DNA of 64,000 nt from Paracoccaceae bacterium. Lineage in GTDB: Bacteria; Pseudomonadota; Alphaproteobacteria; Rhodobacterales; Rhodobacteraceae. The notes under the pieces were generated by a model. The model had not been told where the DNA came from. It saw only the letters and a list, made by a program, of their open reading frames with translations, and made no database searches. Within the stretch, counting starts at the first letter, position 1. Each line of letters begins with the position of its first letter. Positions 1 through 64,000 of this stretch are shown here, in pieces. Made by a program: the position numbers and the translations under genes. Location: NCBI GenBank assembly GCA_027492585.1, contig JAPUEK010000049.1:1-64000 (forward strand). The letters run 5' to 3'.

Positions 1-116
1 GGTTTTCCACCCCCGGACCCCCGGAGGATATTTAGGCACAGTGGATGGAGAAGAAGGGCAGGCTTGTTTCGGCGCCTGCCTTTCTTCTCTTTCCAAATAT
101 CCCCGCCGGAGGCTCC
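1..116. repeat. Composite inverted pair of family-A intergenic repeat
   Basis: Positions 1-60 carry a subtype I family-A element: a CCCCC/GGGGG-rich block, the core GGAGGATATTT, then a GCACAGTGGATGGAGAAG tail. Positions 78-116 carry a second core in inverted orientation (AAATATCCCC). The two inner arms (48-63 and 74-89) form a stem of about 16 bp with one G-T pair and a 10-nt loop, so the whole unit can fold into a long hairpin. It sits directly 3' of the small gene on the minus strand and may act as a terminator or mRNA 3'-end structure. The left end is cut by the window. Related copies lie near 8.1, 15.9, 32.0, 38.0, 48.4 and 54.2 kb. Confidence 0.7.
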
Positions 117-138
117 GCCCTGTCGGGCGCGGTGCCGC

Positions 139-351
139 TTACCGTTTGCGGCCCTCCAGCTCCGAATTGAACAGCCTGAGCCGGTGGGTCAGGTTGTCGC
201 TGTCGGTCACGCTGTCGAAATTCTCGAAGAGGAATGAGAGCGCCTCCCCCTCGTCGAGGGCCGCTTCCGACGCGAAGCGTTTCAGCCTGCGGTAGCCGTC
301 TTCGGTCATGGCGACGGGAAAGCGGCGGGTCAGGCGGAAACGTTTGGGCAT
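139..351 (-). CDS. Small conserved hypothetical protein, 70 aa
   Basis: A 70-residue basic protein of unknown function. The start at 351 is an ATG preceded by GGAG at a normal distance. The sequence is mixed alpha-helical and strongly charged, opens with MPKRFRLTRRFPV, and has no signal peptide, membrane segment or cysteine. It lies 35 bp behind the acyl-CoA dehydrogenase on the same strand, so it is probably the last gene of that transcript. A double palindromic repeat follows its stop. I do not recognise a family. The call as a real gene rests on the ribosome site, operon-like spacing and coding-like composition. Confidence 0.6.
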   Translation of the reverse strand: MPKRFRLTRRFPVAMTEDGYRRLKRFASEAALDEGEALSFLFENFDSVTDSDNLTHRLRLFNSELEGRKR

Positions 352-386
352 CGGCGGCTCCGGTTGGTTCGGGTGTTCGCCCTATC

Positions 387-2162
387 CTAGAACGCCTCCG
401 CCGCCAGTGCCATCACCGGCTCCGCCCCGCTTTCGATCCGGGCCAGATGGGTGGCGCAGGCGGGAAGCTGGCGGGCCATGTAATAGCGGCCGGTGGCGAT
501 CTTGGTCTCGTAGAAGCCGCGGTCGGCAGCGCCCGCATCGAGTGCGGTGTGGGCGGCCTTCGCCATCCGCGTCCACATCAGCCCGAGGCAGACATGACCC
601 ATCAGATGCATGAAATCATAGGAGCCGGAGAGCGCGGCATTGGGGTTCTTCATCCCCGTCTGCATGAAATACATGCCAGCCTGCTGGAGCTGCTTGGAGG
701 CGGTTTTCAGCGGCTCGACAAAGGCTTTCATCCGGTCGTCGCCGTCATGGGCCTTGCATTCGGTCTTCACCATCTCGAAGAAGGCCATGACATGCTTGCC
801 GCCATCCTGCGCGAGCTTGCGTCCCACGAGGTCGAGTGCCTGCACCCCGTTCGCCCCTTCGTAGATCTGGGCGATGCGGGCGTCGCGGACGAACTGGCTC
901 ATGCCCTGTTCCTCGATATAGCCGTGGCCGCCCCAGATCTGCTGGGCCTGCACCGCCATGTCGAAGCCCTTGTCGGTCTGGAAGCCCTTGATGACCGGGA
1001 TCATCAGGCTGACGAGCCCGTCCGCCGCCGCATCCCCGGCGCGGTGATGGCGGTCGATGAGGCTTGCGGCCCAGAAGGTGAGGGCGCGCGCGCCTTCGAC
1101 GAAGCTTTTCTGATCCATCAGGCTGCGGCGGATGTCGGGGTGGACGATCAGCGGATCGGCCGGGCCGGAGGGGTTCTTCGCCCCGGTCACGTCGCGGCCC
1201 TGCAGCCGGTCCTTGGCATAGGCGAGCGCGTTCTGATAGGCGGCCTCGGCCACCGCATAGCCTTGCAGGCCGACGCCGAGACGCGCCTCGTTCATCATGG
1301 TGAACATGGCGCGCATCCCCTTGTGGAGATCGCCCAGAAGCCAGCCCGTCGCCCCGTCATAGTTCATGACGCAGGTGGCATTGCCATGGATGCCCATCTT
1401 TTCCTCGACCTTGCCGACGGCGAGGCTGTTGCGCGCGCCGAGGCTGCCGTCGGCGTTCACGAGGAATTTCGGCACGATGAACAGCGAGATGCCCTTCGTC
1501 CCCTCTCCGCCGCCCGGCGCCTTGGCGAGGACGAGGTGGACGATGTTGCCGGCCATGTCATGCTCGCCGGCCGAGATGAAGATCTTGGTGCCGGTGATCC
1601 TGTAGCTGCCGTCCTCCTGCGGTTCCGCCTTGGTCCGCATCAGGCCGAGGTCGGTGCCGCAATGCGGCTCCGTCAGGTTCATGGTGCCGGTCCATTCGCA
1701 GGAGACCATCTTCGGCAGCCAGGTGGCCTTCTGCTCGGGCGAGCCATGGGTATGGATGGCCGAATAGGCGCCGTGGGTCAGGCCCTGATACATGTTGAAG
1801 GCCATGTTGGCGGAGACGAACACCTCGCCGACGGCTGTTCCCATGATGTAGGGCAGGCCCTGGCCGCCGAATTCCGGATCGCAGTCGAGCGCGGTCCAGC
1901 CTCCCTCGCGCAGGGAATCGAAGGCCGCCTTGAAGCCGGTCGGGGTGCGGACCACGCCGTTTTCGAGCGTGCAGCCCTCGCGGTCGCCCACCGCGTTCAG
2001 CGGGTGCAGCACGTCGGTGGCGAGCTTGCCCGCCTCTTCGAGAACGGCCGAGGTGAAGCCCGCATCCAGATCGGCATAGCCCGCCACATCGGAGGCCGAG
2101 ACGTTCAGCACGTCATGCAGCAGGAATTGCATATCCTTGAGCGGGGCGGTGTAGCTGGTCAT
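387..2162 (-). CDS. Acyl-CoA dehydrogenase (long, DmdC-like type)
   Basis: FAD-dependent acyl-CoA dehydrogenase, 591 aa, the long form with an extra C-terminal domain seen in DmdC/FadE-type enzymes rather than the 380-aa short form. The order is N-terminal helical domain, middle beta domain ([14 protein letters not shown] near residue 162), C-terminal helical domain with [16 protein letters not shown] and the [13 protein letters not shown] block whose glutamate is the expected catalytic base, then the C-terminal extension. It oxidises an acyl-CoA to the 2-enoyl-CoA; substrate chain length cannot be read from sequence. The start has a GGGAGAGAG ribosome site. It lies 22 bp behind a MerR regulator and is likely controlled by it. 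A methylmercaptopropionyl-CoA (DMSP pathway) substrate is possible but unproven. Confidence 0.9.
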
Positions 2163-2184
2163 CTGTCTCTCTCCCTAAGTCTGT

Positions 2185-2601
2185 CTACTCGGCCGCGGCG
2201 TCGCGGCGGAACGCGGCAAGCGTCGCGGCGCCTTCGGCGAGCTGGTCCTTCAGTTCGGCAATCGCCACATCCAGTTCCGCCCGCTGCGCCTCCATATGGG
2301 CAAGGCGCTCCTGGCCGATGTCATAGGTCCGGCGCAGTTGCGCCTCGTTCGACCCGTCACGGTCATACATGTCCAGAAGCTGCCGGATCTCCTCCAGCGA
2401 GAAGCCGAAGCGTTTGCCCCGCTGGATCAGTTGCAGGCGCGCCCGGTCGCGCCGGGTGAAGAGCCGTCGGGTGCCGAGGCGGATCGGCGACAGCAGCTCC
2501 TTGGCTTCATAGAAACGCAGGGTGCGGGGCGTCACGTCATAGGCTTCGCACATCTCGCGGATGGAGAGCGTGTCGGCGGTGTCTTCGGTCTGGCGGGGCA
2601 T
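2185..2601 (-). CDS. MerR-family regulator, LiuR-like
   Basis: MerR-type transcription factor of 138 aa: an N-terminal winged helix (LSIREMCEAYDVTPRTLRFY) followed by a dimerisation coiled coil to about residue 125. There is no metal-binding cysteine, which fits the LiuR/fatty-acid group rather than metal sensors. I chose the ATG at 2601, seven codons inside a longer TTG-started frame, because GAGAG precedes it. It sits between an operator-like palindrome upstream and the acyl-CoA dehydrogenase downstream, so it probably autoregulates and controls that gene. Regulation of acyl-CoA or branched-chain acid breakdown is inferred from family and context. Confidence 0.85.
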   Translation of the reverse strand: MPRQTEDTADTLSIREMCEAYDVTPRTLRFYEAKELLSPIRLGTRRLFTRRDRARLQLIQRGKRFGFSLEEIRQLLDMYDRDGSNEAQLRRTYDIGQERLAHMEAQRAELDVAIAELKDQLAEGAATLAAFRRDAAAE

Positions 2602-2669
2602 GGCACTCTCGCGGGGCGGCAACTACGGGCGGCAACAGCAACGTCTTTCCCGCAGCATAATGGAGTGCT

Positions 2670-2683
2670 TGACGTTAACGTCA
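2670..2683. promoter_or_regulatory. Perfect palindrome TGACGTTAACGTCA, probable MerR operator
   Basis: A 14-bp perfect palindrome in the 140-bp gap upstream of the MerR gene ending at 2185. On the minus strand it overlaps a possible -35 (CTGACG), with CATTAT as a -10 after 16 bp, which is the usual MerR placement over the spacer. It resembles the ACGT-centred operator described for LiuR-type regulators of branched-chain amino-acid and fatty-acid degradation. A weaker TGAC-N5-GTCA element lies at 2710-2722 and may be a second site. Confidence 0.6.
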
Positions 2684-2741
2684 GTGTTACGTCGCGTCAG
2701 AGTTTCCGGTGACGTGATGTCAGGGCGCTGCCGCCGCCGGA

Positions 2742-3125
2742 TCAGGTTTTGTCGAGCTTGCGGATCTCGCTGACCGCCGTGTCGCGCAGCGCACGGAGGT
2801 CGGCCAATGAGATGTCGAGTTCCGCCTTCTGGCGCTCAAGTTCGGCCAGTTGGCGGTCGGCAAGCTGAAGCCAGGCCTCAAGCTGTGGCCGGGTGCCTTC
2901 CTGGCGGTAGATGAGCAGCCATTGCCGGATCTCCTCAAGACTGAAGCCGAACCGGCGGCCGCGCAGGATCAGGGTCATCCGCGCCACTTCGCGCGCGCCA
3001 TAGAACCTTGATCTGCCGTCTTTTTCCGGGGAGATGAGCTCGATATACTCGTAGTAGCGCAGCGTGCGCGGCGTCACATCGAACTTCGCGCACATTTCCT
3101 TGAAGGTGAGACGTGTATCGGTCAT
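2742..3125 (-). CDS. Second MerR-family regulator
   Basis: MerR-type regulator of 127 aa paralogous to the neighbouring one: helix-turn-helix with MCAKFDVTPRTLRYYEYIE, a SRFYGAREVARMTLILRG recognition region, then a coiled coil rich in Q, E and L. There are no metal-ligand cysteines. The ATG at 3125 is preceded by GGGGGGACC. A TTG 22 codons upstream is the only longer start and is less convincing. It is divergent from the thioesterase gene at 3258 and reads towards the operator and MerR-dehydrogenase genes. The shared architecture suggests the two arose by duplication and could recognise similar palindromes. Confidence 0.85.
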   Translation of the reverse strand: MTDTRLTFKEMCAKFDVTPRTLRYYEYIELISPEKDGRSRFYGAREVARMTLILRGRRFGFSLEEIRQWLLIYRQEGTRPQLEAWLQLADRQLAELERQKAELDISLADLRALRDTAVSEIRKLDKT

Positions 3126-3257
3126 TGGCAGGTCCCCCCTGGGGTGAGCGTAGGCGGTCATCGCAGACGGTGCAAGAATGTTGCGCCGCAATCATGTCGC
3201 ACCCTTGCGCCCGCCGGCAAGAGCCGCAACATGGCACCAGCTCCGAGGACGCCAGCG

Positions 3258-3689
3258 ATGACCGATCTGACCATGACTGCCCGCCGTTTCATCGAATCGA
3301 TCCCCCATGCGCGGGCGCTCGGCATGTGCCTGAAGGAGCTTGGCGACGGCAAGGCGACCATCGTGATGCCTTATGACACCCGCTTTGTCGGCGATCCTGC
3401 GACCGGGGTGCTGCATGGCGGCGCGGTCTCGGCGCTGATGGATACGGCGAGCGGCGCCTCCGTCATGTGCCACCCGGCGGCGCCCGTGGCGACGGTGACG
3501 CTCGATCTCCGCATCGACTACATGCGCCCGGCCACCCCCGGCCAGACCATCACCGCGCGGGCGGAATGCCACCATGTCACCCGCTCCGTCGCCTTCATCC
3601 GCGTGGTGGCGACGGATGAGGACGAGGCCCGCCCGGTCGCCATGGGAACCGGGGCCTTCACCCTCGAACGGGCGAGGGCAAAGCCGTGA
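3258..3689 (+). CDS. PaaI-family hotdog thioesterase
   Basis: Hotdog-fold acyl-CoA thioesterase, 143 aa. The family core is clear: GDPATGVLHGGAVSALMDT (HGG followed by the hot-dog helix) and a later strand carrying VTLDLRIDYMRPA. The enzyme would hydrolyse acyl- or aryl-CoA in the cytoplasm. The ATG at 3258 has GAGGA eight bases upstream; longer frames run into the promoter region. It overlaps the next gene by the GTGA of its stop, and the three genes thioesterase, thioesterase, MATE are translationally coupled. It is divergent from the MerR regulators, whose target it may be. Confidence 0.88.
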   Translation: MTDLTMTARRFIESIPHARALGMCLKELGDGKATIVMPYDTRFVGDPATGVLHGGAVSALMDTASGASVMCHPAAPVATVTLDLRIDYMRPATPGQTITARAECHHVTRSVAFIRVVATDEDEARPVAMGTGAFTLERARAKP

Positions 3690-4201
3690 TCCGTCCCGAA
3701 CCCGTTCAGGTGGTGAAGGCGCGTCGGGACGGGGCGCTTGCCTGGCTCGCCGGTTCGGTTCCCTATGCGGCGTTCCTCGGCATCCGCTTCGACCGGCGCG
3801 GGGATGAGCTGACGGCGGTGCTGCCTTTCGACGAAAAGCTGATCGGCAATCCGGCGCTGCCGGCGCTGCATGGCGGGGTGACGGCTGCCTTTCTGGAGGT
3901 GACGGCAATCATCGGGCTGAGCTGGGCGACCCTGTGGGAGGCGTTCGAGGCCGGGCGGCTTGACCCGGCCAAGATGGCGGCGGGCGATCTGCCGCCCCTG
4001 CCGCGCACCATCGACTTCACCGTCGATTACCTGCGCGCCGGCCTGCCGCGCGACGCCTATGCGCGGGCGCGGATCAACCGCTCCGGCCGCCGTTTCGCCT
4101 CGGTGCAGGTGGAGGCCTGGCAGGACAACCGCGAGCGGCCCTTCGCGCTCGGTTCCGTGCATCTGCTCATGCCGCCTGCGCCGGGGGAGCCCGCGGAATG
4201 A
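3686..4201 (+). CDS. Second PaaI-like hotdog thioesterase
   Basis: A 171-aa hotdog-fold protein related to its upstream neighbour: NPALPALHGGVTAAFLEV replaces the usual HGG segment, and a later strand reads TIDFTVDYLRAGLP. It has a loop of about 25 residues (WEAFEAGRLDPAKMAAGDLP) between the helix and the central strands that the first copy lacks, so the substrate pocket should differ. The GTG start overlaps the upstream stop, and its own TGA overlaps the ATG of the MATE gene. Duplicated thioesterases in one operon suggest a heteromer or two acyl-CoA classes; this is inference. Confidence 0.82.
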   Translation: MIRPEPVQVVKARRDGALAWLAGSVPYAAFLGIRFDRRGDELTAVLPFDEKLIGNPALPALHGGVTAAFLEVTAIIGLSWATLWEAFEAGRLDPAKMAAGDLPPLPRTIDFTVDYLRAGLPRDAYARARINRSGRRFASVQVEAWQDNRERPFALGSVHLLMPPAPGEPAE

Positions 4202-5538
4202 CGGAACAGGTCACGACGGGCGCCGAGGCGATTTCCCACCGGCGCATCCTGAAGATCGCGCTGCCCGTGGTGCTGTCCAATGCGACGGTTCCGCTTCTGG
4301 GGGCGGTCGATACGGCGGTGATCGGGCAGATGGGGCAGGCGGCCCCGCTTGGGGCGGTCGGGCTCGGGGCGGTGATCCTTGCGACGCTCTTCTGGGCCTT
4401 CGGCTTCCTGCGGATGTCGACCTCCGGCCTTGCCGCGCAGGCCCAGGGGGCGGGCGATGCGGCGGAGCGGGCGGCGGTTCTGCTGCGCGCGCTGCTCGTC
4501 GCGGCGGCGGCAGGGCTGGCGCTGATCGCGGCGCAGGGTGTGCTTTTCGCCGGGGCCTTCCGCCTCGCCCCGGCAAGCGCCGAGGTCGAAGGCTTTGCCC
4601 GTCAATACCTTGGCATCCGCATCTGGGCCGCGCCCGCCACCATCGGGCTTTTCGCGCTGACCGGCTGGTTCGTCGGGGTGGAGCGGACGCGGGCGGTGCT
4701 GATCCTCCAGCTTTGGCAGAACGGGCTGAACATCCTTCTGGCCCTGTGGTTCGTGATGGGCCTCGGCTGGGGGGTGCGGGGGGTGGCCTTTGCCACGCTC
4801 ATCTCCGAGGTTTCCGGGCTGGCGCTCGGCCTCTGGCTGGCGGGCGATGCTTTGCGCGGGGTCTTCGGTGCGGCCGTTTCACGCCTGCGCGACCGCCCCG
4901 CCCTTGCCCGGATGTTCTCGGCAAGCCGGGACATCATGGCGCGCACGGTGATCCTGCAACTCAGCTTCACCACCTTCGTCTTTCTCGGCGCCCGGTTCGG
5001 GGATGTGACGCTGGCCGCCAATCAGGTGCTGATGCAGTTTCTGGAGGTGACGGCCTATGCGCTCGACGGCTTCGCCATTGCCGCGGAAACCCTTGTCGGT
5101 CAGGCGATCGGGGCGGGAGCGGTCCACCAGACCCGCAGCGCCAGCCGGATCTCGATGCAATGGGGGATCGGCGGGGCGGCGGTGCTGAGCCTGACCTTCC
5201 TGCTCCTCGGCGGGCCGATCATCGACCTGATGACCACCGCCCCCGATGTGCGGGCCGAAGCGCGGCATTTCCTGCCCTGGCTGATCGCCGCACCGCTGAT
5301 CGGGGTGGCGAGCTGGATCTATGACGGCATCTTCATCGGCGCGCTGATGACGCGGGCGATGCTGAAGGCCATGGCGCTTTCGGTGCTGGTTTACGGGGCG
5401 GCCCTTCTGCTTCTGCTGCCCTTCGGCAATCACGGCCTCTGGGGCGCGCTCATGGTGCTCAACGCCACCCGTGGGCTGACCATGTGGCGGGCCTATCCGC
5501 AGGTCGAGGCCAGAGCGCTCAGCGGCGCAGCAGCTTGA
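4198..5538 (+). CDS. MATE family efflux transporter (DinF-type)
   Basis: Twelve-helix MATE exporter, 446 aa, in the length range of the DinF/NorM superfamily. It starts with the cytosolic helix and ILKIALPVVLSNATVPLLGAV, and contains the internal repeat at about residues 235-430 (NQVLMQFLEVTAYALDGFA). DinF-branch MATEs export cationic or bile-salt-like compounds using H+ or Na+; the substrate here is unknown. The ATGA overlap with the thioesterase shows coupling. Its last 20 bp overlap the end of the convergent TIGR02186 gene, so the two transcripts are antisense at their tips. Confidence 0.9.
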   Translation: MTEQVTTGAEAISHRRILKIALPVVLSNATVPLLGAVDTAVIGQMGQAAPLGAVGLGAVILATLFWAFGFLRMSTSGLAAQAQGAGDAAERAAVLLRALLVAAAAGLALIAAQGVLFAGAFRLAPASAEVEGFARQYLGIRIWAAPATIGLFALTGWFVGVERTRAVLILQLWQNGLNILLALWFVMGLGWGVRGVAFATLISEVSGLALGLWLAGDALRGVFGAAVSRLRDRPALARMFSASRDIMARTVILQLSFTTFVFLGARFGDVTLAANQVLMQFLEVTAYALDGFAIAAETLVGQAIGAGAVHQTRSASRISMQWGIGGAAVLSLTFLLLGGPIIDLMTTAPDVRAEARHFLPWLIAAPLIGVASWIYDGIFIGALMTRAMLKAMALSVLVYGAALLLLLPFGNHGLWGALMVLNATRGLTMWRAYPQVEARALSGAAA

Positions 5539-6274
5539 AGCCCGCCGAAGCCGCCCAGCCTGCAATCGCCGCCAGAAGAAGCGAGACCAGCCCGTAAAGC
5601 AGGGGCTGCTCATGGGCCATGGCATAAAGGAACCGCTCCAGCCCGGCCTTGCGGACGCCGATCACCCGGTCCTGCATGTCGATGACCTTGCCGCCGCGGG
5701 TCAGGAACATCCGCACCTGATAATCGCCCTCGGTCAGGTTCGCCGGCAGCACCACATCGGTGCGAAAGAGCGTTTCATCGACCAGCGAGACCGAGCGTTC
5801 GGCCAGCCGGTAGCTGTTCTCCTCCCGCCGGATGCGGATCAGCGCCTCGACGAAATCCTGCGAATTCTCGGCTTCGGCGCTGATGCCCACGGCACGGATG
5901 ACCTGCGGGATCGACACGTCATAGCGCAGATCCTCGGTGGCGGAGAGGATCTCGTCCAGCGGGCCGGTGGTGGCGATCGCGTAAAAGCTCGGGGCCGCCG
6001 AGATGCGGACGGAATCGCGGTTGAGCCAGATGCCCGCCACCCGCTCCTTGCGGCGGATCACCAGAGGCGCCTCCGGCCCCTCGACGGTGATGATCACCTG
6101 AAGGGGCGGGGCGGCGGGGGCGGGTTCCTCGCGCTTCACGGCCCCGTAGATCAGGATCTCCGAGCCGTCGAAGTTCGCGGTGATGGCCACCCGGCTCTGG
6201 CTCAGCCCGGCCACGATCTGCTCATTCGCCGCCGCGGGCAGCGCCAGCAGGCAGAGGGCGGCAAGCCATCTCAC
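5519..6274 (-). CDS. TIGR02186 family (Alph_Pro_TM) envelope protein
   Basis: A 251-aa protein: signal peptide (MRWLAALCLLALPAAA, cut before NEQ), a beta-rich periplasmic part that begins IVAGLSQSRVAITANFDGSE, and one C-terminal membrane helix (GLVSLLLAAIAGWAASAGF) ending in basic residues. This matches the alphaproteobacterial TIGR02186/PF09608 family, which has no assigned biochemical role. It starts with GTG overlapping the stop of the TauE-like transporter (GTGA), a pairing typical of the family, so it is probably an accessory of that permease. The 3' end overlaps the MATE gene by 20 bp. Confidence 0.85.
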   Translation of the reverse strand: MRWLAALCLLALPAAANEQIVAGLSQSRVAITANFDGSEILIYGAVKREEPAPAAPPLQVIITVEGPEAPLVIRRKERVAGIWLNRDSVRISAAPSFYAIATTGPLDEILSATEDLRYDVSIPQVIRAVGISAEAENSQDFVEALIRIRREENSYRLAERSVSLVDETLFRTDVVLPANLTEGDYQVRMFLTRGGKVIDMQDRVIGVRKAGLERFLYAMAHEQPLLYGLVSLLLAAIAGWAASAGFKLLRR

Positions 6275-7197
6275 GGCAGCACCAGCGGCGTGACCGAGAA
6301 CAGCTCCGCCGGTTGCAGCAGCAGGTCGAGCGCGATCTTGATGGCGACGAACAGGACCAGAAGGGCCAGCAGGATCCGCAACTGCTCGGCCTTGAGCTTG
6401 ACACCGACCTGCGTGCCGAGCTGCGCGCCCACCACCCCGCCCGCGATCAGGAGAAGCGCCAGCATCATGTCCACGGTATGCGAGTTCACGGCATGGACGA
6501 CGGTGGTGAAGCCGGTGACGAAGATGATCTGGAAAAGCGAGGTGCCGATCACGACCTTGGTCGGCATCCCGAGAATGTAGATCATTGCCGGAACAAGGAT
6601 GAAGCCGCCGCCGACGCCCATGATCCCCGCGAGAAAGCCCACGAGCGCGCCGACGCCCAAGGGCGGCAGCACCGAAATGTAGAGGCCGGAGGCGCGGAAC
6701 TTCATCTTCAGCGGCAGGCCATGCACCCAGGTATGGATATGGGAGCGCCGCACCGGCGCCGCGCCGCCGTGGCGGCGGGCGCGCAGGAGGGCGCGTGCCG
6801 ATTCCACGAACATCATGGCCCCGATCAGGCCGAGGAACAGCACATAGGAAAGCTGCACGAAGAGATCGACCTGGCCGAGCTCCGTCATCCAGGAAAAGAC
6901 CCAGACCCCGGCCCAGGAGCCGACGAGACCGCCGATCATCAGCACCATCCCCATGCGGAAATCGACGGCCTTGCGCTTGAGTTGCGCCAGCACCCCGGAA
7001 ATGGAGGAAGCGACGACCTGGTTGGCGCCGGTCGCCACGGCCACGCCCGGCGGCACGCCGATGAACAGGAGAAGCGGCGTTATCAGGAAGCCGCCGCCAA
7101 CTCCGAACATCCCCGAGAGGAAACCCACGATCCCGCCAAGCCCTAGAAGCAGGAAGGCGTTGACCGAAACCTCGGCAATGGGGAGGTAGAGTTGCAT
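6271..7197 (-). CDS. TauE/SafE-family sulfite/organosulfonate exporter-like permease
   Basis: Membrane protein of 308 aa with about eight helices and the family's two internal repeats, each marked by a glycine-rich hairpin: GFLSGMFGVGGGF near residue 25 and GFLAGIMGVGGGF near residue 187. TauE/SafE proteins move sulfite, sulfoacetate or similar small sulfur anions. The substrate is not shown, because no sulfur-metabolism gene adjoins. It is coupled to the TIGR02186 protein downstream. The ribosome site is weak (GGGCGTGG), but the ATG is the first in frame and agrees with family length. Confidence 0.88.
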   Translation of the reverse strand: MQLYLPIAEVSVNAFLLLGLGGIVGFLSGMFGVGGGFLITPLLLFIGVPPGVAVATGANQVVASSISGVLAQLKRKAVDFRMGMVLMIGGLVGSWAGVWVFSWMTELGQVDLFVQLSYVLFLGLIGAMMFVESARALLRARRHGGAAPVRRSHIHTWVHGLPLKMKFRASGLYISVLPPLGVGALVGFLAGIMGVGGGFILVPAMIYILGMPTKVVIGTSLFQIIFVTGFTTVVHAVNSHTVDMMLALLLIAGGVVGAQLGTQVGVKLKAEQLRILLALLVLFVAIKIALDLLLQPAELFSVTPLVLP

Positions 7198-7274
7198 GGG
7201 CCACGCCCGGATCAGAGCAGGAGATTTTTCAAGCCATGAAAGGCTTTCGCGGCGATGTCAAACGCTGCGCGCGC

Positions 7275-8096
7275 TCATCGCAGATGACGGAGGAAATGGC
7301 GCAGGACCTGTTCCAGTTTCGCCGCACCCAGAGGCGCCATGGCCTTGGTATGCTCATGGCTGATCTGTTCGTCCGAGAGGCCGGCCGCCATGTTGGTGAT
7401 GGTCGAGATCGCCGCCACGCGGAGACCGAGGAAGCGGGCGAGGATCACTTCCGGCACGGTGGACATGCCCACGGCATCGCCGCCGAGGCTCCGGATGGCA
7501 CGGATCTCGGCCGGGGTCTCGAATGAGGGGCCAGAATACCAGGCGTAGACCCCTTCGGGCAAGGTGACGCCGACGGCTTCGGCGCTGACCCGCAGGGCCG
7601 CGCGCAGGGCGGGGTCATGGGCGGCGGTCATCGGTACGAAGCGGGCATCGGTCTTTTCGCCGATCAGCGGGTTCAGGCCGGAGAAATTGATGTGGTCACC
7701 CAGCAGCATCAGATCGCCCGGCCGGATGTCGGGCCGCAGGCTGCCCGCCGCATTGGTGGCGATCAGCGCCTCCGCCCCGAGTGCCTTCAGGAGCGTGAGG
7801 GCAGGGCGCATCGCGGCGGGATTGCCGTTTTCATAGTAATGCTCGCGCGCGCCGAAGACCGCGACCCGCACCCCTTCGAGATCGCCGATCACGAGGGTCG
7901 GATTGTGGCCCGAGACCCCGGCATGGGGGAAGCCCGGCAGATCGGCATAGGGGATCGACACGCCCTCGACCGCGCCGGCAAGATGGCCGAGCCCGGAGCC
8001 GAGGATGAGGCCGAGCCGGACCGGAGCGTTGCCGGCGCGGGAGCGGACGATGTCGGAGAGGTTTGGGGCGGGGAGGTCTGGCTTGGGATCGGTCAT
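7275..8096 (-). CDS. Purine nucleoside phosphorylase
   Basis: Trimeric-type (PNP/MTAP family) phosphorylase, 273 aa, converting inosine or guanosine plus phosphate to base and ribose-1-phosphate. Family motifs are all present: LGLILGSGLGHLAG (phosphate loop), HYYENGNPAAMRPAL, ATNAAGS, GDHINFSGLNPL, WYSGPSFETPAEIR and AVGMSTVPE, then TITNMAAG. The ATG at 8096 has a GGAA-type ribosome site. It is the last gene of the BMP transporter operon, so the cell imports purine nucleosides and cleaves them. The frame is open upstream into the small secreted protein gene with no stop, so a 423-aa read-through product starting at 8546 is formally possible. Confidence 0.9.
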   Translation of the reverse strand: MTDPKPDLPAPNLSDIVRSRAGNAPVRLGLILGSGLGHLAGAVEGVSIPYADLPGFPHAGVSGHNPTLVIGDLEGVRVAVFGAREHYYENGNPAAMRPALTLLKALGAEALIATNAAGSLRPDIRPGDLMLLGDHINFSGLNPLIGEKTDARFVPMTAAHDPALRAALRVSAEAVGVTLPEGVYAWYSGPSFETPAEIRAIRSLGGDAVGMSTVPEVILARFLGLRVAAISTITNMAAGLSDEQISHEHTKAMAPLGAAKLEQVLRHFLRHLR

Positions 8097-8546
8097 GGCG
8101 GGCGTTCCGTCTGGGGCGGGCGCCGGGGGCTGTCTGCCCCCGGACCCCCGAGGATATTTGAGCACAGGGGATGGAGAAAGAAGGCTCAGTCCGGGAGTTT
8201 GGCCGGGGGGGCCGATCTGGCCGGCCTCGAAGATGATGAGGCGGATCTGGGCGCCGTCGAGTTCGATCTCCGCCTTGCCGGTCAGGGCGCAGGGGGTGCC
8301 GCCGAAGATCTTGAACTCGCAGCCTTCCAGTTTTTTGCGGGCCTCGCGCCCGGCGTCGAAGACCACCGGATACATGGCCTTGGTCTCGTCGCGGAAGGTC
8401 AGCGCCTCGGCATCCATCATGTTCAGCCCGGCGCCGATGTGGCCGGCGATCTCCACCTCCTTGCCGGCGATGCCGGCGCGGAGATCGGTGAGGGTTTCGG
8501 CCGCAGCGGGGAAGGTGGTCAGCACGAGAAGGGCAAGGGCGCGCAT
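8097..8546 (-). CDS. Small secreted protein without its own stop codon
   Basis: Begins MRALALLVLTTFPAAAETL, a clean signal peptide, followed by about 90 residues of a periplasmic domain with two cysteines (GCEFKIFGGTPCALTG) likely to form a disulfide. The ATG at 8546 overlaps the permease stop (TGATG). No stop codon occurs before the phosphorylase ATG: the frame runs through the family-A repeat and continues into that enzyme, so the interval given ends where the phosphorylase starts. The likely history is replacement of the original 3' end by the repeat. The function is unknown. An exported domain in a nucleoside-uptake operon suggests a helper role, but this is inference. Confidence 0.6.
8121..8184. 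repeat. Family-A palindromic repeat, subtype I
   Basis: A CGGGGGC/GCCCCCG hairpin, then GGACCCCCGAGGATATTT and the tail GCACAGGGGATGGAG. It is nearly identical to the copies at 1-60 and 54208-54266. It lies between the small secreted protein gene and the phosphorylase gene. Read on the minus strand it has no stop in the relevant frame and encodes VLKYPRGSGG followed by a proline-rich stretch, joining the two genes in frame. Confidence 0.8.
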
Positions 8547-9514
8547 CAGCGTTCCTTCACATAGGGTTCCCCCCCGGCGCGGGGCGGGATCGCCTTGCCG
8601 ACGAAGCCCGCGAGCACGAGGACGGTGAGGATATAGGGCAGGGCGTCGAGGGCGGAGATCGGCACTTTCATGCCCACGGTACGCTCCACCACATCGGGGC
8701 GCAGGGCGAGCGCCTGGAAGAAGCCGAAGAGCATGGTGGCGCCAAGGGCCTGCCAGGGACGCCATTTGGCGAAGATGAGGGCGGCAAGCGCGATATAGCC
8801 GCGCCCTGCCGTCATCTCGCGTCCGAAGCCTGCCTGCAAAGCGGTCGCCATATAGGCCCCGGCGATGCCGCAGAGGACGCCGGTGATCAGCACGGCCGCG
8901 TAGCGCATCCGCACCACCGAGACCCCCGCCGTATCGACCGCCGCCGGGTTCTCGCCGACCGCGCGCAGGCGCAGACCGAAGCGGGTGCGCGACAGCACCC
9001 ACCACGAGAGCGGCACGAGTGCCAGCGCCAGATAGACGAGGATCGAATGGCCGGAGATCACCTCGTAGTAGAGGGGGCCGATGACCGGCACATCCTTCAG
9101 CGCCTCGGCGAAGGGCAGGTCGATGGGGTTGAAGCGGGCCGCCCCTTCGAGCGGCGGGGTGCGCCCGCCCTGCCCGAAAAGCCGCTGCGCGATCAGCACC
9201 GTGATGCCGGAGGACAGGAAGTTCAAAGCGACGCCGGAAATGAGCTGGTTGCCGCGGAAGGTGATAGAGGCCAGCCCGTGCAGCAGCGCGAAAAGCATCG
9301 AGGCGCCGATCCCGGCCAGAAGGCCGATCCAGACCGACCCGCTCAGCGCCGCGACGGCGCCGGAGGCCATGGCGGCCATCAGCATCTTGCCTTCCAGCCC
9401 GATGTCGAAGATCCCCGCGCGTTCGGAGAACAGCCCGGCGAGGCAGGCGATCAGCAGCGGCGTTCCGAGGCGGATCGTGCTGTCGAGGATTTGCAGAAGG
9501 GTTGCGTAATCCAT
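8546..9514 (-). CDS. BMP-type ABC transporter permease 2 (nucleoside uptake)
   Basis: Inner-membrane permease, 322 aa, of the branched-chain permease superfamily (COG1079-like). The family signature FSERAGIFDIGLEGKMLM is near residue 29, and TRFGLRLRAVGENPAAVDTAGV is the coupling-helix region contacting the ATPase. Eight to nine hydrophobic helices are visible. With the neighbouring permease it should form the channel of a nucleoside importer like NupPQ or BmpDEFG systems. Both ends overlap neighbours by one base (TGATG), showing tight translational coupling. Confidence 0.9.
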   Translation of the reverse strand: MDYATLLQILDSTIRLGTPLLIACLAGLFSERAGIFDIGLEGKMLMAAMASGAVAALSGSVWIGLLAGIGASMLFALLHGLASITFRGNQLISGVALNFLSSGITVLIAQRLFGQGGRTPPLEGAARFNPIDLPFAEALKDVPVIGPLYYEVISGHSILVYLALALVPLSWWVLSRTRFGLRLRAVGENPAAVDTAGVSVVRMRYAAVLITGVLCGIAGAYMATALQAGFGREMTAGRGYIALAALIFAKWRPWQALGATMLFGFFQALALRPDVVERTVGMKVPISALDALPYILTVLVLAGFVGKAIPPRAGGEPYVKER

Positions 9515-10659
9515 CAGGCGGCCCTCATTCCGGTCAGCGCGAAGGCGCGGCCAAGCAGCATCCGCACCATCTGGTCGAGCGCCCCGGTGAAGAGGATCAC
9601 AAGCCCTTGCAGCACGATCCGCATCTCCAGCGGGATCGTGGTGTTCATGCCGAGCGCCGCGCCCCCCTGATAGAGAAAGCCGAAGAGGAGCGCCGCGAGG
9701 AAAACCCCGATCGGGTGGTTACGCCCCATCAGCGCAACGGCGATGCCGATGAAGCCTGCCCCCTCGGCCGAGTTCTGCAAAAGCCGCTCGCTTTCGCCCA
9801 TGACGTTGTTGATGGCCATCATCCCGGCCAGCCCGCCGGAGATCAGCATGGAGATCATGGTGATCCGCACCGGATTGATCCCGGCATAGCGCGAGGCCTT
9901 TTCCGATTTGCCGAAGGCGCGGATCTGGAAGCCGAGCCGCGTGTGCCACAGCAGCGCCCAGACTGCCACGCAGGCCAGAAGGGCGATGAACAGCGTCACA
10001 TTGGCCGGAACGCCGGTATACATCGCCTCGCCGGCCTTGCTCAGCTTCGGCGTTCCGTCGGCGTTCAGGCGCAGGAAGAATTCCTTCAGGACGGGCATCT
10101 CGTTCAGCGAGGGCAGCTTCGCGCCTTCGGGGAAGCGGGCGGAGGCCGGGTCCATCTGCCCCGCCGGGCGCAGCACATCGACCAGCATGTAGACGATGAA
10201 GGCCGAGGCGATGTAGTTGAACATGATCGTGGTGATCACGATATGGCTGCCGCGCTTGGCTTGCAGATAGGCGGGGATCGCCGCCCAGGCGGCACCGAAG
10301 CCCGCCGCCCCGATCGTCGCCGCCAGAAGCGCCAGCGTCCAGTGCGGCCAGGGCAACGCAAGGCAGACGAGCGCCACGCCCAGGCCGCCAAGCTGCGCCT
10401 GCCCCTCGCCGCCGATGTTGAAGAGCCCGGCGTGGAAGGCCACCGTCACCGCAAGCCCGGTGAACATGAAGCTTGTGGCATAATACAGCGTATAGCCCCA
10501 GCCGTAGGCGGAGCCGAGCGCCCCGTCGACCATGACGTTGAAGGCGTTGACCGGGCTTTGCCCGATGGCGAGCAGCACGAGGGCTGCGACAAGCGCCGCA
10601 AGCAGCAGCGAGATCAGCGGCACCAAGGCCACATCGGCCCATTTCGGCAAGCGGTCCAT
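9514..10659 (-). CDS. BMP-type ABC transporter permease 1
   Basis: Second permease, 381 aa (COG4603-like), longer than its partner because of an extracytoplasmic segment at about residues 165-210 (MDPASARFPEGAKLPSLNEM). The FNIGGEGQAQLGG motif and the cytosolic coupling segment (TRLGFQIRAFGKSEKASRYAG) are clear. It pairs with the COG1079-type permease downstream. Stop and start codons overlap by one base on both sides. The substrate is inferred to be purine nucleosides because the operon ends in purine nucleoside phosphorylase. Confidence 0.9.
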   Translation of the reverse strand: MDRLPKWADVALVPLISLLLAALVAALVLLAIGQSPVNAFNVMVDGALGSAYGWGYTLYYATSFMFTGLAVTVAFHAGLFNIGGEGQAQLGGLGVALVCLALPWPHWTLALLAATIGAAGFGAAWAAIPAYLQAKRGSHIVITTIMFNYIASAFIVYMLVDVLRPAGQMDPASARFPEGAKLPSLNEMPVLKEFFLRLNADGTPKLSKAGEAMYTGVPANVTLFIALLACVAVWALLWHTRLGFQIRAFGKSEKASRYAGINPVRITMISMLISGGLAGMMAINNVMGESERLLQNSAEGAGFIGIAVALMGRNHPIGVFLAALLFGFLYQGGAALGMNTTIPLEMRIVLQGLVILFTGALDQMVRMLLGRAFALTGMRAA

Positions 10660-12247
10660 CAGGCGGCTCCCCCGGTTGTCGTGCCATTCATCCCGGCCAT
10701 GAGCATCCCGAGTTCCCGTTCATTGGTCGTCTCCGGATCGCGGAAGCCCATGAGCTGACCGTCGAACATGACGGCGATCCGGTCCGAAAGGCTCATGATC
10801 TCGTCAAGCTCCACTGAGACCAGCAGGATCGCCTTGCCCTGATCGCGCAGGGCCACGATCTGCTTGTGGATGAATTCGATGGCGCCGATATCGACCCCCC
10901 GCGTCGGCTGCCCGATGAGGAGGAGGTCGGGGTTCTGCTCCATCTCGCGGGCGACGACGATCTTCTGCTGGTTGCCGCCGGAGAAGTTCTTGGCCGCCAG
11001 CGAGGGGATCGGCGGGCGCACGTCGAAGGTGGCCATCTTGCGGGCCGTATCGGCGCGCAGCGCCTCATTGTCCATGAAGAGCGCGTTCTTCTGGTATTGA
11101 GGGGCGTTGTGATAGCCGAAGGCGACGTTTTCCCAGGCGGTGAAATCCATGATCAGGCCGAGATGCTGGCGGTCCTCCGGCACATGGGCGATGCTCGCCT
11201 CGCGCCGGGTCTGGCCATTGGCCTGCGCGCCGGACAGCGGCAGTTCCGCCCCGTTCATGGTGATCCTGCCGGTCGCGCGGGCGATGCCGCCGAGCGCCTC
11301 CAGCAATTCCGACTGGCCGTTGCCTGCCACCCCTGCGATGCCGAGGATTTCCCCGGCGCGGATCTCGAAGCCGACGCCCTTCAGGCGCTCCACCCCGTGT
11401 TCGTCCTTCACCCGCAGGTTTTCGACCGACAGCACCACGCGGCCCGGATTGGCGGCGGCCTTTTCGACCTCCAGCAGCACCTTGCGGCCGACCATCAGCT
11501 CGGCCAGCGATTCCGGGCTGCTTTCGGCGGTCTTCACCGTATCGACCATCGTGCCGCGCCGCATGACGGACACGTTGTCCGTCGTCTCCATGATCTCGCG
11601 CAGCTTGTGGGTGATGAGGATGATGGTCTTGCCCTGATCGCGCAGGCCCTTGAGAATGCGGAAGAGGTGATCGGCCTCTGCCGGGGTCAGCACGCCGGTC
11701 GGCTCATCGAGGATGAGGATGTCGGCCTGCCGGTAAAGCGCCTTCAGGATTTCCACCCGCTGCTGGTGGCCGACGGAGAGATCCTCGATCAGCGCATCGG
11801 GGTTCACATCCAGCTCGTAGTCGCGGCTCAAGCCTTCCAGCACCTTGCGGGCCTTGGCGAGCGAAGCGTTGAGCATCGGGCCGTCCTCGGCGCCGAGAAT
11901 GACGTTTTCCAGCACCGTGAAATTCTGCACCAGCTTGAAATGCTGGAAGACCATGCCGATGCCGGCGCGGATGGCGCTCTGGCTGTCGGGGATGGGGGTG
12001 AGGGTGCCGTTGATCAGGATCTCTCCGGCATCGGCCTTGTAAAAGCCGTAGAGGATCGACATGAGCGTGGACTTGCCCGCGCCATTCTCGCCGATGATGC
12101 CGTGGATGGTGCCGCGCGGCACCTTGATATTAATGTCCCGGTTCGCCTGCACCGGGCCGAAAGCCTTGGATATGCCCTTGAGTTCAATGGCATAGGGCGA
12201 AGAAGGGGCGGCAGTTGCCTGCCGCCCCATGGTTGCCGTTTCGGCCA

Positions 12248-12248
<1 letters not shown>
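10659..12248 (-). CDS. ABC transporter ATPase, two-domain, nucleoside type
   Basis: A 529-aa protein with two fused ABC domains. In the first, Walker A is GENGAGKST (residues 53-61), the signature [15 protein letters not shown], and Walker [13 protein letters not shown]. In the second the P loop is GVAGNGQSE and Walker B reads [12 protein letters not shown], so the catalytic glutamate is replaced. This asymmetry is normal for the sugar/nucleoside two-domain ATPases (COG3845). It powers the adjacent permeases from the cytosolic face. Its stop overlaps the next permease start by one base, and its start overlaps the BMP protein stop. Confidence 0.92.
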
Positions 12249-13243
<995 letters not shown>

Positions 13244-13331
13244 CTCGGTCTCCCGGTTACGTTTTTGTTTGCCACCGGGCCGACCCTTGTTCCTGTCCGG
13301 ATTCGGGCTGGCCTGCGGCGGAGCGTCGTCA

Positions 13332-13361
13332 ATTTAGGGCGGATGGCTGCGGAGCGGTCAA
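13332..13361 (-). promoter_or_regulatory. Probable sigma-70 promoter of the nucleoside operon
   Basis: On the minus strand TTGACC (13361-13356), an 18-bp spacer and CTAAAT (13337-13332) make a good -35/-10 pair. Transcription would begin near 13325, leaving a leader of about 80 nt before the BMP gene. I see no purine-riboswitch-like structure in the leader. Confidence 0.5.
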
Positions 13362-13383
13362 CAGGAATCTGTGAAGGGCAAAA

Positions 13384-13405
13384 AATGTTTTGATCTTCCG
13401 ATCAA
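13384..13405 (-). terminator. Hairpin with T-tract behind rimI
   Basis: TTGATC, a TTCC loop and GATCAA form a perfect 6-bp stem at 13390-13405. On the minus strand it is followed within five bases by a run of six T. It lies 24 bp after the rimI stop. The stem is AT-rich and therefore weak. It could equally be an operator for the downstream nucleoside operon. Confidence 0.45.
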
Positions 13406-13428
13406 GAACAGCTGTTGCCGTTGCAAAA

Positions 13429-13833
13429 TCAGGCGGATAGCGGATGCGAGAGAATCAGCGCATCCTCCTGCGGGCCGTAGTAGCGCGGACGGCATCCGGT
13501 CTCGGCAAAGCCTGCCGCAGCGTAAAGCGCACGGGCTTCTGGATTGGACCGCGCGACCTCCAGAAAGACGGTTGTGGCGCCTCGGCGGCGGGCTTCGGCG
13601 AGGAAGGCCGCGACCAGCCTGCGCCCGTTGCCCTGCCGTCTGGCGGCGGGATCGACGGCGAGGGTCAGCAACTCCGCCTCATCCGCAATGACCCGGCCGA
13701 GGAGGAAACCCGCAGGCTCCGTCAGCAGGAAGGTGAACGGGCTGTCGAGGAGGCCTGCGATCTCCGCCTCCGACCAGGGGCGGGGGGTGGTGAAGCAGGC
13801 GGCATGGAGCCGGGCGAGGTCCGCCGGCGTCAC
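13429..13833 (-). CDS. Ribosomal protein S18-alanine N-acetyltransferase RimI
   Basis: GNAT-fold acetyltransferase of 134 aa. The acetyl-CoA loop is at LAVDPAARRQGNGRRLV (R/Q-x-x-G-x-G/A), then FLEVARSNPEARALYAAAGF, the classic RimI segment with the conserved N and Y, and a C-terminal YY-containing strand. Placement directly behind tsaB is the usual bacterial order, and GTG overlaps the tsaB stop (GTGA). Some alphaproteobacterial RimI proteins acetylate other targets, so the exact substrate is inferred. The gene is slightly shorter than the 148-aa E. coli protein. Confidence 0.85.
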   Translation of the reverse strand: MTPADLARLHAACFTTPRPWSEAEIAGLLDSPFTFLLTEPAGFLLGRVIADEAELLTLAVDPAARRQGNGRRLVAAFLAEARRRGATTVFLEVARSNPEARALYAAAGFAETGCRPRYYGPQEDALILSHPLSA

Positions 13834-14459
13834 GGCAGGATCACCGGCGGCGGATCGGAGGGTGGGGCGGCATCGGCGCCGCGCAGGTAGAAGGGGGCGG
13901 GACGGGGTTGCGGCTCATGGCGGCGGGCGGCGGCAAGGCGGGCGATCGCCTCCACCAGCGGCATCGCGGCGGGCAGGGCGGCAGGTCCGGCGGCCGATCC
14001 GGTGGCGGCGCCGGTCTGCGCCCCGGACAGGGGCGCGAGGCGCGCAGGTTCGGCCCCGGCTTCGGTGAAATGCTGGAGATAGACTTCCTCGCGCCTTGCA
14101 TCCTCCACCACGGTCAGGGGGCGCGGCAGGCCGTGGGCGAGCGCTTCCAGTCTCGTGATGCCGATGGCCGGCACCCCGAGGCCGAGCGCCAGCCCCCGCG
14201 CCGCCGCCACGCTGATCCGGACGCCGGTGAAATTCCCCGGCCCGGTCCCGACGGCCAGAGCCGCAAGATCGGACCAGCCGAGACCGCCCTCTGCCAGCAG
14301 CTCCTCCAGCAGCGGCAGCAGGCGTTCGGCCTGCCCTTTCTGCATGGCTTCCTCGCGGATCAGGCAGCGGCCATCCGGCAAAAGCAAAGCGGCGACGCAA
14401 TGCGCCGCCGATGTATCGAAAGCCAGCAAGGCCTCAGGCGGCAACCGGGCGCACCTCAA
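13830..14459 (-). CDS. tRNA t6A biosynthesis protein TsaB
   Basis: ASKHA-fold TsaB subunit, about 209 aa, which with TsaD and TsaE transfers threonylcarbamoyl to A37 of ANN-decoding tRNAs. Motifs: LLAFDTSAAHCVAALL at the N terminus and VGTGPGNFTGVRISVAAARG near residue 70. The C-terminal third is alanine/proline-rich and poorly conserved. The start is uncertain: TTG at 14459 overlaps the Nfu gene by 26 bp, while TTG at 14429 would give the minimal MLAFDTS start; neither has a strong ribosome site. It is coupled to rimI. Confidence 0.87.
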   Translation of the reverse strand: MRCARLPPEALLAFDTSAAHCVAALLLPDGRCLIREEAMQKGQAERLLPLLEELLAEGGLGWSDLAALAVGTGPGNFTGVRISVAAARGLALGLGVPAIGITRLEALAHGLPRPLTVVEDARREEVYLQHFTEAGAEPARLAPLSGAQTGAATGSAAGPAALPAAMPLVEAIARLAAARRHEPQPRPAPFYLRGADAAPPSDPPPVILP

Positions 14460-14991
14460 GCACTTCGGGGATGTAGTGGCGCAGCAGGTTCTCGATCCCC
14501 ATCTTCAGCGTCAGCGTCGAAGAGGGGCAACCGGCGCAGGCGCCTTTCATGTGCAGATAGACGACGCCGCGGTCAAAGCCATGGAAGGTGATGTCGCCGC
14601 CATCCTGCGCCACGGCGGGGCGGACGCGGGTGTCGAGCAATTCCTTGATCTGTTTGACCACATCGCCGTCCGGTCCGTCATGGCTCGCATGGGCCGCCTG
14701 GCCCTCGCCTTCCATCACCGGGGCGCCGGACTGGTAATGCTCCATGATCGCGCCGAGGATGGAGGGCTTGATATGCTGCCATTCCACCGCATCGGTCTTG
14801 GTCACGGTCACGAAATCGGTGCCGAAGAACACGCCGCTGACCCCCTGCACGGAGAAGATCCGGCGGGCGAGGGGAGATTTGGCCGCAGCCTCGACGCTCG
14901 GGAAATCGGCGGTGCCGAGGTCGAGCACGGATTGGCCCGGAAGGAACTTCAGCGTGGCCGGGTTCGGGGTGGATTCGGTCTGGATGAACAT
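14434..14991 (-). CDS. Nfu-type iron-sulfur cluster scaffold
   Basis: A 185-aa two-domain Nfu protein. The N-terminal Nfu_N domain is residues 1-88 (FIQTESTPNPATLKFLPG). The C-terminal NifU domain is about 108-180 and carries the cluster-binding C152-A-G-C155 motif in HMKGACAGCPSS. It delivers 4Fe-4S clusters to apo-proteins and is important under oxidative stress. The ATG at 14991 with GGAGA six bases upstream is preferred over an in-frame start seven codons earlier. It lies directly upstream of tsaB-rimI, with which it probably shares a transcript. Confidence 0.92.
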   Translation of the reverse strand: MFIQTESTPNPATLKFLPGQSVLDLGTADFPSVEAAAKSPLARRIFSVQGVSGVFFGTDFVTVTKTDAVEWQHIKPSILGAIMEHYQSGAPVMEGEGQAAHASHDGPDGDVVKQIKELLDTRVRPAVAQDGGDITFHGFDRGVVYLHMKGACAGCPSSTLTLKMGIENLLRHYIPEVLEVRPVAA

Positions 14992-15075
14992 GCTGGTCTC
15001 CGACTGTTCCACTCGGATATGCGCTTCGCCCCGGTGGCTGTCAAGATTGGAATGGTTCCAAATCGGGGCGGTGGC

Positions 15076-15273
15076 TCATTCGGGCGTGTAGTAGCCGTAA
15101 AGCTGCTCCAATGCCGTCGGCACCTCAAGAGGCGGGGTGGCAGCTGTGGACAGCGGGGTGAAATAGGCCAGCCCCGAAGGATCGTCGAGCGCGGGACGTT
15201 CGGCTTCGGGATTGGCAAAGAGAGCGGGATTGGCTGCCGGAGCGGCAGACAAGGGCAGGGGAAACGCGGCCAT
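15076..15273 (-). CDS. Small hypothetical protein, 65 aa
   Basis: A 65-residue protein with a strong ribosome site (AAAGGAG, seven bases before the ATG). It is rich in Ala, Pro and Leu in the first half and ends LEQLYGYYTPE. The N terminus (MAAFPLPLSAAPAANPAL) is mildly hydrophobic but is not a convincing signal peptide. It lies alone between the Nfu gene and the universal stress protein, all on the minus strand. I recognise no domain. The strong Shine-Dalgarno and the aromatic C-terminal motif argue that it is real. Confidence 0.65.
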   Translation of the reverse strand: MAAFPLPLSAAPAANPALFANPEAERPALDDPSGLAYFTPLSTAATPPLEVPTALEQLYGYYTPE

Positions 15274-15377
15274 GACAGGCTCCTTTCACTTCCTCCCGCA
15301 GACAATATAGCATCATTGCTGCGCCGCAGAAAGTGGTTGGCGGACCGACAAGGCAGCCATGACGCAGGGTCATGGGC

Positions 15378-15833
15378 TCAGGTGATCGCCTCCAGCCGTT
15401 CCTTGGACATATCGCCCGGAACGATGGTGATCGGGACCGGCAGGCTGCCGGAGGAGCGGGTCATCTGCGTCACGAGCGGCCCAGGCCCGGATTTTTCGGT
15501 GCCGGCTCCCAGCACCAGCACGCCGACGGAGGTATCATCCTTCACCTGCGCGAGAATTTCGGCCACCGGATCACCCTCGCGGATGATCAGTTCCGGATTG
15601 ACGCCCTGCTTGTCGCGCATCCATTTGGCGAAGACCTCGAAATGGGCCTCGATCCGCTCGCGCGCCTCGGCGCGCATGAGGTCGGCGACACCCATCCAGT
15701 GCTGGTATTCCTCCGGCGGAATGATCGACAGGATCTGCACCCCGCCCCCGGTTCGCGCCGCCCGCATCGCGGCAAACCGCATCGCGTTCAGACATTCGCG
15801 CGTATCGTCGAGAACAACGAGAAACTTACGCAT
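15378..15833 (-). CDS. Universal stress protein family (UspA)
   Basis: A single Usp domain, 151 aa, Rossmann-like. The N-terminal strand KFLVVLDDTRECLNAMRFAA carries the usual early aspartate. The C-terminal nucleotide loop is degenerate: GAGTEKSGPGPLV instead of the usual G-x2-G-x9-G-S/T, so ATP binding is doubtful. Usp proteins accumulate under starvation and other stresses; no partner is visible here. GGGGAG precedes the ATG at 15833. A family-A repeat lies upstream. Confidence 0.87.
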   Translation of the reverse strand: MRKFLVVLDDTRECLNAMRFAAMRAARTGGGVQILSIIPPEEYQHWMGVADLMRAEARERIEAHFEVFAKWMRDKQGVNPELIIREGDPVAEILAQVKDDTSVGVLVLGAGTEKSGPGPLVTQMTRSSGSLPVPITIVPGDMSKERLEAIT

Positions 15834-15940
15834 GATTTCTCCCCTTCGCGGGGATCATGCCTTCTTCGGGGGGCGGATGGCAAGGGCGGGGCGGAGGGTC
15901 GGGTGCTCCGTTCGGGGCGCGGTGTGCCTTGTGGCGGCGC

Positions 15941-15999
15941 TGGAGGGGTTTTGCACCCCTCCAGACCTCCCCGCAGGATATTTGAGGCAAGATGAAAAG
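15941..15999. repeat. Family-A palindromic repeat, subtype II
   Basis: TGGAGGGG and CCCCTCCA form a stem around a TTTTGCA loop (15941-15963). It is followed by GACCTCCCCGCAGGATATTT and a purine-rich tail (GATGAAAAG). It is the same subtype as at 32.0, 38.0 and 48.4 kb. It lies 56 bp behind the stop of the RibD-like reductase. Confidence 0.8.
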
Positions 16000-16054
16000 C
16001 GCGGCTCTGGTCCGGGGGGGGGAGGGGCGAGCAGGAGCGGCGCCACTCCCCCGC

Positions 16055-16696
16055 TCAGCCCTTGGTCAGCACCACATGCATCGCGGTGTCGGTCAGCGCC
16101 TTTTCGGTCACGGAAAAGCCGAGCGCGGGCAGATCGAAGCCTTCGAGCAGGCTTTCTCCGCGGCCCAGAAACATCGGGGAGATGGCGAAATGCAGCTCGT
16201 CGATCAGTCCCGCGCGCAGGTATTGCCGCACCGTTGACATGCCTCCGGCAATCTTCACGTCGAGATCGCCCGCCGCCGCCTTCGCCTGCTCCAGCACATC
16301 CCCGATGCTGCCGCTGACGAAGCGGAAGCTGTTGCCGCCCTCCATCACCAGCGTTTGGCGCGGATGGTGGGTCAGCACGAAGACCGGCGCGTGATAGGGC
16401 GGGTTCGGCCCCCACCAGCCATCCCAGGCCTCCGCCGGCCAGTCGCCGCGGATCGGGCCGAACATGTTGCGCCCCATGATGAAGGCGCCGAAGCCGCGCA
16501 TACTGCGGGCGCAGAAGTCATTGTCCATGCCTTCGGAGCCGCCTTCCCGCCCGATCATGGTCTGGAAGGTGCGGGTGCCGAACTGCCAGTCGTGCAGCTC
16601 CCGCCCGCGCTTTCCGAGCGGATCGTTCAGGCTCTGCTCCGGCCCCGCGCCGAAGCCATCCGCCGAAATCCCGAGGGCCGCCCTTACTTTTGCCAT
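16055..16696 (-). CDS. Dihydrofolate reductase / RibD-C family reductase
   Basis: A 213-aa protein with the RibD C-terminal (DHFR-like) fold: N-terminal MAKVRAALGISADGF, FIMGRNMFGPIRGDW (the MGRxT-like block), APVFVLTHHPRQTLV, and KIAGGMSTVRQYLRAGLIDELHF, which is the NADPH-binding glycine motif and following helix. It probably reduces a pterin- or flavin-like carbonyl with NADPH, but stand-alone members lack known substrates. The ATG at 16696 has AGGAG, which overlaps the stop of the aminotransferase gene, so the pair is coupled. Confidence 0.85.
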   Translation of the reverse strand: MAKVRAALGISADGFGAGPEQSLNDPLGKRGRELHDWQFGTRTFQTMIGREGGSEGMDNDFCARSMRGFGAFIMGRNMFGPIRGDWPAEAWDGWWGPNPPYHAPVFVLTHHPRQTLVMEGGNSFRFVSGSIGDVLEQAKAAAGDLDVKIAGGMSTVRQYLRAGLIDELHFAISPMFLGRGESLLEGFDLPALGFSVTEKALTDTAMHVVLTKG

Positions 16697-16706
16697 GGCT
16701 GTCTCC

Positions 16707-17570
16707 TCAGCGCTGACCCGAAGCCCAGTCCCAATAGAGCGACCTTACCCGTTCCGTCATCGGACGGTGCGGATATTCGGTGCCGTCGAAGGCGCGCACC
16801 GCTGTCACCTTGGCGAAATTGCCGGACAGGAAGATCTCATCCGCCGCATGGGCATCCTCGAAGGTCAGCACCTTTTCCACCACCTCCACCCCGTCGGCGC
16901 GCAGGTTGGCGATGTGGCGGGCGCGGGTGATGCCCGACAGGAAAGTGCCATTGGGGATCGGGGTATAGACCACGCCCTCCTTCACCAGAAAGACGTTGGC
17001 CGTCGCACTTTCCGCCAGATTGCCGAGCGCATCGGCCACAAGGGCGTTGCCGAAGCCCCTGGCCTTGGCCTCTGTCAGCATCCGCGCATTGTTGGGATAA
17101 AGACAGCCGGCTTTGGCATTGCAGACAGCATCCTCCAGCACCGGGCGGCGAAAGCGGGTGCGGGTGACCGTTGTGGCGAAATCGGCGGGAGGCATCGGCA
17201 CCTCTTCGAGGCTGATGGCAAAGCCCGTGGCCCCCGGCATCGGCTCGATCCCGAGGTCGGAGCCGTGCAATGCCCAATACATCGGCCGGATATAGGCATC
17301 CTGACCCGGCCCGAAGCCCTGCAAGCCTTCGCGGATGATCGCGGCCATGTCCTCGGGCGCGCAGGTCGGGGTGATCATCATCGCCTCGGCCGAGCGGTTG
17401 ACCCGCGCGCAATGCAGGTCGAGATCCGGGCAGAGGCCATCGAAGAGCCGCGCCCCGTCGAAGACCGATGATCCCTGCCAGATCCCGTGATCCGCCGCCC
17501 GCATGACGGCCACGTCGCCATCATGCCACCGCCCCTCCCAGAAGGTGCGGATGTATTTGCCCATCGCCAT
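16707..17570 (-). CDS. Class IV aminotransferase, branched-chain type
   Basis: PLP-dependent fold-type IV aminotransferase, 287 aa. K153 in CNAKAGCLYPNN is the Schiff-base lysine. YIRPMYWALHGSDLGIEP resembles the substrate-lid region of IlvE, and LSGITRARHIANL binds the cofactor phosphate. It most likely interconverts Leu/Ile/Val and their keto acids; a D-amino-acid or amine transaminase activity cannot be excluded. I chose the first ATG (17570) because GGGGAG lies eight bases upstream; a second ATG follows two codons later. It is coupled to the reductase downstream. Confidence 0.85.
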   Translation of the reverse strand: MAMGKYIRTFWEGRWHDGDVAVMRAADHGIWQGSSVFDGARLFDGLCPDLDLHCARVNRSAEAMMITPTCAPEDMAAIIREGLQGFGPGQDAYIRPMYWALHGSDLGIEPMPGATGFAISLEEVPMPPADFATTVTRTRFRRPVLEDAVCNAKAGCLYPNNARMLTEAKARGFGNALVADALGNLAESATANVFLVKEGVVYTPIPNGTFLSGITRARHIANLRADGVEVVEKVLTFEDAHAADEIFLSGNFAKVTAVRAFDGTEYPHRPMTERVRSLYWDWASGQR

Positions 17571-17692
17571 GCTGCGCGCTCCCCTTGTTCGGGGAGAGTG
17601 TAGCCACAGGCCCGCAGCGGGTGAAAGGCCCCGCCTCCGCCTCGCGCGGCTTGCCGCCCGAGGCGGATCGGCGCCGCGCGGTTCTCTGCCGC

Positions 17693-18178
17693 TCAGGCCT
17701 CGGCCAGAAGCTTTCTGAGGTCGAGCCGTTCCAGCCCCATGTTCAGGCTGCCATCGGGGTTGCGCGGCCATTCGGCCTCGTCGCGGTCGCGGTAAAGCTC
17801 CACCCCGTTGCCATCCGGGTCGGAGAGGTAGAGCGCCTCCGACACCCCGTGATCCGAGGCGCCTTCCAGCGGCCAGTTCGCCTCCATCAGCCGTTTCAGG
17901 GCCTGCGCCAGCGATTTTCGGTCTGGGTAGAGGATGGCCGTGTGGTAAAGCCCGGTGGTGCCGGGAGGCGGCGCCTTGCCGCCCTTGCTTTCCCAGGTGT
18001 TGAGGCCGATGTGGTGGTGATAGCCGCCTGCCGACAGGAAGGCGGCCTGATCGCCGTAGCGCTGCATCACCGTCAGGCCGACGAGATCGGTGTAGAAGGC
18101 GACGGAACGTTCGAGGTCTGATACTTTCAGATGCACATGGCCGATGCGCGTTGCGGCCGGGGCGGAACCTGCGGTCAT
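17693..18178 (-). CDS. VOC family dioxygenase/glyoxalase (CatE-like)
   Basis: A 161-aa vicinal-oxygen-chelate protein with two beta-alpha-beta3 modules. The metal ligands are probably H in RIGHVHLKVSDL, H in GLYHTAILYPD and E in GNGVELYRDRDE, the H-H-E set of extradiol dioxygenases. The segment YHHHIGLNTWESKG is typical of the CatE/COG2514 branch. The substrate is unknown; no aromatic-degradation genes adjoin. AGGAG lies seven bases before the ATG at 18178. The gap to the aminotransferase is 122 bp. Confidence 0.83.
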   Translation of the reverse strand: MTAGSAPAATRIGHVHLKVSDLERSVAFYTDLVGLTVMQRYGDQAAFLSAGGYHHHIGLNTWESKGGKAPPPGTTGLYHTAILYPDRKSLAQALKRLMEANWPLEGASDHGVSEALYLSDPDGNGVELYRDRDEAEWPRNPDGSLNMGLERLDLRKLLAEA

Positions 18179-18524
18179 GATGGTCTCCTGCGGTTGGTCT
18201 CTGTTGCCGCCAAGATAGGCGCACACGGCAGGCCGTGCCACTGGCACCCCCGCACAGGCTCTCTGCGGAAAGCGCGGACTGGGGCTGCGTTCCGGGCGGT
18301 CTGGCGGCTGCCCCGGTGCAAAGGACGTTCGGCACCGGCGGCAACGGTCGCGCGACGGGGGGGCTCTGCCGGGATGACCGGCCCCGGTTAAAAAAGCCCC
18401 CGGACCGGGGATGGGTCCAGGGGCGCGGCCCCAATATCGCGGGCCTTCCAGCGGGGACATGGGGGGACGAGCCCCCGCACCGGACCCTTGCAGGAAGTTG
18501 AATCGATTCTGTGACAGCAGGCGG
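18179..18524. other. 346-bp intergenic stretch, no gene seen
   Basis: GC-rich sequence between the VOC gene start and the end of the cysteine-containing membrane protein gene, both on the minus strand. Apart from the terminator at 18390-18410 and the VOC ribosome site, I see only GC-rich inverted repeats (for example around 18411-18480, rich in GGGG and CCCC). No tRNA and no ORF with a plausible ribosome site is present. It should contain the promoter for the VOC-aminotransferase-reductase genes. Confidence 0.5.
18390..18410 (-). terminator. Rho-independent terminator behind trpS operon
   Basis: On the minus strand CCCCGG, TCC and GGGG form a compact GC stem followed by GC and six T. It lies 115 bp beyond the stop of the membrane protein gene that ends the trpS transcript, with no gene in between. 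The U-tract orientation fits only minus-strand transcription. Confidence 0.65.
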
Positions 18525-19592
18525 TCAGCGCGCCCTGCGCCGCAACCCGCGCAGGAGGGCGCTCTGGACGGCATGGCCCGCGAGCCCGGCGATGGACAGC
18601 GCCAGACCCGCGAGAGCGGAGAACAGGCCCCAGACCGTCTCCGTCACCCGCAAGGTCGCGCGGAAGAGCCGCGCCTTGCCGAGAACCTCCGCCCGGCCGA
18701 CGATCTTCGGGCCGAGCGCCTCGGCCGAAAGGGCAAGGCGGCGGGCGTCACCGGCATCATCGACCAGCGGCAGGAGGTGCAGCGCCGTCGTCGCATCGGT
18801 GGCGCCGCGGAGCCGCTCCAGATCGGTCAGGGTGCTGGTCAGCGGCGCGAAGGCATCGGCCCGCACCACCGCGCGCAGATCATCGAGCGAACGCGCGCCC
18901 GGCAGCCGTCCCCAATCCACGCCCAGCCGCAGGGAATCGACCGCCATCTCCACCAGCCGGGGCGAGAGCCGCCCCATCTTGCGCGCGACCTTGGCCAGAC
19001 CCGCCCCCGCCTTCACCACCGTCGAGCCGCCCCCCGAAGCCAGAACCGCCGCCGTTGCCCCGAGCCCCACCAGCGACAGGGCAAGGTCGATCTGGTCCAC
19101 CTCCTCGCCGCTGGCATAGTCCGCCCCGGCGCGGGCCACGCCCGCAATATCCCCGATTGGGGTCAGCGCGATCGGCGCCTGACAGATCATCACCTGCGAC
19201 AGGGAACATTGCGCCGGGTCATAGGCGCAGGCCGCACAGGAGGCCGCCTGCGAGAGGTAACTGTAATCCGCCTCCCGCGCCGCCGCGATCTCTTCCGGCA
19301 GGCCCTCGGGCAGGGGGATCGCCCGCTCCGCCACAAGATCGGTCAGCGCGTCGAGCGCCAGCCAGTTGCGGGGGCTTTCGGCAAGACGGGCGGTCAGCAG
19401 CTCCGTCATCCGCTCCGGCGTGGCGCTTTCGGCCAGCATCCGGTCCGTCGCCGCACGGATTTCGTCAGCGGCGGCAAAGCGGAACGGGGCCAGAAGCGGA
19501 TCGGAGGCGATCCGCCACAGGGTGAACCCGGTGCCGGCCACAGAGGCGGCCAGCACCAGAAGCAGCGTCAGCCGGGCAAGCGCCCGCAGCAT
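18525..19592 (-). CDS. Conserved membrane protein with a cysteine cluster, unknown function
   Basis: A 355-aa protein with an N-terminal membrane anchor (LTLLLVLAASVAGTGFTLW), a periplasmic helical region, and a cysteine-rich segment near residues 119-138 (SCAACAYD, then QCSLSQVMIC) with four to five cysteines. A glycine/alanine hydrophobic stretch follows (SLVGLGATAAVLASGGG), then a C-terminal hydrophobic helix (GLFSALAGLALSIAGLAG) with an arginine-rich end. The cysteine spacing suggests disulfides or a metal site. The ATG overlaps the trpS stop by one base. I do not recognise a named family. Confidence 0.78.
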   Translation of the reverse strand: MLRALARLTLLLVLAASVAGTGFTLWRIASDPLLAPFRFAAADEIRAATDRMLAESATPERMTELLTARLAESPRNWLALDALTDLVAERAIPLPEGLPEEIAAAREADYSYLSQAASCAACAYDPAQCSLSQVMICQAPIALTPIGDIAGVARAGADYASGEEVDQIDLALSLVGLGATAAVLASGGGSTVVKAGAGLAKVARKMGRLSPRLVEMAVDSLRLGVDWGRLPGARSLDDLRAVVRADAFAPLTSTLTDLERLRGATDATTALHLLPLVDDAGDARRLALSAEALGPKIVGRAEVLGKARLFRATLRVTETVWGLFSALAGLALSIAGLAGHAVQSALLRGLRRRAR

Positions 19593-20674
19593 CAGCCCCG
19601 GCTCTGGCCGGAGCTTTGGCTCGGGCGCGAACGGATCATGCCGGTGATCTCTTTCGCCCGGTTGAGGATCGGCTGGGCAATCGCATCGGCGCGGTCCGCA
19701 CCCTCGCCGAGGATGCGGTCGATCTCGGCCGGGTCCTGCATCAGCCGGTTCATCTCGGTGGTGATCGGAGAGAGCTTCGCCACCGCCAGATCGGCAAGCG
19801 CCGGCTTGAAGGTGCCGAACTGCGCCCCCGCATATTCCGCGATCACCTGCGCCGCCGTCAGGCCCGAGAGCCCGGCATAGATGTTGACGAGGTTCCGCGC
19901 CTCGGGCCGGTCCTTCAGCCCTTCCACGCTGTCGGGCAGCGGCTCGGGATCGGTCTTGGCCTTGCGGATCTTCTTCGAGATGGTGTCGGCGTCATCGGTG
20001 AGGTTGATGCGGCTCTGATCCGAGGGATCGGATTTCGACATCTTGGAGGTGCCGTCGCGCAGGGACATGACCCGCGTTGCAGCCCCTTCGATGATCGGCT
20101 CCACCACCGGGAAGAAATTGACGCCATAGTCGTTGTTGAACTTGATGGCGATGTCGCGGGCCAGCTCCAGATGCTGCTTCTGATCCTCCCCCACCGGCAC
20201 CATGGTCGCCTGGTAGGTCAGGATGTCGGCGGCCATCAGCGAGGGATAGGCGAAGAGGCCAAGCGACTGCGCCTCGGCGTTCTTGCCGGCGGTCTTGTCC
20301 TTCCACTGGGTCATGCGGCCCATCCAGCCCATGCGCGCCACGCAGTTGAAGATCCACGCCAATTCGGCATGGGCCGAGACCTGGCTCTGGTTGAAGAGGA
20401 TGGAGCGTTTCGGGTCGATCCCGGCGGCAAGGAAGCCGGCAGCGGCTTCCCGCGTCTGCTGGCGCAGCTTTTCGGGGTCTTGCCAGACGGTGATCGCGTG
20501 CAGGTCGACGAGGCAATAGATCGTCTCGATCCCCTCATCCTGCTTTTCGACGAAGCGCTTCAGCGCGCCGAGGTAATTGCCGAGGGTCAGGCCTCCCGAG
20601 GGCTGGATGCCCGAGAAGATGCGGGGGGCGAAACCCGGATTGGCGGTCTGAGGCGTTTGGACCGGCTCGGACAT
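19592..20674 (-). CDS. Tryptophanyl-tRNA synthetase
   Basis: Class I synthetase TrpS, 360 aa, charging tRNA-Trp. The HIGH-equivalent is [14 protein letters not shown] (residues about 25-38), KMSKS is intact in [14 protein letters not shown], and [16 protein letters not shown] binds tryptophan. An N-terminal extension of about 15 residues precedes the Rossmann core. The ATG at 20674 has GGAG seven bases upstream. It leads a two-gene unit with the cysteine-containing membrane protein and is divergent from the rhomboid gene. Confidence 0.96.
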
Positions 20675-20778
20675 GGGTGTTCTCCATCTGGAAACTGCGG
20701 TCGGGACGGCTTATCCCTCGTCTCCATGCGGGTCAACAGAGATGCGGCCCGCACCCGGAACGCCTGAGGGACCTGCCG

Positions 20779-21813
20779 ATGATCGCCGCTTTCGTGACCT
20801 TCCTGACCGCCATCCTGTTCGCCCGGCTGCTGATCGGCAGGGCGAACGGCGTGCCGCAGACGCTGGCGGCCCTTGTGGCGCTTGTCGCGGCCAATGCGGC
20901 ACTTGGCTTTGGTCTCGGGGCGGGGCTGGCGATCCGGGGGGGGCTCGACTGGTTGCCTGCGGCCAAGGACGGAGCGCTGCATGGCGGGCTTCTTGGCCTT
21001 GCCGTCGGGGGCCTCGCCTTCATGCGGCGGGTGACGGGCGAAGGCGAGGAGGGCGGCGCCCATGATCCGGTCCGCGCCCTGCTGCCACAGCGGCCGCGGC
21101 GGGTGAACGGGCGGATGGTGGTGGAGGTGGAACCGGACCACACCGCCGCGCCGATCAACCCCTTGCCCTGGGCGGTCTGGGTGCTGGCCGTGCCGATGAT
21201 CGTGCTGGAGCTGCTGTTCAGCGCCGGGGAAAGCGGGCTGATCGGCGGCAATTCCGGGCTCGCCTGGCGGGTGGATGCGGTGCAGCACTATGCCTTCTCC
21301 CCCGACATGATGCGGGCGATGCTGGAGGCGGGGCAATATCCGGTGGACGGGATGTGGCGGCTGGTGACCTATCCCTTCGTCCATATCCAGATCACCCACA
21401 CGGTTTTCGTGGTGGCGATCCTGCTGGCTCTCGGCAAGTTCGTCGGGGAAAGCTTTCGCGGCTGGGCGCTGCTTGCCGTCTTTGCCGTCTCCTCGGTCGT
21501 GGGGGCGCTCGCGTTGACGGCGGTGTCGTCGGTGCATCAGACGCTGCTGGGCGGCTATCCCCCGGTCTACGGGCTGATCGGGGCGTTTTCCTATCTGCTC
21601 TGGACCAGGCTCGAAGGGACGGGCGCGCGGCGCTACCGGGCCTTCACGATGATCGGCTTCCTCCTGCTGGCGCAGCTTCTTTTCGGGGTGCTGTTCGGCA
21701 CCGGATCGGAATGGGTGGCCGACATGGCGGGCTTTGCCGCGGGTTTCCTGCTGTCGTTCTTCGTCGCCCCCGGCGGGTTCGAGAAAGTGCAGGCCTGGGT
21801 CCGTCAGCGCTGA
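20779..21813 (+). CDS. Rhomboid-like protein lacking catalytic residues, with N-terminal membrane extension
   Basis: A 344-aa membrane protein. Residues 1-80 form two to three hydrophobic helices of no known family, then a polar linker. From about residue 125 a rhomboid fold follows: WRLVTYPFVHIQITHTVF (the H-x-x-x-x-H helix), a helix GALALTAVSSVHQ, then GGYPPVYGLIGAFSYLLW where active rhomboids have G-x-S-G, and GSEWVADMAGFAAGF where the catalytic histidine should be. Neither Ser nor His is present, so it is probably a pseudoprotease. GAGGGA precedes the ATG at 20779. The last 10 bp overlap the convergent murJ. Confidence 0.78.
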   Translation: MIAAFVTFLTAILFARLLIGRANGVPQTLAALVALVAANAALGFGLGAGLAIRGGLDWLPAAKDGALHGGLLGLAVGGLAFMRRVTGEGEEGGAHDPVRALLPQRPRRVNGRMVVEVEPDHTAAPINPLPWAVWVLAVPMIVLELLFSAGESGLIGGNSGLAWRVDAVQHYAFSPDMMRAMLEAGQYPVDGMWRLVTYPFVHIQITHTVFVVAILLALGKFVGESFRGWALLAVFAVSSVVGALALTAVSSVHQTLLGGYPPVYGLIGAFSYLLWTRLEGTGARRYRAFTMIGFLLLAQLLFGVLFGTGSEWVADMAGFAAGFLLSFFVAPGGFEKVQAWVRQR

Positions 21814-23348
21814 CGGCGCAGGCCCTTCAGATCCGAGAGCCGGAAGGCGCCGAGAAGCGCGCCGGACCCGAAATAGCTGAGGATTCCCAAGGCGATCAGC
21901 CCGGCGAGCGCGCCATAGCGCAGGCCATGGGCGGCAAGGGCGGGGGCCATCAGTTCCGCCGCGCCCCAGAGCGTGCCGCCCATCACCAGACAGGCCAGAA
22001 GGATGCGCGGCATCCGGGATTTCAGCCGGTCATCGGCCCGTGCCTCCCCCCCCATCCGGCGCGATCCCCACCAGAGCTGGGCCACCATCACCCAGGCCGA
22101 CAAAGTGGTCGCCAGAGCCGCCGCCGAAAAGCCGACGACCGGCGAAAGCCCATAGGCGATCGCGGCGTTCAGCACCATGGCGAGAAGGGCATAGCGGAAG
22201 GGGGAGCGGGTATCCTCACGGGCGAAAAACAATGGTTGCAGAACCTTTTGCAGCACGAAAGCCGGCAGGCCCGCGCCATAGATCGCAAGCGCAAGGGCGG
22301 TCGCGGCACTGTCGGAGGCATCGAAGGCGCCGCGTTGGTAAAGCACCGTGGTCAGGGGCAAGGCAATGACTATCAGCGCCACGGCGGCGGGCAGGGTCAG
22401 GGCCATGGCAAGCTCGGTCCCGCGGTTGAAACTCGCCCGACCGCCTTCGGCGTCGCCTGCCCGTAACCGCCTTGAAAGATCAGGCAAAAGCACCGTTCCG
22501 ACCGCCGTGGCCACCACCCCCAGCGGCAGTTGGTAAAGCCGGTCGGCATAGGACAGCCAGGAGATCGCGCCCTCGATCGGGCTGGCCACCTGACGGCCCA
22601 CGACAAGGTTGATCTGCACCACCCCGCCCGCCAGCATGGCCGGGGCGGCAATCGCGGCAAGGCGCTTCAGATCGGGCGAAAGCCGCAGCCGCGCGGGGCG
22701 GAAGCGGAAGCCGATCCTGTGGGCGGCAACCCAGGTGAAGCCCAGTTGTGCGATCCCCGTCACGGGTGTCGCCCAGGCGAGGGTCTTGCCCATGTCCCAG
22801 CCCTGCCAGCCCGCCAGCAGCATCGCCGCGATGAAGACCAGGTTCATCAGCACCGGCACGAAGCCCGCCTCGGCAAAGCGGCCATAGGCGTTGAGCACCC
22901 CGGCCAGAAGCGCGAAAAGCGAGATGAAACAAAGGTATACGAAGGTGATCCGCCCGAAGCCCACGGCAAGGTCAAAGCGGCTGTCGCCGGTGAAGCCCGG
23001 CGCCATCAGCCAGACGAGCCACGGCATCGCCAGCGTCCCCACCAGCGTCACGAGGAGGAGAAGGGCGGTCAGCCCGTTGAAGGCCTCGGAGGCGAAACGC
23101 TGCGCCTCCGCCTCATCCCCTTGCAGTTTCCGGGCGAACATCGGCACGAAAGCCTGCGAAAACGCCCCCTCGGCGAAGAAGCGGCGGAACATGTTCGGCA
23201 GGGTGAAGGCGACGTTGAAGGCATCGGCCACCGGCCCCGCACCGAGATAGGCCGCCATCATCAGATCGCGTGCCAGACCCGCCCCGCGCGACAGGAGCGT
23301 CCAGCCCCCGACGGTGACGATGGAGCGGATCAGGCTGATCGGTTTCAT
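21804..23348 (-). CDS. Lipid II flippase MurJ
   Basis: MOP-superfamily flippase of 514 aa with about 14 helices, translocating lipid II to the periplasm for peptidoglycan synthesis. Family signatures: MAAYLGAGPVADAFNVAFTL near the N terminus, PNMFRRFFAEGAFSQAFVP (with the essential arginines) and the central cavity helices; VLQPLFFAREDTRSP is the helix 9-10 region. The start at 23348 has GGGA. It follows glnD on the same strand after 167 bp, with phased GAATAC boxes in between, and ends overlapping the rhomboid gene by 10 bp. Confidence 0.95.
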   Translation of the reverse strand: MKPISLIRSIVTVGGWTLLSRGAGLARDLMMAAYLGAGPVADAFNVAFTLPNMFRRFFAEGAFSQAFVPMFARKLQGDEAEAQRFASEAFNGLTALLLLVTLVGTLAMPWLVWLMAPGFTGDSRFDLAVGFGRITFVYLCFISLFALLAGVLNAYGRFAEAGFVPVLMNLVFIAAMLLAGWQGWDMGKTLAWATPVTGIAQLGFTWVAAHRIGFRFRPARLRLSPDLKRLAAIAAPAMLAGGVVQINLVVGRQVASPIEGAISWLSYADRLYQLPLGVVATAVGTVLLPDLSRRLRAGDAEGGRASFNRGTELAMALTLPAAVALIVIALPLTTVLYQRGAFDASDSAATALALAIYGAGLPAFVLQKVLQPLFFAREDTRSPFRYALLAMVLNAAIAYGLSPVVGFSAAALATTLSAWVMVAQLWWGSRRMGGEARADDRLKSRMPRILLACLVMGGTLWGAAELMAPALAAHGLRYGALAGLIALGILSYFGSGALLGAFRLSDLKGLRRQR

Positions 23349-23359
23349 CGGAAATCCCT

Positions 23360-23409
23360 GTATTCACGGCGTCTGTTCGCCGTCTTCGGCGCGTATTCAA
23401 AACGTATTC
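23360..23409. promoter_or_regulatory. Three helically phased GAATAC boxes upstream of murJ
   Basis: GTATTC (GAATAC on the murJ strand) occurs at 23360, 23393 and 23404, spacings of 33 and 11 bp, i.e. whole turns of DNA. They lie within 62 bp of the murJ start. This could be an operator for an unidentified regulator. I see no matching known consensus. Confidence 0.3.
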
Positions 23410-23469
23410 GCTTTGTACATACATCGGGCAAGTCACCTCCGCCATGGGCGGGGGCGCGGCGATGGGTAC

Positions 23470-23511
23470 GATGGGCAGATTCGACCGGGAGGATGGGCAG
23501 ATTGCCCATCC
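23470..23511. repeat. Family-C palindrome between glnD and murJ
   Basis: GGATGGGCA, a GAT loop and TGCCCATCC form a 9-bp perfect stem at 23491-23511, five bases from the glnD stop. A partial copy, GATGGGCAGATT, precedes it at 23470-23481. The same 9-bp stem with an ATAT loop occurs at 35152-35173. Its position suggests a glnD 3'-end structure. Confidence 0.7.
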
Positions 23512-23515
23512 GTCA

Positions 23516-26302
23516 TCAGCCCTGATTCTGCGCCCTCTCCGCCCCTTCGAGGATCGCCTGACGCAGCTTCTTGTCGAGCGCCTCCTGCTTCGTCCTGGCA
23601 TGGAGCTTCAGGCCGAACATGTCCTTCACATAGAAGCTGTCCACCACCTGCGCGCCGTAGGTCGCAATGACTGCGGAGGCGATGTAGATGTTGTTGGCGG
23701 CCAGGGTCCGGGTCAGGTCGTAGAGGAGGCCGGGGCGGTCGCGGGTATCGACCTCGATGATCGTGTAGATCTCCGAGCCTTCGTTGTCGAAGGTGATGTG
23801 GGTGGGAAAGCGGAACTCGCGTTCGCGCTTTTTCACCTTGTCGCGGCCGGCGAGGGCCTCGCGCGCCACCACCTCGCCCTTCAGGGTCTTTTCGATCATG
23901 CCGCGCAGACGGGGCAGGCGGGCGACCTCATAGGGCTTGCCATCGGCATCCTGCACCCAGAACACCGGGGTCGCATAGCCATCCTTCGAGGTGTAGGTCT
24001 TGGCATCGACCACATTGGCCCCGACGAGCGCCAAGGCCCCCGCGAGGCGGGAGAAGATGCCGGGATGGTCGGCGAGCGCAAAGCAGGCGCGGGTCGCGTC
24101 GCGGGCCGGTTCGGGATGCAGGTCGATGCGGATCTCGTCATCGCCGAGACCGTGCAGCAGACGGGCGAAGACCTCCTGCGTGTCGGTGGTCAGGCCCTGC
24201 CAGTAGGGGGCGTAGTGGCGCGAGGTCTCGTGCTTGAGATCCTTCACCTCCCAGTCGGTCAGGCGGGCGCGCAGGGCGGTCTTCGCCTCATCCTCGCGCT
24301 TCTCGCGGTTGACCGATTCGAGCCCGCCTTCCAGAGCTTCCGCCGTGTCGCGGTAAAGCTGGCGCAGCAGCATGGCCTTCCAGTTGTTCCAGGTGTTCGG
24401 CCCGACGCCGCGGATGTCGCAGACGGTGAGGATGGTCAGCAGGTCGAGCCGCTTGCGGGTCTTCACCGCCTTGGCGAAGTCGCGCACCGTGCGCGGATCG
24501 CCGATGTCGCGTTTCTGCGCCATGTCGGACATGAGGAGATGATAGCGCACCAGCCATTCGACCGTCTCCGTCTCTTCGGCATCGAGGCCGAGCCGGGGCG
24601 CGATGCGCCGCGCCATCTGCGCGCCGATGATCGAATGATCCTCCGGCCGGCCCTTGCCGATGTCATGGAGCAGGAGCGCCACATAGATGATCTTGCGGTT
24701 GACCCCGGCCTTGAGGATGGAGGAGGAGAGCGGCAGGTCTTCCACCAGCTCCCCCCGCTCGATCTGGGCGAGGACGGAGATGGTCTGGATGATGTGTTCG
24801 TCCACCGTGTAGTGGTGGTAGACGTTGAACTGCATCATCGCCACGATGTTCTCGAATTCCGGGATGAAGGCGGAGAGGACGCCAAGTTCGTTCATCCGGC
24901 GCAGGGAGCGTTCGGGGTTGCCGTGCTTCAGCAGCAGGTCGAGGAAGATCCGCACCGCCTCGGGGTTCTCGCGCAGATCGTCGTCGATCAGGTCGAGATT
25001 GGCCGCCACCAGCCGCATGATATTGGGGTGGAGGAGATAACCGGAGCGCAGGGCCTCCTCGAAGACGCGCAGGATGTTCAGCGGGTCTTTCAGGAACTTG
25101 TCGGGATCGGCGGCGTCGATGCGGCCGTGGCGCAGCTTGTAGCCGGCCTTGACCCGCTTGCGGGTCAGAAGGCCGAGGATGCTGGCTTCGGCCTTGGCAT
25201 GGCGGGCTTCGAGCTCGGTCAGGAAGATGCGGGTCAGTTCGCCGACGCGGGTGGCGTGGCGGAAGTAGTCCTGCATGAAATGCTCGACCGCACGGCGCCC
25301 GCCGCTGTCGCGGTAGCCCATGCGGGCGGCGACCTCCACCTGAAGGTCGAAGGTGAGCTGATCGGTGGCGCGGCCGGTGATGTAATGCAGATGGCAGCGC
25401 GCCGCCCAGAGGAAATTCTCCGCCCGCTCGAAGCTGTCGTATTCCTCGCGGGTCAGAAGGCCCGCCGCCACCAGCCCGGCGGAGGAGGGGACGCGGTGCA
25501 GGTATTTGCCGATCCAGTAAAGCGTCTGGAGGTCGCGCAGCCCGCCCTTGGCTTCCTTGACGTTCGGCTCCAGCACATAGCGCTGGCCGCCCTGCCGCTT
25601 GTGGCGCTCCGCCCGTTCGGAGAGCTTGGCCTCGATGAACTCCGGCCCGGTGTTGCGGAACAGCTCCGACCAGAGCCGGTCGCCGAGCTCCTGCGCGAGC
25701 GGGGCGTGGCCGGCGATGAAGCGGTATTCCAGAAGGGCGGTGCGGATGGTGATATCCTCCCGCCCGAGCCGCAGGCAGTCGCGGATGGTGCGCGAGGCAT
25801 GGCCGACCTTCAGCTTCAGGTCCCAGAGCATGTAGAGCATCGATTCGATGACGCTTTCCGCCCAGGGAGTGATCTTCCACGGGGTCAGGAACAGCAGGTC
25901 CACATCGGAATGGGGGGCCATCTCGCCCCGCCCGAAGCCGCCGACGGCGAGGACGGCGATGCGTTCCGCCTCGGTGGGGTTGGAAAGCCGGTGCAGGTGG
26001 TCGCGGGCGATGGCGAGGGCGGTGATCACCAGCCCGTCGGTCAGGCAGGCCTGCGCCGAGACGAGTTCCCGCGCCGCCAGAGGGCGCAGCAGGAAGGCGG
26101 CGGCGAGCGCGGCATTGGCCTTCGCCTTGGCCTCCGTCATGTGGCGGACGGCAACCGCGCGGGCGGCGCGGGCATCCATGCCCGGTTCCAGCTCGGCGGT
26201 GATCGCGGCGATCAGGCGGCCGGGATCGAGGATCTCGGCCGCAGGAAGAAGCAGGGTCGGCGGCAGGGCCGGGGGAACAGCGACAGCCTTGCTCGGCATC
26301 AT
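23516..26302 (-). CDS. PII uridylyltransferase / uridylyl-removing enzyme GlnD
   Basis: A 928-aa bifunctional nitrogen sensor that uridylylates PII when glutamine is low and removes UMP when it is high. Domain order: nucleotidyltransferase with GGFGRGEMAPHSDVDLLFL (about 119-137, metal-binding aspartates), a helical linker, an HD hydrolase with LLHDIGKGRPEDHS near 530, and two C-terminal ACT domains (about 730-800 and 840-915) that bind glutamine. All key residues are present. Two adjacent ATGs at 26302 and 26299 are possible starts. It follows the LpoA-like gene after 17 bp, so they are probably co-transcribed. Confidence 0.96.
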   Translation of the reverse strand: MMPSKAVAVPPALPPTLLLPAAEILDPGRLIAAITAELEPGMDARAARAVAVRHMTEAKAKANAALAAAFLLRPLAARELVSAQACLTDGLVITALAIARDHLHRLSNPTEAERIAVLAVGGFGRGEMAPHSDVDLLFLTPWKITPWAESVIESMLYMLWDLKLKVGHASRTIRDCLRLGREDITIRTALLEYRFIAGHAPLAQELGDRLWSELFRNTGPEFIEAKLSERAERHKRQGGQRYVLEPNVKEAKGGLRDLQTLYWIGKYLHRVPSSAGLVAAGLLTREEYDSFERAENFLWAARCHLHYITGRATDQLTFDLQVEVAARMGYRDSGGRRAVEHFMQDYFRHATRVGELTRIFLTELEARHAKAEASILGLLTRKRVKAGYKLRHGRIDAADPDKFLKDPLNILRVFEEALRSGYLLHPNIMRLVAANLDLIDDDLRENPEAVRIFLDLLLKHGNPERSLRRMNELGVLSAFIPEFENIVAMMQFNVYHHYTVDEHIIQTISVLAQIERGELVEDLPLSSSILKAGVNRKIIYVALLLHDIGKGRPEDHSIIGAQMARRIAPRLGLDAEETETVEWLVRYHLLMSDMAQKRDIGDPRTVRDFAKAVKTRKRLDLLTILTVCDIRGVGPNTWNNWKAMLLRQLYRDTAEALEGGLESVNREKREDEAKTALRARLTDWEVKDLKHETSRHYAPYWQGLTTDTQEVFARLLHGLGDDEIRIDLHPEPARDATRACFALADHPGIFSRLAGALALVGANVVDAKTYTSKDGYATPVFWVQDADGKPYEVARLPRLRGMIEKTLKGEVVAREALAGRDKVKKREREFRFPTHITFDNEGSEIYTIIEVDTRDRPGLLYDLTRTLAANNIYIASAVIATYGAQVVDSFYVKDMFGLKLHARTKQEALDKKLRQAILEGAERAQNQG

Positions 26303-26319
26303 TCAGGCCCTTTGCCGGA

Positions 26320-27504
26320 TCAGAACCCGGCGCCGCCGAAGCTGGTGGGGGCCGGATCGACGACGACCATCTGCCCGCCGCGCACCTGCGCCACGGCAAG
26401 GCCGCGTTCGTTGCCACCATCGGAGCGCAGGCGGAAGATGCCGTTGACGCCGATGAAGCCCGCGCCCTGCGTCAGGGCCGGTTTGGAGATCGGCCCGGCG
26501 CTGCCGGAGCGGCTGAGGGCGCCGATGGCCGCGATCCCGTCATAGGCCAGCGAGGCGATGGGATGCGGCGGCTCGCTGAAGCTCGCCTGATACCGCGACT
26601 GGAACTGCGCGTAGAGCGCGGGATTCGGCAGCGCGAACCAGCCGCCCTGAACGCCGGGAAGCGCCAGCGTCGCCGCGGGGATGTCCCAGCGGGTCAGGCC
26701 GATATACTGGGTGGAGGCGGGGCTGAGGCCGTTGTCGCTCAGAAGCTGGGTGACGAGCGGCAGGGCGCCGGCGGTATCTGCGGTCAGGAAGACCGCCTCC
26801 GCCCCGGCGGAGCGGGCGGAGGCCACGATGCCGGGGGCGGCCTGCACGACGCCGTTCTGCGAGAATTCATAGCTGCCGACCGCAACCACGGAGCCGCCCG
26901 CGACGGCGACGCCGCGCTCGATGGCTGCCCGGCCAAGCTGGCCCGCGGTATTGCGGTCATGCACGACCATAATCTTGCGCTTGCCCTGACGGACGGCGTA
27001 ACCGGCCAGCCGCTTGGCGGTGTTGTCGAAGGTCGGCCCGAGCACGAAGACATTGTTGCCGGCGATGTCGAGGTTGTTCGAGAAGGAGAGGACGTTCACC
27101 CCCGAAGAGGCCACCGCGACGCCCGCGGCATTGGCCTCCTGCGCGAAGACCGGCCCGAGGATGACCTGCGCGCCCTCCGCCACGGCCTTGGTGGCCATGG
27201 CCGCCGCCGTCGCCGGAGAGCCGGCGGTATTGTAGACCCGCAGGTCGATCTGCACGCCGTTCAGATCCGAGATCGCCAGCCGCGCCGCGTTCTGGAGCGA
27301 GCGGGCCAGAAGCTCGTCGCTGGCCTGACCGGAACCCGACGGCACCAGAAGCGCCACCTGAACCTTGCCGCTGCCGCCGCCCGCCGAAGGGGTCGGACCC
27401 GTGCCGGGGGTACAGGCCGCAAGGACCGCGGCGGTCAGGCCAAGCCCAAGTCCCCGACCCAGCCGGGCCAACGACTTGCGGGCCTTCTGCAAAACAGACA
27501 ACAT
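26320..27504 (-). CDS. LpoA-like outer-membrane lipoprotein, periplasmic-binding-protein fold
   Basis: A 394-aa lipoprotein (lipobox LAAC, Cys31) with a type I periplasmic binding fold: VQVALLVPSGSGQASDELLA, VILGPVFAQEANAAGVAVA, and later IASLAYDGIAAIGAL. NCBI-style annotation would be penicillin-binding protein activator. E. coli LpoA, which activates PBP1a, is encoded next to rsmI and yraN, and this gene is divergent from exactly that pair, so synteny supports the role. The N-terminal TPR part of E. coli LpoA is absent. GAGGA precedes the ATG at 27504. Confidence 0.8.
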   Translation of the reverse strand: MLSVLQKARKSLARLGRGLGLGLTAAVLAACTPGTGPTPSAGGGSGKVQVALLVPSGSGQASDELLARSLQNAARLAISDLNGVQIDLRVYNTAGSPATAAAMATKAVAEGAQVILGPVFAQEANAAGVAVASSGVNVLSFSNNLDIAGNNVFVLGPTFDNTAKRLAGYAVRQGKRKIMVVHDRNTAGQLGRAAIERGVAVAGGSVVAVGSYEFSQNGVVQAAPGIVASARSAGAEAVFLTADTAGALPLVTQLLSDNGLSPASTQYIGLTRWDIPAATLALPGVQGGWFALPNPALYAQFQSRYQASFSEPPHPIASLAYDGIAAIGALSRSGSAGPISKPALTQGAGFIGVNGIFRLRSDGGNERGLAVAQVRGGQMVVVDPAPTSFGGAGF

Positions 27505-27628
27505 GCGGAAATCCTCACTCCCAGAAGCACGGCCGCCAGCGCGGCGGTTTTTCGGAGCCTAAGCGCTTCGACCGAAGAAGTAAACTTGGGGGACGCGAAG
27601 TTGGGGCCGGCAAGAGGGGAAACGTACC

Positions 27629-28531
27629 ATGTCAGGCAAAGAGGCGGAGACCACGCGGGACCGGGCTTCCGGCCATCGCCCGCAGGAGGGGCGGGCAGTC
27701 CCGCCGGGACTGCATTTCGTCTCGACCCCGATTGGGGCGGCACGGGATATCACCCTGCGCGCGCTGGATATTCTGGCCGGGGCCGACGTGCTGGCGGCCG
27801 AGGATACCCGCACCCTGCGCCATCTGATGGAGATCCACGGCATCCCACTCGGCAGCCGCCCGCTGGTGGCCTATCACGACCATAACGGCGAGGCGGCGCT
27901 GCCGCGCCTCCTGCGCGCGCTGGAGGAGGGCAAGAGCGTCGCCTATGCCTCCGAAGCCGGCACGCCGCTGATCTCCGACCCCGGCTTCGAGCTCGGGCGT
28001 GCGGCCATTGCGGCGGGTCTTCCGGTGCTTGCCGCCCCCGGCGCCTCGGCTGTGCTCTGTGCGCTGACCGTCTCCGGCCTGCCCTCCGACCGCTTCCTCT
28101 TCGCCGGCTTCCCGCCCAGCACCAAAGCCGCCCGCGACACTTTCCTGCGCGACTTGGCCCCCATACAGGCGACGCTGGTGCTCTATGAATCGCCGAAACG
28201 CATTAACCAGACATTAGCTGATCTGGTGCAATGCTTGGGACCGGACCGATATGCTGCGGTGTGCCGGGAACTGACCAAGCGATTCGAGGAAGTGACGCGG
28301 GGAACCCTCAAGGAACTCGCCGAAGCTTTCGCGGAGCGGGAGGTGAAAGGTGAAATCGTGGTGCTCATCGACCGCGCGGCAGAGGTGCGGGCAGATGCGG
28401 AAACGGTCGATGCCGCGCTGGACAAGGCGTTGGCAAGCATGACGGTGAAGGATGCGGCGGCAGCCGTGGCGGCGGCCTATGGATTGCCGAGGCGGGATGT
28501 GTATCAGCGGGCTCTGGCACGCGGCAGGTAG
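27629..28531 (+). CDS. 16S rRNA 2'-O-methyltransferase RsmI
   Basis: Tetrapyrrole-methylase-fold enzyme, 300 aa, methylating the ribose of C1402 in 16S rRNA with SAM. The motifs are complete: LHFVSTPIGAARDITLRAL, ADVLAAEDTRTLRHL, ASEAGTPLISDPGF (usually S-D-A-G), LAAPGASAVLCALTVSGLP, FLFAGFPP and LYESPKR. An N-terminal extension of about 27 polar residues precedes the fold. It is the first gene of rsmI-yraN-gshB and is divergent from the LpoA-like gene across 124 bp. Confidence 0.95.
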   Translation: MSGKEAETTRDRASGHRPQEGRAVPPGLHFVSTPIGAARDITLRALDILAGADVLAAEDTRTLRHLMEIHGIPLGSRPLVAYHDHNGEAALPRLLRALEEGKSVAYASEAGTPLISDPGFELGRAAIAAGLPVLAAPGASAVLCALTVSGLPSDRFLFAGFPPSTKAARDTFLRDLAPIQATLVLYESPKRINQTLADLVQCLGPDRYAAVCRELTKRFEEVTRGTLKELAEAFAEREVKGEIVVLIDRAAEVRADAETVDAALDKALASMTVKDAAAAVAAAYGLPRRDVYQRALARGR

Positions 28532-28541
28532 GAGAACGGGA

Positions 28542-28884
28542 ATGAGCGGGGCAAGATCCTATCACGCGGGGCTGGCGGCCGAAGCGGCGGTCGCGCAGTT
28601 CTACACGCGCTCGGGCCGTGTCGTCTGCGCGCGGCGCTGGCGGGGAAATCGATCTGATCGCCCGCGATGGGGCGGAGGTCATCTTCATCGAGGTGAAGCA
28701 GAGCGCCACCCATCGTCAGGCTGCCGAACATCTGACCGAGCGGCAGATGGGGCGGATCTACGCCTCCGCTTCGGAATTCATCGGTGGGGAACCTGCGGGC
28801 CAGTTGACGCCGGTCCGTTTCGACGTGGCACTGGTCGATGGGCAGGGTGCGATCGAGATCATCGAGAACGCTTTCGCCGCCTGA
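28542..28884 (+). pseudogene. yraN, frameshifted UPF0102 endonuclease-like gene
   Basis: The YraN/UPF0102 gene is split between two frames. From ATG 28542 (GGAG seven bases upstream) the protein starts MSGARSYHAGLAAEAA and reaches the family segment VVCARRWRG, then leaves frame. The other frame supplies GEIDLIARDGAEVIFIEVKQ and the rest to the TGA at 28884. The break is inside a G run near 28641-28645. Adding two G there would restore R-W-R-G-G-E-I-D-L, the family junction. Either a real two-base deletion or a sequencing error is possible. YraN has a nuclease-like fold (E-I-D-L..E-V-K intact) of uncertain role. Confidence 0.8.
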
Positions 28885-28944
28885 TCAATTGCATCCCCCG
28901 GCGGCTTGCGCCATCAAGGGCGCAGTCAATATCCGGAGGTTGAG

Positions 28945-29889
28945 ATGCCGCTCAAGGTCGCCTTGCAGATGGACCCGATCGGGTCGGTGAATATCAATGG
29001 CGACAGTACGTTCCGGATCGCGCTGGAGGCGCAGGCGCGGGGACATTCGTTGTTCTTCTACACGCCGGACAAGCTGGCGTTCGTTGAAGGCCGGGTGATG
29101 GCGCGGGGATTTCCGATCGAGCTGCGGCGGGAGATCGGCAATCATGTGAGCTACGGGCCGGAAGAAGAGGTCGATCTGGGCAGTTTCGATGTGGTCTGGC
29201 TGCGGCAGGACCCGCCTTTCGACATGGGCTACATCACCACCACCCACTTGCTGGATATGATCCATCCGAAGACCCTGGTGGTCAACGATCCCTTCTGGGT
29301 GCGGAATTTTCCCGAGAAGCTTCTGGTGCTGCGTTTCCCCGATCTCACCCCGCCGACGGCCATCGCGCGGGATCTGGCGACGATCCGGGCGTTCAAGGCG
29401 CGCCATGGCGACATCATCCTCAAGCCGCTTTACGGCAATGGCGGGGCGGGGGTGTTCCGGCTCGATCCCAACGACCGCAACCTCTCGTCCCTGCACGAGC
29501 TATTCACCGGGATGAGCCGGGAGCCCCTCATCGTGCAGAAATTCCTGCCGGATGTGGCCAAGGGCGACAAGCGGGTGATTCTGGTCGATGGGGAGCCGGT
29601 GGGGGCGATCAACCGGGTGCCGCAGGCGGGGGAGACCCGCTCCAACATGCATGTCGGCGGGCGGCCGGAGAAGATCGGCCTGACCGAGCGCGATCTGGAG
29701 ATCTGCCGCCGGATCGGGCCGACCTTGCGGGAGAAGGGGCAGATCTTCGTCGGCATCGACGTGATCGGCGACTGGCTGACGGAGATCAACGTCACTTCGC
29801 CCACCGGGATTCAGGAGCTGGAGCGGTTCGACGGGACCAATACGGCGGAGCGGATCTGGCAGGTGATCGAGGCGAAACGCGGGATCTAG
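28945..29889 (+). CDS. Glutathione synthetase GshB
   Basis: ATP-grasp ligase, 314 aa, joining gamma-glutamylcysteine and glycine to make glutathione. Recognisable parts: [20 protein letters not shown] at the N terminus, [20 protein letters not shown], the ATP-binding [20 protein letters not shown], and the C-terminal [20 protein letters not shown] with the Mg ligands E and N. The start at 28945 has GGAGG five bases upstream. The gene follows the broken yraN by 60 bp; the rsmI-yraN-gshB order is common in alphaproteobacteria. Confidence 0.95.
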
Positions 29890-30325
29890 GCGCGCTTTCC
29901 GGGGGGGGACACCGGGTGGCATTGCAGATGACGGGGTTTCCCGAATCCGGGTCTGCTGAACGGAAGGCTGGGACGGTTCAGGAGGGCCGGCGGCGCCGCT
30001 GGTTGCGGGGGGGCCGAAAAGCGCCGGTTGCCGCCGTGGGCTGTGGCTTGCGCGAGTTTCGGTTCGGGGTGCTGCGGCTCAGGGGCTGAGTGAGCGTCTC
30101 CGGATGCGGGTTGCGATGGCGGGCGGCATCCCGATGATCCTCCCAAGCCGGAGGGTCTGGGTCGGTCGGGTTTATGTATAAAGCTGCGGCTTTTGATGTT
30201 TGATGGGCCAGGCCGTCAGGCGGGTAGGGTGCGGGTTATCGGCAGGAGCTTGCGTCACAGGCCTTGGATTTGATGCGGGGGGGGGGCGGCAAGTGGCCTG
30301 GGCTCCCGTCCAGATTTGGGACCAA
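29890..30325. other. 436-bp intergenic stretch, no gene seen
   Basis: Between gshB and the family-B repeat. It is GC-rich with G runs (near 29901 and 30280) and a few AT-richer spots (TTTATGTATAAAG near 30171). I find no ORF with coding character and a ribosome site on either strand, no tRNA, and no convincing terminator. It could be a decayed gene or spacer. Confidence 0.45.
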
Positions 30326-30370
30326 ATTTCTTCAAAGAAATCTGGCAAAAGTTTTCGAAAACTTTCGCGC
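30326..30370. repeat. Family-B double-hairpin repeat
   Basis: Two adjacent palindromes: ATTTCTT, CA, AAGAAAT (30326-30341) and AAAGTTTTCGAAAACTTT (30348-30365), then CGCG. The copy at 52972-53009 has the same layout with different but complementary stem bases. Here it lies 6-50 bp behind the stop of comM on the minus strand. An alternative longer pairing (CCAGATTT at 30310 with AAATCTGG) is possible. Confidence 0.7.
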
Positions 30371-30375
30371 CACCT

Positions 30376-31890
30376 TCAGCGTCTGGTCGCTGGCCCCAGC
30401 CGGAAGCTCACCGCTTCGGCGATATGGGGCAGGCGCACGGTCGGGCTTCGGTCCAGGTCCGCGATGGTGCGGGCGACGCGCAGGATCCGGTGGTAGCCGC
30501 GCGCGGTCAGGCCGAGGCGCTCGGCCACGCGGGCGAGGAGGGCGCGGCCCTCGGCATCGGGGCTGGCATGGTCTTCGAGCAAGGTGCCTTCGAGATCGGC
30601 GTTGACGCGCAGGCCGGGATGGGGGGCGAGCCGGGCCTCCTGCAGCTTGCGGGCGGCGGCCACCCGCCCGGCGACGGTGGCGGAGCTGTCGCCGCTCGCC
30701 GGCAGGTCGAGGTCGGTATAGCCGACGGGCGGCACATCGACCCGCAGGTCGAAGCGGTCCATCAGCGGGCCGGAGATGCGGCCGAGATACTCCTCTCCGC
30801 AGAGCGGCACCTTGGCGCAGGCGCGTGACGGATCGGTCATGTAGCCGCATTTGCAGGGATTGGCCGCCGCGATCAGCAGGAAACGGCAGGGGTAGCGGAT
30901 ATGGGCATTGGCGCGGGCCACCACCACTTCGCCGGTCTCGATGGGCTGGCGGAGGGTTTCCAGAACCGCGCGCGGGAACTCCGGAAATTCGTCGAGGAAG
31001 AGCACGCCGTTATGGGCGAGCGAAATCTCCCCCGGTTTGGCGCCTTTGCCGCCGCCGACGATGGCGGCCATCGAAGCGGTGTGATGCGGTTCCCGGAAAG
31101 GGCGGTCGCGGGAGATCCCGCCTTCGCTCAGGAGCCCGGCGAGGGAATGGATCATCGAGGTTTCAAGGGCTTCCGCGGCGGAGAGTGGCGGCAGGATGCC
31201 AGGCAGCCGCGCGGCCAGCATGGATTTCCCGGAACCGGGAGTGCCGACCAGCATCAGGTGGTGCCGCCCTGCCGCCGCGATTTCGAGCGCGCGTTTGGCG
31301 CGTTCCTGGCCCTTGACCTCGCGCAGATCGCGGGTGCCGTTTCGGTGGGAGACCTCGCCGGCTTCGGCGGGGGTAAGGGGAGATTGCCCGGTGTAATGGC
31401 GCACCACATCGGCGAGCGAGCCGGCCGCGAGCACCTGTGTCGCCCCTACCCAGGCGGCCTCCGCCCCGCAGGCGCGCGGGCAGAGCAGGCTGCGGTCCTC
31501 TTCCGCGGCGGCCATGGCGGCGGGCAGGGCGCCGAGCACCGGCACGAGCCGCCCGTCGAGCGACAGCTCCCCGAGCGCGACCGAGCGTTCCACCGCCTCC
31601 TTCGGCAGGATGTCGAGCGCGGCGAGCAGGGCCATGGCGATCGGCAGGTCGAAATGCGAGCCTTCCTTCGGCAGGTCGGCGGGGGAGAGATTCACGGTGA
31701 TCTTCTTCGAGGGCAGCGCGATGGACAGCGAGGAGAGTGCGGCGCGCACCCTCTCCCTGGCTTCGGACACGGCCTTGTCGGGCAGGCCGACGAGGGTGAA
31801 GCCCGGCATTCCGGGGGCCAGGGCGCATTGCACCTCGACGATGCGGGCCTCCACCCCTTCAAAGGCCACCGTATAGGCCCGCGCGATCAT
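30376..31890 (-). CDS. ComM/YifB Mg-chelatase-like AAA+ ATPase
   Basis: A 504-aa ComM (YifB) helicase-like protein, the branch-migration factor used in natural transformation and recombination. The N-terminal Lon-protease-like domain (residues 1-160, GFTLVGLPDKAVSEARERV) is followed by the AAA+ core with Walker A GTPGSGKS near 217, LFLDEFPEF as Walker B and GPLMDRFDLRVDVP as sensor region, then a C-terminal helical domain (TARGYHRILRVARTIADL). It has the usual family length. GGAGG precedes the ATG at 31890. It is monocistronic, with a family-B repeat behind it. Confidence 0.93.
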   Translation of the reverse strand: MIARAYTVAFEGVEARIVEVQCALAPGMPGFTLVGLPDKAVSEARERVRAALSSLSIALPSKKITVNLSPADLPKEGSHFDLPIAMALLAALDILPKEAVERSVALGELSLDGRLVPVLGALPAAMAAAEEDRSLLCPRACGAEAAWVGATQVLAAGSLADVVRHYTGQSPLTPAEAGEVSHRNGTRDLREVKGQERAKRALEIAAAGRHHLMLVGTPGSGKSMLAARLPGILPPLSAAEALETSMIHSLAGLLSEGGISRDRPFREPHHTASMAAIVGGGKGAKPGEISLAHNGVLFLDEFPEFPRAVLETLRQPIETGEVVVARANAHIRYPCRFLLIAAANPCKCGYMTDPSRACAKVPLCGEEYLGRISGPLMDRFDLRVDVPPVGYTDLDLPASGDSSATVAGRVAAARKLQEARLAPHPGLRVNADLEGTLLEDHASPDAEGRALLARVAERLGLTARGYHRILRVARTIADLDRSPTVRLPHIAEAVSFRLGPATRR

Positions 31891-31933
31891 TCCCGCCCTC
31901 CGTTCAATGGTTAACGGCTAGGGGGGAATGGTT

Positions 31934-31968
31934 AGGAAATGGTAAAGACCTGAGGAAATGGTAAAGAC
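31934..31968. repeat. Tandem 16-bp direct repeat upstream of comM
   Basis: AGGAAATGGTAAAGAC occurs at 31934-31949 and again at 31953-31968, a 19-bp period. The AT-rich tract begins about 45 bp upstream of the comM start. It could be a regulator site or a slippage-prone tract. Confidence 0.6.
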
Positions 31969-31998
31969 TTGGCGGACACTTCGGCGCCAAGGGCCGGC

Positions 31999-32058
31999 CC
32001 CGGAGGGGCTTTGCGCCCCTCCGGACCTCCCCGCAGGATATTTCAGAAGAGAAGAAGG
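31999..32058. repeat. Family-A palindromic repeat, subtype II
   Basis: CCGGAGGGG/CCCCTCCGG stem with a CTTTGCG loop, then GACCTCCCCGCAGGATATTT and AGAAGAGAAGAAGG. It lies 35 bp behind the stop of the GST gene on the minus strand. Confidence 0.8.
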
Positions 32059-32092
32059 GGGAGGGGAAGCGTTCGCTTGCCGGTGAAGGGTG

Positions 32093-32989
32093 TCAATCCT
32101 TGCGGTAGATCGCCATGAACTTCGGCCAGGCTTCGGGGTCGGCCACGGTCTTGTCGCGGCAGAAGGCGTTGCAGAAGCCGATGCGGCGGCGAGCGATTTC
32201 AAGCACATGGGTCACGGGTTTGCCGGAATAGGGGCAGGCGGCGTTTTCGGCTGCGCTGCCTTCGACCGGACGGGCGGGCAGGGGCGCGGGGCCGGGCCAG
32301 GGGCGGCGCGGCCAGTCGCGCTTGTAGAAGGGCTGGTCGGCGCCATCGACCATGCCCATCGCCCGCCAGCGGCGGAAGGAGGGGTGGGCGAGATGGGCCT
32401 GCACATAGGCAAGTGCGCGCGGCGAGACCGGCAGGTTGTAGGTGGCGATCCGGGTGGCGACCGGGGCGAAGAAGGCATCCGCTGCCGAATAGGCGCCGCA
32501 GAGCCAGGTTTCCGCCCCCGTCTGCTCGCGCGCCCAGTCCCAGATCAGCTCCAGCCGGGCGAGGTCGGCCAGCACCTCCGCCGGGGGGTCGCAGGTCGTG
32601 TAGCTGACCCGCAGGTTCATCGGGCAATGGTTGCGGAGGGCGCCGAAGCCCGCGTGCATCTCGGCCGCGAGCACCCGCGCGACGGCGCGGGCCTTGGGGT
32701 CGGCGGGCCAGATCCCGGCCTCGGGGTGGCGGGAGGCGAGTTCCTCGGCGATGGCGATGGTTTCCGGAACCACCACACCGTCCGGTGTCCGCAGGGTCGG
32801 TGCGGTCTTGCCGGGGAAGAAGTCTTCGAGAAGGTTCGGCAATTCTTCGGTGTAAAGCCGCGCCACATGGGTTTTGACCGGCAGTCCGAACGCATCGAGC
32901 AGAAGCCAGCCGCGCAGCGACCAGGAGGAATAGGCGCGGTCGCCGATCACGAGGTCATAGGGCGGCAGGGCGGGGGCGGGCTGGGGCAT
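32093..32989 (-). CDS. Glutathione S-transferase with C-terminal cysteine tail
   Basis: A 298-aa GST. The thioredoxin-like N-terminal domain begins YDLVIGDRAYSSWSLRGWLLL, with the S-x-W-S/R region that binds glutathione. The all-helical domain spans about 95-215. Beyond the normal GST end comes an extension of about 70 residues with ACPYSGKPVTHVLEI and GFCNAFCRDKTVADPEAW, three cysteines that could bind metal or a cofactor. Detoxification or an isomerase-type reaction is likely; the substrate is unknown. AGGAG six bases before the ATG supports the start. The gene stands alone. Confidence 0.85.
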   Translation of the reverse strand: MPQPAPALPPYDLVIGDRAYSSWSLRGWLLLDAFGLPVKTHVARLYTEELPNLLEDFFPGKTAPTLRTPDGVVVPETIAIAEELASRHPEAGIWPADPKARAVARVLAAEMHAGFGALRNHCPMNLRVSYTTCDPPAEVLADLARLELIWDWAREQTGAETWLCGAYSAADAFFAPVATRIATYNLPVSPRALAYVQAHLAHPSFRRWRAMGMVDGADQPFYKRDWPRRPWPGPAPLPARPVEGSAAENAACPYSGKPVTHVLEIARRRIGFCNAFCRDKTVADPEAWPKFMAIYRKD

Positions 32990-33060
32990 GGCGGTCTCCT
33001 TTCAGGAGAATGAACCATGCGCCGAAGGCAACGGAAAGCGATGATTTGTGCGCCTGCCCA

Positions 33061-33630
33061 TCACGCGAGATGATTGATCATCTCCGCGTGCCAGCCTTGG
33101 CCGTCGAGGCGCAGGCAGGTGACGGAGAGGTTGTCGATCCGCTGCGCCAGCACCTCCGCCGGGGTTTGGCGCAGGGCGGGGGCCAGTTGCGACAGGATCA
33201 CACCGAAATGGGCGACGAGGATCAGATCCGGCCCTTGACCGATCAGGCCTTCGACCACGCGGTCCACCCTCCGGGCGGCGGTGTTCCAGCTTTCGCCGCC
33301 CGGAGGGGTGATGTCGCCCGGTTCCTCCCAATAGGCGCGGGAGAGGTCGGGGTGGCTGGCGGATACCTCGTCGAAGGTCCTGCCGTCCCAGTCGCCGAAA
33401 TGGAACTCGCGCAGGCCGGGGGCATCGGGCAGGCGGGGGCGGGCTCCGGCAATGGCCTCGGCGGTCTGGCGCGCCCGCAAAAGATCGGAGGCGATGACCG
33501 GGGCATGGGGCAGAAGCGCGCTCAGCCGGGCGAGGGCGGGCAGGTCGGAGAGGTCGGCCGGCACGTCGCGCCAGCCGCAGAAGGCGCGCTCATGGGTCGG
33601 GCCGTGGCGCACCCACCAGAAGCGGGTCAT
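33061..33630 (-). CDS. Histidine phosphatase, probable alpha-ribazole phosphatase CobC
   Basis: A 189-aa phosphoglycerate-mutase-like phosphatase. The catalytic R-H-G is in FWWVRHGPTHERAF, EFHFGDWDGRTFDE is the second-loop block characteristic of CobC-type enzymes, and ILVAHFGVILSQL carries the second catalytic histidine. It overlaps cobU by ATGA, and with cobU it suggests removal of phosphate from alpha-ribazole-5'-phosphate in cobalamin assembly. The assignment depends on this neighbour; a general histidine phosphatase is the alternative. Confidence 0.8.
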   Translation of the reverse strand: MTRFWWVRHGPTHERAFCGWRDVPADLSDLPALARLSALLPHAPVIASDLLRARQTAEAIAGARPRLPDAPGLREFHFGDWDGRTFDEVSASHPDLSRAYWEEPGDITPPGGESWNTAARRVDRVVEGLIGQGPDLILVAHFGVILSQLAPALRQTPAEVLAQRIDNLSVTCLRLDGQGWHAEMINHLA

Positions 33631-34187
33631 GGCATCCCCTCCGGCAGGTGGCCCTTCAGCACCATCGGCAGGCCGGCCATCACGCCGACGACCAGCCCCG
33701 CCGCGGCGGCGAGCCTTTGGTTGAGCCGGCCCTGTTCGTCGCGGAACCGGCGGGCGAGGGCGTTTTCCGGCACGATGCCCCAGCCGACTTCGTTGGAGAC
33801 GACGACCACGGGCGCCGCACAGCCGTGCAGGGCGGCAAGAAGGCGGTCGGTCTCCGTCTCCACCTCCGCCTCGGCGAGAATCACATTGGTCAGCCACAGC
33901 GTCGCGCAATCGAGCAGCAGCACCGCCCCCTCCGGCACCGAGGCGAGCACGGGGGAGAGGTCGCGCGGGGCTTCCACCGTCACCCAATCGGCGCCGCGGT
34001 CGGTTCGGTGCTGTGCGATGCGGCGGGACATCTCCTCGTCCCAGGCCTCGGCGGTGGCGAGATACCAGCGGGCCCGCCCGGTCGCCGTCACCAGCCGCTC
34101 CGCCAGCCGCGACTTGCCGGAGCGCGCGCCGCCGAGGACCAGCGACAGCGGGGGAAGGGAAACGGCGGGGGCAGGTGATCCGGTCAC
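33627..34187 (-). CDS. Cobinamide kinase / cobinamide-phosphate guanylyltransferase CobU (CobP)
   Basis: A 186-aa bifunctional enzyme that phosphorylates adenosylcobinamide and then adds GMP. The P loop is LVLGGARSGKSRLAE. The guanylylated histidine should be in RIAQHRTDRGADW, and VSNEVGWGIVPENALARRFRD is the family hallmark. I chose the GTG at 34187, because no ATG precedes the P loop; the ribosome site is only AAAG-like. It is followed by the phosphatase gene with a 4-bp overlap. No cobalamin riboswitch fits in the short upstream gap. Confidence 0.93.
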   Translation of the reverse strand: MTGSPAPAVSLPPLSLVLGGARSGKSRLAERLVTATGRARWYLATAEAWDEEMSRRIAQHRTDRGADWVTVEAPRDLSPVLASVPEGAVLLLDCATLWLTNVILAEAEVETETDRLLAALHGCAAPVVVVSNEVGWGIVPENALARRFRDEQGRLNQRLAAAAGLVVGVMAGLPMVLKGHLPEGMP

Positions 34188-34203
34188 GGTGGTCTTTCGT
34201 ATC
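34176..34203 (+). promoter_or_regulatory. ECF (sigma-E type) promoter of rpoHII
   Basis: TGATCC at 34176-34181, a 16-bp spacer and CGTATC at 34198-34203. TGATCC is the -35 element recognised by the singlet-oxygen sigma factor RpoE of Rhodobacter sphaeroides, which is known to activate rpoHII. Transcription would start near 34210, about 60 bp before the rpoHII ATG. The -35 lies inside the cobU start region on the opposite strand. Confidence 0.55.
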
Positions 34204-34268
34204 AATGTAGGGACCTGCTGCGGGGCGAGTGCCGGGTCGGGTCCATCGGGTCGTGTCGGGAGGATGAA

Positions 34269-35138
34269 ATGGCGCTTGACGGATATATCGACCAAAGGGT
34301 CTCGCGCCAAGCGCGGGCGGCCGAACTTCTGGATGCGGAGACCGAAGCCGCCCTTGCGCGCGCCTGGCGGGAGAGGGGCGACGAGGCGGCGCTGCACCGG
34401 CTGATCACTGCCTATATGCGGCTTGCGATCTCCAGTGCCGCCAAGTTCCGCCGCTATGGCGCGCCGATGAGCGATCTGACCCAGGAAGCCGCGCTTGGCC
34501 TTATGAAGGCGGCGGAGAAATTCGACCCCGACCGGGGCGTGCGGTTTTCGACCTATGCGATCTGGTGGATCAAGGCTTCGGTGCAGGATTACGTCATGCG
34601 GAACTGGTCCATGGTGCGGACCGGCTCCACCTCCGGGCAGAAGACGCTGTTCTTCAATCTGCGGCGGGTGCAGGCGAAACTGGCGCGGGCGGCGGCGGAG
34701 GCGGGGCTGGTGCTCGACCCCGCGCAGTTGCGCGAGAAGGTGGCGCTCGACCTCGGCGTGACGCTGGCAGAGGTGGCGATGATGGAGGGGCGGCTTTCGG
34801 GGGGTGATGCCTCGCTCAACCTGCCCTTGGCGGAGGAGGGGCGGGAGTGGATCGAGCTTCTGGAGGATGAAGGCCCGCAGGCCGCCGACCGGGTGGAGGC
34901 GCTTCGGGATGGCGCGGTGCTGCGCGGCTGGCTGGCCGAGGCGCTTGCCGGGCTGTCCCCGCGCGAGCGTCATATCGTGACGGAGCGGCGGTTGCGGGCG
35001 GAGGGGCGGACGCTGGAAAGCCTCGGGGAGGAGCTGGGGCTTTCCAAGGAGCGGGTCCGGCAGGTGGAAGTCGCCGCCCATGCCAAGCTGCGCCGGACGC
35101 TAGAGGCGCATGGGGTGGAGCTGGCGCAGTTCCTCTGA
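34269..35138 (+). CDS. Alternative sigma factor RpoH2 (RpoHII)
   Basis: A 289-aa sigma-32-family factor. Region 2 is AYMRLAISSAAKFRRYGAPM through FSTYAIWWIKASVQDYVMRN. The RpoH box is SGQKTLFFNLRRVQAKL (Q-K/R-x-L-F-F-N-L-R). Region 4 is LSPRERHIVTERRL with TLESLGEELGLSKERVRQ. The N-terminal sequence MALDGYIDQRVSRQA matches the RpoHII rather than the RpoHI branch. In R. sphaeroides RpoHII directs the response to singlet oxygen and peroxides, and its gene is driven by RpoE; the TGATCC element upstream fits that. GGAGG precedes the ATG, six bases away. Confidence 0.9.
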   Translation: MALDGYIDQRVSRQARAAELLDAETEAALARAWRERGDEAALHRLITAYMRLAISSAAKFRRYGAPMSDLTQEAALGLMKAAEKFDPDRGVRFSTYAIWWIKASVQDYVMRNWSMVRTGSTSGQKTLFFNLRRVQAKLARAAAEAGLVLDPAQLREKVALDLGVTLAEVAMMEGRLSGGDASLNLPLAEEGREWIELLEDEGPQAADRVEALRDGAVLRGWLAEALAGLSPRERHIVTERRLRAEGRTLESLGEELGLSKERVRQVEVAAHAKLRRTLEAHGVELAQFL

Positions 35139-35151
35139 GGGCGGACGGGTA

Positions 35152-35173
35152 GGATGGGCAATATTGCCCATCC
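35152..35173. repeat. Family-C palindrome behind rpoHII
   Basis: GGATGGGCA, ATAT, TGCCCATCC: a perfect 22-bp palindrome 13 bp after the rpoHII stop. It is the same 9-bp arms as at 23491-23511 with a different loop. It has no T-tract, so it is more likely a repeat or 3'-end stabiliser than an intrinsic terminator. Confidence 0.75.
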
Positions 35174-35304
35174 TGCGGAGGTTCCTTCGCGCGAGGGGGA
35201 GTGCAGGTGATCGCCTCCGACCTTCCTCCTCCCGGCGGCGGCGGGTGTTGAGTTTGCCGGCCCCGCCACTTACACCTGTGCCAGTCCAAGCTGCGGAGCC
35301 GCCC

Positions 35305-36498
35305 ATGCTGGCCGGAAAACATATCCTCCTGATCATCGGCGGCGGTATTGCCGCCTATAAATCCCTGTTGCTGATCCGGCTTTTGCGGGCCGAGGGCGCG
35401 GCGGTGACGCCGGTGCTGACCGCGGCGGGGGCCGAATTTGTTACCCCGCTGTCGGTTTCCGCCCTTGCCGGGCAGAAGCTTTACCGGGAGCTTTTCGATC
35501 TCACCGACGAGGCGGAGATGGGGCATATCCAGCTTTCCCGCGCCGCCGATCTGCTGGTGGTGGCCCCGGCGACCGCTGATCTGATGGCGAAGATGGCGGG
35601 CGGGCGGGCGGAGGATCTGGCCTCCACCCTGCTTCTGGCCACCGACAAGCGGGTGCTTCTGGCCCCGGCGATGAATGTGCGGATGTGGCAGCATCCGGCG
35701 ACGCAGCGCAATCTTGCCACCCTGCGCGGGGATGGCGTGCAGATCACCGGCCCCGATGAGGGCGAGATGGCCTGCGGCGAATACGGGCCGGGGCGGATGG
35801 CGGAACCGGAAGCGATCCTCGCCGCGATCCGCGGGATGCTGGGTGCGGGGCCTCTCAAGGGGCGGCATGTGCTCGTGACCTCCGGTCCGACCCATGAACC
35901 CATTGATCCGGTGCGCTATATCGCCAACCGCTCCTCCGGCGCGCAGGGGACGGCGATTGCCGCGGCGCTGCGCGATCTGGGTGCAAGGGTGACCTTCGTG
36001 ACCGGCCCGGCGAGCGTGCCGCCGCCCGAGGGGGTGAGGGTGGTGAAGGTGGAGACGGCGCGGCAGATGCTGGCGGCGGTGGAGGCGGCGCTGCCTGCCG
36101 ATGCGGCGGTGATGGCGGCGGCGGTGGCCGATTGGCGGGTGGCCAATGCGGCGGGCCAGAAGATGAAGAAGGACGGCTCCGGCAAGGCGCCGGCGCTTGA
36201 GTTCGCCGAGAACCCCGACATTCTGGCGACGATCTCGAAAGGGGAACAGCGCCCGGCCCTTGTCGTCGGCTTCGCGGCGGAGACGGAGACGGTGGTGGCC
36301 CATGCCACCGCCAAGCGCCTGCGGAAGGGCTGCGACTGGATCGTCGCCAATGATGTGTCGCCGGAGACGGGAATCATGGGCGGCAGCGAAAACGCCGTGA
36401 CGCTGATCACCGCCGAAGGGGCAGAAAGCTGGCCGCGCATGGGCAAGGAGGCGGTCGCCGCCCGGCTGGCGGCCCGCATTGCGGAGGCTCTGGCATGA
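35305..36498 (+). CDS. Phosphopantothenoylcysteine synthetase/decarboxylase CoaBC (Dfp)
   Basis: A 397-aa bifunctional coenzyme A enzyme. CoaC is the N-terminal flavoprotein decarboxylase: [44 protein letters not shown] (P-A-M-N motif) and [13 protein letters not shown] with the catalytic cysteine. CoaB starts near residue 195: [20 protein letters not shown], a Rossmann-like CTP-dependent ligase. The ATG at 35305 has GGAG seven bases upstream; longer frames run through the family-C repeat. It overlaps dut by ATGA, the classical dfp-dut arrangement. Confidence 0.95.
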
Positions 36499-36962
36499 CC
36501 CCGACCCTGCGGATTCTCTGGGAAGAGTGGGCCGATCGTTCCCTCCCTCTGCCCGCCTATGCCACCCCCGGTTCCGCCGGGGCCGACCTGCGCGCCAATC
36601 TGAAGCCGGAGCATCGGGAGGCGGGCTTCGTCCTTGCCCCCATGCAGCGCGCCGTGGTGCCGACCGGCCTCAGGGTGGAGATCCCGCCGGGCTATGAGAT
36701 GCAGATCCGCCCCCGTTCCGGTCTTGCCACCAATCACGGCATCAGCCTGCCCAACACCCCCGGCACCATCGACAGCGATTATCGCGGGCCGCTCGGCGTG
36801 GCGCTGATCAATTTCGGCGCGGAGCCCTATACGATCCGTCATGGCGACCGCATCGCGCAGATGATCGTGGCGCCGGTGGTTCAGGTTGGTTTCGAGGTGG
36901 TCGAAAGCCTTTCCGAGACGGAGCGCGGCGCGGGCGGCTTCGGCTCCACCGGGCGCGGCTGA
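36495..36962 (+). CDS. dUTP diphosphatase Dut
   Basis: Trimeric dUTPase, 155 aa, hydrolysing dUTP to dUMP and pyrophosphate. All five motifs are present in order: [35 protein letters not shown] (with the catalytic aspartate), GDRIAQMIV and the C-terminal P-loop-like [12 protein letters not shown]. The start overlaps the coaBC stop, and the stop is one base from the next start, so all three genes are in one operon. dUTPase next to coaBC is common in proteobacteria. Confidence 0.96.
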
Positions 36963-36963
36963 G

Positions 36964-38007
36964 ATGATTCTCGTCCTCGCTCTGGCGGCGGCGCTGTGGT
37001 TCGCGGGCGAGCTGACCGGGGCGCCGCGGCGGCTCCGCTGGGGGATGATCGGGGCGCTGTGGCTGGCGGTGATCGGGCTGCATCTCCTGTTGCCGGAGGA
37101 TCATGCGCTGCGGCAGGCGACCGGGGGCGATGCGCGGATCTGGGCGGTGCTTGGCGGGATGGTGGCGCTTGTGATGCTCTATCAGGCCGGGTTGCGGCGA
37201 CTGAAGGCGCGGGTGAAGGCGGTGGCGCAGCCGGAGGCCGGGAACCGGATTTCCCCTGTCGAAGCAGAGCGTTACGCCCGCCATATCCTCCTGCGCGAGA
37301 TCGGCGGGGCGGGCCAGCAGCGCCTGCGGGCGGCGAAGGTGCTGGTCGTCGGGGCGGGGGGGCTCGGCGCGCCGGCGCTCCTCTATCTCGCCGGGGCCGG
37401 GGTCGGCACCCTTGGCGTGATCGACGATGATCTGGTCGAAGGCTCGAATCTTCAGCGCCAGATTATCCACCGCGATGATGGGATCGGCACGCCCAAGGTT
37501 CAATCGGCGGAACGAGCGCTGCGGGCGCTGAACCCGTTCATAGCGGTGCGCCCCTATCAGCGCCGCCTGACGGAGGAGATCGCGGCAGATCTTTTCGCCG
37601 ATTATGACCTGATCCTCGATGGCACCGACAATTTCGACACGCGCGATCTGGTGAACCGGACCTGCGTGGCCCTGGGCAAGCCCTTGATTTCCGGAGCGAT
37701 CACCCAGTGGGAGGGGCAGTTGTCGCTTTTCGATCCGGCGCGGGGCGGGCCGTGCCTCGCCTGCCTCTTTCCGGTGCGCCCGGCGCCCGGTCTGGTGCCG
37801 AGCTGTGCCGAGGCCGGGGTGGCCGCGCCTCTGCCGGGGGTGGTCGGCTCGATGATGGCGCTTGAAGCGGTGAAACACCTGACCGGCGCGGGGCAGGGGC
37901 TGCGCGGGCGGCTGGTGCTGTTCGACGGGCTTTATGGCGAAAACCGGACCATCGAGGTCAAGCGACGCGCAGGCTGCGCGGTGTGCGGCGGGCCGCATCT
38001 GGGGTGA
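36964..38007 (+). CDS. Membrane-anchored ThiF/MoeB/HesA-type adenylyltransferase
   Basis: A 347-aa protein. Residues 1-75 carry two to three hydrophobic helices (MILVLALAAALWFAGEL, GALWLAVIGLHLLL, VLGGMVALVMLY). From about 95 a full E1-like domain follows: RYARHILLREIGGAGQQRL, VVGAGGLGAPALLYLAGAG (nucleotide loop), DDDLVEGSNLQRQIIH (arginine finger), zinc pairs CLAC and CAVC, and PLPGVVGSMMALEAVKHL. It should adenylylate the C-terminal glycine of a MoaD- or ThiS-like carrier. No carrier gene adjoins. Membrane tethering is unusual for the family at large. Confidence 0.88.
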   Translation: MILVLALAAALWFAGELTGAPRRLRWGMIGALWLAVIGLHLLLPEDHALRQATGGDARIWAVLGGMVALVMLYQAGLRRLKARVKAVAQPEAGNRISPVEAERYARHILLREIGGAGQQRLRAAKVLVVGAGGLGAPALLYLAGAGVGTLGVIDDDLVEGSNLQRQIIHRDDGIGTPKVQSAERALRALNPFIAVRPYQRRLTEEIAADLFADYDLILDGTDNFDTRDLVNRTCVALGKPLISGAITQWEGQLSLFDPARGGPCLACLFPVRPAPGLVPSCAEAGVAAPLPGVVGSMMALEAVKHLTGAGQGLRGRLVLFDGLYGENRTIEVKRRAGCAVCGGPHLG

Positions 38008-38037
38008 TCGCCGCCCGGCGTGTTGCGCCTGCTGTGG

Positions 38038-38099
38038 CCCCGGAGGGGTTTTGCACCCCTCCGGACCTCCCCGCAGGATATTTACGAAGAGAAGAAGGG
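38038..38099. repeat. Family-A palindromic repeat, subtype II
   Basis: CCCCGGAGGGG/CCCCTCCGG hairpin around TTTTGCA, then GACCTCCCCGCAGGATATTT and GAAGAGAAGAAGG. It begins about 30 bp behind the stop of the MoeB-like gene. Confidence 0.8.
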
Positions 38100-38140
38100 A
38101 GCGCGGACGGCGCCGCGCCGGGCCGAATCGCGGGGCCGCA

Positions 38141-38167
38141 AAGCAAAAGGCCGGGCATTGCCCGGCC
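38141..38167 (-). terminator. Rho-independent terminator of the DUF3576 gene
   Basis: GGCCGGGCATTGCCCGGCC forms an 8- to 9-bp GC stem (38149-38167). On the minus strand it is followed by TTTTGCTTTG. It lies 23 bp beyond the stop of the lipoprotein gene, on the same strand. Confidence 0.75.
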
Positions 38168-38190
38168 TCATCCGTCCCGAAGGGATCAGC

Positions 38191-38742
38191 TCAAAGCTTG
38201 GTGTCCTGCACCCGCAACTGCCGCGCACGGGTCAGGATCGCATCCTCCACCGCCCGCAGCGTTTCGGGGGAAACCGCCCCGCCGCCCTTGGTCTGCATGG
38301 AAATCCGCAGGGAGCGCGCGTCGAGCGCCGGGTCCTGCACATAGATCGTCGCGCGGTAGGCGCGGCCGCCGCCCGGAGGAGTGCCATAGCCGGTCACGAT
38401 GACCCCGGTGAACGGGTCCACCGATTCGATGGGCAGGAAGTTCAGAACATCCAGCGAGGCGTTCCAGATATACTTGTTCACCTCGACCGTGGTGGAGGGC
38501 TTGTCCTTGTTTCCAAAGAGATCCCAGAGCGTCGATTTCTCCTGATCCTCACCCTTGGCGCGGGCGAGGGCGGCCCGTTGGGCATCGGCGCGTTCCTTCT
38601 GGGAAAGCTGGCCCTCCGTCGGGATCGAGGCGCCCTTGCGCTTGAAAAGGCCGCTGTCGCCGCTGGACAGCCCGCCGCAAGCGGCCAGTGAAACCAGCAA
38701 GCCCGCCATCAGCACGGTATTTGCAAGGCGTTGCAAGCGCAT
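38191..38742 (-). CDS. DUF3576 family lipoprotein
   Basis: A 183-aa outer-membrane-type lipoprotein (signal peptide and lipobox LAAC, Cys22). A charged, probably disordered segment follows (KRKGASIPTEGQLSQKERAD), then the DUF3576 domain with NKYIWNASLDVLNFLPIES, GVIVTGYGTPPGGG and a C-terminal helix (TLRAVEDAILTRARQLRVQ). The family is restricted to alphaproteobacteria and has no defined role; envelope assembly is a guess from location. It is monocistronic with its own terminator, facing away from the porin gene. Confidence 0.85.
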   Translation of the reverse strand: MRLQRLANTVLMAGLLVSLAACGGLSSGDSGLFKRKGASIPTEGQLSQKERADAQRAALARAKGEDQEKSTLWDLFGNKDKPSTTVEVNKYIWNASLDVLNFLPIESVDPFTGVIVTGYGTPPGGGRAYRATIYVQDPALDARSLRISMQTKGGGAVSPETLRAVEDAILTRARQLRVQDTKL

Positions 38743-39129
38743 CCGATCCCCCGAACCTTCGTCAATGCTGTCTAACCGAGGCTTCCCGGCCTGCCAAGGG
38801 CTTTTGCCGCCGCAGGTCCTCTCGCGTCATGCCGCGCGGCGTCGCGCGCGTGAGCGCAATGCGGGCGCCATGGATGCAGGCCCGGCAAGCCGGGCTTCTG
38901 CATATCCCCTGCGGATCGTCCCGGCTACCATGGCAATTGCCACATATGCGCGAGGCCATGCCACCGTCTTCAGCCGCAGGGCGCAGCGGGACTTGTGGCG
39001 AAACGGCGACACTATCCCGGCTTGTCGGGGAATTGGCTGCAAAACACTTCACCGCCGCGGCGGGAAGGACTAATCAAGTGTCAGCGGGCGACCGAGCCGG
39101 CCACGATAAAATACTGAAGAGGAAAAACC
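38743..39129. other. 387-bp region upstream of the porin gene
   Basis: It separates the divergent lipoprotein and porin genes and contains the porin promoter near 39048-39076. The remainder is less GC-biased than its neighbours. A minus-strand frame at 38762-39052 encodes a short cysteine-containing peptide with a CGNCH sequence, but it has weak codon bias and no good ribosome site, so I do not call it. No RNA gene is recognised. Confidence 0.5.
39048..39076 (+). promoter_or_regulatory. Porin promoter
   Basis: TTCACC at 39048-39053, a 17-bp spacer and TAATCA at 39071-39076 make a plausible sigma-70 promoter. The leader would be about 47 nt. GAGGA lies eight bases before the porin ATG. Confidence 0.5.
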
Positions 39130-39987
39130 ATGAAAAAGATCCTTCTTGCGACGAGCATCCTGGCTGGCTTCGCCGGTGCCGCTGCTGCTGAAGTCGCCGT
39201 TACCGGCACCGCCCGTATGGGTGTGACCACCGACACCCCCTCGGGCGACGCTCAGTTCAGCTCGCGTTTCCGCGTGATCTTCACCGCTTCGGGTGAAACC
39301 GATGGCGGCCTGACCTTCGGCGCTTCCGTCCGTAACGACCAGTCCGGCGTCGGCAACACCGCCAACGGCGACTCGACCGTCTACATCGGCGGCGCGTTCG
39401 GCAAACTGACCATGGGCGACACCGGCAACGCCGTTGACTCGCTGCTCGGCCAAGTTTCCGGCGTGGGCTACACCGGCCTCGGCGACCTGAACGAACTCGC
39501 CTTCCTCGACAAGGACATCACCGGCGCTCTCTATGAATACTCCGCCGGCGGCGTGTCCTTCGCTCTGGGTGCTGGCCAGGCCAACGCCGGCTCCGACTTC
39601 ATGTCGGCTGCCGTGAAATACTCGACCGACGCCTTCTCCGTCGGCCTCGGCTACGAAGACAACGCTGCTGGCAACCAACTGACCCTGACCGGTTCGGCCA
39701 CCTTCTCCGGCGCGACCGTCAAAGCGAAAATCGTTGATGGCGACAACAGCACCGACACCCAATACGCTCTGTCGGTTGACTACGCGATCAACGGCATCGG
39801 TGTGACCGCCTTCTATGCTGACCACCAAGACGCGAGCCTGATCAACGCTGCGATCGGCACCAGCGGTAAAGCCTACGGTATCGGCGCTTCCTACGACCTC
39901 GGCGGCGGCGCTTCCGTGCTCGGCGGTATCGCCCGCAACGAAGGCAATGACTCGGTCATGGATCTGGGTCTGAACTTCACGTTCTAA
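39130..39987 (+). CDS. Outer-membrane porin (Rhodobacter general porin type)
   Basis: A 285-aa beta-barrel porin. Signal peptide MKKILLATSILAGFAGAAAA, then alternating strands from AEVAVTGTARMGV, a constriction-loop region near residues 95-125, and a C-terminal strand ending MDLGLNFTF with the terminal phenylalanine needed for BAM recognition. It is acidic and lacks cysteine, as expected for the 16-strand Rhodobacter trimer. Codon use differs from the neighbours (many GAA, AAA, GCT, GGT), typical of a very highly expressed gene. It has its own promoter and a strong terminator, so it is monocistronic. Confidence 0.92.
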   Translation: MKKILLATSILAGFAGAAAAEVAVTGTARMGVTTDTPSGDAQFSSRFRVIFTASGETDGGLTFGASVRNDQSGVGNTANGDSTVYIGGAFGKLTMGDTGNAVDSLLGQVSGVGYTGLGDLNELAFLDKDITGALYEYSAGGVSFALGAGQANAGSDFMSAAVKYSTDAFSVGLGYEDNAAGNQLTLTGSATFSGATVKAKIVDGDNSTDTQYALSVDYAINGIGVTAFYADHQDASLINAAIGTSGKAYGIGASYDLGGGASVLGGIARNEGNDSVMDLGLNFTF

Positions 39988-40011
39988 TCCACCCGGATTG
40001 GACGACGGAAA

Positions 40012-40036
40012 GAGCGGGCCTTGCGCCCGCTCTTTT
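40012..40036 (+). terminator. Rho-independent terminator of the porin gene
   Basis: GAGCGGGC, loop CTTGC, GCCCGCTC, then TTTTCATTTT. It is 25 bp behind the porin stop and ends before the YggS ribosome site. Confidence 0.88.
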
Positions 40037-40083
40037 CATTTTGGCCTGCCTGTGGCCAATTGCGACAGAGCAGGGAGGCCAGC

Positions 40084-40737
40084 ATGTCACTTTCCGAAAT
40101 CACCCACCGTATGGCTGCCGCCTGTGCCGCTGCCGGTCGGGCGCCGGATGCGGTCCGGCTGATCGCCGTCTCGAAAGTGCAACCGGATGAGAGGGTGCGG
40201 GCGGTGCTGGCGGCAGGGCATCGCGTCTTCGGCGAGAATTACGTCCAGGAAGCGCAGGGCAAATGGCCGGGCTTCCGCGCCGAATTTCCGGGGGTGGAAC
40301 TGCATATGATCGGCCCGCTCCAGACCAACAAGGCCAAGGTCGCGGTGGAATTGTTCGATGCGATCCACACGGTTGACCGGCCCTCGCTTGCCGGGAAGCT
40401 TGCCACGCTCGCCCAAGCGAGGGGCGCTTGCCCGCAGCTTTTCGTGCAGGTCAACACCGGGGAGGAGCCGCAGAAGGCCGGGGCGCTTCCCGCCGATCTC
40501 GATGGATTCGTTGCCTCCTGCCGGGGCATGGATCTGCCGGTGCAGGGGCTCATGTGCATCCCGCCGGAGGGGGAGGACCCCGCCCCCCATTTCGCCATGC
40601 TGCGGGGGATGGCGGAACGGAACGGGCTTTCCGGCCTCTCCATGGGGATGAGCAGCGATTTCGAAGCGGCGATTGCGGCGGGGGCCACCCATATCCGCGT
40701 CGGCAGCGCGATCTTCGGGGCGCGGAATTACGGGTAG
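40084..40737 (+). CDS. PLP homeostasis protein YggS (PLPBP)
   Basis: A 217-aa single-domain alanine-racemase-like barrel binding pyridoxal phosphate at K31 (LIAVSKVQP). Further family motifs are FGENYVQEAQGKW, HMIGPLQTNKAK, GMSSDFEAAI and VRVGSAIFGAR (written here IRVGSAIFGARNYG). It buffers PLP and influences amino-acid balance; no catalytic activity is known. The ATG at 40084 follows GGGAGG. A multi-hairpin tract lies behind the gene. Confidence 0.94.
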   Translation: MSLSEITHRMAAACAAAGRAPDAVRLIAVSKVQPDERVRAVLAAGHRVFGENYVQEAQGKWPGFRAEFPGVELHMIGPLQTNKAKVAVELFDAIHTVDRPSLAGKLATLAQARGACPQLFVQVNTGEEPQKAGALPADLDGFVASCRGMDLPVQGLMCIPPEGEDPAPHFAMLRGMAERNGLSGLSMGMSSDFEAAIAAGATHIRVGSAIFGARNYG

Positions 40738-40753
40738 GGGCGGCGGGGTTTGT

Positions 40754-40950
40754 TTGGCAGAGGCCATCGCCTCTGCCAACCGGTGCCGCGCCCACTCTCC
40801 AGCCGGAGGCTCAAGCCTCCGGCCAGCGCCCGCCCCGCCATCGGCGGGCGCTTCGCCCCCGCCGGGGCAGGCGCCGGCCTCCCCGGTCGAGTGAGACAAA
40901 CGGTCCAGCGGACCCGTGCCGAGGCGAGCGGGAAAACGCGATGCGTTTTC
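40754..40950. repeat. Multi-hairpin intergenic tract
   Basis: At least four consecutive inverted repeats between convergent genes: TTGGCAGAGGC/GCCTCTGCCAA (40754-40779, 11 bp), GCCGGAGGCT/AGCCTCCGGC (40802-40823, 10 bp), CGCCCGCC/GGCGGGCG (40827-40850) and GAAAACGC/GCGTTTTC (40932-40950), with a GGTCC/GGACC pair near 40910. There are no T-tracts except TTTTC after the last. The regular array looks like a structured mobile intergenic repeat or an RNA element rather than a simple terminator. Confidence 0.65.
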
Positions 40951-40982
40951 TGATCCGCCCGGACTGAGGGCAGCCAAACCTC

Positions 40983-42857
40983 CTACCGCAGCCAGACCCG
41001 CCCATAGGGCGGCAGTGCCAGATTGTCGCCATGGAGCTGCACCGGCCGATCGGACAGCGCATCGTGGAACTCCACCACCCCCGCCCCGCGCAGCCAGTCG
41101 CCGGGGATATGCTGCCAGCCCTCCGAGAAGTTGAAGAGGCAGACCAGCCCCTCCACCGGCGCGGCGCGGCGGAAGGCGAAGACCGTGGCATTGCCGGTGT
41201 CGAGCACCTGCGTCGGCACCGCGCCATGCAGCGCCGGGGTCGCGCGCCGGCGGGCCAGAATCGCGCGCAGACCGGCAAAGACACGGGCGGCGGGGGTTTC
41301 CCCGCCATGCCGGGTTTCGGCAAGCGCCCAATCCATCTTCGGACGATGCACCCAGCGGCTGTCATGAGCGTGTTCCGGCACCGACAGATAGGTCATGTCG
41401 TTGAGCATCGCCAGCTCATCCCCCATGTAGATCAAGGGGATGCCGCCAAAGCCCGCGATCAGCGCATGGCCCATCAGCAGCCGCTGCACCGCCAGATCCT
41501 CCGCCTCCGGGCTATTTGCCTTCTCCAGCCCCGCAAGCGAGGCGAAGCTGCCGGAGATCCGCTTGTCCCCCGTCGCCTCGTTCACCTGAAAGAGCACGCC
41601 CTGCGCGAAGGAGCCGGGAAAGCCGCCCTCATAGAACTCCGACAGGAAGGCCCGGTGGGCGGGACCGGAGATATGGAGCGCCCCCGCATCCTCATCCGTC
41701 ACCGCCCAGCCGATGTCGTCATGGCAGCGGATATAGGTGGCATAGGTGGCATTGGTCAGCCGGTCGGGGAAGTGGCGGCCGAGCACATGGGTCATCAACC
41801 GCGTGTCGCGGGTGGCGAGCGCGGACCAGAACTGCACCATCAGCGAGTTGTGGTAGGCGAGGTTGCCCTCCTTGCCGTCATGGCGCCCGCGGCCGAGATA
41901 GGGGAGCATCTCCTGCGGGGCGACGATCGCCTCCTCCAGATGGATCACGGCGGGGGCTGCGATCCGGCAGCAGGCGCGGAGGGCCTGAAGGATCATGTGA
42001 ACCTCGGGCTCCGACTGGCAGCGGGTTCCCATCCGCTTCCACATGAAGGCCACGGCATCGAGCCGCAGCACCTGCGCCCCCTGGTTGGCCAGGTTGAGCA
42101 TGATCCGGGCGATTTCCAGAAACACCTGCGGATTGGCCCAGTTGAGGTCCCATTGGTGTTCGTTGAAGGTGGTCCAGACCCATTTTCCGATCTCCGGGTA
42201 ATGGGTGAAATTGCCCGGCGCATTGTCGGGAAAAACCTCGACCAGGGTTCGTTCATAAGCCTCCGGCAGGGCGGGGCTGTCGAACATCAGGTAATAGTCC
42301 TGATAGGCCGGATCGCCGCCCTTGGCGCGCTCGGCCCAGTCATGTTCCTTGGCGGTATGGTTCAGCACCATATCGACGCAGACGGAGATTCCCCGCCGTC
42401 TCAATTCCGCTGCAACCGCTTTGAAATCGGCCATCGTGCCATAGGCCGGGTTGATCGCGCCGTAGTCCATCACCGAATAGCCGCCGTCGCTGTCGCCGGG
42501 GCGCGGCTTCAGGCAGGGCATGAAATGGACATAGGTGATCCCCAGCTCCTCCAGATAGTCGAGCCGGTCCAGCACGTCCGTCAGCCGCCCGGCGAAGCGG
42601 TCGATGTAGAAGACATAGCCGGCCATCTCGGGGCGCAAAAACCAGTCCGGTTCCAGATCACGCTGCAAATCCAGATGCTTGAGGTCATTTGGCCGCTCTT
42701 TCCATGCCGTCTTCAGCATGGCGGCGAGCGCCAGGCGGAAGGCTTCATAGCCCGGATGGCGACCGTAAAGCGCTTCCAGCATCGGCCAGAGATCGGGCGC
42801 GGAGCGGTTCATCCGCAGGTCGAAGATCGGATCGTCGGCTTTGACGGCCTTGGCCAT
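40983..42857 (-). CDS. Amylosucrase-like GH13 enzyme
   Basis: A 624-aa GH13 protein of the amylosucrase subfamily. It has the helical N-terminal domain (residues 1-80), a TIM barrel with YVFYIDRFAGRL and YVHFMPCLKPRPGDSDGGY, nucleophile D267 (VLRLDAVAF), acid/base E309 (HLEEAIVAP), and D380 in CHDDIGW, the H-D-D-I-G-W signature of amylosucrases. A C-terminal beta domain ends VQLHGDNLALPPYGRVWLR. It would split sucrose and transfer glucose to glucan, or hydrolyse sucrose-type bonds. GGGGGGAG precedes the ATG. The gene has no sugar-transport neighbours. Confidence 0.9.
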   Translation of the reverse strand: MAKAVKADDPIFDLRMNRSAPDLWPMLEALYGRHPGYEAFRLALAAMLKTAWKERPNDLKHLDLQRDLEPDWFLRPEMAGYVFYIDRFAGRLTDVLDRLDYLEELGITYVHFMPCLKPRPGDSDGGYSVMDYGAINPAYGTMADFKAVAAELRRRGISVCVDMVLNHTAKEHDWAERAKGGDPAYQDYYLMFDSPALPEAYERTLVEVFPDNAPGNFTHYPEIGKWVWTTFNEHQWDLNWANPQVFLEIARIMLNLANQGAQVLRLDAVAFMWKRMGTRCQSEPEVHMILQALRACCRIAAPAVIHLEEAIVAPQEMLPYLGRGRHDGKEGNLAYHNSLMVQFWSALATRDTRLMTHVLGRHFPDRLTNATYATYIRCHDDIGWAVTDEDAGALHISGPAHRAFLSEFYEGGFPGSFAQGVLFQVNEATGDKRISGSFASLAGLEKANSPEAEDLAVQRLLMGHALIAGFGGIPLIYMGDELAMLNDMTYLSVPEHAHDSRWVHRPKMDWALAETRHGGETPAARVFAGLRAILARRRATPALHGAVPTQVLDTGNATVFAFRRAAPVEGLVCLFNFSEGWQHIPGDWLRGAGVVEFHDALSDRPVQLHGDNLALPPYGRVWLR

Positions 42858-42922
42858 GTGCTCCCCCCAGAGACTGTTAGCGCCAACAGGATACGGGGGC
42901 CGAAGCGCTTTGGAAAGCCGTT

Positions 42923-43420
42923 TCAGCGCAGGATCAACCGGGTGCCGGGCCGCAGGCGGCGGGCGAGCCAGAGCAGGTCGCGCGGCGCGAAAGCCACGCA
43001 GCCCGCGGTCGGGTGGCAGGGGCCGCGCCAGCGGTGCAGGAAGATCGCGGAGCCCCGGCCCGGCTCCCCGTCCGCGTTCCAGTCGGTCACGAGTACGAGG
43101 TCGTAAAGCCGGTCGGCGCGACGCAGCACTTCATGGCTGAAAGGATGGGGGGCGGTGACCGGCTGGTTATAGGCCGGATCGCGGCTGTCGTCGGACCACA
43201 GATCGCGCGGCCCGATCGGATGCGCCCAGTCGGCGGGGCGGGCCATGCGGTCCGGCCGGTAGAGCATCCCGGTGATGAGGTGCGTGCCGACAGGGCTGCC
43301 GCCGTCACCTTCGCGCTTGGCCTCTGCTGCGACGATGCCGCCGCGCCCGAGCGTGCAGGGCAGGCGGCGGTTGAGGTAAAGCGCGCCCGTCGGCGTGATG
43401 ACGAGATCGCGCAGGCTCAT
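42923..43420 (-). CDS. L,D-transpeptidase (YkuD) family protein
   Basis: A 165-aa YkuD-fold domain with the catalytic core [21 protein letters not shown]129 and C141 in the H...TAGC pattern. There is no signal peptide ([14 protein letters not shown]), and this compact family branch is found widely without a clear export signal. L,D-transpeptidases crosslink peptidoglycan or anchor lipoproteins, but for this cytosol-looking branch the substrate is not established. The ATG overlaps the ribA stop by four bases, a coupling common in Rhodobacteraceae. Confidence 0.85.
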
Positions 43421-44502
43421 AGCAGATGTCCGGATTTGGCCGCCTTGGTCGCCAGATAGCCGGCGTTCTGCGGCGTCTGGCCCACCCGCAGCGGCACCCG
43501 CTCCGTCACCGCCAGACCGCAGCCCTGCAACATGGCGATCTTGCGGGGGTTGTTGGTCAGCAGGCGGACGGCGGAAAAGCCCATCTTCCGCAGGATCTCC
43601 GCCCCGATGCGGAAATCGCGCTCATCATCCTCGAAGCCGAGCCGGTGATTGGCCTCCACCGTGTCAAAGCCTTGATCCTGAAGGGAATAGGCGCGCATCT
43701 TGTTGGCAAGGCCGATGCCCCGCCCCTCCTGGTTGAGGTAGAGGAGCACGCCTTCCCCCGCCTCTCCCATCTGGGCAAGGGCGGCGCGCAACTGCGGGCC
43801 GCAGTCGCATTTCAGGCTGCCGAGCACGTCGCCGGTGAAACAGGCGGAATGGAGCCGCGCAAGGATGGGGGCGGAACGGTCGGGGCGGCCGATCTCGATG
43901 GCGTAATGCTCCGCCCCGCCATCATCGGGCCGGAAGATATGGAGCCGCCCCGCCTCTGCCGCCGCCATGGGCAGGCGGGCGGAGATGACCGGGGTGAGGG
44001 GGGCGAGGCGGCTCAAGCCGTCGCAATCGGCGAGGGTCAGCAGCGTCAGGCCATGGGCGGCGGCGAAGGGCAGGGCGTCCGCGACAGGGGCCAGCAGCAT
44101 CGCGGGCAGAAGTTGCGCGGATTTGGCAAGGGCAAGCGCGGCCCGGTGGCAACCCGCCTCCCCCTCCCGCCGGGAGGGCAGCGGGCCTTTCATCGGCACC
44201 CGCAGGTCGTCGGCGGGGTCCGCGACCGCGCGCAGCCAGCCGATGTCGGCCCGGTCCGGCACCACGATCCGCGCCAGATCGCCGTCATAGGCGCGGGCCT
44301 TCAGCGTTTCCGCCCGTCTCTGGGTCAGCGCGAGGTCGAGCGGGCCGAGGCCCCGCAGCGCGGCGAGACGGTCCGGCTCCAGCACCTCCACCGAAAGGGC
44401 GAGCATGGCGCTTCCCGCGCCGGCTAGCACGACCGGCAGCCCCAGCCGCAGATCGCTGCGCGCGCGGGCGAGTTTCTCGGGCAGGGTCGGGGCAAAGCTC
44501 AT
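43417..44502 (-). CDS. GTP cyclohydrolase II (RibA) with N-terminal extension
   Basis: A 361-aa protein. The C-terminal 200 residues are GTP cyclohydrolase II, opening the riboflavin pathway. The zinc cysteines are in [20 protein letters not shown], and the GTP site in [18 protein letters not shown]. The N-terminal 160 residues vaguely resemble a DHBP-synthase half but lack its metal motifs, so that activity is probably absent. I chose the ATG at 44502, where GAGGAG precedes. It is divergent from the response regulator across 175 bp and coupled to the L,D-transpeptidase gene. Confidence 0.92.
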
Positions 44503-44677
44503 CGCGGTCTCCTCGGCCCTAGATAGTCGGCGGGTGACGGAATTGAAACAAACTTGGCCCCGGCGACACGACCGCGTGAGAGTATTGTTGCATATCTTGC
44601 CGGAAAGGTGAGCCGGGCGCATTTCTGGCGGCGAGGGTGCTGGCCCATGGGGCAGCCCGATGTGAAGGAGGCCGGGA

Positions 44678-45364
44678 ATGGCGACGTTGCGGAAAATCCT
44701 GCTGGTGGACGACGACGACGATCTGCGCGAGGCGCTGAGCGAACAACTGGTGATGACCGAGGATTTCGATGTCTTCGAAGGCCGCACCGGCGCCGAAGGC
44801 ATGGAGAAGGTCAAGGCCGGGCTCTACGACCTTGTGATCCTCGACGTGGGCCTGCCCGATACCGACGGGCGCGAACTGTGCCGGCGGATGCGGAAGGCCG
44901 GGGTGAAATGCCCTGTCCTGATGCTCACGGGCCATGATTCCGACAGCGACACCATTCTGGGGCTCGATGCCGGGGCGAATGACTATGTGACCAAGCCCTT
45001 CAAGTTCCCGGTGCTTCTGGCCCGTATCCGCGCCCAGTTGCGCCAGCACGAGCAATCCGAGGATGCGGTCTTCCAGCTTGGCCCTTACACCTTCAAGCCC
45101 GCGCAGAAGGTGCTGGTCGATGCCAAGGACAAGAAGATCCGCCTGACGGAGAAAGAGACGAACATCCTGAAGTTCCTCTATCGGGCGCAGACAGGGGTGG
45201 TGGCGCGCGACGTGCTGCTGCACGAGGTCTGGGGCTACAATGCCGGGGTGACGACGCATACGCTCGAAACCCACATCTACAGGCTGCGCCAGAAGATCGA
45301 GAGCGATCCGTCCAACGCGCGTCTGCTGGTCACGGAAAGCGGTGGCTACAAGCTTGTTGCGTAG
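44678..45364 (+). CDS. OmpR/PhoB-family response regulator (CenR-like)
   Basis: A 228-aa two-domain regulator. The receiver domain has the acidic pocket DDDDD (11-15), phospho-acceptor D56 (LVILDVGLP), T84 and K106. The winged-helix DNA-binding domain spans about 131-226 ([32 protein letters not shown]). No kinase gene adjoins. The sequence closely fits the orphan regulator of R. sphaeroides known, as I recall, as CenR (RSP_0847), an essential envelope and division regulator; I leave the symbol open. GGAGG precedes the ATG. An sRNA-like unit follows its stop, as at the R. sphaeroides locus. Confidence 0.9.
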
Positions 45365-45396
45365 GGCGCAAAAATATCCGGCGAATGGCCTTATTG

Positions 45397-45419
45397 TTGA
45401 CCGATTCGCTCCCTAGATA
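45397..45419 (+). promoter_or_regulatory. Possible RpoH-type promoter of the SorX-like sRNA
   Basis: TTGTTGACC around 45394-45402 and CCCTAGATAA at 45411-45420, separated by about a dozen bases, look more like a heat-shock-sigma promoter than a sigma-70 promoter. It is placed 32-56 bp behind the response-regulator stop. An RpoHI/RpoHII-driven start here is what is reported for SorX in R. sphaeroides. Confidence 0.4.
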
Positions 45420-45424
45420 AGGTT

Positions 45425-45525
45425 CATGCGGGGGCGCCCGCAGCCAGTTCCCCTTGCCGTGTCGGGGTCATGACACGGCACCTCCCTGTTGGACCTGGCC
45501 GGGCCTTGCGCCCGGCCTCTTTTTT
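45425..45525 (+). ncRNA. SorX-like 3'-UTR sRNA
   Basis: About 100 nt between the response-regulator gene and the convergent MFS gene. It folds as hairpin 1 (TGCGGG/CCCGCA, 45427-45442), hairpin 2 (GCCGTGTC/GACACGGC, 45456-45479), an unpaired pyrimidine-rich segment ACCTCCCTGTTGGA (45480-45493), and a Rho-independent terminator (GGCCGGGC/GCCCGGCC plus T-tract, 45497-45525). In R. sphaeroides the sRNA SorX comes from the 3' UTR of this type of OmpR-family gene and protects against singlet oxygen. The 5' end is approximate. The CUCCCU segment is a likely target-binding or anti-Shine-Dalgarno site. Confidence 0.65.
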
Positions 45526-46769
45526 CAGCGCAGCCGCAGGCGGAAGGCGGAATAGACCAGCAGGAGAACGGCGCCCGCGCAGGCGAGCGCATAGGGCAGA
45601 TGCAGCGCCTGATCGCCCAACGGGGCGGCAAGGGCCACCACCGCACCGCCGCAGAAGGCCCCGAGCGGATTGGTCCCGGTGCCGAAGAAGCGGTAGGCCG
45701 AGTTGACCCGGCCAAGCAGCGGCGCCGGGATGTGGCGCTGCCGGAAGCTGACCGTGGCGATGTTCCAGAGGAGTGCCGTGAAGGATTCCAGCGTCAGCGC
45801 CACGACGGTCAGCCAGACCGAGGAGCTGACCGCCAGCACGAGGCAGGAGGTCGCAAAGCCGCCGATCCCCACGAAAAGCGCCGCCGTCGCGCCGATCCGC
45901 CGGATGAGCGCCGGGCCGAAGAGGCTCCCCGCGAGCCCGCCCGCGGCCAAAACCGACAGCATCAGCCCGTAGCCCGTCGCATCGAGCCCGAGGATCCGCT
46001 GGCCGTAAAGCACCAGAATGGCCCAGGTCATGCTGGCGAGGAAGTTGAACGCGCCGAGCACGAAGGCAAGCCGGCGCAAGGTGCCATGCCGCCAGAGCCA
46101 GACCACCCCCTCCTTCAGCGCCGGCCAGAAGGATTGCGCCGCGCCGCGCGGCATCGGCCCGAGCCGGATCGCCGCGATCAGGGCGAGGGCAGCGGCCAGC
46201 ATCGCTGCCTGAAACCCGAAGGGCAGGGCGATGGACAGCCCGATCAGCAGCCCGGCCAGCGGCGGGCCGAGGAACTGGCCGCCGAGTTGCTCGGTGGTCC
46301 AGATCAGGCCGTTGGCCTTCTCCAGCCGTTCGGTGCCGATGGCCTGTGGCAGGATCGCCTGCCCGGTGTTGTCGCGCAGCACCTCAGCCATGCCGAGGGC
46401 GAAGGTCAAAGCGATCAGCAGACCGATGCCGCCGACCCCCTCCAGCACCACCGCCACGAGGCAGAGCGCAAGCATAAGCCGAAGCCCGTCGCACAGCAGG
46501 ATGAGCTTGCGGCGGTCGAAGCGGTCGGTAAGCACGCCGGCGGGAAGGGAAAACACCAGCCAGGGCAGTTGCCGGGCCGTGGCGACGAGGCCGATCAGAA
46601 ACGGGTCCCGGGTGATCAGCGTTGCGGCCCAGGGCAGGGCGACTGCGAGAATACCGTCGCCGAGGTTGGTAAAGGCGGAGGCCCCGAACAGGAAACCGAA
46701 ATTGCGGTTGCGCCAAAGCGGGGCGGGGGATTGACCGGCCTCAGGCCCGGTCGGCGGGATCGTCTTCAT
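45525..46769 (-). CDS. MFS transporter (EntS/MFS_3-like exporter)
   Basis: A 414-aa, 12-helix major facilitator. Motif A between helices 2 and 3 is AGVLTDRFDRRKLILL, and MAEVLRDNTGQAILPQ is the central helix 4-5 signature of MFS_3/EntS-type exporters. It probably exports a siderophore, drug or metabolite. I chose the ATG at 46769 (AGGA eight bases upstream), since the longer frame uses TTG and runs into the sRNA-rich upstream region. Its stop touches the terminator of one sRNA-like unit, and the second unit lies behind its start. Confidence 0.88.
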   Translation of the reverse strand: MKTIPPTGPEAGQSPAPLWRNRNFGFLFGASAFTNLGDGILAVALPWAATLITRDPFLIGLVATARQLPWLVFSLPAGVLTDRFDRRKLILLCDGLRLMLALCLVAVVLEGVGGIGLLIALTFALGMAEVLRDNTGQAILPQAIGTERLEKANGLIWTTEQLGGQFLGPPLAGLLIGLSIALPFGFQAAMLAAALALIAAIRLGPMPRGAAQSFWPALKEGVVWLWRHGTLRRLAFVLGAFNFLASMTWAILVLYGQRILGLDATGYGLMLSVLAAGGLAGSLFGPALIRRIGATAALFVGIGGFATSCLVLAVSSSVWLTVVALTLESFTALLWNIATVSFRQRHIPAPLLGRVNSAYRFFGTGTNPLGAFCGGAVVALAAPLGDQALHLPYALACAGAVLLLVYSAFRLRLR

Positions 46770-46889
46770 GGGCCGATCCTTGCCGATCCCCGACACAGGG
46801 TCAACCTGTGGCCGAAAAGCGATGATTGCAGGCAAATACAGGGGATTTTGCCGGAAATGCAGGCGGAGAGCCGGTTTTCGTGCTATCTG

Positions 46890-46941
46890 TTCTGAACCTC
46901 CCTGTTGGAACTGGCCCGGCGCTTCGTCGGGCTTTTCTTTT
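46890..46941 (+). ncRNA. Second SorX-like sRNA core with terminator
   Basis: The segment ACCTCCCTGTTGGA, an A for C, then CTGGCC (46896-46916) matches the SorX-like unit at 45480-45500 in 20 of 21 positions. A terminator follows directly (GCCCGGC, GCTTC loop, GTCGGGC, then TTTTCTTTT; 46914-46941). No plus-strand gene precedes it, because the MFS gene reads the other way, so the terminator implies a separate short transcript. The promoter is unclear; TATCTG at 46884-46889 could be a -10. It may start further upstream. Confidence 0.55.
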
Positions 46942-47101
46942 GCGGACAGCGCGGCGATAGCTTCCGAAAGCTCTGGCCTTCCGAAAGCTCTGGCATCGCC
47001 CCCGGCGCGCGTCTAGGTTTCAGGCCTGCGCCGATACGGCGCGCCCGTTAGGGACCCCGCTTCCGCGCTTCCGAGTCACGCGCCCTGCCACGAGGTTTGC
47101 C

Positions 47102-47890
47102 ATGCCCTTCACTCTCGCCACCTGGAACATCAACTCCGTCCGCCTGCGCGAGGGGCTGGTCGCCAGGCTCATGGCCGAGGAAGCGCCGGATGTGCTCTGC
47201 TTGCAGGAATGCAAGAGCCCGGTGGACATGATCCCGATGGAGCAGTTCCGGGCGCTCGGCTATACCCACATGGTCGCACGGGGCCAGAAGGGCTACAACG
47301 GCGTGGCGATCCTGTCGAAGCTGCCGATCACCGATGCGGGCGACCGCGATTATGCCAGCCTCGGCCATGCCCGCCATGTCGCGGCGCGGATGGAAAACGG
47401 GGTGGTCATCCACAATTGCTATGTCCCCGCCGGGGGCGACATTCCCGACCGCGAGCAGAATGTGAAATTCGGCCAGAAGCTCGATTTCCTGACCGAGATG
47501 CGCGACGCCTTCCGGGCGGACAGGCCGCAGAAGTCGATCCTCGTCGGCGATCTGAACATCGCCCCGCGCGAGGATGATGTGTGGAACCACAAGGCGCTTC
47601 TGAAGATCGTCAGCCACACGCCCATCGAGGTGGAGCATTTCACCGCCGCGCAGGAGGCGGGTTCCTGGGTCGATGTGACCCGCAAGGATATTCCCGCAGG
47701 CCTGCTCTATTCCTGGTGGTCCTACCGCAGCCCGGACTGGGACAGCGCCGACAAGGGCCGCCGGCTCGATCATGTCTGGGCGACGCCGGATATCGCCGGG
47801 GCCGCGCATGGCAGCCGGGTGCTGCGGGCGGTGCGGGGCTGGGACCAGCCCTCGGACCATGCGCCGGTTTTTGCGACGTTTGATCTCTGA
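47102..47890 (+). CDS. Exodeoxyribonuclease III
   Basis: A 262-aa ExoIII/APE-type AP endonuclease of base excision repair. The catalytic residues are visible: N in TWNINSVRLR, E in LQECKSP, D and N in VGDLNIAP, D in GRRLDHVWATPD and the D-H pair in WDQPSDHAPVFA. It has the usual family length. GAGG precedes the ATG at 47102. A lipoprotein gene follows at once (1 bp), so the two are probably co-transcribed. It lies behind the second sRNA-like unit. Confidence 0.95.
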   Translation: MPFTLATWNINSVRLREGLVARLMAEEAPDVLCLQECKSPVDMIPMEQFRALGYTHMVARGQKGYNGVAILSKLPITDAGDRDYASLGHARHVAARMENGVVIHNCYVPAGGDIPDREQNVKFGQKLDFLTEMRDAFRADRPQKSILVGDLNIAPREDDVWNHKALLKIVSHTPIEVEHFTAAQEAGSWVDVTRKDIPAGLLYSWWSYRSPDWDSADKGRRLDHVWATPDIAGAAHGSRVLRAVRGWDQPSDHAPVFATFDL

Positions 47891-47891
47891 G

Positions 47892-48296
47892 ATGGCGATG
47901 CGCGCCGTTGCGCGCCTCGCCCTGCTGCTGGTGCTGGCCGCCTGTGTCGAAAGCGGCCCGCCCCCCGTGGCGAAACCAGAGGCGAAGGTGCGAGCCACGA
48001 CAGAGCTTTCCGGTACGGCGCGAAGCACGGGGAGTCCCGCCAACCCGCGCATCCGCTATGCCGGAGGCGACGGTTCCAGCCTTGCCAGGGCGATCGTGAT
48101 CGAGGGCGCGGCTGGCGAAGCGGATGGGGTCCAGTCGGAATATGACTGGATCGCCATGAACCTGCCCGGCTGGAAGCCCGCCTCCCAGGCCCTGCTGCAA
48201 AACGGCGGGCGCGTGTATGATCTGCTGACACTGCACAAATCCGGGGCAACGCGGCAGGTCTGTTTCGACATCACCGGCTTTTTCGGCCGTTTCTAG
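47892..48296 (+). CDS. Small lipoprotein, unknown function
   Basis: A 134-aa lipoprotein: signal MAMRAVARLALLLVLAAC with lipobox LAAC (Cys18), a proline/lysine-rich linker, then a domain of about 85 residues beginning RIRYAGGDGSSLARAIVIEG, containing the aromatic-rich EYDWIAMNLPGWKPASQALL and ending CFDITGFFGRF. Repeated small hydrophobic strands suggest a beta fold. I recognise no named family. It follows xth by one base without a strong ribosome site of its own. A family-A repeat lies behind it. Confidence 0.75.
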   Translation: MAMRAVARLALLLVLAACVESGPPPVAKPEAKVRATTELSGTARSTGSPANPRIRYAGGDGSSLARAIVIEGAAGEADGVQSEYDWIAMNLPGWKPASQALLQNGGRVYDLLTLHKSGATRQVCFDITGFFGRF

Positions 48297-48356
48297 GGCG
48301 AGTCATCCCCTAGGTCATCCTCCAGGCCGGAGACAGGCCACAATTGCGGGCCTCCC

Positions 48357-48416
48357 CCTTCTTCTCTTCCCAAATATCCTGCGGGGAGGTCCGGAGGGGT
48401 GCAAAACCCCTCCGGG
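48357..48416. repeat. Family-A palindromic repeat, subtype II, inverted
   Basis: Reverse complement of the usual order: CCTTCTTCTCTTCC, AAATATCCTGCGGGGAGGTC, then CCGGAGGGG/CCCCTCCGG around TGCAAAA. It lies between the convergent lipoprotein and GT2 genes, 61 and 37 bp from their stops. Confidence 0.8.
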
Positions 48417-48452
48417 GCGTGGCGGAGGGCACCTTCGATCCCCGATCCGCCG

Positions 48453-49274
48453 CTACCGCCCCCGCGTCCAGCCGGAGCCGCGTTTCAGCCGCACCGCCAG
48501 CGACACCGCCGCATAGGTCGCAAAGCCCGGTGGATCGGCAAGCGCCAGCCCCAGCAGCGCCCCCTTGCCGAGCGGAGCCTTCCCCTCCCGCGCCAGCAGG
48601 CCGGGATGGAGCCGGTCGATCTCCGCCACCCCGGCATCCTGCCGCCGCCGTACGCGGGTCAGGGCGGCGAAGCCCTCGATCATCGGCCAGTCGTAAAGGT
48701 CGGGCGTCTGAACCCGCTCCTGCGGCAGGAATTGCAGCCGCACGAAGGTATCGTCCGAGATGATCGCCGGAAACGCCCCCCATCTTTCCCGCCCCGCCCG
48801 GTTCACGGCAAAAAGCCCGTAGCCGGGTGCCACGGAGCGGGCAAAGGGCAGGCGCTGCCAGAAGCGGGCATAGGCGCGGGTCACGGCACTTTTCGCGGGG
48901 GGTATTCGGGCGGTGGCGGAGGCATAGAGCGGCGCCTCCCCCGCCAGCGCGCCGACCAGTCCCGCCATCACACCGGGCGAGACGATCACATCGGCGTCGA
49001 GATAGGCGCGCAGGTCCCCCGACGCTGCCGCATCCCCGGCGTTGAGCGCCATGGGTTTGCCGCCCTCGGCAAGATCCAGCACCCGGAACCCCCAGCCCGC
49101 CGCCCTTGCAGCGCCCGCCATCGCCATCGCCCGCGCCGCCGTCGCATCGCGGCAACCGTTGGCCACCACCACCGCCTCCGCCCCGCCCGGCACGGGGCGG
49201 GAGGCGAGAAGAGCCGTCAGACAGGGGCCGATATAGGCCTCTTCGTTGGAGGCGGGGATGATGACGCTCAGCAT
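48453..49274 (-). CDS. Family 2 glycosyltransferase
   Basis: A 273-aa GT-A-fold transferase: MLSVIIPASNEEAYIGPCL at the N terminus, VVANGCRDATAARAMAM, the D-x-D metal site in LRAYLDADVIVSPG and SDDTFVRLQFLPQ carrying the usual acidic catalytic pair. There are no long membrane helices, but a hydrophobic C-terminal stretch (GALLGLALADPPGFATYAAVSLA) may associate with the membrane. It overlaps the upstream SGNH/glycosidase gene by seven bases, so the two products are made together. The acceptor is unknown; an exopolysaccharide or a glycolipid is likely. Confidence 0.85.
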   Translation of the reverse strand: MLSVIIPASNEEAYIGPCLTALLASRPVPGGAEAVVVANGCRDATAARAMAMAGAARAAGWGFRVLDLAEGGKPMALNAGDAAASGDLRAYLDADVIVSPGVMAGLVGALAGEAPLYASATARIPPAKSAVTRAYARFWQRLPFARSVAPGYGLFAVNRAGRERWGAFPAIISDDTFVRLQFLPQERVQTPDLYDWPMIEGFAALTRVRRRQDAGVAEIDRLHPGLLAREGKAPLGKGALLGLALADPPGFATYAAVSLAVRLKRGSGWTRGR

Positions 49275-51724
49275 CCCGCGCAGCCCTTGGCGAGTGCCTG
49301 CCAGCGGGGGTTGTCGTCCTGCAAATGCCGCAGCGCCCCCCAGCTTCCCCATTTCCCCGGCCGGTAGACATCGACGAAGGCATTGAACGGCTCCGGCGAC
49401 AGAAGCCGCCATCCCGCCAGCAGTTCCCCGTAAAGATCGCCCATCTCGGGGGAATAGTTCAGCCGGGTGAAGAAGTCGGTCAGCGCCGCATCCTCCATCT
49501 GCGCGCCATAGCCGACGACATGGCTGCCGCCTTCATACATCATCAGCCGCAGCCCCCGGTTGGCGGCGATGGTGGCGTGATAGGGCAGGGTCTCGGCCAG
49601 AACCGCGGTCAGGCTGTCGGTCGGATCGCCGGAAACCGAACCGTCGCGCAGCTCCTGCGCCGCAAGCCGGATGGCGAGGTCATAGCGCTTTGCCGGATCG
49701 CCCGCCGCCGCCGTCTCCGACCGGGCGAGCCAGTCCTTCACCAGAGCCGCCTTGCCGTCGGAGCCGAGCATGGCGCTGAAATAGCCGGTCACCGCATAGG
49801 CGTCGAAGCTTCCGGCGGGCGGATCGCGTCCCTCCGCCACGACGAGCGGCGCGTCGAGGATCTGTTCCTCCAGCCCCGGCCAGCCGGTCTGGGTGGCGAC
49901 GATCCGCACCAGCCGGTGGGGATCATCGGCAAAGACCTTCGACCAGATCGCCATGACCTCGGCGGCGCGCAGGGCGTAGAACTGCACCCATGTCTGGTCC
50001 TGCCCCCAGCGGGCCTTTCCCTGTTCCTCCGCCCAGCGGGCCTGGGTGAATTGCCAGTTCCAGACCTCGTTGGAATATTCGACCTGCGCCACCCGCCCGC
50101 GCTCCAGCCCGTCATGGGCGAGGCGGGCCATGTCCTCCACCAATGCGTCCTCGGCAAGATGGGGCAGGGTGAACCACGGGTCGGCGTCCAGCTCGTTGGC
50201 AAGCGCCACCATCACCTCCATCGGCACGCCGAGCCGCGCCCAGGTGTAGTCGCCGGGCTTCGGGCGGTCGGCGGCGCGGGCGAGGGGGCTGTCATTGGTC
50301 GCCATCCAGTCCATGAAGCGGATCGCCTTCACCCCGCGCAGCCGCGCCAGCCAGTCGGGGTTGAAGATCGCCCCCTCGGCAAGCGCCTCGGTCCGGTCCT
50401 CGCGCACCACCACGATATGCCGGATCGGATCTGCCGGGTCGATGGCGGTCAGGGTCAGGATCACCGCCCCTTCGCCCGGCGTGTAGTCGAAGAGCAGCCG
50501 CCCCGGCACCGCTTCGGCCACCTGCACCCGGCCGGAGATTTCAAGCGTGCCATTGCCCTCGTAGGTCAGCAGGTAGCGCCCGGCGACGCCGCCTGCCGCC
50601 TCCGGCAGATCGGTGAGGATCAGCGTTGCGATCCCCGACAGCTCCGGCGGCAGCGCCTTCGGCCAGCCCTCGGCATCGAGATAGCCCTTGGCTGCAAGGT
50701 CATCATGCCCCCAGCCGCCCCATTTGCCGGGCAGATGTCCGACCCAGGGCCGCGCCGTCTTCATCACATCGAGAAAGGGTTGCTGCACCGACCAGTCATT
50801 CACCCCAGCCAGCCCGACCGCGAGATTGGGATTGGTGACGGGGGCAAAGATCGGCACCGGCGGTGGGACGGGTTTCGGCGGCTCCGGGGCGATGGCGGCC
50901 TGCGTTTCCGTCACGGGGGCCACGGCCACGGGGGCGGGTTCGTAGCCGGAGACCGCCGCGAAGGCGATCTTCTGGAAGGCGCGCGCCTGATCTTCGCCGA
51001 TCACCGCATCGCGGCTGGTCCAGGCGCGGGTCAGCTTCGCCGGCAAGCCCTCCGGGCTTTTGCCGCTGATCGCCGCCGCATGGACCATGGCGAGGAAATA
51101 GAGCCCCTTGCCGTTCGGGTGGATGTCATCCGCAAAGACATCGCGGAGCGAGGTCAGCCCCGGCACCTCTCCCGCCGCGATCGCATCGTCGAGCCGCGCC
51201 ATGGCCTGCCCGCCGGGGATCACCTGCACCGCCACGCCGGATTTCGCCGCAGCCTCCGCTGCCACCTTTTCCCAAAGCGGAAGATCCTGCACCAGCCGCT
51301 CCCGCCAGGGCAGGCCGGCTTGCGGGTCGCCCTCGATCACCGTGCCGGGGCCGGAGGCGAGGCTCGGCCAGGTCTCGAAGAGATAGACGCGCAGATCGGG
51401 CCGCGCTTCGGCGCCGAGGCTGGCAAAGGCCGCGATCCGCCCTGCCGTGTCGGACCATTCGACCGGCCCGGCAATGGGCTGCGCCTCGGTCAGGATCAGC
51501 ACATCCGCCGCCCCTGCCGCCAGCCGCGCGCGGGCATCGACGCCCTCGGCCTCGGCGGAATGGTCCCAGTTGTAGGCCAGCGTCGCGCCGTTGATCACCT
51601 GCGCCTCGACAGAGGTCGGCTCTCCCATCTGCTTCAGCGCCGACTGGACGAGCGGCGGCAGGTCGGGGCCGATCAGGCTGTGTCCGACGAAGAGGATCTC
51701 CGCCAGAAGGGAAAACACCGACAT
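49268..51724 (-). CDS. Two-domain SGNH hydrolase - glycoside hydrolase-like protein
   Basis: An 818-aa fusion. Residues 1-270 are an SGNH/GDSL-type hydrolase: ILFVGHSLIG (nucleophile S16), DVLILTEAQPIAG and DDIHPNGKGLYF (Asp-His). A proline-rich linker (PPKPVPPPVPIFAPV) leads to a C-terminal TIM-barrel-like domain with VEYSNEVWNWQF and LMMYEGGSHVVG, which look like the acid/base and nucleophile glutamates of a GH-A clan enzyme. The start has GGAG eight bases upstream but no signal peptide. It is coupled to the GT2 gene, and I infer deacylation plus cleavage of an exopolysaccharide. Homologues are often labelled cellulose-binding protein. Confidence 0.75.
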   Translation of the reverse strand: MSVFSLLAEILFVGHSLIGPDLPPLVQSALKQMGEPTSVEAQVINGATLAYNWDHSAEAEGVDARARLAAGAADVLILTEAQPIAGPVEWSDTAGRIAAFASLGAEARPDLRVYLFETWPSLASGPGTVIEGDPQAGLPWRERLVQDLPLWEKVAAEAAAKSGVAVQVIPGGQAMARLDDAIAAGEVPGLTSLRDVFADDIHPNGKGLYFLAMVHAAAISGKSPEGLPAKLTRAWTSRDAVIGEDQARAFQKIAFAAVSGYEPAPVAVAPVTETQAAIAPEPPKPVPPPVPIFAPVTNPNLAVGLAGVNDWSVQQPFLDVMKTARPWVGHLPGKWGGWGHDDLAAKGYLDAEGWPKALPPELSGIATLILTDLPEAAGGVAGRYLLTYEGNGTLEISGRVQVAEAVPGRLLFDYTPGEGAVILTLTAIDPADPIRHIVVVREDRTEALAEGAIFNPDWLARLRGVKAIRFMDWMATNDSPLARAADRPKPGDYTWARLGVPMEVMVALANELDADPWFTLPHLAEDALVEDMARLAHDGLERGRVAQVEYSNEVWNWQFTQARWAEEQGKARWGQDQTWVQFYALRAAEVMAIWSKVFADDPHRLVRIVATQTGWPGLEEQILDAPLVVAEGRDPPAGSFDAYAVTGYFSAMLGSDGKAALVKDWLARSETAAAGDPAKRYDLAIRLAAQELRDGSVSGDPTDSLTAVLAETLPYHATIAANRGLRLMMYEGGSHVVGYGAQMEDAALTDFFTRLNYSPEMGDLYGELLAGWRLLSPEPFNAFVDVYRPGKWGSWGALRHLQDDNPRWQALAKGCAGC

Positions 51725-51888
51725 GACCACCGCTCCACTGTCTTGCCGAGGCAGGATAACGCGGCCCTTCCCTGCTGGCCATATCGGGAAATCGCCTTGC
51801 CCCGGTCCGGCAGCCGGTCAATCTCCGTTCAACCCCTGTTCAAGCCCGCCCGATCTGGTATCAGGGCCGCGACCGCGAGGAGACCAGC

Positions 51889-52935
51889 ATGACGCATCTG
51901 TGGGTTCGCGCCGAACAGCGCCCGAACGAGGAACGTGTGGGCCTGACCCCGGAAGGCGCTGCGGCGCTGATCGGTGCCGGCATCCGGGTTTCGGTGGAGG
52001 AAAGCTCCGTCCGCGCCCTGCCCATCGCCGGCTACCGGGCGGCGGGCTGCGAGATCGTGGCGGAGAACCTCTGGCCCGAGGCGCCCTCCGATGCGATCAT
52101 CTTCGGGCTGAAGGAGCTGCCGGAGGACGGCACGCCGCTGCGCCACCGCCACATCATGTTCGGCCATGCCTTCAAGGGCCAGCCTGCCGGGCAGGTCCTG
52201 CTGAAACGGTTCAAAGCCGGGGGCGGCACGCTTTACGATCTGGAATATCTCGTCGATGAAAGCGGCCGCCGGGTCGCGGCCTTCGGTTATTGGGCGGGCT
52301 ATGCTGGGGCGGCGCTTGCGCTCAAATGCTGGGCGGCACAGCAGCGGGGCGGGATCGCCGGGGCGGTCGGCAGATATCCGGGCAAGGCGGCGCTGCTCGC
52401 CGATCTGGCGCGGGATTGCGACGGGCTCGGTCGCCCGCGCGCGCTGATCATCGGCGCCTTGGGCCGGGTCGGTTCCGGGGCAGCGGATCTCTGCCGCGCC
52501 ATGGACGTCGCCGTTACCGGATGGGACATGGCCGAGACCGCAAGCGGCGGGCCGTTCCCCGAGGTGCTGGCCCATGAAATCTTCCTCAACTGCATCCTCG
52601 CGCGGCCGGGCTGCCCGGTCTTCGTGCCGGCCTCTGCCAGGACCGCGCCCCGTGCGCTCACGGTGATCGGCGACATCGCCTGCGATCCGACCTCCGATTT
52701 CTCGCCGATCAAGGTCTATGACCGGGCGACCGATTGGGAGGCGCCGGCGCTGCGGGTCCATGATGCGCCGCCGCTCGACGTGACGGCGATCGACAACCTG
52801 CCCTCGCTTCTGCCGGTGGAAAGCAGCGAGGATTATGCGGCCCAGCTTCTGCCCTCGCTCCTGACGCTCCGCGATCCGGAAGCCGGGGTCTGGGGCCGGG
52901 CAAAGGCCGAATACCTGCGCCATCAGGTGGGGTGA
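51889..52935 (+). CDS. Saccharopine dehydrogenase (lysine-forming type, LYS1-like)
   Basis: A 348-aa protein of the alanine dehydrogenase/PNT-like saccharopine family. N-terminal domain THLWVRAEQRPNEERVGLTP is followed by LKELPEDGTPLRHRHIMFGH (active-site K and H region) and a nucleotide-binding ALIIGALGRVGSGAADLC. It interconverts lysine plus 2-oxoglutarate and saccharopine with NAD(P)H; in these bacteria it most likely works in lysine breakdown. GAGGAG precedes the ATG at 51889. It is followed after 100 bp by the glutamate-forming partner, with a family-B repeat between. Confidence 0.88.
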   Translation: MTHLWVRAEQRPNEERVGLTPEGAAALIGAGIRVSVEESSVRALPIAGYRAAGCEIVAENLWPEAPSDAIIFGLKELPEDGTPLRHRHIMFGHAFKGQPAGQVLLKRFKAGGGTLYDLEYLVDESGRRVAAFGYWAGYAGAALALKCWAAQQRGGIAGAVGRYPGKAALLADLARDCDGLGRPRALIIGALGRVGSGAADLCRAMDVAVTGWDMAETASGGPFPEVLAHEIFLNCILARPGCPVFVPASARTAPRALTVIGDIACDPTSDFSPIKVYDRATDWEAPALRVHDAPPLDVTAIDNLPSLLPVESSEDYAAQLLPSLLTLRDPEAGVWGRAKAEYLRHQVG

Positions 52936-52971
52936 GGGGAGGCCGGTCGCCTCGGGGCCGGCAAAGTCCTT

Positions 52972-53009
52972 TGAAGGAATTTGCGGAAGATCTTCGAAGA
53001 TTTTTCGCG
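52972..53009. repeat. Family-B double-hairpin repeat
   Basis: TCCTT/AAGGA (within 52976-52988) then ATCTTCGAAGAT in AGATCTTCGAAGATTT (52988-53003), then TCGCG. It has the same two-hairpin layout and CGCG end as at 30326-30370, with stem bases changed in a pairing-preserving way. It lies between the two saccharopine genes, 36 bp after the first stop. Confidence 0.65.
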
Positions 53010-53035
53010 TTTGACAGAAGCGGCGGGAGAGTAAC

Positions 53036-54187
53036 ATGACGATTCATTGGTGTGGAACGGGTCTGTCCTCGGGTCCGGGGCTGCGGCGGCTGATCGAGGG
53101 CGGTCACAAGGTGGTGGTCTGGAACCGCACCGTGGAGAAGGCCCGCGAGACGGTGGGCGATCTGCCCGCCGAGATCCGCGCCTACAGCTTGCAGGCGCTC
53201 AGCGCCGCCCTTGCCCCCGGCGATCTGGCGATTTCCATGCTGCCGGCCGATCAGCATGTGGCCATCGCCACCGCCTGTCTGGAGAAGGGGGCGCATTTCG
53301 TTTCCTCCTCCTATATCGCGCCGGAGATGCGGGCGCTCGATGCGGCGTTCCGCGACAAGGGGCTGGTCTCGATCAACGAGGTCGGGCTGGATCCGGGGAT
53401 TGATCACCTGATGGCCCATGATCTCGTGGCCCGCTACCGCGCCTCCAAGACCTATGATGCGGGCGATGTGGTGTCGTTCTTTTCCTATTGCGGCGGGGTG
53501 CCGAAGATCCCGAACCCCTTCCGCTACAAGTTCAGCTGGGCGCCCGCCGGGGTGCTGAAGGCGCTGCGCTCTCCGTCGCGGTCCCTGCGGAACTTCAGCG
53601 AGCTGCGCGTGTCGCGGCCCTGGGATGCCATAACCCGCTATGATGCGCCGCTGCCGGTGCCGGAAAGCTTCGAGGTCTATCCGAACCGCGACAGCTACCC
53701 GTTCATGACCGATTACCGCTTCGATCCCGGCTGGAAGCTGCGCGATTTCGTGCGCGGCACCATCCGGCTCAACGGCTGGGCCGAGGCCTGGGCGCCGATC
53801 TTCCGCGAGATCGAGGGGCTGGAGGGCGCCTCGCCCGCCGAGGTCGATGCTGCGCTGACGGCGCGGGCCAATGCGCTTCTGAAGGAGAATTCCTATGCGC
53901 CGGGCGAGCCGGACCGGGTGGTCCTGTTCGTCTCGCTGAAGGCCGAGCGCGAGGGCCGGCCGGTCTTCCATGAGACCTGGGCCATGGATGCCTGGGGCGA
54001 TGCGCGCGGCACGGCCATGGGGCGGCTCGTCTCGGTGCCGGTGTCGCTGGCGGTCGAGGCGGTGCTGGCGCGGGAGATCCCGGCAGGGGTCCATGCCGCG
54101 CCCCATGATCCGAAGCTGATCAGCCGCTGGCTCGGGCAAGTGCAGCATCTGGCGCAATATCTGCAGCGGGTGGACCATCTGGGGTAG
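53036..54187 (+). CDS. Saccharopine dehydrogenase (glutamate-forming type, LYS9-like)
   Basis: A 383-aa protein with a Rossmann domain (WCGTGLSSGPGLRRLIEGGH, a variant nucleotide loop) and the saccharopine-dehydrogenase C-terminal catalytic fold (LVSINEVGLDPGIDHLMAHD, FFSYCGGVPKIPNPFRYKFS). It oxidises saccharopine to glutamate and 2-aminoadipate-6-semialdehyde. Together with the upstream gene it gives both halves of the pathway as separate proteins, unlike the fused mammalian enzyme. GGGAG precedes the ATG at 53036. A family-A repeat lies behind it. Confidence 0.9.
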   Translation: MTIHWCGTGLSSGPGLRRLIEGGHKVVVWNRTVEKARETVGDLPAEIRAYSLQALSAALAPGDLAISMLPADQHVAIATACLEKGAHFVSSSYIAPEMRALDAAFRDKGLVSINEVGLDPGIDHLMAHDLVARYRASKTYDAGDVVSFFSYCGGVPKIPNPFRYKFSWAPAGVLKALRSPSRSLRNFSELRVSRPWDAITRYDAPLPVPESFEVYPNRDSYPFMTDYRFDPGWKLRDFVRGTIRLNGWAEAWAPIFREIEGLEGASPAEVDAALTARANALLKENSYAPGEPDRVVLFVSLKAEREGRPVFHETWAMDAWGDARGTAMGRLVSVPVSLAVEAVLAREIPAGVHAAPHDPKLISRWLGQVQHLAQYLQRVDHLG

Positions 54188-54207
54188 GGTGCGGACGGTG
54201 CCGGCGC

Positions 54208-54266
54208 CGGGGGTTTTCCACCCCCGGACCCCCGAGGATATTTTTGCACAGTGGATAGGGAAGGGG
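54208..54266. repeat. Family-A palindromic repeat, subtype I
   Basis: CCGGGGGTTTTCCACCCCCGG hairpin core, then ACCCCCGAGGATATTT and TGCACAGTGGATAGGGAAGG. It is nearly identical to 1-60 and 8121-8184. It begins 20 bp behind the stop of the LYS9-like gene. Confidence 0.8.
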
Positions 54267-54364
54267 GGTATGTCCTTCCTCGGGTGACAGGCGGGGTGTG
54301 GTCGGCTACACTCGGGTCAACGACCCCGAAGGGGCGATCCGAGGCATGAGAGCAGGCAATCCCG

Positions 54365-56104
54365 ATGGTGCAGAGCGACAGGACCATGGCCAAGGCCGCG
54401 CGGCCGCTTGCCAACCGGCTGGCGGTTTGGCGGGCGGCGCGGGCGCCTGCGGCCAAGGGCTTCGTCGGCCAGCCTGAACCGCGCTCCATCGGGCTTTACG
54501 CGCGTGGACGTCAGCTTGTCGCCGGGAATTTCCGTTTTGCCGGGGAGGTGATCAGCGAACCGGGGCAGAGCATCTGGGCGGTAACGGCGGGCGATCCGCT
54601 GCTGGCGCTTGAGGCGCAGGGGTTTCTCTGGCTCGACGATCTGGCGGCGGTCGGGGATGCGGCGGCGCGGGGGCGGGCGCAGGACTGGGTCTGGGGCTGG
54701 ATCGCGCTTTACGGGCAGGGGCAGGGGCCGGGCTGGACGCCCGATCTGACCGGGCGGCGGCTGATCCGCTGGATCAATCACGCGCTCTTTCTGCTCAGCG
54801 GCAGGGACAAGGCCGCGACAGAGGCCTTCTTCCGGCAATTGACCATCCACACGCTGTTTCTCGCCCGTCGCTGGCGCCATGCGGCCCCCGGCCTGCCGCG
54901 CTTCGAGGCGCTGACCGGGCTTGTCTCCGCCTCCCTGGCCCTGACCGGGATGGGCGGGCATATCCGGCCCGCCGTCACCGCGCTGAGCGTGGAGTGCCGG
55001 CGCGAGATCGACGCGCAGGGCGGCATCCCGACCCGCAATCCGGCCGAACTGCTGGAGGTCTTCACCCTGCTGACCTGGGCCGAGCGCGCCCTGTCCGAGG
55101 CGGGACATCGCCCGCCCCCGGAACTGGTCGCCGCCATTGCCCGCATTGCGCCGACCCTGCGTGCGCTGCGCCATTCCGATGGCGGGCTGGCGCGGTTCCA
55201 CGGCGGCGGGCGCGGAATGGAGGGGCGGCTCGATCAGGCGCTCGCGCTGTCCGGCGTGAAGCCGCTGGCGGCGGCGGGGGGTGGTGGGCTGGCCATGGGA
55301 TTTGCCCGGCTGCAGGGTGGCCGGACCTCGGTGATCGTCGATGCGGCGGCCCCGCCGGACGGCGCCGCGAGCCGCTCCGCCCATGCCTCCACTCTCGCCA
55401 TGGAAGTCACCTCGGGGCGGCGCCCGCTGATCGTCGGCTGCGGCTCCGGCGCGCCCTTCGGCGAGGAGTGGCGGCTGGCGGGGCGGGCGACGCCCTCCCA
55501 TTCGACGCTGGCGGTGGAGGGATTCTCCTCCTCCCGGCTCGATGCGGCGGGAGAGCGGCTGACCGACCGCGCGCAGGTCACGCTGCTGCGGCAGGGCGCG
55601 GGCGAGGAGGGGGCGCAGCTTTTCCTTGCCCATGACGGCTGGTCGGCGACCCATGGCTTGCGCCACCTGCGCGAACTGACCCTTGCGCCGGATGGGCGGC
55701 GGCTGACGGGGATGGACCGGCTTGCCGCCACCACCCCGACGGAACGGCAGCGATTCGAGCGGTTGATGACCGATGGCCGCCTGCAGGGGGTGGGATTCGC
55801 TTTGCGCTTTCACCTCCACCCCGATGTCGATGCCGCGCTCGACCTCGGCGGGACGGCGATTTCGCTTGCCTTGAAAAGCGGCGAAATCTGGGTCTTCCGG
55901 CACAATAGCCGGGCGGTGCTGACGCTGGAGCCCTCCGTCTACCTCGAAAAGACCCGTCTGCGCCCGCGCCCCAGCCGGCAGATCGTGCTTTCGGGCCGGG
56001 CGATGGACCTTGAGACGGCTCTGGGCTGGACCTTGGCGAAAGCGCAGGATACTCCGCTGGCCATCCGCGATCTGGGACGGGACGACATGCCGCTTCCGGG
56101 TTGA
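54365..56104 (+). CDS. Heparinase II/III-like protein
   Basis: A 579-aa polysaccharide-lyase-like protein. An alpha/alpha toroid spans about 50-300 ([33 protein letters not shown]), and a C-terminal beta-sandwich heparinase II/III domain (about 300-560) contains [35 protein letters not shown] and [18 protein letters not shown]. No signal peptide is seen. The natural glycan is unknown. It sits just before purH in the order found across Rhodobacteraceae. The start at 54365 is chosen over an ATG seven codons later; neither ribosome site is strong. Confidence 0.88.
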
Positions 56105-56129
56105 GACCTCCATTGCGAAGGGACCCCGC

Positions 56130-57716
56130 ATGACAAATCTCGTCCCCGTCGGCCGTGCGCTGATTTCCGTTTCCGACAAGACCGGGCTTCTCGACCTTGC
56201 AAGGGGGCTGGCCGCGCAGGGGGTGGAGCTGATCTCCACCGGCGGCACGGCGACCATGCTGCGGACGGCAGGGCTGAAGGTGCGCGACGTGGCCGAGGTC
56301 ACGGGCTTTCCCGAGATGATGGACGGGCGGGTGAAGACCCTGCATCCCAATGTCCATGGCGGGCTCCTGGCGCTGCGCGACGATGACGAGCATCTCCTCG
56401 CCATGGCGGCCCACGGGATCGAGCCGATCGACCTGCTGATCGTCAACCTCTACCCCTTCGAGGAGACGGTCGCCAAAGGCGCCGATCATGCCACCTGCAT
56501 CGAGAATATCGACATCGGCGGCCCGGCGATGATCCGCGCGGCGGCGAAGAACCACCGCTTCGTCGCCGTGGTCACCGACCCCGCCGATTACCAGCCGATT
56601 CTTGACCAGATGAAGGCGCAGGACGGGGCGACGAGCCTGCCCTTCCGCCAGAAGCTGGCGCTTGCCGCCTATGCCCGGACGGCGGCCTATGACACTGCGG
56701 TTTCCAACTGGCTCGGCGCCGAGCTGGGGGAGCGCAATCCCCGCCACCGCGCCTTTGCCGGCAAGCTGGCGCAGGGGCTTCGCTATGGCGAGAATCCGCA
56801 TCAGGCGGCAGCCTTCTATACGGATGGCTCGAAGCGCGAGGGGGTTGCGACCGCGCGCCAATGGCAGGGCAAGGAACTGTCCTACAACAACATCAACGAC
56901 ACCGATGCGGCCTTTGAACTGGTGGCGGAGTTTGCCGGTGCGGGTCCCGCCTGTGCGATCATCAAGCACGCCAATCCCTGCGGCGTCGGTCAGGCGGCCA
57001 CCCTGCGGGAGGCTTACCTGCGCGCCTATGCCTGCGACCAGACCTCGGCCTTCGGGGGGATCGTGGCGCTGAACCAGCCGCTCGATGCCGAAACGGCGGA
57101 GGAGATCGTGAAGATCTTCACCGAAGTCGTCATCGCCCCCGGTGCGAGCGACGAGGCCAAGGCGATCTTTGCCGCCAAGAAGAACCTGCGGCTTCTGACG
57201 ACCAGGGGCCTGCCCGATCCGAAAGCGCCGGGGCTGGCGTTCAAGCAGGTGGCGGGCGGCTTTCTGGTGCAGGACCGCGACAATGGCGCGGTGACGGAGA
57301 CGGAACTGAAGGTCGTCACCAAACGCGCGCCCACGGCGGCGGAGATGGCCGACCTTCTCTTCGCCTGGACGGTCGCCAAGCATGTGAAATCCAATGCCAT
57401 CGTCTATGTGAAGGACGGGGCGACGGTCGGCGTCGGCGCGGGCCAGATGAGCCGGGTGGACAGCACCCGCATCGCCGCCCGCAAGGCCGGCGACATGGCG
57501 GAGGCCGCGGGGCTGGCGCAAAGCCCTGCCATCGGTTCGGTCGTGGCCTCCGATGCCTTCTTCCCCTTCGCGGACGGGCTGGAGACGGTGGCCGACGCCG
57601 GCGCGACCGCGATCATCCAGCCCGGTGGCTCGATGCGCGACGACGAGGTGATCGCCGCCGCCGATGCGCGCGGGCTCGCCATGGTCTTCACCGGCCAGCG
57701 GCATTTCCGGCACTGA
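56130..57716 (+). CDS. Bifunctional purine synthesis protein PurH
   Basis: A 528-aa enzyme with AICAR formyltransferase and IMP cyclohydrolase activities, the last two steps of IMP synthesis. The N-terminal MGS-like cyclohydrolase domain reads [20 protein letters not shown] and [16 protein letters not shown]. The transformylase domain carries [30 protein letters not shown], and the catalytic K-H pair in [12 protein letters not shown]. It has the standard length. AAGGGA precedes the ATG at 56130. It is one base from lspA and presumably co-transcribed with it. Confidence 0.96.
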
Positions 57717-57717
57717 C

Positions 57718-58221
57718 ATGCGCCTTCTTGCCCTTGTCGCCGCCCTGACCTTCGCGCTTGACCAGATCACCAAATGGCTGGTGGTGCAGAAGCTCGACCT
57801 TCTCGCACGCGGCGAGATCGACATCCTGCCGCCGCTCCTGAACTTCCGCATGGCGTGGAACCGGGGGGTGAACTTCGGCCTTTTCGCGCAGGACAGCGAC
57901 GTGACCCGCTGGCTGCTGATCGCCGTGGCCGTGGTGATCTCGGTCTGGGTGGTGGTCTGGGTCAGGCGCGACCAGCCGCGTCGCTGGATGCAGGTTTCCG
58001 CCGGTCTGCTGGTGGGCGGCGCGCTTGGCAACGTGGTGGACCGCGTGGTTTACGGCGCGGTGGCGGATTTCCTCAACATGTCCTGCTGCGGCATCGAGAA
58101 CCCCTATGCCTTCAACGTCGCCGACATCACGATTTTCGCGGGGGCCATCGGTCTGGTGATCTTTGCCGCCCCGCGCCGTCCTGCGGCAGGTCCGCCGCCG
58201 AAGCGGCGAAAGACCCCGTGA
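57718..58221 (+). CDS. Lipoprotein signal peptidase LspA
   Basis: A 167-aa, four-helix aspartic peptidase that cleaves prolipoprotein signal peptides. The catalytic aspartates are D117 ([14 protein letters not shown]) and D136 (FNVADITIF), spaced 19 residues as in characterised Lsp[17 protein letters not shown] is the conserved first periplasmic segment. The C-terminal tail is basic. The start ATG at 57718 lies one base after the purH stop, so translation is coupled. The following gene encodes a lipoprotein. Confidence 0.95.
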
Positions 58222-58276
58222 CGAGAGGCGGCCGATAGGCTAAGACGGCGGAGAAGGCAGGGTTTTGGAGGCAGGC

Positions 58277-58810
58277 ATGCACAAAGCGAAGGTGGTTCTC
58301 GCACTTGCGGGTGCGGCGCTGCTGGCGCTTTCGGGCTGCGGCGGATCGGGCAAGGACCCGATCCTGATGAACGTGCGGTCTGAAACCAACGGGCCGGACG
58401 AATTTTCCATCCTGCCGCCCAAGGCCTTGGAAATGCCCAAGGATCTGGCCGCTTTGCCGGAACCGACGCCGGGTGGGGCCAACCGGACCGACCCGCAGCC
58501 GAACGCGGATGCGATCGTGGCACTCGGCGGCAAGCCCAATACCAATGCCGGGATTCCCGCCGGTGACGGTGGCCTTTACGCCTATGCGACCCGCAAGGGC
58601 GTGACCGCCGGGATTCGCCAGACCCTCGCCGCCGAAGACCTTGAATTCCGGCGCAAACACAACGGGCGGCTGCTGGAGCGGCTGATGGATGTGAACGTCT
58701 ATTTCAAGGCCTATCGCAGGATGGCGCTCGACCAGCAGGCGGAGCTTGACCGCTGGCGCCGTGCGGGCGCACGCACGCCTTCCGCGCCGCCGCGCTCCGC
58801 TTCGGACTGA
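58277..58810 (+). CDS. DUF3035 family lipoprotein
   Basis: A 177-aa lipoprotein: MHKAKVVLALAGAALLALSGC with the acylated Cys21, then the DUF3035 region with DEFSILPPKALEMPKDLAALPEP and TPGGANRTDPQPNADAIVAL. A C-terminal helical part (DLEFRRKHNGRLLERLMDVNVY) ends in a proline/arginine tail. Pfam links this family to the BAM complex (BamF), as I recall; treat this as probable. GGAGG five bases before the ATG fixes the start. It is downstream of lspA and upstream of two M16 peptidases. Confidence 0.85.
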   Translation: MHKAKVVLALAGAALLALSGCGGSGKDPILMNVRSETNGPDEFSILPPKALEMPKDLAALPEPTPGGANRTDPQPNADAIVALGGKPNTNAGIPAGDGGLYAYATRKGVTAGIRQTLAAEDLEFRRKHNGRLLERLMDVNVYFKAYRRMALDQQAELDRWRRAGARTPSAPPRSASD

Positions 58811-58929
58811 TCCGGCAGTTTCCCAAGGGACCGAACCCGCTCACTTTCCCGCGCGCTTGCCGCGAGGGGGTTGCGCTCATGCCCTCTGCCGCTAGCTTGC
58901 GCGCAACCGGGCAGCAGAGGAGTTCCGCG

Positions 58930-60276
58930 ATGCGCCGCACCCCCTTACGGATACTGACGCTGGCGGGGGGGCTGCTGCTGCCCGCCCTTCCGGTGCTGGC
59001 CGAGGATGTCACCACCTTCAAGCTCGACAACGGCATGGAGGTGGTGGTGATCGAGGATCACCGCGCCCCGGTCGTCGTCCAGATGGTGTGGTACAAGATC
59101 GGTGCCGCGGATGAGCCCGCCGGCCATTCCGGCATCGCCCATTTCTTTGAGCACCTGATGTTCCAGGGAACAAAGACCGTGCCGCCGGGCCAGTTCTCGG
59201 CCACGGTGGAGGCGCAGGGCGGCAATGACAATGCTTTCACCTCCTGGGATTACACCGCCTATTTCCAGCGGATCGCGGCCGACAGGCTCGATCTGGTGAT
59301 GGGGCTCGAAGCCGACCGGATGCGGAACCTCACCCTCTCCAGGGAGGACGTGGAGACGGAGCGCGAGGTGATCCTTGCCGAGCGCAACGAGCGTACCGAC
59401 AGCGACCCCGGCTCCCTTCTGAACGAGCAGATGGCGGCGGCGCAGTTCCTCAACCATCCCTACGGCATCCCGGTGATCGGCTGGCGGCATGAGATCGAGG
59501 CGCTGACCCGCGAGGATGCGCTCGCCTTCTACAAGGCCAATTACGCGCCGAACAATGCGATCCTCGTCGTCGCGGGCGATGTGAAGCCGGAGGAGGTCCT
59601 GGCGCTTGCCAAGAAGAATTACGGCCCGGTGGCGCCGTCGCAGGACATCAAGCCGCGCCTGCGCCCGCAGGAGCCGCCGCAGCTCGCCGAGCGGCGGCTG
59701 GTGATGAGCGATGAGCGCGTCTCCGAGCCTTACGTCGTCCGCACCTATCTCGCCCCCGACCGCAACACCGGCGACCAGAAGGAAGCGGCGGCGCTGACCA
59801 TCCTTGCCGAGCTTCTCGGCGGCGATCCGACCAACTCCGTCTTCGCGCGCGAGTTGCAGTTCAACCGCAAGGTGGCGGTCTGGTCCTCGGCCTTCTACGA
59901 TTCCACCACCGTCGATCCGCAGACCTTCGGCGTTTATGTCACGCCGGTTCCGGGGGTGAGCCTTGCCGGGGCCGAAAAGGCCATGGATGAGGTGATCGCC
60001 AAATTCCTCAAGGATGGGGTGAACGCCGAGGATTTCGCCCGCATCAAGACCCAGATCCGCGCCGGGCAGATCTATGCCAAGGACGATGCCGGGGGGCTGG
60101 CCCGCGAATATGGCGCCGCCCTTGCCGTGGGCCTGACCGTGCAGGACGTGCAGGACTGGCCCAAGGTGCTCGATTCCGTGACCGAAGCCGATGTCATGGC
60201 GGCGGCCACCAAGGTTCTTGACCGGAAACAGGCCGTGACCGGCTGGCTCACCCAACCCGAGGAGGCGGCGCAATGA
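58930..60276 (+). CDS. M16 zinc peptidase, catalytic subunit
   Basis: A 448-aa periplasmic pitrilysin-family peptidase. Signal peptide MRRTPLRILTLAGGLLLPALPVLA; zinc site H71-F-F-E-H75 with distal E151 (EREVILAERNER), so it is catalytically competent. DNAFTSWDYTAYFQR follows the zinc motif as in bacterial M16B proteins. It pairs with the next gene, which lacks the zinc site, into a heterodimer like the mitochondrial processing peptidase. The ATG at 58930 follows GAGGAG. It overlaps the partner gene by four bases. Confidence 0.93.
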   Translation: MRRTPLRILTLAGGLLLPALPVLAEDVTTFKLDNGMEVVVIEDHRAPVVVQMVWYKIGAADEPAGHSGIAHFFEHLMFQGTKTVPPGQFSATVEAQGGNDNAFTSWDYTAYFQRIAADRLDLVMGLEADRMRNLTLSREDVETEREVILAERNERTDSDPGSLLNEQMAAAQFLNHPYGIPVIGWRHEIEALTREDALAFYKANYAPNNAILVVAGDVKPEEVLALAKKNYGPVAPSQDIKPRLRPQEPPQLAERRLVMSDERVSEPYVVRTYLAPDRNTGDQKEAAALTILAELLGGDPTNSVFARELQFNRKVAVWSSAFYDSTTVDPQTFGVYVTPVPGVSLAGAEKAMDEVIAKFLKDGVNAEDFARIKTQIRAGQIYAKDDAGGLAREYGAALAVGLTVQDVQDWPKVLDSVTEADVMAAATKVLDRKQAVTGWLTQPEEAAQ

Positions 60277-61580
60277 TCATCCGCGCGGCAATTCTGCTTC
60301 TGGCCTTCGCGCTTCCCGCACGGGCCGAGATCGCCATTCAGGAGGTCACCTCGCCCGGCGGCATCAAGGCCTGGCTGGTCGAGGATCACGGCATCCCGTT
60401 CACCGCGCTTGAGCTGCGCTTTCAGGGAGGCACCTCGCTCGATGCGCCGGGCAAGCGCGGGGCGGTCAACCTGATGACCGCCCTGATCGAGGAAGGCGCC
60501 GGCGCCATGGACGCGCAGGGCTTCGCTTCCGCCCGCGATTCGCTGGCGGCGAAATTCGGCTTTTCCTCCGATCTCGACGGGGTTTCCGTCTCGGCCACTT
60601 TCCTCACCGAGAACCGCGATCAGGCGGTGACGCTCCTGCGGGAGGCGCTTGTGAACCCGCGTTTCGATCCCGATGCGGTGGACCGGGTGCGGGGTCAGGT
60701 GCTGGCCAATCTCCGTGCGGGGGAAAAGGACCCCGGCACGATCGCGCAGCGGCTCTTTTCGGCGCGGGCCTTCGGGGATCATCCCTATGGCACCTCGGGC
60801 GATGGCACCATCGACAGCGTGACGGCGCTCGGCCGTGACGATGTGGTGGCCGCGCACAAGGCGGCGCTCGCCCGCGACCGCATCTATGTGGCGGCGGCGG
60901 GGGACATCACGCCGGAGGAGCTTGGCAAGATCCTCGACCGGGTGGTGGGCGACCTGCCCGCGACCGGAGCGGCGCTGCCGGGGCCGGCGGTCTTGAACGA
61001 CAAGGGCGGGCTGCATGTCCAGACCTTCCCCGGCCCGCAATCGGTGGTGCTTTTCGGGCAGAAGGGGCTGCGCTTCGACGATCCCGATTACTTCCCGGCG
61101 GTGCTTTTGAACGAGATTCTCGGTGGCGGGCGTTTCTCGGCCCGGCTGATGACCGAGGTGCGCGAAAAGCGCGGCCTGACCTACGGGATCGGCACCGGCC
61201 TTGCCAGCTATGATCATGCCGAGGTGCTGATGGGCCAGTTCGCCTCGGCCAATGACAAGGTTGCCGAGGCGATCGGCGTGGTGAAGGACCAATGGGCCAA
61301 GGTCGCTGCCGAAGGGGTCACGCAGGCGGAGCTCGATGCCGCCAAGACCTACATGACCGGCGCCTATCCGCTGCGCTTCGACGGCAATGGCACGATTGCG
61401 GGCATCCTCGTGGGGATGCAGGTCATGGGGCTGCCTTCCGACTATCCCAAGACCCGCAATGCGCGGGTGGAGGCGGTGACGCTCGCCGATGTGAAGCGCG
61501 TTGCCGGCACCCTCCTGCAACCCGATCACCTTTTCTTCGAGGTGGTGGGTGCGCCGAAGGGGCTGACCGCTTCGGAATAG
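60273..61580 (+). CDS. M16 peptidase-like protein, non-catalytic subunit
   Basis: A 435-aa M16 homologue with a signal peptide (MIIRAAILLLAFALPARA) but no H-x-x-E-H: the equivalent position reads NLMTALIEEGAGAM. The C-terminal R/Y substrate-binding loop is intact (GGGRFSARLMTEVREKRGLTYG). This division, one subunit with zinc and one with the R/Y pair, defines M16B heterodimers. The start overlaps the catalytic subunit stop (ATGA), ensuring equal production. The substrate is unknown; clearance of small periplasmic peptides is likely. Confidence 0.93.
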   Translation: MIIRAAILLLAFALPARAEIAIQEVTSPGGIKAWLVEDHGIPFTALELRFQGGTSLDAPGKRGAVNLMTALIEEGAGAMDAQGFASARDSLAAKFGFSSDLDGVSVSATFLTENRDQAVTLLREALVNPRFDPDAVDRVRGQVLANLRAGEKDPGTIAQRLFSARAFGDHPYGTSGDGTIDSVTALGRDDVVAAHKAALARDRIYVAAAGDITPEELGKILDRVVGDLPATGAALPGPAVLNDKGGLHVQTFPGPQSVVLFGQKGLRFDDPDYFPAVLLNEILGGGRFSARLMTEVREKRGLTYGIGTGLASYDHAEVLMGQFASANDKVAEAIGVVKDQWAKVAAEGVTQAELDAAKTYMTGAYPLRFDGNGTIAGILVGMQVMGLPSDYPKTRNARVEAVTLADVKRVAGTLLQPDHLFFEVVGAPKGLTASE

Positions 61581-61637
61581 TCCGAAACGGGAACATTCCC
61601 GTGGCCGAATCTGGCCCGTCCTGCTACTGATGGGGGC

Positions 61638-63479
61638 ATGATCCTTCCTGCCCCCAAGATAATGGCCCGCTCCGGCCCCCCGGTGATCCGTCCCCTTGAT
61701 GAGGCGGCGATCAACCGCATCGCGGCGGGGGAGGTGGTGGAACGCCCGGCCTCCGCTGTGAAGGAGCTGGTGGAAAACGCGCTCGATGCCGGCGCGCGGC
61801 GGATTGCGGTCGATTATGCGGCGGGCGGCAAGGTGCTGATCCGGGTCACCGATGACGGCTGCGGCATGACGGCGGCGGATCTGCCGCTGGCCGTCGCCCG
61901 CCATGCGACCTCCAAGATCGACGGCTCGGACCTGCTGAACATCCGCTCCTTCGGCTTTCGCGGCGAGGCTCTGGCGAGCCTCGGTTCGGTCGGGCGGCTC
62001 ACCCTCACCTCCCGCGCGGCGGGGCAGGAGGGGGCGCAACTGACCGTCAGCGGCGGGCGCATGGGCGCGACGCGGCCCGCGGCCCTGTCGGGCGGCACGG
62101 TGGTCGAGCTGCGCGATCTTTTCTTCGCCACCCCCGCGCGGCTGAAATTCCTGCGCTCCGACCGGGCGGAGGCGCAGGCCATTGCCGATGTGATCCGCCG
62201 TCTGGCCATGGCGGAGCCGGAGGTGGGCTTCACCCTCTCCGAAGTGGCGGAAGGGGAGGCACCTCGCATGGTCTTCCGCGCCGATCCGCAATCGGGCGAT
62301 TTCTTTGCCGCCCTCCATGGCAGGCTCGCCTCGGTGCTGGGGCGGGAGTTCATCGAGAACGCCCTGCCCATCGACCTGGAGCGCGACGGGCTGCGGCTGA
62401 CCGGCTATGCCGCCCTGCCGACCTATTCGCGCGGCTCTTCGGTGCAGCAGTTCGTCTTCGTCAACGGCCGTCCGGTGCTGGACCGGATGCTGCTTGGCGC
62501 GCTGCGGGTGGCCTATTTCGATTTCCTCAGCCGCGACCGCCATCCGGCGGCGGTGCTGAACCTGATCTGCGATCCCGAAAGGGTGGATGTGAACGTCCAT
62601 CCCGCCAAATCGGAGGTCCGCTTCCGCGAGCCGGAGGCGGCGCGCAGCCTGATCATCACCGGGCTTCGCACGGCGCTGTCGGCGGCGGGTCACCGCGCCA
62701 GCAGCACCGTGGCCGATGCGACGCTGCAAGCCATGCGGCCCGAGGCCCCGCGCATCTACCAGATGGATCGCGCCTCCCAGCCCTCCCTGTCCCGTGCGAT
62801 GCTCTGGCAGGCGCCGGAGCCTGCCCCCGGTTTCGCCGAAGCCCCTTTCGAGGCGCCCACGGCCCGTATCGCCGAATCGGCGCCGGCACCGGAGGAAAAC
62901 CACCCCCTCGGCGCCGCCCGCGCGCAACTGCATGAGAATTACATCATCGCCCAGACCGCGACCGGCATGGTCATCGTCGATCAGCACGCCGCCCATGAGC
63001 GGCTGGTCTATGAGCGGCTGAAACGCCAGATGGCGGAAACCGGGATCAAGGCGCAATCGCTGCTCATCCCCGAAATCGTCGATCTTTCCCCGACGGATGC
63101 CGCCCGCCTTCTGGAGGCCGCACCCGATCTCCACCGGCTCGGCCTGACCATCGAGGCTTTCGGCGGCAGCGCCATTGCCGTGCGCGAAACCCCGGCGATC
63201 CTCGGCACCGTCTCCGCCGCCGCCCTTTTGCGTGACGTGCTGGATGAGTTGGCCGACCTTGGCCACAGCCAGAGCCTTCAGGCGCGGATGGAGGCGATCC
63301 TTAGTCGCATGGCCTGCCACGGCTCCATCCGCTCCGGCCGTCAGATGCGCGCCGAGGAGATGAACGCCCTCCTGCGCGAGATGGAGGCGACCCCCCATTC
63401 CGGCCAGTGCAACCACGGCCGCCCGACCTATGTGGAGCTGAAGCTCCACGACATCGAAAGGCTGTTCGGCAGAAGATGA
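61638..63479 (+). CDS. DNA mismatch repair protein MutL
   Basis: A 613-aa GHKL ATPase and endonuclease. The N-terminal motifs are NRIAAGEVVERPASAVKEL, DDGCGM and FGFRGEALASLGSVGRL. SVQQFVFVNGRPV marks the transducer domain. A linker of about 90 residues is variable. The C-terminal domain holds the nicking site D-Q-H-A-x2-E-x4-E (DQHAAHERLVYE), ACHGSIRSG and C-N-H-G-R-P-T, so this MutL is of the endonuclease type, consistent with MutH absence in alphaproteobacteria. The start ATG at 61638 is preceded by GGGGG; an ATG at 61662 is an alternative. It overlaps rmuC by four bases. Confidence 0.95.
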   Translation: MILPAPKIMARSGPPVIRPLDEAAINRIAAGEVVERPASAVKELVENALDAGARRIAVDYAAGGKVLIRVTDDGCGMTAADLPLAVARHATSKIDGSDLLNIRSFGFRGEALASLGSVGRLTLTSRAAGQEGAQLTVSGGRMGATRPAALSGGTVVELRDLFFATPARLKFLRSDRAEAQAIADVIRRLAMAEPEVGFTLSEVAEGEAPRMVFRADPQSGDFFAALHGRLASVLGREFIENALPIDLERDGLRLTGYAALPTYSRGSSVQQFVFVNGRPVLDRMLLGALRVAYFDFLSRDRHPAAVLNLICDPERVDVNVHPAKSEVRFREPEAARSLIITGLRTALSAAGHRASSTVADATLQAMRPEAPRIYQMDRASQPSLSRAMLWQAPEPAPGFAEAPFEAPTARIAESAPAPEENHPLGAARAQLHENYIIAQTATGMVIVDQHAAHERLVYERLKRQMAETGIKAQSLLIPEIVDLSPTDAARLLEAAPDLHRLGLTIEAFGGSAIAVRETPAILGTVSAAALLRDVLDELADLGHSQSLQARMEAILSRMACHGSIRSGRQMRAEEMNALLREMEATPHSGQCNHGRPTYVELKLHDIERLFGRR

Positions 63480-64000
63480 TCACCCTGTTCGGCCAGAGCT
63501 ATGACTGGAACGCCCCCGAAGTGCTGATCCCCGCCGGGATCGTGCTTGCGGTTCTGGGGGTGCTTCTGCTGATCCTGCGCGCCTCCGGCCGCTCCGCCCG
63601 CGCGGCGGAACCGCTCCTGCGCGAGATGGGCTGGCTCGGGCAGCGGGTGCAGGCGCTCGGCGACGGGCAGGAGCGGCTGGCGGGCGGTCTCCACCATGTC
63701 TCGGAGGTGCAGGCCCACAGCCAGACCGCCATGCTGCAACTGATGGAACAGCGCCTGGCCGAGGTGCAGCGCCATATGGGCGAAAGTCTGCAAGGCACCG
63801 CGACCCGCACCGCGCGTTCGCTGGGCGAGTTGCAGCAGCGGCTGGAGACCATCGACAAGGCGCAGGCCAATATCGAGAAGCTGTCGGGCAACGTCCTGAA
63901 CCTTCAGGACATTCTGGCCAACAAGCAGGCGCGCGGGGCCTTCGGGGAAATCCAGCTCAACGACATCGTGCAAAAGGCCCTGCCCGCCGATGCCTATTCG
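63476..64000 (+). CDS. DNA recombination protein RmuC, N-terminal part
   Basis: The first 175 residues of an RmuC-family protein, cut by the window edge. A membrane helix (IPAGIVLAVLGVLLLILRA) follows a short cytosolic or periplasmic start, then a long coiled coil with many Q and E heptads, then the beginning of the RmuC domain (LSGNVLNLQDILANKQARG, FGEIQL). E. coli RmuC limits DNA inversions at inverted repeats, and the fold is nuclease-like. The ATG overlaps the mutL stop (ATGA), so DNA repair genes are coupled here. Confidence 0.88.
   Translation, partial: MITLFGQSYDWNAPEVLIPAGIVLAVLGVLLLILRASGRSARAAEPLLREMGWLGQRVQALGDGQERLAGGLHHVSEVQAHSQTAMLQLMEQRLAEVQRHMGESLQGTATRTARSLGELQQRLETIDKAQANIEKLSGNVLNLQDILANKQARGAFGEIQLNDIVQKALPADAYS

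Follow-up and report, generated by a model that had tools for sequence, protein, structure and literature searches.

A second copy of the SorX seed beside SorX in a Paracoccaceae genome, predicted to be a free-standing small RNA gene

Two copies of one seed on either side of an MFS gene

The seed of the small RNA (sRNA) SorX occurs twice in the window, by which we mean the whole 64,000-nt stretch of DNA analysed here, and the second copy is probably an sRNA gene in its own right, which stands in tandem with its sibling SorX and would be read from an extended -10 promoter of its own into a seed-first RNA of about 46 nt. Both 21-nt cores lie on the plus strand, at 45480-45500 (ACCTCCCTGTTGGACCTGGCC) and at 46896-46916 (ACCTCCCTGTTGGAACTGGCC), with a spacing of 1416 nt, and are identical at 20 of 21 positions. 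When the whole 4.14 Mb genome was searched with ACCTCCCTGTTGGAN{0,3}CTGGCC, exact matches were found only at these two cores, and the reversed control pattern gave 0 matches. The 14-nt seed has a third copy in this genome, which is SorY-like (G000:C24:12996-13073) and scored 64 bits against RF02651 (cut-off 111).

SorX occupies 45450-45523 on the plus strand (RF02784, 84.3 bits as compared to a cut-off of 46.6), in the 3' region of an OmpR-type response regulator gene (44678-45364, plus strand; Pfam PF00072 and PF00486). Between SorX and the second copy lies an MFS gene on the minus strand (45525-46769; PF07690 and PF05977), and downstream of the second copy is an exonuclease III-type gene on the plus strand (47102-47890; PF03372), presumably xthA. 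The OmpR-type gene is thus separated from the second copy by a minus-strand gene and by SorX's own terminator. The original prediction that no plus-strand gene precedes the second copy was confirmed: the gene before it lies on the opposite strand, and the next gene on the plus strand starts at 47102. In R. sphaeroides, the OmpR-type gene is described as the host transcript of SorX (PMC8625941). Two head-to-tail copies of a 17-mer (CTTCCGAAAGCTCTGGC) were also seen at 46961-46994, between the second-copy sRNA and the exonuclease gene.

The predicted sRNA spans 46896-46941 on the plus strand, as judged from conservation, folding and the R1 model, and comprises seed, spacer and terminator. The seed (ACCTCCCTGTTGGA, 46896-46909, plus strand) is of the anti-Shine-Dalgarno type and is common to SorX and the SorY-like copy. 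The predicted intrinsic terminator (46913-46941, plus strand), picked up by a terminator scan and by folding, has a 9-pair stem at 46913-46933 and a T-rich tail of the TTTTCTTTT type; its stem and loop are unlike those of SorX, bearing out the claim that the two cores have terminators of their own which differ, and relatives keep the kind of terminator, not its sequence. The scan found 1 terminator in the region as compared to a shuffle mean of 0.8 and is, for that reason, weak evidence by itself. The predicted 46-nt RNA had a fold z of -2.41, with its first 11 nt unpaired, and scored 67 bits with the R1 model, the structure of which was drawn by hand and the training rows of which include the second copy and its relatives.

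Upstream of the seed, at 46881-46889 on the plus strand, lies an extended -10-like element (TGC TATCTG), at -15 to -7 from the first base of the seed; its position would start transcription at the seed and give an RNA of about 46 nt. The hexamer TATCTG matches TATAAT at 3 of 6 positions, and a sigma-70 scan at the window's second copy found no promoter. With such a -10, no sigma-70 promoter and a terminator near the shuffle level, the window provides one of the weaker examples of the locus. Its spacer holds one A more than that of most aligned rows (GGAACT after the seed, as compared to GGACT).

Relation to SorX, SorY and other known small RNAs

By Rfam thresholds the second copy is neither SorX nor SorY, though it has the seed in common with them. 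In a 331-base search it scored 34.9 bits against SorX (RF02784, cut-off 46.6; E 5.9e-07) and 35.9 bits against SorY (RF02651, cut-off 111; E 7.8e-06). Of the SorX-like character originally predicted, the seed ACCUCCCUGUUGGA followed by an intrinsic terminator stood, whereas the score against the SorX model stayed below its cut-off. The suhB/MmgR family also combines a pyrimidine-rich loop with a terminator. Its model (alpha-r8, RF00519), which had been proposed as a further check, gave no support, and this identity was rejected for the second copy at 12.3 bits against a cut-off of 41 (E 5.6).

The second copy resembles SorX in its identical 14-nt seed, in the terminator directly after it and in its neighbouring place within the interval of the same genes. 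It differs in that the 5' hairpin of SorX (present in 45450-45523) is missing from it in the alignment, in not standing behind a plus-strand gene and in having a promoter-like element of its own. With SorY it shares the identical seed and the free-standing arrangement, but its 5' part and its locus are different, the SorY-like copy being on contig C24; SorY is reported to have its own promoter (PMC6238624). Hfq binding and target regulation are described as established for SorX and SorY (PMC5036791, PMC9438474), and SorX of R. sphaeroides is described as RpoHI/RpoHII-dependent (PMC5036791). As in CcsR1-4 of R. sphaeroides and other sets of sibling sRNAs, several sRNAs have one pairing region in common; unlike CcsR1-4, reported to be co-transcribed behind ccaF1 (PMC8625941), SorX and the second copy seem to be separately driven.

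The experimental work on SorX and SorY that we encountered was from R. sphaeroides. The open-access literature, outside the scope of which the original SorX and SorY papers lay, yielded no description of the second-copy locus, in agreement with the suggestion that the paralogue may be undescribed. A literature search with the seed letters gave no match, and SorX did not appear by name among the matches listed for combinations of SorX, paralogues and the genera Tabrizicola, Gemmobacter and Pseudorhodobacter, which is no proof of absence from print. No link between FnrL and any SorX relative was found in the literature searched. Elsewhere in the genome, a weaker relative (L006, G000:C42:25033-25102) carries TTCCTCCCTGTCTGACTGGCC and a terminator and scored 29.8 bits to SorX and 23.1 to R1. 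A match on contig C13 was rejected as a relative, having no seed and merely a terminator behind an OmpA-like gene.

Conservation of the locus beside SorX

An orthologous locus was aligned beside SorX in 16 further genomes. A pattern of TGNTAT and the seed, with nine bases between them, was run against the named genome collection and gave 14 loci, from Tabrizicola sp. SY72, T. oligotrophica, Gemmobacter aestuarii, Xinfangfangia pollutisoli, Pseudogemmobacter bohemicus, Rhodobacter sp. SGA-6-6 and Har01, a Fuscovulum MAG, a Pseudorhodobacter MAG and five other MAGs, and each of the 14 has at least one of two neighbours, the OmpR gene with SorX and the exonuclease gene. These 14 (including G021 and G137), together with G311, G312 and the window, make up the 17 aligned genomes. 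The scan pattern had been shaped by the window, G021 and G137 and is carried by 15 of the 17 rows by construction, so that identity of the seed and of TGnTAT in these rows does not count as independent support; in G311 and G312, which a search with just the seed brought up, GGGTAT stands at the place of TGnTAT. Selection did not extend to gene order, the position beside SorX, an upstream ATTC, the terminator or the FNR-type box. Throughout the aligned rows TAT starts 12 nt before the first base of the seed, so that the -10 hexamer would lie at -12 to -7 if transcription started there. RNAalifold on this alignment (A1) gave 6 pairs, none of them changed on both sides, and terminator stems and loops vary in length. 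Conservation of the core in relatives, which had been set beforehand as a point on which the prediction could fail, was observed: the seed is kept in the 16 other genomes with varied terminators, although most of them were found via the seed, its identity being partly by construction. The place next to SorX was, however, no part of the selection, and there are copies in which the seed has degenerated (L109, L092).

The MFS gene between the two seeds is present in 8 of the 17 genomes and absent in 8, the contig starting too late in the remaining one; the second-copy locus is therefore independent of the MFS gene. The fixed spacing of the -10-like element and the relatives devoid of the MFS gene support, as far as sequence goes, the claim of a free-standing unit. 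Most aligned relatives, with or without the MFS gene, have an element of the form CAAyC...GrTTGTGrCCrAAAAACCATG about 60-95 nt before the seed, and its version in the window (about 46790-46830) has diverged.

The recurrent order in the family is a riboflavin-type gene (minus strand), the OmpR-type gene, the seed and the exonuclease III-type gene. The order OmpR gene, seed, exonuclease gene was found in 9 of 20 stretches in one set and in 14 of 20 in another, the remaining stretches either ending too early or having no seed within one mismatch. Most such stretches have one seed, carrying SorX's 5' hairpin, and in R. sphaeroides SorX is alone in the OmpR-exonuclease interval; the second, hairpin-less seed was first met in G021 and G137. 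An R1 search of 394 family genomes (E <= 1e-6) found at least one seed-plus-terminator match in 364, SorX and SorY types included, and added the second-copy loci L142, L148, L166 and L169. The seed of the second copy is imperfect in L092 (one change) and in L109 (degenerate).

Alternative explanations

In 13 of the 17 genomes no more than 210 nt separate the exonuclease gene from the seed, and sometimes the gene starts about 40 nt past the terminator, which leaves little room for another promoter. The second copy could accordingly be the leader or attenuator of that gene, with the promoter belonging to the gene, the terminator being conditional and the short RNA a by-product. We regard this as unlikely, since the gene is 535-664 nt from the seed in three relatives (RIFC, Gaest and PseuRb) and was not found in the approximately 1.1 kb of contig after the seed in a fourth (MAG50), and an attenuator would not need the same 14-mer as SorX and the SorY-like copy.

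We likewise consider it quite unlikely that, in this genome, the second copy is a SorX duplicate in decay, which used to function but is no longer transcribed. Its seed and terminator are intact, and it scored 67 bits to R1, a model that includes it; the missing FNR-type box (6/10), the weak -10 and the extra A after the seed are what such decay would account for, and degenerate copies are known elsewhere (L109, L092). That the seed merely happens to match beside an ordinary terminator is improbable in the extreme. Seed-plus-terminator matches are indeed common (the 364 of 394 family genomes) and the terminator here is not above shuffles, but the reversed control gave 0 matches in this genome and in every genome row of the seed scan, and the conserved position beside SorX in 16 other genomes contradicts chance. 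A free-standing sibling of SorX is the reading that we follow below.

An FNR-type box upstream of the seed

We scored the FNR-type box as TTGAT-N4-ATCAA with a threshold of at least 9/10. Of the 16 rows with sufficient sequence, 7 have such a box with its centre 40-42 nt before the seed, as compared to 6 in 32,000 shuffles, an arrangement resembling that of class II FnrL promoters with their box near -41. The other 9 of the 16 loci had no good box. The window differs from class II promoters, its best score at the second copy being 6/10, with no box near -41.5. Boxes of the TTGAT-N4-ATCAA form are reported to be bound by FnrL in R. sphaeroides (PMC2908626) and in R. capsulatus (PMC4634722), and PcrZ and PcrX are named as FnrL-regulated sRNAs (PMC8307010). 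No MFS gene stands between SorX and the box in VGDH, RIFC and Tobar (three of the seven boxed rows), nor is there one in Gaest; the box does not, therefore, serve the MFS gene there. In L092 and at L109 3601-3681, a perfectly matching FNR-type box (TTGATCCCCGTCAA, TTGATTTGCGTCAA) lies at the usual distance from the imperfect seed.

With an R/Y-tolerant score, a box was found no more than 120 nt ahead of a seed in 24 of 77 distinct OmpR loci, which are pattern and model matches and no random sample; the background was 27 in 275,107 positions. The spacing from box to seed was 39-44 nt in 11 loci, where the seeds lack SorX's hairpin (script count), and 69-79 nt in 12 loci, where they lie behind it, the single locus at 48 being L088. 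In the longer class the box is mostly about 38-42 nt from the position of SorX's mature 5' end in R. sphaeroides, with L103 (about 48) and L086 (about 44) as outliers. Exceptions are L088, L154 and L157, where the box is 42-48 nt upstream of a hairpin-bearing seed; L154 and L157 were missed by the script. SorX of R. sphaeroides and SorX of the window have no box at the R/Y-tolerant threshold. In other genera, hairpin-bearing SorX has a 10/10 box in the OmpR-SorX gap, about 70-80 nt upstream of the seed (loci including L076, L102, L103, L110, L054, L055, L158, L160, L161, L164 and L100), which suggests that SorX may have a promoter of its own there.

Possible mode of action and targets

The sibling would have an extended -10 promoter of its own, with transcription beginning at the seed's first base or right beside it and ending at the intrinsic terminator, so that the resulting RNA of about 46 nt would carry the anti-Shine-Dalgarno seed at its 5' end. 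Judging from SorX and SorY, it would work together with Hfq, blocking ribosome binding on mRNAs with AACAGGGAG or a similar sequence in the ribosome site, the best candidate being a potA-type polyamine transporter gene. A common seed fits common targets, as far as pairing can be predicted, and the second copy would likely block ribosome sites in the same way, driven by another promoter.

SorX is reported to block translation of potA (PMC9438474). Our search for the potA family gave many ABC ATPases; 27 of 30 loci were scored and one orthologue group of six was examined closely. This potA-type group has a ribosome site that complements the seed, reading AACAGGGAGCGAG in SY72 and GACAGGGAGCGAG in the window's genome, and is a candidate target of the second copy. 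Duplexes in the six genomes ranged from -15.4 to -19.9 kcal/mol, with z of -1.3 to -3.2 against 500 shuffled seeds, for a group that was picked after inspection and a match of which the Shine-Dalgarno itself makes up part. The R. sphaeroides duplex contains a bulge, and this member need not be the paralogue under SorX control. An exact 10-nt seed complement before ATG gave 20 matches in 8 genomes, with no target common to different genomes. Five of them (L173, L175, L176, L182 and L187) were rejected as the antisense of sRNA loci, by coordinates or sequence; the other 15, with gene names assigned by eye, include a DeoR-type regulator in the window's own genome (L174).

Since their promoter regions differ, SorX and the second copy would seem to serve different inputs rather than being simply redundant, and the same pairing sequence behind its own start signal could deliver one regulatory message under a different condition. 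The FNR-type box found about 41 nt upstream in several related genera would bring the sibling there under oxygen control, whereas stress sigma factors govern SorX and SorY. No such box is present in the window's organism. More tentatively, and with slightly less than even confidence, we propose that in Rhodobacteraceae at least three separately wired sRNA genes share one seed, SorX and SorY reporting singlet-oxygen and related stress and the sibling (along with SorX in other genera) being induced by FnrL at low oxygen, such that oxygen at either extreme would lead to silencing of the same transporter mRNAs. If FNR control is true, oxygen limitation and photo-oxidative stress would be linked through the SorX regulon. 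That a third locus is conserved points to the seed as the unit of selection, reused behind different promoters, and the predicted RNA, if real, would add a very short sRNA with a pairing region that runs from its first base onward.

History of the locus

A quick tree was built from the OmpR and exonuclease proteins of 57 loci, near-duplicates among them (L016/L052; L051/L074), and left 24 of 54 inner branches open. Of the 19 loci with two or more seeds, 18 fell in one branch of 24 rows (SH-aLRT 92). The multi-seed label required 7 changes on the tree as compared to 16.1 in shuffles, none of 500 being as low; the hairpin label was a crude script rule. R. sphaeroides (L098, G067), for which a SorX coordinate of 2,598,224 is published (PMC6238624), lies inside this branch with one seed, which fits a loss there, among several possible histories. 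Two hairpin-bearing SorX copies stand in tandem, 140-223 nt apart, in L048 (G022), L100 (G164) and L101 (G299). This is a duplication other than that in the window, and tandem duplication may therefore have occurred more than once.
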